Assembly: GCA_027486835.1 (NCBI GenBank)
Contig: JAIXOJ010000183.1
Span: forward strand, 1-38,561
Reading direction: 5' to 3'
Origin: Chitinophagaceae bacterium
Lineage (GTDB): Bacteria > Bacteroidota > Bacteroidia > Chitinophagales > Chitinophagaceae
DNA length: 38,561 nucleotides
A program made the translations under genes and the position numbers. The notes beneath the pieces were generated by a model. It had not been told where the DNA came from. It saw nothing but the letters and a program-made list of their open reading frames with translations, and made no database searches. The stretch's first letter is position 1. Each line of letters begins with the position of its first letter. Shown here piece after piece: positions 1 through 38,561 of this stretch.

Positions 1-233
1 AGTTGATGTGGTAATTTTCTACTAAAGAAAAACTGCTAAGGCTATTGTGGTGACAAATGTGGATTAATTTTATCAACTACAACTTTATTACTCACAAAGG
101 TTTTGTCGGGTACTAAGAGAGGAGGTATAAATCATAAACTGCAATCGGCAATGTAATTCCGACCAATATCCCCTCAAAAAAGTTCAAATTTTATTCTAGC
201 CTACGGCAAATGAACCTCGCGACATTAACCCCC

Positions 234-660
234 AACATCATGGGTGCATAAAAGTTTTTCGCAGTTATTAGTTAAACCTCACCCCAACCCCTCTCCGAAG
301 GCGAGGGGCAAAACGAAAAACTTTTATGCACCCAACATCATCCCCATCAAAAAAATCAAAAGAATCACAGTTCAGACAACCAGCACGACATTATCCCCCC
401 AACATCATCCCAATCAAAAAAACAAAAGAATAACAGTTAAGACAACCCTCACAACATCATGACCCCAGAATCATCCCAAACAAAAGAATCAAAAAAATCA
501 TAGTTAAGATAACCCTCAAAATATTATCCCCCCAACATCATCCCAATCAAAAAAATCAAAAGAATCACAGTTCAGACAACCCTCACGACATTATCACCCC
601 AGAATCATCCCAATCAAAAAAATCAAAAGAATCACCGTCCAGACAACCCATCAAAACGAT
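234..660 (+). repeat. Degenerate 66-67 bp tandem array, about five copies
   Basis: Unit starts marked by aacatcatcc or agaatcatcc fall at 334, 401, 467, 534 and 601, so the spacing is 66-67 bp. Each unit contains a CATCCCAATC box, an A-rich core (AATCAAAAGAATCAC) and a tail resembling GACAACCCTCACGACATTAT. A decayed copy of the tail also precedes position 234, so the array once reached further left. Copies alternate between aacatcat and agaatcat at the start, hinting at a two-unit pattern. No protein-coding sense is apparent. Confidence 0.85.
242..333. mobile_element. 92 bp MITE with 20 bp terminal inverted repeats and 8 bp target duplication
   Basis: The left end GGGTGCATAAAAGTTTTTCG (242-261) is the perfect reverse complement of the right end (314-333). 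The element is flanked by AACATCAT on both sides (234-241 and 334-341). This octamer is the start of the surrounding 67 bp repeat, so the insertion split one repeat unit and duplicated 8 bp. The interior carries a C-rich/G-rich hairpin around CCCCTCTCC and GGCGAGGGG. There is no transposase, so it must have been moved in trans. Which IS family supplied the transposase is not known; 8 bp duplications and G-rich ends occur in several families. Confidence 0.88.
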
Positions 661-768
661 TATTTGCTTATACACATTGTTTCGTAATTACACAATGCAG
701 TCCATCGATTTTATACACAAAGCCAAAAGGGCATGTTAAATGCGTGTTTTTTACACACAAAATAGCCA

Positions 769-1908
769 ATGAGCTTACATACAATAATAGATTTTCTGGA
801 GCCCATCAATCTCTACGAACTGAGTGATGATGAAGGATTTAAAGATACCCAGCTTGGCCGCCACATAGCCGCTTACACCGAAGAAGAAGGTTTTCCCAGC
901 CTAAAAGATGCCGACATGGTGCTAGTGGGCTGTGGCGAAATGAGGGGTACAGGCGGTATCAATATTACCGACGCACCCGATGCTATCCGTAAAGCATATT
1001 ATGCCTTGTTTCATTGGCACACCACCGTGTCTGTTGCCGACATTGGCAACGTGAAAGTGGGGGCTACCATAAAAGATAGTTATGCCGCTCTTAGAACAGT
1101 AATTAGTGAACTATTAAGCATGGGCAAAAGAGTGGTGATATTAGGCGGAAGCCACGATGTAACCCTTGCCCAGTATGCCGCCTACTCCGATTCCGACACC
1201 ACCGTAGATGCTACCTGTGTGGATGCAAGGATAGATTTGGATGCAGACAGTGTGTTGGCCGCCGATAATTTTTTAATGGAAATGCTCACTGGTACACCCA
1301 ATTTCGTGCGCCACTATAACCATATTGGTTTCCAAAGCTATTTTGTACATCCTAGGATGCTGGAAGTAATCGACCGCCTTCGTTTCGATTGTTTTAGAGT
1401 AGGCAAAGTGAAAGAAAACTTAGAAGAAATGGAACCTGTTATCCGCAGCAGCCAACTATTTAGTTTTGATATTGCCGCCATCCAACATGCCCATGCACCC
1501 GCTAACCGACTCACCCCCAACGGCTTTACCGGTGAAGAAGCCTGTACCTTGATGCAATACGCTGGCATGAATAACGAGCTAAGCACTGTAGGCATTTATG
1601 GTTTCCACGCCCAATATGACATTCATGACCTTACGGCCAAGCAAATCAGCCACTTGCTTTGGTATTTTATGGATGGTATCCACAAAGGAAAACAAGAAGC
1701 CCCTTTAACCGATTTAAGCAATTTCTATCAATTTACTATGGCGTTTTCTGAAATTGAAACCGTGTTTTTGCAAAGCAAGAAAACGGGAAGATGGTGGATG
1801 CAATTGACGGAAGGTCAATTTATGGCCTGCAGCAAACAAGACTACCTAGCAGCCTGCAACAACGAGATTCCAGAACGTTGGCTCAGAGCAATGGAGCGTA
1901 CGATATAG
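769..1908 (+). CDS. Arginase/agmatinase/formimidoylglutamase-fold protein with one metal site altered
   Basis: This 379-residue protein has the ureohydrolase layout. Motif 1 is GGSHD with His129. Motif 2 reads DARID at residues 152-156, where active enzymes have DAHxD. Motif 3 reads SFDIAA at 232-237, where active enzymes have SxDxD. In arginase terms the four ligands of the first manganese remain (His129, Asp152, Asp156, Asp234), while the His and Asp specific to the second manganese are Arg154 and Ala236. Glu256/257 in the GFTGEEA segment matches the usual substrate-side Glu. Bacteroidota homologues are often annotated formimidoylglutamase, but the altered site makes that reaction uncertain. 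The protein is probably cytoplasmic, with no signal peptide. The gene lies 312 nt before argH on the same strand, which fits an arginine or histidine nitrogen theme without proving it. Confidence 0.8.
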   Translation: MSLHTIIDFLEPINLYELSDDEGFKDTQLGRHIAAYTEEEGFPSLKDADMVLVGCGEMRGTGGINITDAPDAIRKAYYALFHWHTTVSVADIGNVKVGATIKDSYAALRTVISELLSMGKRVVILGGSHDVTLAQYAAYSDSDTTVDATCVDARIDLDADSVLAADNFLMEMLTGTPNFVRHYNHIGFQSYFVHPRMLEVIDRLRFDCFRVGKVKENLEEMEPVIRSSQLFSFDIAAIQHAHAPANRLTPNGFTGEEACTLMQYAGMNNELSTVGIYGFHAQYDIHDLTAKQISHLLWYFMDGIHKGKQEAPLTDLSNFYQFTMAFSEIETVFLQSKKTGRWWMQLTEGQFMACSKQDYLAACNNEIPERWLRAMERTI

Positions 1909-2220
1909 CAATTGCTCGCTGTTTTGATAATTCCTAAGGCGGCCTACGTCTGCCCATTTTGCACTCATTCAGGACTATTCCCGCCCATATTAAGGTCATG
2001 TGGCAGCTAAATATTTGTGTAAACTATATAGTTAAAGTGCAAACCATTATTTTAGCCACGTTTACATAAATAAGTAAGCTAGGAATCTTAGCTGTATTGA
2101 GGAATTAGTAACCGTTTTTTGTACTAAACTTTGATTTCACTATTAATATATCAACCAGTTATGGCAATATTTATTTCATCAAAACTGCTACCTAATCCCT
2201 AACCCCTAAAAAAAGAGCAT
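1909..2220. other. Spacer with argH leader
   Basis: There is no gene and no terminator-like hairpin after the ureohydrolase-fold gene. A possible promoter near 2118-2134 contains TTTTTTG and TAAACTTTG, close to the Bacteroidota -33/-7 pattern but with one extra spacer base. Three heptads precede argH. Confidence 0.5.
2190..2210 (+). repeat. Three C-rich heptads in the argH leader
   Basis: ACCTAAT, CCCTAAC and CCCTAAA follow one another in exact 7 nt phase, ending 10 nt before the TTG start of argH. They resemble the ACYTANN heptads upstream of murF, leuD and the PorE-like gene, on the same strand relative to the gene. Confidence 0.6.
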
Positions 2221-3555
2221 TTGAAACTTTGGCAGAAAGACGTTGCTTCGTTAAAGGAAGTAGAAACATTTACGGTAGGCAAAGACCGTGAGATGGATTT
2301 GCTATTAGCCCCTTTCGATGTTTTAGGTTCCATAGCCCATGTTACCATGCTGGCCACCATTGGTTTAGTAACCAATCAAGAGCGCGACACACTGGTGCAA
2401 ACACTGCAAACTATTCATGCGCAGACCCTTTTGCCCGATTTTGCCATTGCCGAAGGCATAGAAGACATCCACTCCCAAATAGAATGGATGCTCACCAGCC
2501 AATTGGGCGACATGGGCAAGAAAATACACGCCGCAAGAAGCAGAAACGACCAGGTGTTGCTAGACATCAAGTTGTTTTTACGTGCAGAAATAGAACAATT
2601 AGCCAACCATATTTTAGATTTTTTCCAGCTATTGCAAGCCCAAAGCGAAACCTATAAAGCGGTGTTGCTGCCAGGTTATACCCACCTGCAATTGGCCATG
2701 CCCTCCTCCTTTGGTTTATGGTTTGGTGCCTATGCCGAAAGTTTGGTGGACGATATTGTCACCCTCCAAGCAGCCTATAAAGTGGTGAATAAAAATCCAT
2801 TAGGTTCTGCGGCAGGCTATGGGTCATCATTCCCCATTAATAGAACATTTACGACTACATTATTGGGTTTCGACCATTTGAATTACAACGTAGTATATGC
2901 CCAAATGGGCAGAGGAAAGGCAGAGCGAATAACAGCACAAGCCCTAGCAAACGTTGCAGATACATTGGCAAGAATGAGTATGGACATGTGTTTATACCTC
3001 AATCAAAATTTCAACTTTGTTAGTTTCCCTGCCGAGCTTACCACCGGCAGTAGCATCATGCCCCACAAAAAAAATCCTGATGTTTTTGAATTAATTAGAA
3101 GCCACTGCAACCGCTTAAAAGCCCTTCCAAACGAAATAATGATGATGACCACCAATTTGCCAAGTGGTTACCACCGAGATTTACAGTTGCTGAAAGAACA
3201 CTTGTTTCCTGCTTTTGCTACGCTAAATGATTGCATAAAAATGGCTACGCTCATGCTTAGCAACATACAAGTGCAATCAGATATTGTAGCAGACCCCAAA
3301 TACCAATACCTATTTAGTGTAGAGGAGGTAAACAAGCTTGTTTTGCAGGGTATTCCGTTTAGGGATGCTTATAAACAGGTAGGCAAAAGCATTGAGTCCA
3401 ATGCCTTTAGCTATTCTACAGAACTAGAACATACCCACGAGGGAAGCATCGGTAATTTGTGCAATAAAGAAATAAATGCCATGATGGAAGAATCGTTTGC
3501 TATGTTTGGCTTTCAAAAAGTGCGTAGCGCCCTCCATAAATTAGTGAACAATTAA
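2221..3555 (+). CDS. argH: Argininosuccinate lyase
   Basis: ArgH splits argininosuccinate into arginine and fumarate, the last step of arginine synthesis. The 444-residue length is normal. The family signature SSIMPHKKNP lies near residues 278-287, with the catalytic Ser loop; HAARSRNDQ near 103-111 and GYTHLQ near 152-157 are the other conserved superfamily blocks. The start is a TTG codon giving MKLWQKD, which I chose because the lyase fold begins at once and no ATG lies upstream in frame. It acts as a cytoplasmic tetramer in the family. The FKBP gene begins only 18 nt downstream, suggesting co-transcription. Confidence 0.96.
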   Translation: MKLWQKDVASLKEVETFTVGKDREMDLLLAPFDVLGSIAHVTMLATIGLVTNQERDTLVQTLQTIHAQTLLPDFAIAEGIEDIHSQIEWMLTSQLGDMGKKIHAARSRNDQVLLDIKLFLRAEIEQLANHILDFFQLLQAQSETYKAVLLPGYTHLQLAMPSSFGLWFGAYAESLVDDIVTLQAAYKVVNKNPLGSAAGYGSSFPINRTFTTTLLGFDHLNYNVVYAQMGRGKAERITAQALANVADTLARMSMDMCLYLNQNFNFVSFPAELTTGSSIMPHKKNPDVFELIRSHCNRLKALPNEIMMMTTNLPSGYHRDLQLLKEHLFPAFATLNDCIKMATLMLSNIQVQSDIVADPKYQYLFSVEEVNKLVLQGIPFRDAYKQVGKSIESNAFSYSTELEHTHEGSIGNLCNKEINAMMEESFAMFGFQKVRSALHKLVNN

Positions 3556-3573
3556 ACAGTTATATTTTTTACC

Positions 3574-4344
3574 ATGAAGAAGATCACCCTTTTACTTGCA
3601 TCCGCTTTGGTTGCTTTTCAGATGAACGCACAAGACAAAAAACCAGTAGCTAAACCTGCCGCAGCTGCAAAACCTGCACCAGCCGCCGCAACCAAGCCTG
3701 TAGCAAAAGCAGCAAGTGCAGCAGATGCTAGTACATTAAAGTTTAAAACCAATGGCGACAGTGCTAGCTATGCACTAGGTGTAAGAATTGCACAAAACAT
3801 TAAATCCCAAGGTTTTGAAGGATTGAACCAGTCTATTTTGCAAAGGGCAATGAATGATGTATTGCAAGGCAAAAAGTTAGCTTTAGTAGATTCTACGCTA
3901 GACCAATGTTTGGGCGAGTATCAAAAGAAAGCCATGAGCGATAAGTCGTCAGTTGCAAAAAAAGAAGGTAAAGCATTTTTAGAAGCCAATGCAAAACGCA
4001 AAGGCGTGGTTGTATTGCCCGATGGTTTACAATATGAAGTACTAAAAACGGGGTCGGATACTACTAAACCAAAATTGGAAGACAAGGTAAAATGTCATTA
4101 CCACGGCACATTAATCAATGGTACTGTGTTCGACAGTTCAGTAGATAGAGGCGAGCCCATTACCTTCCCATTAAATGGTGTAATCAAAGGATGGCAAGAA
4201 GCAGTTCAATTGATGACAGTAGGTAGCAAATGGAAATTATTTATTCCGTCTGACTTAGCTTATGGCGACCAACAAGCTGGGCCAACAATTGCCCCAGGTT
4301 CCACTTTAGTATTTGAAGTTGAATTATTAGGGATAGAAAAATAA
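3574..4344 (+). CDS. FKBP-type peptidyl-prolyl isomerase, exported
   Basis: The 256-residue protein has a signal peptide (residues 1-19, ending near MNAQ). A low-complexity Ala/Pro/Lys linker follows (about 20-52), then an FKBP_N-type helical dimerisation domain (about 58-145) and a C-terminal FKBP domain (about 165-255). The FKBP part shows GTLINGTVFDSS, the VIKGWQEAV segment and the ending GSTLVFEVELL. This is the Mip/FkpA arrangement, so it should act as a periplasmic or envelope folding helper that isomerises proline bonds. It sits 18 nt behind argH and is closed by the strong hairpin at 4371-4410. The Ala/Lys/Pro linker may tether the protein near the cell wall, which is inference. Confidence 0.93.
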   Translation: MKKITLLLASALVAFQMNAQDKKPVAKPAAAAKPAPAAATKPVAKAASAADASTLKFKTNGDSASYALGVRIAQNIKSQGFEGLNQSILQRAMNDVLQGKKLALVDSTLDQCLGEYQKKAMSDKSSVAKKEGKAFLEANAKRKGVVVLPDGLQYEVLKTGSDTTKPKLEDKVKCHYHGTLINGTVFDSSVDRGEPITFPLNGVIKGWQEAVQLMTVGSKWKLFIPSDLAYGDQQAGPTIAPGSTLVFEVELLGIEK

Positions 4345-4370
4345 TTAACCCCACTCAAAGTATTTTAAAT

Positions 4371-4410
4371 AAAAAAGGCTAACGGTTTACAAGAACCGTT
4401 AGCCTTTTTT
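4371..4410. terminator. Bidirectional intrinsic terminator between fkp and etfA
   Basis: Seventeen-base arms (4371-4387 and 4394-4410) pair perfectly around a 6 nt loop, with an A6 tract on the left and a T6 tract on the right. It can therefore stop the rightward FKBP transcript and the leftward etf transcript. Confidence 0.93.
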
Positions 4411-4455
4411 CGCTTTGAAACTTCGTTTTAACCTTTACAGGGTTTGAGAGGGATG

Positions 4456-4475
4456 CGAAAATTATTTATGCACCC
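4456..4475 (+). repeat. Solo end resembling the MITE terminal repeat
   Basis: CGAAAATTATTTATGCACCC matches 17 of 20 bases of the right end of the MITE at 314-333, the three changes being in the middle. No matching left end is visible nearby, so this would be a decayed or half element. Confidence 0.5.
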
Positions 4476-4532
4476 TTTTGAAAGTGAGTAAGGAAGTGTT
4501 TTCAAATCAATTCCATCCCAACAGTTTATGCA

Positions 4533-5489
4533 TTAACCAAGCTTTTTAATAGCTGCTGTTAATTGAGGAACTATTTCAAAAGCATCCCCTACAATGCCAT
4601 AATCTGCGGCTTTAAAGAATGGAGCTTCCGGGTCTTTATTGATGACAACAATTACTTTACTCCTGTTTACGCCGGCCAAGTGTTGTATTGCACCAGAAAT
4701 ACCAATAGCTATGTACAAATTAGGCGCAATTTGAAAACCAGTTTGGCCTACATGCTCGTGGTGAGGTCTCCAATGCGCATCGGCAACAGGGCGGCTACAA
4801 GCTGTGGCGGCATGTAATGATGAGGCAAGGTCTTCAATTATTCCCCAATTCTCAGGCCCTTTAAGTCCTCTACCTCCACTTACTACAATGTCTGCTTCTG
4901 CCAGTGGTATTTCTCCACTTACTTTATTCACCTTGGTTACTTGAATACTTGCAGGAGCAACAGCAATGGATAAAGGAGCAACAATAGCAACGCCGTCTGC
5001 TTCTTGAATTTGATAACTGTTAGGATTCAAGGCAATCACAACAATGGGGGTATGAATTTGCACATTGGCAAATGCCTTACCGCTAAATACCGTTTTCTTA
5101 ACCACAAATCCGTTAGAAAAATCTGGTAGTGCACAAGCCCCAGATACATAACCTGCTTTTAGCCTAGCTGCAACTCGTGGTGCAACAGCTTTACCTGTTT
5201 GGTTATGGCTAAACACTACTATTGATGCGCCAACTTGTGTCGCTACATCCGAAACAGCCGCTGCATAAACCTGCGCATCAACGTGCTGAAAACCTGCACC
5301 ATCTACGATATAAACTTTTTGTACTCCGTATTTGCCTAGAGCGGCAAGATCAGTAGAAACATTGCCCAATACCACTGCTTCCGCAGCTATCCCTTTTTGC
5401 TTGGCAATGCTGCTGCCATAACTGAGTAATTCGTAAGCCGATTTTTTAATTTGGCCATCGGCCTGATCCAGAAAAATTAAAACTGACAT
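4533..5489 (-). CDS. etfA: Electron transfer flavoprotein alpha subunit
   Basis: EtfA forms a heterodimer with EtfB, carries FAD and passes electrons from acyl-CoA and related dehydrogenases to the respiratory chain. The C-terminal FAD domain is clear: SGGRGLKGPENW, then ATACSRPVAD with the conserved Arg, the GQTG loop, GISGAIQHLAG and the end motif NKDPEAPFFKAADYGIVGD. I start at the ATG at 5489 (MSVLIFLDQ); an upstream start at 5510 would add seven residues with no family counterpart. The resulting 318 residues are typical. It lies about 100 nt after etfB and is presumably its operon partner. Confidence 0.95.
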   Translation of the reverse strand: MSVLIFLDQADGQIKKSAYELLSYGSSIAKQKGIAAEAVVLGNVSTDLAALGKYGVQKVYIVDGAGFQHVDAQVYAAAVSDVATQVGASIVVFSHNQTGKAVAPRVAARLKAGYVSGACALPDFSNGFVVKKTVFSGKAFANVQIHTPIVVIALNPNSYQIQEADGVAIVAPLSIAVAPASIQVTKVNKVSGEIPLAEADIVVSGGRGLKGPENWGIIEDLASSLHAATACSRPVADAHWRPHHEHVGQTGFQIAPNLYIAIGISGAIQHLAGVNRSKVIVVINKDPEAPFFKAADYGIVGDAFEIVPQLTAAIKKLG

Positions 5490-5588
5490 AATTGAGTTGA
5501 AATAATGCAACTAGCGATGAAGCCAGTCCGTATGATTTGATAAATTTAATGAGTGGGTAACAAGAATATTAGGCAAACCTGTAGCGCG

Positions 5589-6332
5589 TTATATCACTTT
5601 CGCTTCTTCGTGTAGCAAGCGTACCAATTCTGCTACATTATCCGCAGCCACCATTTTAACACCCGTTTTGGTAGGACGCAATTCATAGTTTACTACCGAT
5701 GTTAGTGCCTCTACAGCCACAGGTGCAACAACTTTTAAAGGTTTAGTACGTGCCGCCATAATGCCGCGCATGTTGGGGATACGTTGTTCTGCCACACCCT
5801 TAGCGCAGCTTACTACAAGGGGTAATTGTACCGTAGCAACCTCTTCCCCTCCATCAATTTCTCTAGTAACAGTTGCAGTTTGTCCCTCCAATTCAAATTT
5901 GGTAGCTAAAGAAATAAAAGGCAGGTTGAGCAATTCGGCCAAAGTACCACCAATGGAAGAGCCATTATAGTCAATCGTTTCTTTGCCAGTGAAAATAAGA
6001 TCGTATTGATTTTGAGTGGCAATGGCTGCAATCTGCGATGCGATGTAATAACTGTCGCTATTGTCTGTATCTACTCTGTAACCTTCGTCACCGCCCAAGG
6101 CAAAGGCTTTCCTTAAAATTGGATCCACATCAGCACCACCCACAGAAATCAAATGAATGGTGGCAGTTGGATTTTTTTCTTTCAACTCAATGGCTCTAAT
6201 TAAAGCATACCATTCATCATAGGGATTGATAATCCATTGTACCCCAGCATCTTCAAATTGGGTATTCCCATTCTTAAAAGCTATTTTGGAGGTGGTGTCG
6301 GGGGTTTTGCTAATACAAACTAAAATTTTCAT
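5589..6332 (-). CDS. etfB: Electron transfer flavoprotein beta subunit
   Basis: EtfB binds AMP and, with EtfA, makes the soluble flavoprotein. The N-terminus MKILVCISKTPDT, the block ending NPYDEWYALIRAIELKE and the central FTGKETIDYNGSSIGG are the usual ETF-beta features; the C-terminal recognition-loop region reads PNMRGIMAARTKPLKV. The start at 6332 gives this standard N-terminus; the open frame extends 13 codons upstream without similarity. It is the first gene of an etfBA pair transcribed leftward, divergent from the TPR gene. Confidence 0.95.
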   Translation of the reverse strand: MKILVCISKTPDTTSKIAFKNGNTQFEDAGVQWIINPYDEWYALIRAIELKEKNPTATIHLISVGGADVDPILRKAFALGGDEGYRVDTDNSDSYYIASQIAAIATQNQYDLIFTGKETIDYNGSSIGGTLAELLNLPFISLATKFELEGQTATVTREIDGGEEVATVQLPLVVSCAKGVAEQRIPNMRGIMAARTKPLKVVAPVAVEALTSVVNYELRPTKTGVKMVAADNVAELVRLLHEEAKVI

Positions 6333-6571
6333 GTTCGATTTAGTGGTTTGATAAAAAAACGAGGGAATCAAAAAACTAGGGCGGCAAATATATACCTCTC
6401 ACTCATGGGAATGGTAGCATAAATGCAGTTCTTTTGCGTTTGTTGAAAGCGGGCGCGTATTGATAGAGGTACTATCCCTCCACAAATCCTTGTACAGTAA
6501 CCATTTGGTTAAATAACAAGCGCACCCCTTCAACTTATTTGCACCAGTTATTAAATTACTTAGAGTACCGC

Positions 6572-6883
6572 ATGGATAAGATTGAAAAATTAAAGGCTTA
6601 TTTACTTCTTTCCCCCAAGGATAATTTTTTGCGTCACGCACTAGGGTTAGAATACATTAAAATAGGAGATGAGCTAGCAGCAAAATCACTCTTTGAAGCC
6701 ATTCTGTTAGACAGCCCCGACTATGTAGGCACCTATTATCACTTGGCAAAATTGCTTGAACGTCTATCACTTACTGATGAAGCAATCCAATGGTATGAAA
6801 AGGGGATGGCCGCCGCAAAGCTGGCAAAGGATAATCATGCCTATAACGAATTGCAGGCTGCCTACGAAGAATTGGTGTACTAA
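6572..6883 (+). CDS. Small tetratricopeptide-repeat protein
   Basis: This protein of about 103 residues begins MDKIEKLKAYL. It contains two or three helical TPR units, for example NFLRHALGLEYIKIGDELAAKSLFEAIL and the next unit YVGTYYHLAKLLERLSLTDEAIQWYEKGM, with the usual A/G, Y and A positions. It has no signal peptide and should be a cytoplasmic adaptor. The open frame could start at 6539, but those 11 codons overlap the likely promoter region of the divergent etfBA/TPR spacer. Its partner is unknown. Confidence 0.8.
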   Translation: MDKIEKLKAYLLLSPKDNFLRHALGLEYIKIGDELAAKSLFEAILLDSPDYVGTYYHLAKLLERLSLTDEAIQWYEKGMAAAKLAKDNHAYNELQAAYEELVY

Positions 6884-7058
6884 TTTTAATTAGCCAATCT
6901 GATGTTTTTTTGGAAAAATTGAACTGATTTATAGATCAATTATAAAGGTCTTGAGGGCTTACCCCTAACTCAAGTGGTTTTCACAACTACGATTAGCTTC
7001 CACCTTTGTACTGTCAAAAAAATCTAACTAACGTTCACCTTTTTTAAAAAATCAAATC

Positions 7059-7325
7059 ATGTTTGCGCACATCAAATCACCCCTCGCCATTATAGCTGTT
7101 GCCGGCATTATTTTGACAGCTACTATCACTTCTCCGTTCACTAAAATGTTTGGAAAGTATTACCATGACAGCAAAGATTTCTCTTGCTGCAAAAAAGACC
7201 AATTAGTTATTCACCATTACTATACTGTTAATGTTTTTTGGATGCAGGTGAGTGAAGGATATACAGAAGAGAATACAGGAAAATCCCTCATAGGCGAATG
7301 CAACATTAAATGTTCCGAAGAATAA
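7059..7325 (+). CDS. Small Cys-containing protein with an N-terminal membrane segment, unknown function
   Basis: The 88-residue frame has a hydrophobic segment at about residues 9-27 that could be a signal peptide or an anchor. A short polar region with Cys-Cys near 43-44 follows, and two further Cys occur close to the C-terminus (ECNIKCSEE). It has its own terminator at 7374-7400, and a CACCTTTG box lies about 50 nt upstream, near the Bacteroidota -7 consensus. These flanks support a real gene. I do not recognise the family. It is probably exported, with the four Cys as possible disulfides. Confidence 0.55.
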   Translation: MFAHIKSPLAIIAVAGIILTATITSPFTKMFGKYYHDSKDFSCCKKDQLVIHHYYTVNVFWMQVSEGYTEENTGKSLIGECNIKCSEE

Positions 7326-7373
7326 CCCCCATAAATTTATTGAGATAGACTTATTAATATCCTCTGCTGTACT

Positions 7374-7400
7374 AAGCCTCCCATCTGTGGAGGCTTTTTT
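7374..7400 (+). terminator. Intrinsic terminator after the small Cys-containing protein
   Basis: AAGCCTCC (7374-7381) pairs with GGAGGCTT (7389-7396) across a 7 nt loop and runs into T6. It separates the small gene from gyrB. Confidence 0.88.
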
Positions 7401-7407
7401 AGTTTTG
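7400..7407 (+). promoter_or_regulatory. Possible gyrB -7 box
   Basis: TAGTTTTG fits the Bacteroidota TAnnTTTG consensus, right at the tail of the preceding terminator. No convincing -33 box was found, so this is tentative. Confidence 0.3.
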
Positions 7408-7465
7408 TAATATGCTCGAATTTCTGCTGTTATTTGTGTCAAAACCACTTTGGTTTCTTTTCTAA

Positions 7466-9556
<2,091 letters not shown>

Positions 9557-9716
9557 TGCATACAAATCCAAGCAATTCAGCCGCACCATTTTTTAGGCTG
9601 CTTGTTGCATTTGGTCAATATTTTCGTTTGTTTAGAAAATATTGCATTAGTTTGGCGAATATTTTTTTTAACCGTGCCTTACATTGATTAATAATAGTAG
9701 GGCAAAAAACAGATAT

Positions 9717-9923
9717 ATGGACACTAGTAAAATGATTAAGGCATATTGCTTGAAGACAAAAGAGAAGGATGTGCCAATGCACGATGCTGTAATTAGCAAA
9801 ACTGCGAAAGGTGGCTACATTGCCAATGGTAATGATGGTAAGGGCAACAAAATGGCTGCAATTCTTGGTGAAACCAAGGCATTACAGGCCATTGCTGATG
9901 GTGTTGCTAAACAGAACTTCTAA
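9717..9923 (+). CDS. Small basic protein resembling a zinc ribbon that has lost its cysteines
   Basis: The 68-residue product (start at 9717; an ATG at 9732 gives 63 residues) reads MIKAYCLKTKEKDVPM and later KGGYIANGNDGKGNKM. The spacing resembles small DUF5679-like zinc ribbons, whose pattern is AYCxKCxxK, then G, then CPxCGxKM. Only the first Cys is kept here: the others are Thr, Asn and Gly. That alignment is from memory and is inference. A strong terminator follows at 9946-9979, supporting an independent gene. The frame could extend to a TTG at 9684, which is less likely. Function is unknown. Confidence 0.65.
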   Translation: MDTSKMIKAYCLKTKEKDVPMHDAVISKTAKGGYIANGNDGKGNKMAAILGETKALQAIADGVAKQNF

Positions 9924-9945
9924 AGTTGGTTTGTAAAGAGTTACC

Positions 9946-9979
9946 AAAGCTGTCTTTTTAAAGAAAGACAGCTTTTTTT
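9946..9979 (+). terminator. Intrinsic terminator after the small basic protein
   Basis: AAAGCTGTCTTT (9946-9957) pairs with AAAGACAGCTTT (9964-9975) and continues into a T7 tract. Confidence 0.9.
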
Positions 9980-10082
9980 ATGCCTTTACTATTATGCTAG
10001 GTGTATGCTACTATTTGAGATAGCTTCCTAGAATTAGGATTTATTTAAAAAAGGAATGCGTGTATTAAGGTTATGTATTACT

Positions 10083-10090
10083 TACATTTA
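10083..10090 (+). promoter_or_regulatory. Possible -7 box of the thioredoxin-like gene
   Basis: TACATTTA departs from TAnnTTTG only at the last base and lies 23 nt before the start codon, a typical short-leader spacing in Bacteroidota. It is tentative. Confidence 0.3.
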
Positions 10091-10112
10091 CAGCCATTAA
10101 TATAATAACATT

Positions 10113-11621
10113 ATGAAGCATTTTGTAAGTATTATTACCGCACTTTCTCTTTTATTTTATGCAAATGGTCAAGCTAAAAAAACACCACCACCAGTAAAGA
10201 CTACCACAAAATCAACATCTACAGCAGTGGCAAAAGCACCTGCAAATACCTTGATTCCCATAACATTAAAGCCGTACAAAAACACTTGGATTTATTTAGG
10301 CTGTTATTACGGTAAGGGCAAAACCCTTATTGATTCAGTAAAAGTGGATGATAATAGCAAGGGGGTATTCAAACCCGCTAAGAAATACACCCCAGGAATT
10401 TATTTTGTCGTGTCGCCACATTACTCTATTTTATTTGAATTGCTGATGGACGATAAACAACAATTTTCCATCGATGCAGATACGACCAAGAAGGATGATG
10501 CGATTATAAAAGGGTCAGAAGAAAATGATTTGTTTAAAACCTACTCACAGTTTTCTTCTGAAAAAGGTAGGCGATTGAACGAGTTGAATGACTTATACAA
10601 AAAATCTACTACTAAGGCCGACTCTAGCAAACACAGAGATGAAATAATTAAAATCAACAAAGAGCTACAAGACTATCGGGAAGATTTAGTAAAGAAAAAT
10701 CCAGAATCACTTTTGGCTGCCTTGCTTAATGCAATGAAAACGCCAGATTATCCTCCAGTACCAGTGGTTAATGGCAAAGCTGATTCACTTTATCCTTATC
10801 GTTTTGTGAAAGAACATTATTGGGATGACGTGAATTTTAACGATGACCGACTTTTAAGGACTCCATTTTTTGAAACAAAAATTGATACTTATTTCAAAAC
10901 CTTGGTAGTGAATGAACCTGATAGCATTTTTAATGAAGTAAATTATATGTTGCTGTTTGCGCGCACTGGTAAAGAGATGTTCCCGTATTTACTTACAAAG
11001 TTTACCAATAAGTATATTAACCCAGAGTATATGGGGCAGGACAAGGTTTTCATTAAGATTTTTGAAAACTTTTATGCTAAAGGGGATACCACCTATTTGA
11101 ATGCGGCAAGCCGTAAAACAATAATTGAACGCGCTTACAGTTTAATGGCTAACCAATTGGGGAATCCAGCGCCACAATTAGAACTTTCTGACACTTCAGG
11201 CAAAATAGTTTCACTCTATAATCTTAAAGGAAAATTCACATTTGTAGTATTCTTTGACCCCACTTGTGGTCATTGCAAAGAAGAATTACCCCGGATCGAC
11301 TCTATTTATAAGGCGCGGTGGAAAAGCTTAGATTTGAAATTATATAGTGTTAATGTAGGGACTTCTGCCAATACAACTGAAGAGTTAAAGAAATTTATCC
11401 ACGAAAAGAAGCTACATTCTGATTGGATTTTTGCTTGGCAAACAAAAGAGGCAAGAGATGTTGAACAGGCTGCTGGATTGCCCAACTATAGACAACTTTA
11501 CGACGTGTATAAAACACCAACGCTTTACTTGCTAGACGAAAAAAAGCAGATTATTGCTAAACAATTAAGTATAGAACAGTTCAACGACATCATTACAGCC
11601 AAACTTAAAAACAAAAAATAG
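10113..11621 (+). CDS. DUF5106/TlpA-like thiol-disulfide oxidoreductase, exported
   Basis: The 502-residue protein has a signal peptide (1-20, ending YANGQ), a Lys/Thr/Pro linker and a beta-rich DUF4369-like N-terminal domain (about 48-135). A helical DUF5106 region follows (about 140-345, with YRFVKEHYWDDV and RLLRTPFFETKID), then a thioredoxin fold (about 350-500). The thioredoxin active site is CGHC at residues 385-388, preceded by FFDPT, and the cis-Pro lies in the YKTPTLYLLD segment. The fold implies redox work on envelope proteins. Such multidomain proteins are common in Bacteroidota, but their substrates are not known. The next gene, a SurA-like chaperone, starts 131 nt on, so the two may form an envelope-folding pair. 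Confidence 0.9.
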   Translation: MKHFVSIITALSLLFYANGQAKKTPPPVKTTTKSTSTAVAKAPANTLIPITLKPYKNTWIYLGCYYGKGKTLIDSVKVDDNSKGVFKPAKKYTPGIYFVVSPHYSILFELLMDDKQQFSIDADTTKKDDAIIKGSEENDLFKTYSQFSSEKGRRLNELNDLYKKSTTKADSSKHRDEIIKINKELQDYREDLVKKNPESLLAALLNAMKTPDYPPVPVVNGKADSLYPYRFVKEHYWDDVNFNDDRLLRTPFFETKIDTYFKTLVVNEPDSIFNEVNYMLLFARTGKEMFPYLLTKFTNKYINPEYMGQDKVFIKIFENFYAKGDTTYLNAASRKTIIERAYSLMANQLGNPAPQLELSDTSGKIVSLYNLKGKFTFVVFFDPTCGHCKEELPRIDSIYKARWKSLDLKLYSVNVGTSANTTEELKKFIHEKKLHSDWIFAWQTKEARDVEQAAGLPNYRQLYDVYKTPTLYLLDEKKQIIAKQLSIEQFNDIITAKLKNKK

Positions 11622-11752
11622 ATTTTTCGTTAGAATAGCCATATTATTACTTATCTATAGTTTGAAACGAAATTTTTTGAGTTTCAAGCTTTAGATTGAC
11701 AATAATGATTGATGTTTCTTTACTGATAAAACACTAATTCTTACCATAAAAC

Positions 11753-13669
11753 ATGAAGCATTTTTTTACTTTCGTTATCGGAACACTTCTTTGGAATCAA
11801 ATGGCATTTGGCCAAACACTATTCACATACGGAAATAAAGAAGTATCCAAAAAAGCATTTTTAGCCGCATTTAATAAAAACCCTCCTAAGCCAACAGAAA
11901 GAAGAAAGGCTTTGGACGAGTATCTTGGATTGTATATCAACTACAAGCTAAAAGTACAGGCAGGCTACGATGAGCAATTAGACAAGTTGCCCACTTTTGA
12001 ACAGGAGAGCAAAAACTTTAGGAAGCAGATAGCCGACAATGTCATTAACGAGGAGGTGGGCATCAAACACCTATCGCAAGAAGCTTTGGAAAGAAGTTAT
12101 GTGGACATTAAAGCAGCACAGATTTTTGTGGAGATTCCCAAAAACGGTGATACCGTAGCAGCTTTTAAACAAATTAATGCTGCGTATTCAGCATTGCAAT
12201 CGGGTAAAAGTTTTGAGCAAGTAGCTGTAAATTTTTCTTCCGATGAGGAAACCAAGAAATCCAAAGGGAATCTTGGATTTATCACCGTATTTACGCTTGG
12301 TTATGAGTATGAAAACCAGATTTACAATTTAAAATCTGGCAATTATTCTAAACCATATAGGAGTAGCATTGGATATCATATTTTTAAGAATAATGGGCAA
12401 CGACCAGCATTAGGAAAAAGAAAAATTGCTCATATTCTTATTGCAGCACCTGCTGGGTTTGAATCAACGATACCCAATCAATACAGTCAATTGGCTGACA
12501 GCGTTTTCCAACTTCTCAACAGTGGACAGGCATTTGAAAAGTTGGCTCAAGAATATAGTAATGACTATAAAACTGCTAATGTAGGTGGGGTTGTGGGGGA
12601 AATTGGGGTTGGTCAGTATGACTCCTTGTATGAAAGCAAAGTATTTGGCTTGAAAAACATTGGAGACATCACCAAACCATTTGCCACTGCTTATGGATAC
12701 CACATCATAAAACTATTGGAAAAAAAGGCGATTGATAAAACAATTGATCAAGCCTCTGCCCTATCTGCCATCAAACAAATTGTTGAAAAAGATGAACGAT
12801 TGGCTCTGAATAAGAAAAAACAATTGATTAAATGGCTACAGCTTACGAAATATCAGCCTAGTAAATACGACACAAAAGCTCTGAAACAATACACAGATAG
12901 TAATATTGAAAACAAAATAACCAACGGTATAAAGAATATTCACGACACTACGTTGCTGTTTAGTTTTGAAAAAAAGAAAATTTATGCGGCTGATTGGGCA
13001 GTATATGCATCCAAAACGCTGACTCAAACCCAGTTAGATTACACAGAAACGCTCAAGGAATTTGCCAACCAAAAGTGCGTAGAGTACTATACAGAAAATC
13101 TGGAACTGTACAACGAATCTATGCACGACCAATGCAGGGAATTTGATGAAGCTAATTTGCTTTTTGCGGCCATGGACAATCATGTATGGTCAAAAGCTGG
13201 AGAAGATACCGGTGCACTAAAAAAGTATTATCAGCAACACAAAGAAAATTATCAATGGCAACCCAGCGTTGCTGCAATAATTATTAATGCCAAAACAAAA
13301 GAATTGGCCACAGAAGTTGCTGCAAAAATAAAATCAGCACCTTCTGAATGGCATTCGTTAGCGGACACTTACGGGGCTGATGTTAATGCAGATAGTAATA
13401 GGTATGAACTCTCTCAATTACCTATCAAACAAAATATAGACGCCAAAGCCGGCTATATCAGTACCATTGAAAAGAGTAGTACAGATGAAGGATATTCATT
13501 TATGTATGTAACGAATAGTTTCCCTCAAAAAGCTCAAAGAACCTTCCAAGAGGCTAAAGGAATGGTTATCAATGACTATCAACAGTTGTTAGAAAAACAA
13601 TGGATTGATGCACTAAAAAAGAAATACCCCATTACTGTTAATCAATCGGTTTGGAAAACAGTACAATAA
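11753..13669 (+). CDS. SurA/PrsA-like peptidyl-prolyl isomerase with two PpiC domains
   Basis: The 638-residue protein has a signal peptide (1-20, ending MAFGQ), then an N-terminal chaperone-like helical region (LFTYGNKEVSKKAFLAAF). Two parvulin domains follow, at about residues 115-215 and 225-320. The second shows RKIAHILIA and later GVVGEIGVGQYDSLYE with GYHIIKLL; the first shows AAQIFVEIP and GNLGFITVF with GYHIFKN. The C-terminal half is helical and has no clear domain. The arrangement matches periplasmic SurA-type helpers that bring unfolded outer-membrane proteins to the assembly machinery. A terminator follows at 13702-13729. Confidence 0.92.
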   Translation: MKHFFTFVIGTLLWNQMAFGQTLFTYGNKEVSKKAFLAAFNKNPPKPTERRKALDEYLGLYINYKLKVQAGYDEQLDKLPTFEQESKNFRKQIADNVINEEVGIKHLSQEALERSYVDIKAAQIFVEIPKNGDTVAAFKQINAAYSALQSGKSFEQVAVNFSSDEETKKSKGNLGFITVFTLGYEYENQIYNLKSGNYSKPYRSSIGYHIFKNNGQRPALGKRKIAHILIAAPAGFESTIPNQYSQLADSVFQLLNSGQAFEKLAQEYSNDYKTANVGGVVGEIGVGQYDSLYESKVFGLKNIGDITKPFATAYGYHIIKLLEKKAIDKTIDQASALSAIKQIVEKDERLALNKKKQLIKWLQLTKYQPSKYDTKALKQYTDSNIENKITNGIKNIHDTTLLFSFEKKKIYAADWAVYASKTLTQTQLDYTETLKEFANQKCVEYYTENLELYNESMHDQCREFDEANLLFAAMDNHVWSKAGEDTGALKKYYQQHKENYQWQPSVAAIIINAKTKELATEVAAKIKSAPSEWHSLADTYGADVNADSNRYELSQLPIKQNIDAKAGYISTIEKSSTDEGYSFMYVTNSFPQKAQRTFQEAKGMVINDYQQLLEKQWIDALKKKYPITVNQSVWKTVQ

Positions 13670-13701
13670 GATAATGTTATTGTAAAATACCGAAAAAAAT
13701 G

Positions 13702-13729
13702 GGTAGTCTCAAAAGGGCTACCTTTTTTT
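13702..13729 (+). terminator. Intrinsic terminator after the SurA-like gene
   Basis: GGTAGTC (13702-13708) pairs with GGCTACC (13716-13722), with one G-U pair, and is followed by T7. Confidence 0.8.
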
Positions 13730-14081
13730 ATTTGGGTAACTAAGGGAGGTAGGTTTTATTACTTGGATGGCAATGTAATAAAGTAAAATTATATCCTATA
13801 GCAAGGCAGAACCCTAACCTAAAAAACAAAGCTATAAGGTGATAAAGACAATTTTAGGATTATAATAATCCTGCTGTCACTAGCTAAGACTGCTGTTACA
13901 ATCATTTCAGCAATTCGGTATTGTCTATTGCTTTCGTGAGACTTGTCCCACATTCAATGACTTTCTGTATGTGAGAGCCAATTACCTTTCTCATTTTAGG
14001 AGAAATCACTCTGCTTTCGACTTAGGATGACTTTGCGTTTGAAAACGGTGAATTTATTATGCTCACGTTCTTAAAGTAATG

Positions 14082-14357
14082 ATAAATCAAAACAGAAGAT
14101 ACAATTAAATGCTTCAAAGTTGCCAATAAATAAGATATTAGTATCATGAATTGACCAAAAGTCACTATGAAATGCCTCAAAGTGATCAATAAATAAACAA
14201 TTGGTATCATGAATTGACTCAAAGTGACTAATAAATAAACAATTGGTATCATGAATTGACTCAAAGTTGCCAATAAATAAACAATTGGTGTTATGAATTG
14301 ACTCAAAGAACCTAATAACTAAACTCAAAGGCTCGATAAATTTTCTCATTGAGACAA
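14082..14357. repeat. Minisatellite with a 42 bp unit, about six copies
   Basis: The anchor AATAAATAA starts at 14125, 14188, 14230 and 14272, with weaker matches near 14082, 14314 and 14357. Spacing is 42 bp except for one 63 bp step (14125 to 14188), which is one and a half units and suggests a 21 bp sub-unit: ATGAATTGACCAAAAGTCACT followed by a decayed copy of itself. The core pieces are CAATTGGTATCATGAATTGA and CTCAAAGTGACT. Three central copies are nearly identical and the edges are decayed. Confidence 0.9.
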
Positions 14358-14456
14358 ATAAATCACCCAGCAAAATCGAAAGTCAGCCTTATAAAGTCAC
14401 AAAAGCAACTTTTTTTGTTCTACTAAATCCTATGTAAGTAAGTTAAAAATTGTATA

Positions 14457-14481
14457 GGTGGTTTCGATATGCTCAACCACC
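14457..14481. repeat. Palindromic REP-like element with partial second copy
   Basis: GGTGGTT and AACCACC form a 7 bp stem around TCGATATGCTC. A second ATATGCTCAACCAC follows at about 14490-14503. Elements with the core TTTCGA-TRKGCTCAAC are widely dispersed in Bacteroidota and other bacteria. Confidence 0.6.
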
Positions 14482-14685
14482 TGGTTTCCATATGCTCAAC
14501 CACATGCCCTATGCTTGAAATAATTATCAATTGGGCTAAAGCCCTTTGAGATGAACATAATAAACCCCTGCAAAAGCAAGGGGCTATTCTTTAATGTGTA
14601 TGCTATTAGTTACTTAACGTATCGGCATTGATTACTATAGTCGAAATTAATCAGGATTGGTAGTTCATTATAGCTTGTGCAAAAG

Positions 14686-14718
14686 ACAAATAGCTGCTCA
14701 ATAATGGCAGCTATTTGT
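14686..14718 (-). terminator. Intrinsic terminator after dnaN
   Basis: ACAAATAGCTGC (14686-14697) and GCAGCTATTTGT (14707-14718) form a 12 bp stem. On the minus strand it is followed by TCTTTT. It lies 84 nt beyond the dnaN stop. Confidence 0.75.
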
Positions 14719-14801
14719 AATGATTTATAATCAAAGTAATGATGATTCTGAATAACGGCATCAATATCCTTTGTCAGGAATCAATTGTTATAAGGAAACG
14801 T

Positions 14802-15917
14802 TTAATTGTTTAACATCAGCGGCATTAGCAACATCAAAATGTCTTCTCCTGCAGCCTGTTCAGATGGCTTAATTAAGCCTGCTTTAGAAGGGACAGACAA
14901 TTCAAGCCTAACTTCAGCAGTGTCCGCAGCATTGAGCATTTCAATTAAGAACTTAGCGTTGAAGGCAATCTGCATATCCTCTCCATCATATTGGCAGTTC
15001 ATGCGTTCATTTCCTTCAAAATTAAAATCAATGTCTTGTGCAGTTATTTGCAACTCACTTCCAGAAATATTTAGCGCCGCTAGATTAGTACTTTTATTAC
15101 TAAAAATACTCACGCGCCTTAAAGCACTTTGGAATTCAGCTTTGTTAACAATTAGCTTGTATGGATTATCAATAGGGATTACTACTTTATAATCAGGAAA
15201 CCTTGCATCAATTAATCGACAAACCATTTGTATTGCCCCATGCGTTACAAAAAGATGCTTGCTGTTATAGCTTACGGTAATCTCATCATCATTGTCAGGC
15301 AATGCATTCTTTAGCAAGTTTAAAGGTTTTTTTGGTACTATGAAGCTGTCGGTTCTTGAAGCTTGAGTGTCCAATCTTTTATAACGAACTAGTCTGTGCG
15401 CATCGGTTGCAACGAACTGAATAAATTCTGGGGTTAATTCGAAAAAAACGCCCGTCATGGCAGGTCTCAAGTCATCGGTACTCACAGCAAACAATGTCTT
15501 GTTAATGGCTTTGATTAAAGCCCCGCTACTCATTGGAAATCCAGTGGTATCATCACTAGCGGGTTCTTTAGGAAAATTATCTGGGTCTTCGCCTGGTACC
15601 TTATATTTTCCGTTATCACTGGTTATTTCAACAGTAAAATTATTGTCAATGCTAAAAGTAAGAGGTTGGTCTGCAATATTTTTAAGTGTATCAATTAATA
15701 CCTTAGCTGGAATACATACGCGACCTGTTTCTTTACTTTCAATTTCCATTTGCACTTTCATGACCGTTTCAAGGTCACTTGCCACAATGTTTAGTTTTTT
15801 ATCTCCAATTTCGAACAAAAAGTCTTCAAGAATTGGAAGAACCGTATTAGCGTTAATAACACCACTAATCTGTTGTAGATGTTTTAGTAAGGAAGAAGAC
15901 GATGCGATAAACTTCAT
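14802..15917 (-). CDS. dnaN: DNA polymerase III sliding clamp (beta subunit)
   Basis: DnaN is the ring clamp that holds the replicative polymerase on DNA. The start MKFIASSSSLLKHLQQISGVI and the block ending ILEDFLFEIGDKKLNIVASDLET are typical of domain 1. DRPAMTGVFFEL is written here as DLRPAMTGVFFELTPEF, followed by FVATDAHRLVRYK in domain 2, and the C-terminus ends LLMPLMLNN, the clamp's peptide-binding side. From the ATG at 15917 the protein is 372 residues, the usual size; the frame can be read nine codons further. The gene is monocistronic, with a likely promoter box at 15942-15949 and a terminator at 14686-14718. It is not next to dnaA, and no origin was seen. Confidence 0.97.
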   Translation of the reverse strand: MKFIASSSSLLKHLQQISGVINANTVLPILEDFLFEIGDKKLNIVASDLETVMKVQMEIESKETGRVCIPAKVLIDTLKNIADQPLTFSIDNNFTVEITSDNGKYKVPGEDPDNFPKEPASDDTTGFPMSSGALIKAINKTLFAVSTDDLRPAMTGVFFELTPEFIQFVATDAHRLVRYKRLDTQASRTDSFIVPKKPLNLLKNALPDNDDEITVSYNSKHLFVTHGAIQMVCRLIDARFPDYKVVIPIDNPYKLIVNKAEFQSALRRVSIFSNKSTNLAALNISGSELQITAQDIDFNFEGNERMNCQYDGEDMQIAFNAKFLIEMLNAADTAEVRLELSVPSKAGLIKPSEQAAGEDILMLLMPLMLNN

Positions 15918-15941
15918 TTCGAAAAAAATTTGTATTGGCGA

Positions 15942-15949
15942 CAAACCTA
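15942..15949 (-). promoter_or_regulatory. Likely dnaN -7 promoter box
   Basis: On the minus strand this reads TAGGTTTG, a full match to the Bacteroidota TAnnTTTG consensus. It ends 24 nt from the chosen ATG, leaving a short leader. The -33 region is T-rich without a clear TTTG. Confidence 0.5.
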
Positions 15950-16088
15950 CTTTAAAAAAGCAGTATTTTATTAAGTTCTTAGTCTAGGTGAATATAAAGT
16001 GAAATGATTGCACTTGATAAAGTTGCATTGTTAATAACCTTTAGCAGATAAATGTGGGAGTAATGGGTTGATTTAATTGCTTTATTCA

Positions 16089-16149
16089 ATACAATATCGA
16101 TAAAAAAAGAGGCTGCAAATTGCAGCCTCTTTTTTTATCGATATTGTAT
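16089..16149. terminator. Very long perfect hairpin, terminator downstream of the DUF4907 gene
   Basis: Thirty-base arms (16089-16118 and 16120-16149) are perfect reverse complements around a single base. They contain A7 on the left and T7 on the right, flanking a GAGGCTGCAA stem. The core would terminate transcripts from both sides; the pairing outside the A/T tracts (ATACAATATCGAT) is more than a terminator needs. Confidence 0.9.
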
Positions 16150-16163
16150 CTAGATTGAGAAGA

Positions 16164-16487
16164 TTATCTCTTTATCTGTAAACTATCTAACTCTTCCATG
16201 CTTACGGCAGGCAGTCCTTTTTTCAACAAAATCTTTTGTTTAACTAGATTTCCAACTTTCAATGCTTCTTCTTTGGATTGAAATGTTATGTTGCCTTCAC
16301 ATCCAGGTATTTGCTTTTGATGGATGTAGGGATTGCCTCCAATAAGTACATCATAACCCCACCCATTTTGTAATTCAACAGCTCTTACGGTAATCTCGTT
16401 TTTTCGTTTGCTATACACTTCTGCATACACATAAACGACTAAGGAAACCACAAAAAAATAATAGACCCAATACTTTCTAATAGTCAT
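16164..16487 (-). CDS. DUF4907 family protein, membrane-anchored
   Basis: A small protein (107 residues from the ATG at 16487) with an N-terminal transmembrane segment (about residues 5-23). A compact domain follows: GWGYDVLIGGNPYIHQKQIPG, FQSKEEALKVGNLV and a C-terminal GLPAVSMEELDSL. This is the DUF4907 pattern, known essentially from Bacteroidota and of unknown function. The start ATG lies inside the last codons of the upstream Kelch gene, an 11-base overlap (ATGACTATTAG), which indicates translational coupling and shared function. A six-residue-longer frame exists but has weaker support. Confidence 0.8.
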   Translation of the reverse strand: MTIRKYWVYYFFVVSLVVYVYAEVYSKRKNEITVRAVELQNGWGYDVLIGGNPYIHQKQIPGCEGNITFQSKEEALKVGNLVKQKILLKKGLPAVSMEELDSLQIKR

Positions 16488-17541
16488 CGGTTCTAGTAAC
16501 ATTCGGTTGAAACTCTTCTACATCTCCAAAATATTGGGAACTGCTTTTTCCCATGGTAATAAATCCACGACCGTTCAAAGTAAATGCTACAGATCCTTCA
16601 CGTTCAAGGCGTTCAAATGGAGTCTTGCGAGTCCATAAATCAGTGGTAAAATCATACTCCCAAGTTTTTTTTGTGTAGCTAGAGATTACACCTAATGATA
16701 AATAACCTTTATTGCCCATGACAAAACTTACTGCACCATAGCGGGAAATATCAGAATAATCATCGTCATAGCTTTCTGTACTTGCATTGGTTGTTTTACG
16801 TTTTTCAGTCCAAGTATTACTTGAGGGGTTGTAAGCCCATAAATCGTTGAGGTTGCCAGAACTGCCTAATCCACTAACTACGTATGCTAAACCATTATAA
16901 ACCCACACGGTTGAAAGATATCTTCCCTTGCCACCTAAACTTTGTTTTCTAACCCAAGTGTCATTGGTTGGATTATATTCAAACAAATCCTTTTGATAAT
17001 TTCCATCATAACCACTCGTAACGTAGCCTTTGCCGCCAATGGAAAAGGCAGATGCGCCGTAACGTGCTGTACCAGGGTAATTGTTTAATACCACATTCGA
17101 CCCTGTAGTATCACCAAAATCTCTTTTTTGTACCCATTGGTTGGTAACCGGATTGAACTCCCAAGTGTCTTTTAAACGGTTATTGCCATCAGTACCTGTG
17201 GTAACATATCCTTTACCGTTAACTGCGAATCCTGCTGCAGCACTTCTTGGCGTTCCAGGGAATTTTGCTACCTGATTCCATGTTAATAATGGAGTACCAG
17301 CAATTGTATCTATCGACCAGAAATCTTGAAGCCTGTTAGTTCCATCATAACCAGTACCTACGTAAGCAGTGTTTCCTATCGTAAAACTTGCGGGCTGAGT
17401 TCTTAAAGGAGCATCGGCATCTCCTCTTGGTATCCAATTTCCACTGTCTTCTGTGGAAGTGCTACTTGAGCTTTTATTGCAAGCCAGTGCCAATAATATT
17501 AAACTTGCTGGGAGAAAAAAGAAATACTTTAAATGCTTCAT
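16477..17541 (-). CDS. Kelch-repeat beta-propeller lipoprotein
   Basis: The chosen start at 17541 gives a lipoprotein signal peptide, MKHLKYFFFLP to LALAC, with the lipid-modified Cys at about residue 21. Five to six Kelch blades follow, seen as GKGYVTTGTDGNNRLKDTWEF, GKGYVTSGYDG and NGLAYVVSGLG. Each is closed by an NP-x-x-W-type turn (NPVTNQWVQK, NPTNDTWVRK, NPSSNTWTEK). About 354 residues, enough for one propeller. It should sit on the outer membrane facing the periplasm or the cell surface. It is translationally coupled to the DUF4907 gene and diverges from the DUF4270/barrel pair. The binding partner is unknown; no catalytic galactose-oxidase residues are evident. Confidence 0.88.
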   Translation of the reverse strand: MKHLKYFFFLPASLILLALACNKSSSSTSTEDSGNWIPRGDADAPLRTQPASFTIGNTAYVGTGYDGTNRLQDFWSIDTIAGTPLLTWNQVAKFPGTPRSAAAGFAVNGKGYVTTGTDGNNRLKDTWEFNPVTNQWVQKRDFGDTTGSNVVLNNYPGTARYGASAFSIGGKGYVTSGYDGNYQKDLFEYNPTNDTWVRKQSLGGKGRYLSTVWVYNGLAYVVSGLGSSGNLNDLWAYNPSSNTWTEKRKTTNASTESYDDDYSDISRYGAVSFVMGNKGYLSLGVISSYTKKTWEYDFTTDLWTRKTPFERLEREGSVAFTLNGRGFITMGKSSSQYFGDVEEFQPNVTRTDDY

Positions 17542-17858
17542 TATGTATAAAATTTTGTTGAAAGTAGAGTTGCTTATGTTAGACAATTAGTTAAAATGGA
17601 TTTTCAAGGCTTTTATACAGACGAATGAGGGTATTATGTCTACAAAGGGCGTGTTTTAATCCATGAATCGTAGTAAAGTTATAAAAAAGACTATTGTTCA
17701 TACGAATCAATTTTGAGCTCCAATTTTGAGCATTTTTTAAACTTTCAAAGAGGTCGTATTTCAATCGTAACAATTTTATAACAACAGATGTATATATCAT
17801 TGCTCTATTTCAATGTAGGGAACGAATTTTTTCACCATTTTTCAACGACCTCTTTTTT
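17542..17858. other. Divergent promoter region
   Basis: This 317 nt AT-rich spacer separates the leftward Kelch/DUF4907 unit from the rightward DUF4270/barrel unit. It contains a short direct repeat AATTTTGAGC (about 17707-17732) and no gene I can support. Promoters of both units must lie here. A shared regulatory site is possible but was not identified. Confidence 0.5.
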
Positions 17859-19193
17859 ATGATGCTATCGAAACATGTTTTTGTTTTCATCACACTTTTT
17901 ACACTCTTCTTTGGGGCATGTAAAAAAGTGGACATCCAGTTTGGAGAGCAGTTTGTGGATAACGAATACACTCAAATTTATAAGACGGATAGCTTTTCAG
18001 CAGATGTATATACCGTATTGGTTGACTCATTTATTACCTCAGCAAAAGGCATTACCATCATTGGGGGATTAAATGATACAGCTTTTGGTAAAATCAATAC
18101 TAAATGTTTTTTTGAAGTAACACCTCCTTCTTTTCAAGCAGTGTATGATAGTACAAGGTTCGATTCTTTGTCCTTGATATTAACCCTTAATAAAAGCTAT
18201 TACGGAGATACCACAAAGCCATTGCAGGTTGAAGTATCCAGATTGTCGGAGAAAATTGTATTACCAGAAGGCGAAACTGATTTTTACAATAACCGCTCAT
18301 TTACTTGTTTTCCTACTGCTATTGGTTCTGGTAGTTTTTTAATTCGGCCAAGCGCTACAGATACTATCAGTATACGACTAGACGATGCAATTGGAAAAGA
18401 ACTACTAAAGAAACTACAGACTTCATCTGACGATATAAAAACAAGCAGTGCATTTATTGAGTATTTCCATGGTTTGCGGATTAGCAGCAGCAGTTCCCAT
18501 CTTTTAATTAATTGTACTGATAAAATTACCATGCGCCTTAGGTATCGAAAGCCAGGGTTGTACCAGCTAGAAGAAAAATATGTTGACTTCTCATTAGCCA
18601 CAAGTCAACATCATTTCAACAACATTACGGCTGACAGAAGTGGACTAACAAACGGTTTGCAAAACCTAGGTGTAAATAACAAAATCATTCCAAGTGCGCA
18701 ACTGAACAATCAAGCCTACTCTCAGTATATAACTGGGGTGGTAAGCAAAATAAAATTCCCAACACTTAGGGATATTTTGAAGATTCGCAACTATGCTAAA
18801 ATTTTAAGTGCCAAATTGAAAATCTATCCAGTTAAAGGGTCTTACGATATATATAGCTCCAATACTTTACCTCCTGCGTTAAGACTTTCCATCACTGATT
18901 TAAACAACACTATTGGAAGCGATCTTGGGTTTTATACCAGCAATGGTTCCTATGTTTCAGACAATGGTAATTTATTCATAGACAAATTATATGGAGAAAA
19001 TACGGTTTACACTTATGATGTTAGTGACTACATCAAACAACTTTCTAAAACAGTAGGTGATGACAAAAGTGGATTATTGTTCTTGCCCCCTGCCAATGCG
19101 CATGTTACACAATTCCCTCGTATCATATTTGGAAGTAAAAATCATCCTACCAGCAAGATAGTTTTAGAGGTGTACTACGCCACCGTTAATTAA
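17859..19193 (+). CDS. DUF4270 family outer-membrane lipoprotein
   Basis: The 444-residue protein starts MMLSKHVFVFITLF and has a lipobox FFGAC near residue 20. Family features are IQFGEQFVDNEYTQIYKTDSF at the N-terminus, GLNDTAFGKI and the later VYTYDVSDYIKQL. DUF4270 proteins are Bacteroidota lipoproteins of unknown function, predicted to be beta-rich. It begins the rightward half of the divergent locus, and the barrel gene starts 21 nt after its stop. The close coupling suggests that the lipoprotein and the barrel work together at the outer membrane. Confidence 0.88.
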   Translation: MMLSKHVFVFITLFTLFFGACKKVDIQFGEQFVDNEYTQIYKTDSFSADVYTVLVDSFITSAKGITIIGGLNDTAFGKINTKCFFEVTPPSFQAVYDSTRFDSLSLILTLNKSYYGDTTKPLQVEVSRLSEKIVLPEGETDFYNNRSFTCFPTAIGSGSFLIRPSATDTISIRLDDAIGKELLKKLQTSSDDIKTSSAFIEYFHGLRISSSSSHLLINCTDKITMRLRYRKPGLYQLEEKYVDFSLATSQHHFNNITADRSGLTNGLQNLGVNNKIIPSAQLNNQAYSQYITGVVSKIKFPTLRDILKIRNYAKILSAKLKIYPVKGSYDIYSSNTLPPALRLSITDLNNTIGSDLGFYTSNGSYVSDNGNLFIDKLYGENTVYTYDVSDYIKQLSKTVGDDKSGLLFLPPANAHVTQFPRIIFGSKNHPTSKIVLEVYYATVN

Positions 19194-19214
19194 GAACTTG
19201 CTAAAAATATAGAA

Positions 19215-20474
19215 ATGAAAAAAAGTATTGTTTTAATAATTACCACTGTTCTCCTAATACAGATAAATAAAGGCACAGCCCAAAATAATGCATCCCCGTA
19301 CTCCGTTATTGGCATTGGTGACATTGAGAAAAGCAGCTTTGATAGAACCTCTGGTATGGGTCATGCGGGTATGGCTTTGTTTTCTAATCGTTTTTTGTAT
19401 AACAGCAACCCTGCTTCTTATAGTGCACTTGACGACAAATTTTTCAATATCGAAGTGGCTAGCCGATTCAAAACCATCAATTATTCTGGTAGCCCTATTT
19501 CTAGTGTTTCTTCCCAATCATCTGACCTACAGTTTAAGAAACTGATTATTGCGATGAAAATTAAACCCAAGTGGGGAGCAGCCATAGGTTTATTACCATT
19601 TAGCACAGCGAATTATTCATTTTATTCCACCAAAACATTACTAGGCTCCTTATACACATTGCCTGTATATTATCAAGGTACTGGAAGCGTAAACCAGTTT
19701 TTCTTTTCTAACAGCTATAAGGTCAATAAGCACTTCTCGGTAGGATTACAGGCTTCCTATTTATTTGGACAACTCAATCAAAACGAAACCATTAATGTGA
19801 GCGTGAGCGATAGTGTGTTAAATACCAGTAGAAAAATTTCCATTGGAACACCTATGATAAAACCTGGATTCCAATACAATACAATGCTTAGTAAAAAAGT
19901 AAAATTGTTTGTAGGCGGTACTGCTAGTATAAAGACTCAGTTGGATAAAAACTATACCTTACAGGTTACTGATGGAAACACCGTATTGCCAGTTTCTGAT
20001 AATAATAACCGTACGGAACAGTTCACCCTGCCCACTAAGTTTGATGGAAGTGTGGCCACTACCATTAAGGATGCGTTTACTTTGGCAGTGGATTATTCTT
20101 TCCAGAACTGGGATAATCTAAACTATTCTAAACTTGGCTATAAATTGGTAAACAGTAACCATTTTGGTGCTGGATTTGAATACTCGCATAAAAAACATTT
20201 TAGAGACGTAAGCTTTGAACGCCATTTTTATCAAGCCGGTTTCTTTTACAACAATGGTTATCTGAAAGTAAATGGGCAGCAGATTAATGATGTGGGTTTT
20301 ACTCTAGGTGCAGGACTCAATTCGGTAAGAAACAATCTTGGCCTGCAATTAAACCTAGAAGTGGGGAGGAGGGGAACAACTAATGTTGGGTTGATTGAGG
20401 AGAATTATTATCAAGCGACACTCATTATCAGCTATCGTGATTTCTGGTTCGTGAAAGTGAAGCAGTACGATTAA
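19215..20474 (+). CDS. Outer-membrane beta-barrel protein (FadL/PorV-like)
   Basis: The 419-residue protein has a signal peptide (1-22, ending GTAQ). The mature N-terminus, SPYSVIGIGDIE followed by RTSGMGHAGMAL and NPASYSALD, resembles FadL/OmpP1-type and PorV-type barrels. Alternating polar/apolar strands run through the rest, and the final strand ends YRDFWFVKVKQYD. FadL relatives transport hydrophobic compounds, whereas PorV relatives carry secreted proteins; the sequence does not decide between them. It is the partner of the DUF4270 lipoprotein 21 nt upstream. Confidence 0.8.
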   Translation: MKKSIVLIITTVLLIQINKGTAQNNASPYSVIGIGDIEKSSFDRTSGMGHAGMALFSNRFLYNSNPASYSALDDKFFNIEVASRFKTINYSGSPISSVSSQSSDLQFKKLIIAMKIKPKWGAAIGLLPFSTANYSFYSTKTLLGSLYTLPVYYQGTGSVNQFFFSNSYKVNKHFSVGLQASYLFGQLNQNETINVSVSDSVLNTSRKISIGTPMIKPGFQYNTMLSKKVKLFVGGTASIKTQLDKNYTLQVTDGNTVLPVSDNNNRTEQFTLPTKFDGSVATTIKDAFTLAVDYSFQNWDNLNYSKLGYKLVNSNHFGAGFEYSHKKHFRDVSFERHFYQAGFFYNNGYLKVNGQQINDVGFTLGAGLNSVRNNLGLQLNLEVGRRGTTNVGLIEENYYQATLIISYRDFWFVKVKQYD

Positions 20475-20707
20475 GTATTGGCAATTAATTTGATGGAAGG
20501 TAGTATATCTTTAGCCACCAATTATCCGATTAATTAAACTTCAACTGCTGGCTTTTCAACTCAAAATAAATTTAGGCTTACAATCTTTTCATACTAAATC
20601 TCTTTTACATTTTGTACTGATTTCTACATTATTATCATTTGTTTTTAAGGAGTTTGTTATGTTGAATCGCCCTCCTTTTTAAATTCACCATTAGTAAATT
20701 AGAAATT

Positions 20708-22264
20708 ATGCCACTTGCCAAAATTATTTGGGTTGATGATGAAATGGAAAGTCTTCAGTCGCAAAAAATGTTTTTAGAAAATAAAGGATACGCAGTAACC
20801 ACGTTTTCTAATGGATTTGACGCATTGGAATATTTGAAAGACAATATTGTAGATGTTGTTTTGATTGACGAGACCATGCCAGGCATCACAGGCTTGCAAA
20901 CCCTAGTTAAAATAAAAGAAATTAATAGAGCAATTCCTGTTGTGCTCATCACAAAAAATGAAACAGAAAACTTAATGGACGATGCTATCGGAAGTCAAAT
21001 TGCCGATTACCTCATTAAGCCAGTAAATCCCAATCAGGTACTCTTGAGCCTGAAAAAAATCATAGACAATAAAAGACTGGTTTCAGAAAAAACCACCACT
21101 ACCTACCAGCAGCAGTTTAGAAACCTCTTTACTGCACTCAATAGTAATCCTGATTACCAAGACTGGATGGAAATTTATAAAAAACTAGTGTTTTGGGAGC
21201 TGGAAATGGAAAAAACAGACAGCCCTGAAATGCAGGAAATATTGGCTTCCCAAAAAGAAGAAGCCAATACGGAGTTTTTTAAATTCATCAGCCGCAATTA
21301 TGCCAAATGGGTACACCCCAAATCTGCGGATTTGCCAGTGATGAGCCACACTCTCTTACAAAAGAAAATTATTCCACAGCTTGAAAAGGGGACACCCTTG
21401 TTTTTCTTATTAATAGATAATTTACGGTTAGATCAATGGAGAACTATCCAACCAATTTTTGCAGATAGCTTTAGGATTATTGAAGAAGATACATTCTTTT
21501 CCATCTTACCCACAGCTACTCAATACAGTAGAAATGCCATTTTTAGTGGCTTGCTACCCATAGATATTGAAAAGAAATTTCCCATTCAATGGAAAAATGA
21601 TGATGAGGAAGGGGGAAAAAATTTGTACGAGTACGATTTTTTCAAAGAGTTTTTGAAAAAGCAACGGTTAGAGCATCTGAAAGTAAGTTATACTAAAGTT
21701 GCCAACCATCAGGATGGACTCAACTTGGTGAATAATGTACACAACATGTTGTCGAACGACTTGAATATAATCGTGTACAATTTTGTGGACATGCTTAGCC
21801 ACGCAAGAACAGAAATGGAAGTATTGAAAGAACTTGCTGGAGATGAAGCCAGCTATCGTAGTGTAACAAAAAGCTGGTTTGAACACAGTGCACTTCACCA
21901 AGCGCTCAAAAAAATTGCAGATAAAAAAGTGAAATTATTGGTTGCTACCGATCATGGCACTGTGCGGGTAAAAAAGCCCAGCAAGGTTATTGGTGATAAA
22001 CAAACTACTACCAACCTTCGGTATAAACATGGTAAAAACCTTAATTACGAACCCAAAGAAGTGTTAGCTTTTAGAGATCCTCGCGAAGCGGCATTGCCAG
22101 TACCCAACATTAACTCCTCCTTTATTTTTGCCAAAGAAGATGGCTTCTTTTGCTACCCTAATAATTACAATCACTTTGTAAATTATTACAAGAATACCTT
22201 TCAACATGGTGGGGTAAGTTTGGAGGAAATGATTATTCCTGTTATTACTATGGTAAGTAAGTAA
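20708..22264 (+). CDS. porX: T9SS response regulator PorX (receiver plus PglZ)
   Basis: PorX controls type IX secretion genes, usually with the histidine kinase PorY, which is not in this window. The N-terminal receiver domain (1-120) has the acidic pair in WVDDE (10-11), phospho-acceptor Asp54 in LIDETMPG and Lys104 in LIKPVN. A helical linker leads to a PglZ domain of the alkaline-phosphatase superfamily (about 200-515). Visible metal-site elements are LIDNLRLDQW and ATDHGTVRV with His. The 518-residue length matches known PorX proteins. There is no DNA-binding domain. It stands as its own unit, with the small gene at 22420 following. Confidence 0.94.
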   Translation: MPLAKIIWVDDEMESLQSQKMFLENKGYAVTTFSNGFDALEYLKDNIVDVVLIDETMPGITGLQTLVKIKEINRAIPVVLITKNETENLMDDAIGSQIADYLIKPVNPNQVLLSLKKIIDNKRLVSEKTTTTYQQQFRNLFTALNSNPDYQDWMEIYKKLVFWELEMEKTDSPEMQEILASQKEEANTEFFKFISRNYAKWVHPKSADLPVMSHTLLQKKIIPQLEKGTPLFFLLIDNLRLDQWRTIQPIFADSFRIIEEDTFFSILPTATQYSRNAIFSGLLPIDIEKKFPIQWKNDDEEGGKNLYEYDFFKEFLKKQRLEHLKVSYTKVANHQDGLNLVNNVHNMLSNDLNIIVYNFVDMLSHARTEMEVLKELAGDEASYRSVTKSWFEHSALHQALKKIADKKVKLLVATDHGTVRVKKPSKVIGDKQTTTNLRYKHGKNLNYEPKEVLAFRDPREAALPVPNINSSFIFAKEDGFFCYPNNYNHFVNYYKNTFQHGGVSLEEMIIPVITMVSK

Positions 22265-22419
22265 TAGGTACTAAGTTGTAGAACTAATGGTCAAGGTATT
22301 TTAACTAAAGTGTTTTGAACTAAGTATATAGATGATTATTTTTTGAATCAATGTAATTTAAGCCACCTATAAGCTCATACCAGCCACTTTGTAACTAACC
22401 CCTTTTTTTAATTGACTTT

Positions 22420-22716
22420 ATGAAGATTACGCAAACTAACTTACAAAAACTAGAAGGCATTTTGACCCAATGTGATTATGTAGTACGCTACGAAAGAGGC
22501 AATTTTCAAAGCGGTTGGTGTGTGTTAGAAGCCAAGAAAGTGGTCGTACTCAATAAATTTTTAAGTATGGAGGGGCGCATCAACACGCTCATAGAATTGA
22601 TTCCGCAGATAACCATCAATATTGACAAAATGACTCACGAAAGTCAAAAGTTATACTTAGAATTGGTTCAAAATCAAGCTACCTTACCTTATGCGGCACA
22701 GCAAGCGCAGCAGTAA
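22420..22716 (+). CDS. Conserved-looking 98-residue protein, unknown function
   Basis: The frame starts MKITQTNLQKLEGILTQ and contains YEVRY-like strands (CDYVVRYERGNFQSGWCVLE, KKVVVLNKFLSMEGRI). A helical tail follows, ending in Gln-rich sequence (AAQQAQQ). It has no signal peptide, and the two Cys (about 19 and 34) are not in a motif. It lies between porX and the 27 bp hairpin at 22774-22828, so it is a separate short unit or the end of the porX transcript. I do not recognise the family. Confidence 0.7.
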   Translation: MKITQTNLQKLEGILTQCDYVVRYERGNFQSGWCVLEAKKVVVLNKFLSMEGRINTLIELIPQITINIDKMTHESQKLYLELVQNQATLPYAAQQAQQ

Positions 22717-22773
22717 ATCTGCATTCGGTTTTGATTTATACGCTTAATGGTATTAAACTATGCAAGTAGTGTC

Positions 22774-22828
22774 AAACGCTGTTCAACTTCCCGAAAGTTT
22801 AAAACTTTCGGGAAGTTGAACAGCGTTT
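22774..22828. terminator. 27 bp perfect inverted repeat between converging genes
   Basis: Arms 22774-22800 and 22802-22828 are exact reverse complements around one base, with ends AAACGC and GCGTTT and the inner palindrome CCCGAAAGTTT/AAACTTTCGGG. It lies 57 nt after the 98-residue gene and 25 nt beyond the murF stop, where a bidirectional terminator is expected. The short T tract is weak, so it may equally be a dispersed palindromic element that also terminates. Confidence 0.75.
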
Positions 22829-22853
22829 ATTGCAGATTGAGTGTAAACACCAG

Positions 22854-24152
22854 CTACTGAATTATTTTTTCCATCTGCATGCTTCTGGAGCCCTTTACCA
22901 GCAAAAGGGTATTACTAAAATTTTGAGCTACATACCATTCTTTGGCTTCGATGGAGTTATTGAAGTAAAGAAACGGGTGGGATACATTACCAAAATCGCC
23001 CCCTACTAGTACCACTTGTTTCCACTGGTGTTTTGCTATTAAAAGTATGATGGCTTCGTGCTCTAGTAAGCTATCTTCCCCTAACTCCATCATACCGCCA
23101 AGTAATAATATTTTGTTTTTTGTCGAATCAAGCTGTGCAAAGTTTTCTATAGCAGCTTTCATGCTGGTGGGGTTAGCATTATAAGCGTCTAAAATAATTT
23201 GGTTGCTGCCTATTTGCAATAACTGCGATCGACTGTTGGAGGGTGAATACTGCTCAATGGCGTGTTTAATCAATGGATCAGGCACCTTAAAATGTCTTCC
23301 GATAGCTACCGCACTTAATACATTGGGTAAGTTATAATCGCCCACAAGCTGGGTGCGTATGGAAGCAAGAATGGGTTTATGCGCAATGCTAATTTCCAGA
23401 AATGGACTGTTGGAAATAATTTCGCCCCTCAAGTCTCCCTCTGTTGTACCATATTTTATCAGGTTATTAATACCCTTACTCATGGTTTGTAGATAGTCGT
23501 AATCCCAATTAACGAAAGCAGTACCTCCATTTTCCCTTATAAAATCATACAACTCCCCTTTGCCTTTTTTCACCCCTTCTACACCGCCAAAACCTTCCAA
23601 ATGGGCTTTACCACAATTGGTAATGAGCCCATAGTTTGGCAATGTATAGCTACAATAGCCCGCTATTTCTTTTTGATGGTTGGCTCCCATTTCCACAACA
23701 GCTATTTGAGCATCGGCCTTTATTTTCAAAAGGGTAAGCGGCACGCCGATGTGGTTGTTCAAATTTCCTTCTGTGGTATAGGTAGTGTAAATGGTGGCCA
23801 ATACCGCACTTACCAATTCTTTTGTGGTGGTTTTACCGTTGCTACCAGTAATGGCTATAATAGGGATGTTCAGTTGTTGCCGATGGTGTTTGGCCAAGGC
23901 TTGCAGCCAAGCGAGTGTGTCTGGCACCACCACCACTTTATCGCTTAATGTAGCCAAAGCAGGGTCATCCACTACTGCATAAGATGCACCAAGTTCTAAA
24001 GCCTTCATAGCATATGCATTACCATTGAAATTTGGCCCCTTCAATGCCCAATAGATGGCTCCAGGTTGTAGTTTTCTAGTATCTGTTTGAATCGTAAAGA
24101 CAGATAAATATAGTTGATACAATCGCTGCAATAGGGCTTCGTTCTGTTCCAT
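22854..24152 (-). CDS. murF: UDP-MurNAc-tripeptide--D-Ala-D-Ala ligase
   Basis: MurF adds D-Ala-D-Ala to the UDP-MurNAc-tripeptide, the last cytoplasmic step in building the peptidoglycan precursor. At 432 residues it is normal for the family. The N-terminal Mur domain has FTIQTDTRKLQPGAIYWALKG. The ATP-binding domain has ITGSNGKTTTKELV with the P-loop and EMGANHQKEI, and the C-terminal domain has LDAYNANPTSM. It is not beside other mur genes. The leader consists of five heptads that abut the ATG (24153-24187). Confidence 0.96.
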   Translation of the reverse strand: MEQNEALLQRLYQLYLSVFTIQTDTRKLQPGAIYWALKGPNFNGNAYAMKALELGASYAVVDDPALATLSDKVVVVPDTLAWLQALAKHHRQQLNIPIIAITGSNGKTTTKELVSAVLATIYTTYTTEGNLNNHIGVPLTLLKIKADAQIAVVEMGANHQKEIAGYCSYTLPNYGLITNCGKAHLEGFGGVEGVKKGKGELYDFIRENGGTAFVNWDYDYLQTMSKGINNLIKYGTTEGDLRGEIISNSPFLEISIAHKPILASIRTQLVGDYNLPNVLSAVAIGRHFKVPDPLIKHAIEQYSPSNSRSQLLQIGSNQIILDAYNANPTSMKAAIENFAQLDSTKNKILLLGGMMELGEDSLLEHEAIILLIAKHQWKQVVLVGGDFGNVSHPFLYFNNSIEAKEWYVAQNFSNTLLLVKGSRSMQMEKIIQ

Positions 24153-24187
24153 TTAGGTTCTAGGTTGTAAGTTTTAGGTTCTAGGTT
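24153..24187 (-). repeat. Five heptads abutting the murF start codon
   Basis: On the coding strand the 35 nt before the ATG read AACCTAG, AACCTAA, AACTTAC, AACCTAG, AACCTAA in exact 7 nt phase, with no gap to the start. Further out, ACTTACAG looks like one more decayed unit. It has the same type, strand and position as the runs before leuD and the PorE-like gene. Confidence 0.85.
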
Positions 24188-24375
24188 CTGTAAGTAATAT
24201 GATTGTGGTTGTTAAGTAATTGGTCTTCTCCGTCTTTTTCGGTGGGGGTCAATATTATTTCTTTAGCTACTTGATATGATTGAATGAAACTGTAAATCAA
24301 CGACGAGCCATCTCATTTGTCGTTTTTATTTAAATAGGGGTGGTTTTAACCCAACAAATAAACTAAGCCCACTTT

Positions 24376-25890
24376 CTATATAATATTCAACATCTTTTCT
24401 GTCGCTTTTATAGCTGCCACTGTTTGGTCGCTATCTAAACCACGGGTTTTAAACTCTTTGTCTTTGTGCAACCAAGTGATGATGGTTTCGCACAAGGCAT
24501 CTGATTTTCCTCCTGGAGGAATCCGCACGGTATAATCTGTAAGCAGTGGTAGTTCTATTTCTTTCTGCGTATAAATTTTCTTTAGTGCATTTACAAAAGC
24601 ATCATACTGCCCATCGCCTTGTGCATGTTCTTCGTACACATGTCCATCAATTTGAAGTTTAATGGTAGCAGATGGCCGTAAATCTTTGGCATGGCTTAGC
24701 ACATAATTTACAATTTGCACATTTTCAACAATGGTATTGCTGTCCAGCACATCAGAAATGATATAGGGCAAATCGGCTTGGGTTACCATTTCTTTACGGT
24801 CGCCAAGTTCAATAATACGCTGTGTTACTCTTTTTAAATCATCATCACTCAGCAAAATACCTAGTTGCTGCAAATTATTTTCTATGTTGGCCTTACCACT
24901 TGTTTTGCCCAATGCATAGCTCCTCTGTCTGCCAAAACGTTCTGGCATCAAGTTGTTATGATAGAGATTGTTTTTCTTATCGCCATCTGCATGTATGCCT
25001 GCTGTTTGGGTAAACACATTTTCTCCTACCACCGGTTTATTGGCAGGAATGCGGAAGCCCGAAAATGTTTCTACCAGCTTACTAACGGTGTAGAGCGATT
25101 TTTCCTGCACCGATGTTTCCACAGACTCGACATAGTCGTTAATCACCGCAATTGCACTCGCCAATGGTGCATTGCCAGCCCTTTCGCCCATTCCATTAAT
25201 GGTTAAATGAAGGCCATGAATGCCCGCTTCCACTGCTGCCAAGATATTGGCAGTACCCAAATCATAATCGTTATGGGCGTGAAAATCGAAATGGGCTGTA
25301 GGGTATCGAGCCACGAGTTCGGATATAAAAGTGGTTACTTCTGATGGAGTGAGTATGCCCAATGTGTCGGGTAATAAAATTCTTTTTATGGGCAAATGCT
25401 GCAAAAAATCTAAGTATTGCAGCACATATTCCTTTGAATTGCGCATGCCGTTACTCCAATCCTCCAAGTAAATATTGCAAATAATCCCCTTAGCGTTTGC
25501 TAGTTCTATCACTTGTTTAACTTCCGCAAAATGCATTTCGGGAGTCTTCTTTAGTTGATGGGTCAAGTGGTTCAAAGAGCCTTTCGTTAGCAGATTCATC
25601 ACTTTTGCCCCCGCATCAACCATCCAATTGACGGAGGTTTCACCGTCAACAAACGTTAATACTTCTACTCTATCGAGCAGGTTGTTATTTGACGCCCAAG
25701 TGGTAATTTTTTTTACTGCTTCAAATTCTCCTGCCGATACTCGGGCAGAGGCTATCTCTATTCTGTCAACCCGCACTTCGGTAAGTAACAGTTGTGCTAT
25801 GGTTAGCTTTTCAGATGCAGAAAAAGATACCCCGCTGGTTTGTTCGCCATCCCTAAGGGTGGTATCCATGATTTCTAAGTAACGCGACAC
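24376..25890 (-). CDS. cimA: (R)-citramalate synthase, Leptospira type
   Basis: The enzyme condenses pyruvate with acetyl-CoA to citramalate, opening the threonine-independent route to isoleucine. The TIM-barrel start YLEIMDTTLRDGEQ carries catalytic Arg-Asp. The sequence follows L. interrogans CimA closely: IEIASARVS, RVEVLTFVDG, NLLTKGS, NIYLEDWSNG, and GIHADGDKK with an Asn-Leu-Tyr triad just after it. The residues matching its pyruvate pocket (Leu81, Leu104, Tyr144 in Leptospira) are Leu78, Leu101 and Tyr141 here. A C-terminal regulatory domain (about 380-504) ends DQTVAAIKATEKML. I use the GTG at 25890, which gives MSRYLEIMD; a TTG at 25941 is the only longer option. It is often annotated 2-isopropylmalate synthase. 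leuD and leuC lie just upstream. Confidence 0.85.
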   Translation of the reverse strand: MSRYLEIMDTTLRDGEQTSGVSFSASEKLTIAQLLLTEVRVDRIEIASARVSAGEFEAVKKITTWASNNNLLDRVEVLTFVDGETSVNWMVDAGAKVMNLLTKGSLNHLTHQLKKTPEMHFAEVKQVIELANAKGIICNIYLEDWSNGMRNSKEYVLQYLDFLQHLPIKRILLPDTLGILTPSEVTTFISELVARYPTAHFDFHAHNDYDLGTANILAAVEAGIHGLHLTINGMGERAGNAPLASAIAVINDYVESVETSVQEKSLYTVSKLVETFSGFRIPANKPVVGENVFTQTAGIHADGDKKNNLYHNNLMPERFGRQRSYALGKTSGKANIENNLQQLGILLSDDDLKRVTQRIIELGDRKEMVTQADLPYIISDVLDSNTIVENVQIVNYVLSHAKDLRPSATIKLQIDGHVYEEHAQGDGQYDAFVNALKKIYTQKEIELPLLTDYTVRIPPGGKSDALCETIITWLHKDKEFKTRGLDSDQTVAAIKATEKMLNII

Positions 25891-26046
25891 GCTATTGATT
25901 TGAATGGGAATGATTAAAAAATTGGAGTAATTGTGTGTCAACTGGCAAATCGTTCTTCACCGCTATCCTATTGTACCACACGAAAAAACTACTTCCAAAG
26001 GAGGTTCTGGGAGTTATAAGATATTTCACAGAGAACCACGGAGGAA

Positions 26047-26100
26047 GCACGGAGTTTCACAGAGGTAAGAAGCTCTGGGGTTTTCTGTGAAACGCCGTGC
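26047..26100. repeat. Imperfect 17 bp inverted repeat of the CACGGAG/TTTCACAGAG type
   Basis: GCACGGAGTTTCACAGA (26047-26063) pairs with TCTGTGAAACGCCGTGC (26084-26100), one mismatch. The adjoining CACAGAGAACCACGGAGG (from about 26028) belongs to the same dispersed sequence type, which occurs between genes in many bacteria. It lies between leuD and cimA and could affect their shared transcript. Confidence 0.6.
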
Positions 26101-26141
26101 AATTACTCATTGTACTAACGGACTAAAAAAGCGATAAGCTA

Positions 26142-26732
26142 TTATTTGTTCTCAGCAAAAGCCAAAATTTCAGTTTTCATGGCTTGCAAATAATCAATAT
26201 CGTCAAAGCCATTCAAGAGATTGTGTTTCTTGTAGCCATTGATGTCAAATGATTCAGAAGCACCTGTAGCCACAATACTAATGGTTTGTTGTTCCAAATC
26301 TACCTCCAGTTCTGTGGCTGGGTCTGCTTCAATGGCAACAAATATTTGGTCAAGAAATGCCTCACTCACTGTTACAGGAAGTATCCCGATATTAATGGAA
26401 TTGTTTTTAAAAATGTCTGCGAAAAAGCTGGAAACTACACAACGAAATCCGTAGTCATAAATGGCCCAAGCTGCATGTTCGCGACTGCTACCGCTGCCAA
26501 AATTTCTTCCACCTACCAAAATTTTTCCTGTGTAGATGGGGTTGTTCAAGACAAAATCTGTTTTTATGGTTCCGTCCGAATTGTAGCGCCAGTCTCTAAA
26601 CAAGTTGTCGCCAAAACCTTCGCGCTTGGTAGCTTTCAGAAAGCGGGCTGGAATAATTTGGTCAGTATCAACATTTTCTATCGGTAAGGGTACAGCCGAA
26701 CTTTTTAAAATCGTGAATTTATCGTAAGCCAT
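26142..26732 (-). CDS. leuD: 3-isopropylmalate dehydratase small subunit
   Basis: LeuD is the swivel-domain subunit that with LeuC isomerises 2-isopropylmalate to 3-isopropylmalate, and also citramalate in the CimA route. The 196-residue length is standard. Family marks are [14 protein letters not shown] near the N-terminus and [18 protein letters not shown] near 93-110. It lies 282 nt after leuC and about 250 nt before cimA, in the same direction. Its leader contains six heptads. Confidence 0.96.
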
Positions 26733-26743
26733 GATAAAGTATT

Positions 26744-26785
26744 TGTAGGTATTAAGTAATAAGTATTAGGTAATAAGTTATAGGT
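26744..26785 (-). repeat. Six heptads in the leuD leader
   Basis: On the coding strand ACCTATA, ACTTATT, ACCTAAT, ACTTATT, ACTTAAT and ACCTACA follow in exact 7 nt phase, ending 11 nt before the ATG. Every unit fits ACYTANN. Confidence 0.85.
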
Positions 26786-27014
26786 TATTATCTACTTTTT
26801 GGCTGGGCGCAAATGATCCATTTAACTAACAATAACCATGGGATGAACTCGTAGAGGCGGCCCGTGTCCGCACATTTAAATCCCCTCATACCCCATTTAT
26901 GATTCGCATTAAGACAAAGCGGCATTAACAACTTGGTATTTGGTAAGTGTTAAATAAATAGTCAAAATCATCAAGAAAAGAAAATAATAACACTTAGGAA
27001 TGCACCAGAATAAG

Positions 27015-28412
27015 TTAAGACAATAGCGTTCTAGGATCGGTTACATATCCCGTTACAGCCGCAGCAGCCGCAACCAATGGGCTAGCCAACAAGGTTCTAC
27101 TTCCAGGACCTTGGCGACCCTCAAAGTTTCTATTGCTGGTACTTACGGCATATTTCCCAGCGGGAATTTTGTCGTCGTTCATGGCCAAACATGCCGAGCA
27201 ACCTGGTTGGCGCAGGGCGAAGCCAGCCTCTGTTAAAATATCCAATATTCCTTCTTCTTGAATCTGTTGTTCCACTAAGTGAGAACCCGGAACAATCCAA
27301 GCAATCACATGCTCAGCCTTTTTTCTGCCTTTTACTATGGTAGCAAATGCCCTAAAATCTTCAATCCTTCCGTTGGTGCAGCTACCCACAAATACATAAT
27401 CTATTTTCTTTCCTATCATGGCTTCTTCTTCGGCAAAGCCCATGTAGGCCAATGATTTTTGGTAAGTAGCAACGCCTCCTTCCAAATCCACCGCTTTGGG
27501 TATAGAGCGGGTGATGCCCATGCCCATGCCAGGATTGGTACCATAAGTAATCATTGGTTCAATATCAGCAGCATTAAAATGATATTCTTTATCAAAGCTG
27601 GCGTCATCATCCGATTTAAGGGTTTTCCAATAGGCCAATGCAGTATCCCAATCTGCCCCTTTCGGTGCTTTTTCCCTTCCTTTAATATAAGCAAATGTGG
27701 TTTCGTCGGGGGCAATCATACCACCTCTTGCGCCCATTTCAATACTCATGTTGCATACGGTCATGCGCCCTTCCATTGTCATGTTTTCAAATACATCGCC
27801 TGCATATTCCACAAAATAACCAGTAGCTCCAGCAGTAGTAAGCTGCGCAATAATGTATAGGGTAACATCTTTTGGGGTAACCGCCTTGTTTAGTGTACCA
27901 GTTACCAATATGCGCATACGCTTAGGTTTTGGTTGCATAATACATTGCGAAGAAAGCACCATCTCCACCTCAGAAGTACCAATGCCAAAAGCAATGGCCC
28001 CAAAAGCACCATGGGTAGAAGTGTGCGAATCGCCACAAACAATCGTCATGCCTGGAAGGGTAATCCCATTTTCTGGCCCTACCACGTGTACAATCCCATT
28101 TTTAGGATCTCCCAAGCCCCAGTGCGAAATGCCGTATTTAGCAGAATTACTTTCCAACGCTTTTAATTGGTTTGCAGACAAGGGATCTTCCACGGGTAAA
28201 TGTTGGTTAATCGTGGGCGTGTTGTGATCTGCCGTTGCAAATGTTTTTTCAGGAAACATTACACCCAATCCCCTGCTTTCCAATCCAAGAAAAGCCACAG
28301 GGCTGGTTACTTCATGAATAAAATGGCGGTCGATAAAAAATACATCGGGGCCGTCTTCAATTTTGCGCACCACATGTGCGTCCCAAACCTTGTCAAATAG
28401 CGTACTTGCCAT
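27015..28412 (-). CDS. leuC: 3-isopropylmalate dehydratase large subunit
   Basis: LeuC is the aconitase-type subunit carrying a [4Fe-4S] cluster. Cluster ligands are the Cys of VGSCTNGR and the two of [24 protein letters not shown] and [16 protein letters not shown] are further signatures. The N-terminus [15 protein letters not shown] is standard and the length, 465 residues, typical. With LeuD it serves leucine synthesis and, given CimA downstream, isoleucine synthesis from citramalate. No leuB or leuA is in this window. The upstream side holds the 42 bp palindromic array, beginning 200 nt away. Confidence 0.97.
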
Positions 28413-28611
28413 GGAACTGTTGTTTAAGTTTTTTTAAAAAATGAGGATGCCAAATATCCACCATACGCATGAAAAACAAGCAAAAGAATTTTCTAAACCC
28501 CTTAATGCTTGTTGCTAAGTCTAGCCAATGAAACGCTAATTGTAAGATACATGCCAATCTATAATTGATTGGGAGGAGATTAATTTTTTACTTTTTTACC
28601 ATTTGACAAAA

Positions 28612-29284
28612 CGTAGAATGGCATCTGTAAAACTGCAAATGCCCATCCTGAGACGTAGAACCGCACCTGCAAAACTGCAGAAGCCATTCTACGTACGTAG
28701 AACCCTATCTGCAAAACTGCTGATGCCATTCTACGTGCGTAGAATCACCACTTGCAAAACTGCGGAAGCGATTCTACGTGCGTAGAACCATACTTGCAAA
28801 ACTGCGGAAGCCATTCTACGCACGTAGAACCACACTTGCAAAACTGCGGAAGCCATTCTACGCACGTAGAACCGCATCTGCAAAACTGCGGAAGCCATTC
28901 TACGTGCGTAGAATCATACCTGCAAAACTGCAGATGCTATTCTACGTGCGTAGAACCACACTTGCAAAACTGCGGAAGCCATTCTACGTGCGTAGAACCA
29001 TAGTTGCAAAACTGCGGAAGCTATTCTACGTGCGTAGAACCGCATCTGCAAAACTGCGGAAGCGATTCTACGTGCGTAGAATCATACCTGCAAAACTGCA
29101 GATGCCATTCTACGTGCGTAGAACCACACTTGCAAAACTGCGGATGCCATTTTACGTGCGTAGAACCACACTTGCAAAACTGCAGATGCCATTCTACGTG
29201 CGTAGAACCGCACTTGCAAAACTGCGGAAGCGATTCTACGTGCGTAGAATCATACCTGCAAAACTGCGGAAGCGATTCTACGTA
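28612..29284. repeat. Minisatellite with a 42 bp palindrome-containing unit, 16 copies
   Basis: Units start with CGTAGAA at 28612, 28654, 28696, 28738, 28781, 28823 and then every 42 bp to 29243; only the fourth unit is 43 bp. Each carries TTGCAAAACTGCGGAAG or a close variant and ends TTCTACGTG. Neighbouring units therefore meet in TTCTACGTGCGTAGAA, a palindrome with 7 bp arms. Some units also contain CTGCAAAACTGCAG, a second inverted repeat, and others pair CCGCA with TGCGG. Variation is both silent and non-silent in every frame, and the 43 bp unit shifts the frame, so the long open frames here are not genes. The first and last units are decayed. Confidence 0.97.
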
Positions 29285-29387
29285 TTTATAGCCATTATTC
29301 AATGCTTATCACAAGGCATTTGCGTAGAAATCTTCGTTAGCAATTGGGGGTTTCTTTGGTTTGCTGCACGCTTTATCAACAAAAAAT

Positions 29388-29427
29388 CCCATTGCCACTA
29401 AGTAGCATAATGCTTAGTGGCAATGGG
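29388..29427 (-). terminator. Intrinsic terminator after the polysaccharide deacetylase
   Basis: CCCATTGCCACTAAG (29388-29402) and its exact complement (29413-29427) form a 15 bp stem with a 10 nt loop. On the minus strand it runs into T6. It lies 45 nt past the gene's stop and insulates the array from that transcript. Confidence 0.9.
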
Positions 29428-29471
29428 AATTACGATATTATTTCAATCAATCTTTAGATAAGAAGAAACAC

Positions 29472-30329
29472 CTACTTCGCTTTTTTAGTTGCAGTTGTAT
29501 CCTTGTCTTTTGGGTAATTGATCAGTGGATAGTGATCTATAGTTTCAAAAACATTTTTGGGGTCAGCCTTTAATAAGGTAATAAAACGAGTTAAAGAATC
29601 CTGATACTGAGGCTTTGCAAACATTCGGTCATGCGCCAAGATTACTATTGCATTCGGGGCAACCGTAAGGGCATCTTCAAATTTTTCGTTGACAATTTTT
29701 ACCATTTCTTGTGCACCTTGGATAGGCGTATTACCACCCTTAAAGCCCCATTCTACGTCCCAGCCAATAACGTTATACCCCAATTCGCCCAATTTCTTAT
29801 ACACACCCTCGGTAGATTTAGGCCCCTTCATTTCTCCATCTAACACCCAAGAATTATTCCCTGGTAGGCGGATAATTTTTACGGGTATTTTCAATTCCGC
29901 CTCAGCCCGTTGAAAATCCTTCACAGCGCTATCTGGTTGGGTATAAAATTTCTTGTACTGGTTGTTAAATCCGTGAGAATAACTGTGGTTGGCCAATAAA
30001 AATTCGGGGTAACTCTCCCTAATTTCTTCTGCAAGTTTGCGCCTACGCATATCAAATGCATGCATTCCCACAGCAAAAAAAGTAGCTTTTACACCCTCTT
30101 TTCTAAAAATATCTCTGCAAACAACTGTTCCAGGAGGCTGGGGCGAATCGTCCCATGTAAGGTAGATGTAGCGTTTGCTACTATCAAATTTAATAGGAGT
30201 CCCAGGTTTTGGCTTTGGCGGTGCTTCCACTGCTTTTTCTTCTTTTTCTTTATTGGTTTCGTTGTTATTGCCACAGCTTAGCATGGCCAACAATACCATT
30301 AGCAAAGAAGCAACTTTCATCATTTTCAT
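29472..30329 (-). CDS. Polysaccharide deacetylase (NodB-type) lipoprotein
   Basis: The ATG at 30329 gives MKMMKVASLL and a lipoprotein signal ending MLSC (Cys19). A Lys/Glu/Pro linker follows, then the NodB fold (about 52-280). Catalytic motifs are TWDDSP with Asp60/Asp61 and the metal-binding NHSYSH (His115, His119). RLPGNNSW and the IGWDVEWGF segment match the later family motifs, and ILAHDRMF resembles the final His motif. It probably removes acetyl groups from a cell-wall or envelope polysaccharide from its lipid anchor. The frame opens three codons earlier at a TTG. It is monocistronic, with its own terminator. Confidence 0.93.
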   Translation of the reverse strand: MKMMKVASLLMVLLAMLSCGNNNETNKEKEEKAVEAPPKPKPGTPIKFDSSKRYIYLTWDDSPQPPGTVVCRDIFRKEGVKATFFAVGMHAFDMRRRKLAEEIRESYPEFLLANHSYSHGFNNQYKKFYTQPDSAVKDFQRAEAELKIPVKIIRLPGNNSWVLDGEMKGPKSTEGVYKKLGELGYNVIGWDVEWGFKGGNTPIQGAQEMVKIVNEKFEDALTVAPNAIVILAHDRMFAKPQYQDSLTRFITLLKADPKNVFETIDHYPLINYPKDKDTTATKKAK

Positions 30330-30800
30330 ACAATTCAAATTTTTATTACTATTTCAAATATATGCCCAATAAAAAATGGGGTTTGTATATCATACCAATA
30401 GTTGATAATTATTGGCTATCGCAAATACATCCAATACTTATGCACATACTACACACTTAATAGCTTTCATGATGTATGAAAATGCATTGCCAGCACCATT
30501 TTGAAAGAGTCCAGAGTAAGCTGTTTTTTTCGTTATCACTAATGCCGAACCATTGAAACACGCCCTTTTTGTGTTAATGGATTAATAATGTTAGTACTCA
30601 TTCAGGCAACGTAAAAGGCAATAACGAGTTCTAATAATTAATTTTCGTATAGTTGCCCATCTCCATAGATAAAATATTGTTGATTAACACCCGTTTAATG
30701 AAATAATTCTACACTTAGCACAAGTTTAATGATGAATCCTTATTTTTTTACTTGTTGTTTTCTTTCCTTTATTTGCTAAATTAAAAATTGATTATTTCAG
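30330..30800. other. Divergent spacer between the deacetylase and porV
   Basis: This 471 nt AT-rich stretch must hold the promoters of both flanking genes. CTTTATTTGC ending about 25 nt before porV is close to a Bacteroidota -7 box. No gene, long repeat or RNA structure was recognised; short open frames lack any feature of a gene. Confidence 0.5.
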
Positions 30801-32024
30801 ATGAGACATTCGTCAATTGCACGTTCATTATTCGGGTTATTAACAATCCTCGGTGTTTTTACAAACGCCAAAGCTCAAGACGCAACCCCCTCTTTAAACA
30901 TCGTTACCACAGCCGTTCCTTTTTTAAGAATTTCACCCGACGCTAGGGCAGGAGGTATGGGCGAAGTGGGTATTGCCACAGTTCCTGATGCTGGTTCTAG
31001 TTTCTGGAATCTAGCCAAAACCCCATTTGCCAAAACAAGATCTGCGCTAGGGTTTACCTATACCCCTTGGTTAAAAGATTTAGGGTTAAACGATGTGTAC
31101 TTGCTTTGTGCTTCTGGATACCATCAAGTAGATGAACTAAATTCCCTTTCCATGTCTATAAGATATTTTAGTTTGGGTAGTATTCAATTTACAGATTATA
31201 GTGGCAATGAATTGCAAAAATCTAACCCAAGGGAATACGGAATTGACTTGGGCTATTCCCGTAAACTGGGGGATAAAATTGGCCTAGGTGTAGCATTAAG
31301 ATATATCAATAGTAGTTTGGCAAATGGTGAAATAGGTGGTAACGTATATAAAGCGGGTACTTCAGTTGCTGGCGACATCTCTTTTTACAAACATGCCCCT
31401 CGGGAATCAGGCGAAGGTGTAAGTTGGGGTATCACCCTTTCAAATCTAGGTGCAAAAATTGGCTATACTAATGATGCTTTGAATAAAGATTATATCCCCG
31501 CCAATCTTGGTTTAGGAATCGCTTACACAGCGGTGCCAGATGAAAGTAACCGCATTACGTTTGCTATGGACATCAATAGACTATTAGTACCGACTCCCCC
31601 TTTAGCAGTAGATGCAAGCACCAATCCTAATACTAATGTAGATTCCATCAATTCAGTCAATTTAACTGCCTACAGAAGCAAAAGTGTTGTAAATAGTTTG
31701 TTCAGTTCTTTCGGCGATGCAGGCGGCATGGGCAATGAGTTTAAGAAACTCCAGTTTTCTATTGGTGCCGAATATTTATACAATGAACAATTTGCTTTAA
31801 GGGCGGGCTATTTCTATGAGGATGTTACGCAAGGAAATCGTAAGTATTTCACTCTAGGCGCAGGACTTAAGTATAACGTAATAGGAATCAATATTTCCTA
31901 CTTAGTTCCATCGGGTGCTGGGGTTACTAGAAACCCTTTGTCTAACACGCTTCGTTTCGGGTTAACATTCGATTTAGATGGTGGGGCAAGTTCCACAGCT
32001 TCAAGTAGTGGTTTAGGCAACTAG
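30801..32024 (+). CDS. porV: T9SS outer-membrane protein PorV (LptO)
   Basis: PorV is the FadL-type barrel that takes folded T9SS cargo from the translocon and hands it to the PorU attachment complex. The 407-residue protein has a signal peptide (1-25, ending AKAQ), then the PorV N-terminal block VPFLRISPDARAGGMGEVGIAT. Further conserved parts are GFTYTPWLKDLGLNDVYL, the REYGIDLGYSRKL strand and the C-terminal LGAGLKYNVIGINISYLVP. In many relatives porU precedes porV; here porU is absent and the upstream spacer is non-coding. A long hairpin (32116-32158) closes the unit. Confidence 0.95.
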   Translation: MRHSSIARSLFGLLTILGVFTNAKAQDATPSLNIVTTAVPFLRISPDARAGGMGEVGIATVPDAGSSFWNLAKTPFAKTRSALGFTYTPWLKDLGLNDVYLLCASGYHQVDELNSLSMSIRYFSLGSIQFTDYSGNELQKSNPREYGIDLGYSRKLGDKIGLGVALRYINSSLANGEIGGNVYKAGTSVAGDISFYKHAPRESGEGVSWGITLSNLGAKIGYTNDALNKDYIPANLGLGIAYTAVPDESNRITFAMDINRLLVPTPPLAVDASTNPNTNVDSINSVNLTAYRSKSVVNSLFSSFGDAGGMGNEFKKLQFSIGAEYLYNEQFALRAGYFYEDVTQGNRKYFTLGAGLKYNVIGINISYLVPSGAGVTRNPLSNTLRFGLTFDLDGGASSTASSSGLGN

Positions 32025-32115
32025 CCGCATAATTCTTATGTCGAAATGGGAGTGAATAGCTGCTGATAAATGTCTTGTCAATTGTTTTTTAAAATTTCTA
32101 ACAAGTGATGATGAG

Positions 32116-32158
32116 CCAAAAAGGGATATTGCGATTCTATAGCAATATCCCTTTTTGG
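32116..32158. terminator. Intrinsic terminator after porV
   Basis: CCAAAAAGGGATATTGC (32116-32132) is the perfect complement of 32142-32158 around a 9 nt loop, with A5 and T5 tracts in the arms. Confidence 0.9.
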
Positions 32159-32215
32159 TCTTTAGTAACTAGAAACTTTACTGTGAAATAAATTAAAGCG
32201 TATCAAACTTTTTAT

Positions 32216-32698
32216 ATGATAAGAATAGGTTCAGGCGTTGATTTCCACCAATTGGTAGAAGGCCGCGATTTATGGATTGGCGGAGTTTTAGTTCCGCATA
32301 CTAAAGGTGCTTTAGGCCATAGCGATGCTGATGTGTTGCTACATGCCATTTGCGATGCACTGCTAGGGGCGCTTTGTTTGGGTGATATAGGGGTTCATTT
32401 TCCCGATACCTCTAATGAATTTAAGGGGATTGACAGTAAAATTTTATTACAGCGCACCTTCCAGTTAATATTGGCGGAGGGCTATGGTGTTGTAAATATT
32501 GACAGCACTTTATGCCTGCAAGCCCCCAAAATCAAACCTTATGTTCCAGAAATGCAAAAAGCAATTGCTGCAATTCTTAACCTTGGTGTAAAAGATGTTT
32601 CCATAAAAGCAACAACCACAGAGCAGATGGGCTTTGTTGGTAGGGAAGAAGGATTGGTAGCTTATGCCACTGTTTTGCTACAAAAACTACCGCAGTAG
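32216..32698 (+). CDS. ispF: 2-C-methyl-D-erythritol 2,4-cyclodiphosphate synthase
   Basis: IspF closes the cyclic diphosphate ring in the MEP route to isoprenoids. The metal-binding residues are Asp9 and His11 (GSGVDFHQL) and His43 (SDADVLLHAICDALLGA). The conserved DIGVHFPDT, the SIKATTTEQMGFVGREEG segment and the 160-residue length are typical. It should form a homotrimer. It lies 58 nt after the porV terminator, as a separate unit. Confidence 0.97.
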   Translation: MIRIGSGVDFHQLVEGRDLWIGGVLVPHTKGALGHSDADVLLHAICDALLGALCLGDIGVHFPDTSNEFKGIDSKILLQRTFQLILAEGYGVVNIDSTLCLQAPKIKPYVPEMQKAIAAILNLGVKDVSIKATTTEQMGFVGREEGLVAYATVLLQKLPQ

Positions 32699-32769
32699 TT
32701 GCAAATGCAATCCTGGCAGCACGCAATTTATTTGCTCATCAGGGTACATTCAATTGTATCTGCATTTAT

Positions 32770-32790
32770 CCCTACACCCTTATCCCTATT
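32770..32790 (+). repeat. Three C-rich heptads in the DHS-like leader
   Basis: CCCTACA, CCCTTAT and CCCTATT lie in 7 nt phase, ending 30 nt before the start codon. They resemble the argH version. With three copies this is a weaker signal than the runs before murF, leuD and the PorE-like gene. Confidence 0.45.
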
Positions 32791-32820
32791 TTCGCCACCA
32801 CAAAAAATTATTGATTAAGT

Positions 32821-33795
32821 ATGAATAAAGGACCTGTTTCACAATTTATTGAGCATCATTACCGCCATTTTAATGCGGCGGCTTTAGTAGATGCGGCAAA
32901 AGGCTACGAACTTCATCTGACAGAAGGGGGTAAAATGATGGTTACGCTTGCCGGTGCCATGAGTACCGCAGAGTTAGGTATTTCTTTTGCCGAAATGATT
33001 CGTTCAGGGAAAGTGGATATAATTAGTTGTACAGGTGCTAATTTGGAAGAAGATGTAATGAACCTTGTGGCCCATAGCCACTACAAACGAGTACCTAATT
33101 ATCGCGATTTAACCCCACAGGACGAATGGGACTTGCTAGAAAACCATTACAACCGCGTTACTGATACCTGCATTCCTGAAGAGGAGGCTTTTAGGCGTTT
33201 GCAAAAACACTTGGTAAAACAATGGAAAGATGCAGAGGCAAGCGGAGAACGATTTTTTCCACATGAGTTTTTGTATAAAACGGTATTGAGTGGCGAATTA
33301 GAGCAGTACTATGAAATTGACCCAAAAAACAGTTGGATTTTAGCTGCCGCTGAAAAGAATATTCCCATCATAGTACCAGGCTGGGAGGACAGCACCACTG
33401 GAAACATTTTTGCGAGCTACGTAATTAAAGGAGAGCTTAAAGCAAGTACGGTAAAGAATGGTATTGAGTACATGGTGTTTTTAACCGAGTGGTATCGCGC
33501 AAATAGTGGCGGAAAGGGCGTTGGTTTTTTCCAAATTGGTGGCGGTATTGCGGGTGATTTTCCAATTTGCGTTGTACCCATGATGTATCAAGACTTGGAA
33601 TGGCATGATGTTCCTTTCTGGTCTTATTTCTGTCAAATTAGTGATAGTACTACCTCTTATGGTTCTTATAGTGGGGCAGTACCCAACGAAAAAATCACTT
33701 GGGGTAAGCTAGATATTCACACCCCGAAATTTATAGTTGAAAGCGATGCAACAATAGTTGCTCCATTAATCTTTGCTTGGATTTTAGGTTGGTAG
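32821..33795 (+). CDS. Deoxyhypusine-synthase-like protein
   Basis: The 324-residue protein has the DHS fold with the NAD-binding pattern. LTLAGAMSTA-like text appears as MVTLAGAMSTAELG, followed by DIISCTGANLEEDV. The C-terminal active-site block is SGAVPNEKITWGKLD, with Glu290, Trp294 and catalytic Lys296 as in eukaryotic DHS, and near the end SDATIVAPLIFAW. Bacteria lack eIF5A, so deoxyhypusine is not the expected product. Bacterial relatives are thought to act on polyamines, for example forming homospermidine or aminoalkyl guanidines. Compared with human DHS as I recall it, the polyamine-binding His288 and Asp316 are not conserved. The orphan ABC ATPase follows 317 nt later. Confidence 0.9.
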   Translation: MNKGPVSQFIEHHYRHFNAAALVDAAKGYELHLTEGGKMMVTLAGAMSTAELGISFAEMIRSGKVDIISCTGANLEEDVMNLVAHSHYKRVPNYRDLTPQDEWDLLENHYNRVTDTCIPEEEAFRRLQKHLVKQWKDAEASGERFFPHEFLYKTVLSGELEQYYEIDPKNSWILAAAEKNIPIIVPGWEDSTTGNIFASYVIKGELKASTVKNGIEYMVFLTEWYRANSGGKGVGFFQIGGGIAGDFPICVVPMMYQDLEWHDVPFWSYFCQISDSTTSYGSYSGAVPNEKITWGKLDIHTPKFIVESDATIVAPLIFAWILGW

Positions 33796-33861
33796 GATTA
33801 CAATAAAACATTTGGTTTCTCTTGCAATTTCTAGCAATTGCTGGGAATGATTAAAATATAT

Positions 33862-33913
33862 GGTTGATTGGTTTTGAACGAATGCTTGTTCCTGACCAAT
33901 CAACCTTTTTTTT
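33862..33913 (+). terminator. Intrinsic terminator after the DHS-like gene
   Basis: GGTTGATTGGT (33862-33872) pairs with ACCAATCAACC (33895-33905) over a 22 nt loop and leads into T8. Confidence 0.88.
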
Positions 33914-34112
33914 GGCAGAACAGTAATGGTTCAACCATTATTTCCAATTAAAGCAAAGTTTTTATTGGTTATAGACTGTGATGACTACTCAATCAATGGG
34001 AGAAATAATTACCCATTTTGCTCTACCCCACACCGCTTAATATCCGACCAATATACTTGCCATTTGCCCTGCCGTTGATAAGCTTGTAGTAGCAAAGGCT
34101 ATATTCGCCCCT
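33914..34112. other. Spacer before the ABC ATPase
   Basis: With the terminator, the whole spacer from 33796 is 317 nt. The rest shows no gene or repeat. A weak promoter-like TTGCC and ATTTGCCC occur near 34057-34070, too poor to call. Confidence 0.4.
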
Positions 34113-35135
34113 ATGGTTATAGACGAAAAATGGCTGTTGCAAGTGCAAAATATTTCTCAGAGAGATGCACGGGGGGTAGTGGTTTCAGGCATTAGCTTCA
34201 ATCAGAAACCATTGCAGAAAATAGCCATTGCTGGTGAAACGGGTTCTGGCAAAAGCAGTTTACTTAAAATTATTGCTGGGTTGTCGCAGGCAGACGAAGG
34301 TTCTGTTTGGCTATCTGGCAATCGAGTAAAGGGGCCTAACGAACAGTTGATTCCTGGCCACAAAGGCATCGCCTATTTGTCGCAACATTTCGAGTTACCG
34401 CATTTTTTAACCGTAGAACAAGTACTCATTTATGCCAACCCCCTACCCGATAATTTGGCACAAAAAGATGAGAAAGCATTTGCGCTCTACAAAACCTGTC
34501 AAATAACCCATTTGCTCCAGCGAAAGACCGATCAACTTTCCGGAGGGGAAAAACAGCGCGTTGCCCTAACCCGTTTGTTATTAACCGCACCTAACTTATT
34601 GTTACTTGACGAACCCTTTTCTAATTTGGACATGGGCCACAAGCTGATTTTAAAAAATGTAATCCACCAGCTCACGGTTAGTATGGGGCTTTCTTGTATC
34701 ATGGTTTCGCACGATCCTTCCGATACGCTTTCTTGGGCCGACCATATTTTGGTAATGCGGCAAGGCAGTATCATACAACAAGGAACTCCCGAAACAATAT
34801 ATCTACACCCCAGCGATGCCTACACCGCAGGACTATTTGGTAAGTACAACGCCATAGATGCAGGCATCGCTCAGTCTATTTTTGCCTTACCCGCATTAGA
34901 AAAGAAAATCGGCACCCTCTTTTTGCGCCCCGAACATTTTTCTATAGCCACCTCAAAACTGCCTTATTCTACACCCGCCACTGTAGCTCAAATCTTATAC
35001 TATGGCGGATATTATGAAGTAGAACTAGCAATGGGTAGCTTTAATATTACTTTACGCACCATCGATATTGCCCGTTTAGAAAAAGGAAGGCAAGTGTTTC
35101 TGCAATTAAGTGATGCATTTGTTAAACGGCAATAA
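34113..35135 (+). CDS. Orphan ABC transporter ATP-binding protein (FbpC/PotA type)
   Basis: The 340-residue protein has a full ABC ATPase domain: Walker A GETGSGKSS (about 41-49), Q-loop YLSQHFELP, signature LSGGEKQRVALTRLLL, Walker B LLLLDEPFSNLD and H-loop MVSHDPSD. A C-terminal region of about 100 residues carries LRPEHFSIA, as in TOBE-type regulatory domains of iron, polyamine or sulfate importers (FbpC, PotA, CysA). No permease or binding protein lies nearby, so the substrate cannot be set. The DHS-like gene upstream makes a polyamine link tempting, but a terminator separates the two. It could also work with a permease encoded elsewhere. Confidence 0.88.
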   Translation: MVIDEKWLLQVQNISQRDARGVVVSGISFNQKPLQKIAIAGETGSGKSSLLKIIAGLSQADEGSVWLSGNRVKGPNEQLIPGHKGIAYLSQHFELPHFLTVEQVLIYANPLPDNLAQKDEKAFALYKTCQITHLLQRKTDQLSGGEKQRVALTRLLLTAPNLLLLDEPFSNLDMGHKLILKNVIHQLTVSMGLSCIMVSHDPSDTLSWADHILVMRQGSIIQQGTPETIYLHPSDAYTAGLFGKYNAIDAGIAQSIFALPALEKKIGTLFLRPEHFSIATSKLPYSTPATVAQILYYGGYYEVELAMGSFNITLRTIDIARLEKGRQVFLQLSDAFVKRQ

Positions 35136-35269
35136 AGATTATTTTACACCCCGTGATAAAAAATATCTAGAAGCTTGGTTAAATTACTTTTTGGCAGTTG
35201 GTGTGCTGATGGTTTATTTTGTTTCCCTTAGTTGCTGCTTACCTGCTTTCACTTACAACCCCATTCATT

Positions 35270-35325
35270 ACTTAATACCTACCACCTAATACCTATTACT
35301 TTATACCTACGACCTATTACTTACT
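35270..35325 (+). repeat. Eight heptads abutting the PorE-like start codon
   Basis: ACTTAAT, ACCTACC, ACCTAAT, ACCTATT, ACTTTAT, ACCTACG, ACCTATT and ACTTACT follow in exact 7 nt phase, and one base later comes the ATG. All but one fit ACYTANN (ACTTTAT has an extra T for A). This is the longest run of the type in the window. Confidence 0.9.
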
Positions 35326-35326
35326 T

Positions 35327-37468
35327 ATGAATCTACAAATAAAATTGTCTAGCACGCCACTCATTACCCCATTTTTTGGTAAGGGTACTAATCTGTGGAA
35401 GCATCTGCATAAAAGAACAAAAACATACCTAGCATTACTTGCCATTAATTTAATTACCATTTTTGGTGGTCATGCTCAAGAGCAAAAGGGGTTAGTGGCA
35501 TCTGCGAATGAAGCGTACTCACGGTATGAATATGCTACAGCAGCCAAACTATACGAAAGAGCTGCCATAAAAAACAATAAAGACGGGTTGATCATTTCCC
35601 GATTAGCCTCCTGCTACAAGGAAATGAATAATTACGAGGCTGCCGAAAAATATTATAACCAATTGATTGCGTTGCCGGGTACTGCCCCTGAAGAATGGCT
35701 CTATTTTGCCGATATGCTCAAAAGCAGGGGGAAATATCCTGAAGCAAAAGAAATTTACCAGCAATACCAGCAAAGAAGTACCAACGATATTAAGAACAAG
35801 CTGTTAGGGTGCGATAGTGCCAGCTATTGGATGGCACATCCTGTGGAAGTAACTATCGACAATATGGCACCACTCAATACTGCCAAATCTGATTGGGGGG
35901 CTGTTTTTAACCCCATTACCAACAATTTAATTTTTGTTTCAGACAGTTTACGCAACACCAAAAAAGGGATTTTTAAAAAAGCATTTAGCGAAACGATTTA
36001 CGGTAGAACCGATAATTATTTCCAGAAGATTTATGCCATTGGTTCTGATAAAGGGGATGCTTTCAACAACCAGATTCACGACTTTGACCCTGTAATCAAT
36101 GCTTACGAATACCACACTGGGCCATTGGTTTTTAGTGCCAATTGCGATAGCATTTACTTCACCGTTACTTATGCAGGTAACAACCACCCCATTACCACAG
36201 ATAAAACCGCTAATCCTGCAGATTCAAAATACAAAACACGTCGCTTAGAACTCTATTTATCCACTCTCAACAGCAGTACGGGCACTTGGAACAAACCCAT
36301 TCCTTTCCCTTTTAACAGCCCTGCCCGCTACTCCGTAGGTCATGCCGCTATTAGCCGCGATGGGCGCTATCTGTATTTTACCAGCGATATGCCTGGTGGT
36401 TTGGGTGGTCTTGATATTTGGTTTTGCGAAAGATTAATTACCGGCAATTGGGGCATTCCCAAAAATTGTGGTAATAAGATAAACACCAAGGAAGATGAAG
36501 CCTTTCCAGTTATGGGTATCGATGGCAATCTATATTTTGCTAGCAAAGGCCATGTGGGCATGGGTGGATACGATCTGTTTGTGGCTTCTGGCGAAAAAAA
36601 CAAATGGAGTCATCCCCTTAGTTTGGGTTATCCATTTAATTCCAGCGGCGACGACTTCTATTATTTTGCCAAAGACGAAACCACGGGCTTTTTTGCTTCT
36701 AATCGAAAAGGAGGGTTGGGCGATGACGATATTTATCAATTTGTACTCAACCAGCCATTGGCCATGCCTAGTGCCAACAATGCTGTTATGCTTGAGGTGA
36801 AAGTTATAGACAATGCCACCAAAGCCCCTATTAATACCGCCGATTTACAAATACAAAATACTGCCACCGATGTAAAGTGGGATCAACAAACTAATTTCAA
36901 TGGGCAAGCTTGGCATTCCGTTGATGCTGAATCGCCTTATGCGATTACCGTTAGTAAGTCGGGTTATTATGGAACAATGGTGGCCATCAATACCAAAAAT
37001 GCAAAAGGAGATACCTTGAAAGTGGTTATTCCGCTTGCCAACTTGGGTGGCCCCAAGCCAGCTCCTAAGGTGTATCGCTTGGCAGATACCATCAGCAGCC
37101 TAGGTGTGGGTGATCGGTTTCGGCTCAACAATATCCACTACGATTTTGACAAAGACAATATTAGACCCGATGCGGCAAGGATTTTAGATACATTGGTGGA
37201 CATTTTGAACCAATATCCCACAATGATTATCGAATTATCGTCCCACACAGATTCTCGCGGTAGCGACCAGTACAATGTAAACCTTGCAGACAGGCGTGCA
37301 AAATCTGCTGTTGCTTATTTAATAGCCCATGGCATTGAGCGTAGAAGAATGTTTGCCAAAGGGTATGGTGAGTTTTTATTGCTCAACGGCTGTAGCAACG
37401 GTGTACCATGTAGCGAAGCTGAACACCAAGAAAACCGCAGAACCGAAGTGAAAATCTTAAAGCTTTAG
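35327..37468 (+). CDS. PorE-like TPR/beta-propeller/OmpA protein
   Basis: The 713-residue protein has an unusually long N-terminal stretch before a signal segment (about 33-50, ending GHAQ). TPRs follow (about 57-150), then a PD40/WD40-like propeller (about 185-460; DGRYLYFTSDMPGGLGGLDIW, GNLYFASKGHVGMGGYDLF). A carboxypeptidase-regulatory-like domain (about 485-575) and an OmpA peptidoglycan-binding domain (about 600-712) complete it, the last with HYDFDKDNIRPDA, SSHTDSRGSD and NLADRRAKSA. This is the order found in T9SS PorE, which links the machinery to the cell wall. Bacteroidota carry several paralogues of this build, so orthology is unproven, and there is no lipobox Cys as in some PorE. 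It lies alone, with eight heptads ahead of the ATG. Confidence 0.85.
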   Translation: MNLQIKLSSTPLITPFFGKGTNLWKHLHKRTKTYLALLAINLITIFGGHAQEQKGLVASANEAYSRYEYATAAKLYERAAIKNNKDGLIISRLASCYKEMNNYEAAEKYYNQLIALPGTAPEEWLYFADMLKSRGKYPEAKEIYQQYQQRSTNDIKNKLLGCDSASYWMAHPVEVTIDNMAPLNTAKSDWGAVFNPITNNLIFVSDSLRNTKKGIFKKAFSETIYGRTDNYFQKIYAIGSDKGDAFNNQIHDFDPVINAYEYHTGPLVFSANCDSIYFTVTYAGNNHPITTDKTANPADSKYKTRRLELYLSTLNSSTGTWNKPIPFPFNSPARYSVGHAAISRDGRYLYFTSDMPGGLGGLDIWFCERLITGNWGIPKNCGNKINTKEDEAFPVMGIDGNLYFASKGHVGMGGYDLFVASGEKNKWSHPLSLGYPFNSSGDDFYYFAKDETTGFFASNRKGGLGDDDIYQFVLNQPLAMPSANNAVMLEVKVIDNATKAPINTADLQIQNTATDVKWDQQTNFNGQAWHSVDAESPYAITVSKSGYYGTMVAINTKNAKGDTLKVVIPLANLGGPKPAPKVYRLADTISSLGVGDRFRLNNIHYDFDKDNIRPDAARILDTLVDILNQYPTMIIELSSHTDSRGSDQYNVNLADRRAKSAVAYLIAHGIERRRMFAKGYGEFLLLNGCSNGVPCSEAEHQENRRTEVKILKL

Positions 37469-37524
37469 TCATTGGGTTTAAAATGTGTACGTATTTATTG
37501 ATTGTTGCCACTACTGCACGAATA

Positions 37525-37548
37525 ATCGAATGATGTGTATCATTCGAT
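37525..37548. repeat. 10 bp hairpin downstream of the PorE-like gene
   Basis: ATCGAATGAT (37525-37534) and ATCATTCGAT (37539-37548) pair around GTGT. There is no T tract, so termination is unsure. Confidence 0.55.
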
Positions 37549-37577
37549 AGGTATATTCTTTCACCGTATCCATCAAC

Positions 37578-37605
37578 GTAGAGACGTTGCGCACAACGTC
37601 TCTAC
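37578..37605. repeat. Dispersed palindrome GTAGAGACGTTG/CAACGTCTCTAC
   Basis: Twelve-base arms (37578-37589 and 37594-37605) flank CGCA. Palindromes of the GTAGAGACG type are dispersed between genes in several bacterial groups, notably cyanobacteria and Bacteroidota. It lies between the converging PorE-like and DUF983 genes. Confidence 0.7.
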
Positions 37606-37663
37606 AATAACCTCTAAACATCCTTTCATTCGTAGCAATGCCCCTAATTAGAGGCACATCATT

Positions 37664-38128
37664 TTACCAGTTATTCATGTGTTCTGGCACAATACGTTCG
37701 GCATTTTTTGGCTTGTTGTTTTGCCATTCTGGATCATATTTTACAAACCAACTAATCCACATGCTCCTGCTAATTCGCATAAAAAGGGGTTGAAGTAGAA
37801 GCAATACCACCGCATTTAGACCTAACCACCAGAAAATTCGATTATCTTCTAAGTTAAAACCAATTAATACAAACCAAAGAGCAAAAGAAATCCCCGAAAA
37901 TGCAACGGTAAGCCCATAGCTCACATAACTAGTGCCATAATAAAACCCCACTTCCAATTCTGTAGGTTGGCCACACACTTGGCACTCCTCATGCATTTTT
38001 ACGTTTTGCCCATTTGCTAAATGATAGGCTTTGTTCGAAACAAACAAATCACCCTGCCTACAGCGAGGACATTTGTTTGTTAACAGGCTAACCAAGTATC
38101 CAGTACTTGCAACGGAAGCTTTATTCAT
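37664..38128 (-). CDS. DUF983 zinc-ribbon membrane protein
   Basis: The 154-residue protein has an N-terminal zinc ribbon with CPRC (Cys20, Cys23) and CQVCG (Cys49, Cys52). Two transmembrane helices follow (about 68-90 and 96-118), and the tail has the basic ISRSMWISWFVKYD. This is the DUF983 family, of unknown function, common in Bacteroidota and proteobacteria. The gene is monocistronic and convergent with the PorE-like gene. Confidence 0.92.
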   Translation of the reverse strand: MNKASVASTGYLVSLLTNKCPRCRQGDLFVSNKAYHLANGQNVKMHEECQVCGQPTELEVGFYYGTSYVSYGLTVAFSGISFALWFVLIGFNLEDNRIFWWLGLNAVVLLLLQPLFMRISRSMWISWFVKYDPEWQNNKPKNAERIVPEHMNNW

Positions 38129-38561
38129 CTTGTACGCTTTATCTTAATCATTAAAGGAAAAAAGTCTCGAAAGATAGCCACTCCATTTGAACAATTGGTT
38201 TTGCAGCTTTCAATACCACTGTTTGCTTTATGCACTCCACTGTCTCTTGGCCTAAAATGCCAATGGAGTGGGCGTTAAAATTGTTTACTATAAATTAAAG
38301 CCAGTTTCTCACCATCCCCACCATAGTATCCTTTCAAAAAGTCAAAAGAATCACCGTTCAAACTAACTGAAGATCACCACATTCATTTCTATTTCCAGCC
38401 TACGGCAAATGAATCTCATGAGGCAATATAGAAAGCAACGCAAAATTTTCAGTAAGGGCGAGCCAATGTACCAACCCTCTTTTTTCCCCACTCAGAAATG
38501 GTCAGGCACCACAAGGAAACGCTATGTGTCCACTCGAAAATGGTCAGGCACCACAAGGAAA
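38129..38561. other. Right-hand non-coding end with repeats
   Basis: No gene seen. It contains a decayed relative of the left-end repeats (GTCAAAAGAATCACCGTTCA at 38341-38360, and CAGCCTACGGCAAATGAA near 38396-38413) and the beginning of a 42 bp tandem repeat at 38488, cut by the window edge. Confidence 0.6.
38488..38561. repeat. Start of a third 42 bp tandem repeat, cut by the window edge
   Basis: The segment AATGGTCAGGCACCACAAGG occurs twice, 42 bp apart, each copy preceded by CACTC at the same 42 bp offset. Between the copies is CGCTATGTGT. Only about 1.8 units are visible, so the copy number is unknown. Confidence 0.75.

Follow-up and report, generated by a model that had tools for sequence, protein, structure and literature searches.

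The tandem runs of the heptanucleotide ACYTANN found in the window, by which we mean the whole 38,561-nt stretch of DNA analyzed here, are real and strand-polar, and they are not a leader motif as such. In the genome to which the window belongs (G000), 62 of 63 runs have the 3′ end of their ACYTA strand closer to a gene than the 5′ end, and because 35 of the 63 face a start and 28 a stop, the orientation of a run is set by the gene edge and not by the direction of transcription. The rule is that the ACYTA strand points inward, at a start or a stop edge alike.

The most economical account, and the one that we tentatively favor, is that a strand-polar heptanucleotide repeat of intergenic DNA fills dispensable spacer up to functional boundaries and that the runs are its local form. 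In the mechanism that we infer, each run would grow and turn over in dispensable spacer DNA, the synthesis of repeats would be directional with steps of 7 and 14 nt, and extension would stop at sequence protected by selection, namely a start codon, a stop codon, or a core promoter. Growth of this kind would leave a run ending against a functional boundary whatever the direction of the gene; no sequence-specific job in the leader would be needed, and any effects on expression would be side effects. It would yield polarity only if runs overwrite and do not merely insert. A role as a transcription boundary is the main functional rival.

Runs in the window and their genes

The three runs listed in the earlier note are all present, on the strands given there and in 7-nt phase. 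The first (35270-35323, + strand) has eight slots, of which seven are exact ACYTA and only the fifth deviates (ACTTT), and it ends 3 nt before the ATG at 35327 of a gene (35327-37468, +) with Pfam OmpA, TPR, and PD40 domains; we assume this gene to be porE-like, as named in the earlier note. The second (26746-26785, −) consists of six exact units and is 13 nt away from the start of leuD (26142-26732, −; Pfam Aconitase_C), which it precedes, and the third (24154-24186, −) of five exact units 1 nt before the start of a murF-like gene (22854-24152, −; Pfam Mur ligase domains). The names leuD and murF agree with these domains. The distances first given, 1, 11, and 0 nt, are measured from the end of the last heptad with its two spacer bases, whereas the exact units end 3, 13, and 1 nt from the starts. 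The list was correct for its three runs but omitted a fourth of three exact units (22258-22276, −). This run has the stop-edge form: it lies antisense to the gene at 20708-22264 (+; Pfam Response_reg and PglZ), overlapping the end of that gene and its stop codon, and the next start is 143 nt away. Within the window, the three-unit pattern matched 11 times, with no match in 100 shuffles.

Longer tandem repeats also occur in the window. A 42-bp unit with inverted ends (CGTAGAA...TTCTACG) is present in 15 tandem copies at 28654-29283, between leuC and the gene at 29472, and there are minisatellites of five 67-bp copies at 331-663 and of 42/63 bp at 14107-14324.

Occurrence in the genome and in relatives

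Across the 6.4-Mb genome, the four-unit pattern had 136 matches (56 forward and 80 reverse), and the reversed control had none. The earlier view that the runs are nonrandom, fixed in strand, near genes, and not one copied segment was supported.

The G000 sample comprised 43 stretches at listed four-unit places and 17 other contig heads, 935 kb including the window. It was compared with an inferred Terrimonas ferruginea genome (G015) and with further relatives. The stretches of G000 and of G002, G003, and G009 (G002/3/9) were mostly picked around runs of at least four units, whereas those of G015 and all but one of G008 were not. Genes were called by our own dicodon script, so that starts are approximate. 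By these calls, 66 of 67 G000 runs are intergenic, and the remaining one lies at the last bases of a gene. Polarity counts include only runs with a called gene on both sides. The runs thereby left out number 4 of 67 in G000, where one lies inside the end of a gene, 3 of 54 in G015, 11 of 41 in G002/3/9, 1 of 8 in G008, and 3 of the 9 leu-region runs.

Exact runs of 3, 4, 5, and 6 or more units numbered 34, 23, 18, and 14 in the whole of G000 (derived counts), without a peak at four; a four-unit preference hinted at by the array-centered stretches was dropped for G000 on these numbers. In 600 kb of G015, runs of 3, 4, 5, 6, 7, and 15 units numbered 15, 23, 12, 3, 1, and 1, with a peak at four. 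The two-unit runs of G000 are mostly chance, since the same derivation gave 125 of them against 101 for the reversed two-unit pattern. The four-unit pattern was present in 18 of the 39 relatives' genomes surveyed and in 34 of 97 genomes of the Chitinophagaceae (own genome included in both), where its distribution is patchy even inside genera.

Polarity at gene edges

The median distance of G000 runs from the edge that they face was 20 nt for starts and 5 nt for stops; 26 of the 35 runs at starts and 27 of the 28 at stops lay within 50 nt. Inward polarity recurred in G015 (44 of 51 runs), in the array-centered stretches of G002/3/9 (24 of 30), and in G008 (6 of 7), and was less clear in other congeners, where 4 of 6 leu-region runs pointed inward. 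The recurrence in several sets and the likeness of start and stop edges favor growth in dispensable spacer. Against it stand the exceptions: seven of 51 in G015; six of 30 in G002/3/9, all with at least 494 nt on the gene side, possibly from missed genes; and two of six in the leu-region set, for which the distances to the two genes are 35 and 36 nt.

The G000 rates per edge, which are inflated by the choice of stretches, were 30/371 for tandem starts, 22/371 for tandem stops, 7/132 for converging stops, and 5/152 for diverging starts. In G015, where stretches were not selected for runs, the corresponding rates were 16/190, 21/190, 8/74, and 6/116. The earlier note had given the runs a fixed place in 5′ leaders; by its own test of strand and position, this place was not supported, with 28 of 63 runs antisense at stops against 35 at starts.

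Could the geometry at stops be an artifact? The complementary strand of the unit, TARGT, supplies stop codons, so that genes would end where a run begins, and 7 of the 28 stop-edge runs do touch or overlap the stop codon (distances −7 to 0). However, ACYTAA and ACYTAG also give stops, in the opposite orientation, yet of the 37 runs that turn their 5′ end toward a stop just one is within 50 nt of it, and start edges are equally polar. Moreover, GGGNATC repeats, which bring no stop codon, have the same geometry (PMC4692102). We consider the artifact highly improbable and, given the reverse-sense count and the polar start edges, insufficient.

Composition and order of the units

The two spacer bases of the unit avoid G, at frequencies of 0.01-0.09 for the first and 0.02-0.14 for the second in three sets. 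Likewise, the inward strand of lag-7 repeats in G000 is nearly free of G (0.03 at both kinds of edge). The remaining spacer sequence at G000 stop edges has no such skew in its first 20 nt (C 0.19, G 0.16), which rules out background skew as the source of polarity there. Both the G-poor inward strand and the unskewed remainder favor a polar transcription boundary, in which a G-poor, C-containing RNA tract would stop untranslated transcription, antisense or leader, for instance via Rho, and polarity would be selected at both edges. Such a role would suit starts and stops equally. However, most edges carry no run (any lag-7 repeat was found at 98 of 593 G015 edges), close relatives differ in the presence of a run at the same edge, and, to our knowledge, known Rho sites have no 7-nt phase, which argues against the Rho version. 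A transcription boundary is possible, although we would place it on the improbable side.

Growth in dispensable spacer also meets a difficulty here. Pooled lag-7 repeats at stop edges had C/G frequencies of 0.15/0.15 in G012, 0.12/0.15 in G002/3/9, and 0.17/0.13 in G008, a C-over-G bias that is slight or absent, partly because short spacers include the opposite arm.

The order of units is consistent with growth of the runs, in that spacers of equal sequence are found chiefly 14 nt apart (0.42 in G000 and 0.31 in G015, against 0.12 and 0.17 between runs). In G015, neighboring spacers are less alike than spacers between runs (0.09 versus 0.17), which simple 7-nt slippage does not predict. Beyond the exact units of G000 runs, imperfect units continue in phase toward the gene: slots +1 to +4 on the gene side match 3.2, 3.2, 2.9, and 3.1 of 5 positions. 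On the spacer side, the match decays within about four slots (3.0, 2.6, 2.3, and 1.85 of 5 at −1 to −4; 1.6-2.0 out of phase). The continuation on the gene side favors spacer-filling growth, but it is clear in G000 only; in G015 and G002/3/9 the excess is limited to the first one or two slots.

On the outward strand, GGG is present in 4 of the 67 G000 runs and in none of the 54 of G015 or the 41 of G002/3/9, and at least four GG tracts on that strand occur in 30 runs of G000, none of G015, and one of G002/3/9. A quadruplex account is possible for part of G000, mainly in the two-tier form, and is closed for G015 because both counts there are zero.

Promoters and the leader question

We took TAnnTTTG to be the consensus of the Bacteroidota −7 box. 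Its density in G000 was 2.6 per kb within 50 nt of starts against 0.0-0.8 beyond 75 nt, and in G015 it was 5.0 and 3.3 per kb near starts against 0.3-1.2. In four sets, the position of the box was scored for the 66 start-edge runs that are no farther than 150 nt from a start; 41 of these lie at 16-150 nt and 25 at 15 nt or less. Among the 41, a box lay between run and start in 10 and within 100 nt upstream in 1; extending the upstream scan to 150 nt added a second upstream box, giving a box downstream of the run in 10 of 12. The 25 runs closest to a start had no box within 100 nt upstream. Four permuted boxes, used as a control, gave 0-3 occurrences between run and start and 0-5 upstream. Where a promoter is visible, the run would therefore usually precede it, and because the predicted −7 box follows the run in 10 of 11 cases, such transcripts would begin after the run. 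This runs counter to the leader reading and favors growth of the run up to a functional boundary. Runs that abut start codons may still be transcribed. Boxes were found at 8 of 52 run-bearing genes against 172 of 686 (p = 0.13), so that promoter loss at run-bearing genes was not significant.

These results bear on a functional RNA element in 5′ leaders, such as a ribosome standby or a protein-binding tract whose copy number tunes expression. The 35 of 63 runs that face a start in the sense strand at a median of 20 nt and the 25 of 66 start-edge runs within 15 nt of the start are consistent with it, as are the 7-nt period kept at the leuD start edge in most congeners and the published precedent of TAACTGA repeats (PMC4679880). 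However, the antisense runs at stops, the similar rates per edge, the boxes downstream of runs, and the differing units at orthologous edges count against it. A leader element is unlikely, and the first three of these points led us to reject a leader-only role as a general account.

Inverted pairs and folding

Neighboring runs within 200 nt of each other in all sets were arranged −+ in 24 cases, +− in none, ++ in 5, and −− in 4; that is, all 24 inverted pairs face outward, with their G strands converging. The uniform order is consistent with spacer-filling growth and equally with runs being the arms of intergenic palindromes, as in REP- or terminator-like hairpins, which have no direction and would thereby give the symmetry of starts and stops. 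Some spacers do hold such structures: the leuD-leuA spacer contains perfect heptad palindromes with arms of 24 bp in G007 (z −10.4) and 28 bp in G001 (z −8.7), and L252, between converging genes, has a fold z of −10.7. However, the arms of the 24 pairs fit no better than mismatched arms (mean duplex −28.0 versus −28.8), in a rough test with overlapping slices in 9 of 24 rows and with orthologous copies as the two leu rows, and spacer identity within pairs was 0.58 versus 0.53. Arms that are mutually complementary, as in REP-like elements, were by this rough test confined to a few perfect cases. Moreover, just two pairs within 200 nt occur among the 67 G000 runs, the runs of the window show no folding (z 0.33, −0.31, and 0.02), and G015 frequently has another heptad family at the opposite edge; ATTSACN heptads also occur in G015 spacers, often at the opposite edge from ACYTA. 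We judge the palindrome reading to be rather unlikely, and a hairpin function was mostly rejected on arm fit, window folds, and the scarcity of pairs.

Runs also recur at fixed distances of 150, 121, and 84 nt (L284 13825-14150, L267 15299-15445, and L258 2842-3035), apparently as longer tandem duplications in which the heptad run is copied too.

The leu region in congeners

The order leuC-leuD-leuA is preserved in congeners. In the 56 nt before leuD, ACYTA was found in none of six congeners (G007, G004, G001, G011, G012, and G005), which are related and thus not independent cases. Lag 7 was nevertheless the strongest of lags 4-11 in five of them, all except G005, with shuffle P values of 0.0000 in G007 and G012, 0.0005 in G004, 0.006 in G011, 0.019 in G001, and 0.18 in G005. 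The units directly before the leuD start are AATTATC-like in G007 (L207 6497-6552) and TTCAAAT-like in G012 (L211 9806-9861). In the leuD-leuA spacer, ACYTA heptads occur in G007, G004, and G011, an ACGTA/ACTTA palindrome in G001, and ACTCA heptads in G008; the palindromes in G004 and G011 have arms of 20 and 12 bp, respectively. The leuD-leuA spacers of G012, G005, G009, and G000 had no heptad runs by eye. G001 has ACGTA although its blocks are 87-95% identical to two G011 stretches over long matches (70% in one shorter block). At the leu spacers, the place is retained and the sequence of the unit changes, which favors spacer-filling growth and argues against a sequence-specific site. The leu region alone was usable for a substitution test on orthologous runs; the extra stretches L287 and L288 shared no long match.

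A sequence-specific array of DNA-binding sites that marks gene boundaries would account for the constant ACYTA and for two variable spacer bases that avoid G, and to that extent selection on a binding site could produce the pattern that we ascribe to growth. However, at the same spacer relatives carry ACYTA, ACGTA, ACTCA, AATTATC-like, or TTCAAAT-like units, and the presence of the pattern in 34 of 97 family genomes, patchy within genera, also counts against this reading, which we regard as very unlikely.

The leuC-leuD spacer holds a small ORF in G004 (L208 9425-10035), G001 (L209 10830-11508), and G011 (L214 ~6066-6725), in which an Asp-Thr-Gly motif as in retropepsin-like proteases was recognized by eye. 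This ORF was not seen in the shorter leuC-leuD spacers of G000, G007, G012, and G005.

Other repeats with the same polarity

We scored tandem repeats that have a period of 3-12 and a difference in C and G between their strands, with length thresholds that vary by period. Period 7 accounted for 89 of 112 such repeats in five Chitinophagaceae sets, and 75 of the 89 point inward, including 44 of 55 that are not ACYTA. In loci from other phyla, which were chosen for containing six-unit ACYTANN and for which gene calls are rough, 65 of 99 ACYTA repeats and 62 of 81 other heptads point inward. Six-unit ACYTANN runs in these loci were inward in 67 of 93 cases (15 of 19 with varied and 52 of 74 with uniform spacers). 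Because heptads other than ACYTA are inward in 44 of 55 and 62 of 81 cases, the polarity is not bound to one sequence, which again favors growth in spacer DNA. Repeats of period 8 were inward in 12 of 16 cases in the Chitinophagaceae sets and 17 of 20 in the other phyla, too few to tell from period 7.

Period-8 repeats are the second commonest class in G015 (L227-L236 and L267-L286), where 12 of the 15 scored point inward.

A bolder extension is that edge polarity holds as a law for heptanucleotide repeats in bacterial spacers generally, whatever their sequence and whether or not they form quadruplexes, and is written by an unrecognized directional DNA synthesis, telomere-like or template-switching, that would add 7-nt units with the 3′ end of the G-bearing strand away from the gene. 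We regard this as decidedly unlikely.

Relation to known heptanucleotide repeats

We found no report of ACYTANN runs in the open-license PMC literature. The short tandemly repeated repetitive (STRR) sequences of cyanobacteria are likewise tandem heptanucleotides in spacers, with more uniform units.

The closest geometry is that of the heptameric repeats GGGNATC and GGGGA(C/T)T in Xanthomonas and Nostoc. As described by Rehm et al. 2015 (PMC4692102), these are mostly intergenic, and their G strand points outward from the ORF at both edges whatever the direction of the ORF. Those upstream of an ORF are on its antisense strand and those near its stop on the sense strand, in either case within 50 bp. 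They form inverted pairs, share no common gene function, vary in length among close relatives, form G-quadruplexes, and favor four units, and their function was left open. The ACYTANN runs resemble them in the 7-nt unit, the intergenic location, the outward G strand at both edges, and the inverted pairs, but differ in their variable spacers and in rarely or never having G-tracts of three or more. Thus, the geometry of ACYTANN had already been published for quadruplex-forming heptads, and in Terrimonas it is present without G-tracts. The polarity of GGGNATC was left unexplained there and was framed around quadruplexes; the T. ferruginea repeats remove that explanation, at least for their own case. 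What looked peculiar to Xanthomonas and Nostoc thereby becomes a wider question that can be tested, namely the origin of 7-nt repeats and the reason for which they stop at gene boundaries irrespective of the direction of transcription.

A second likeness is to the TAACTGA direct repeats of Beggiatoaceae, Cyanobacteria, and some Bacteroidetes. In MacGregor 2015 (PMC4679880), 147 of 170 sets in BOGUAY lie toward a start codon and 12 toward a stop, and in Flexibacter litoralis 12 of 14 sets are sense and just before starts, with one set just after a stop and reversed. The statement of the earlier note that it knew of no described leader role in this group is qualified by that account, which places sense heptamers before starts in a Bacteroidete. 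Like TAACTGA, ACYTANN forms runs of heptamers that end a few nucleotides before the starts of unrelated genes; TAACTGA, as presented there, is a fixed sequence found mostly at start edges, whereas ACYTANN is another unit that divides into 35 start and 28 stop edges. The excess of heptanucleotides among LSSR (Mrazek 2007, as cited in MacGregor 2015), in which 7 nt is the favored unit length, is similar to the dominance of period 7 in the present sets, and the LSSR account as excerpted in that citation is without edge polarity. Polar repeats of this kind are a warning against annotating such runs as regulatory leaders.

A dispersed element beside some runs

A mobile element with a heptad tail was rejected as the source of the runs, as searches in G015 and G002/3/9 returned the heptads themselves. 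In G000, expectation maximization (EM) returned a dispersed motif near TGACACAATAAATTCAGCATTTAAAA that accompanies a minority of the runs, mostly at 21-31 nt on their 5′ side, and the matrix of this motif had 93 matches against 23 for the reversed matrix. Elements near TGACACAATAAATTCAGCATTTAAAA lie at L152 19127 and 19276, L176 8992 and 9144, L168 1438, and L173 9585, and some adjoin runs; those in L152 and L176 adjoin sequence with GTAGAGACG.
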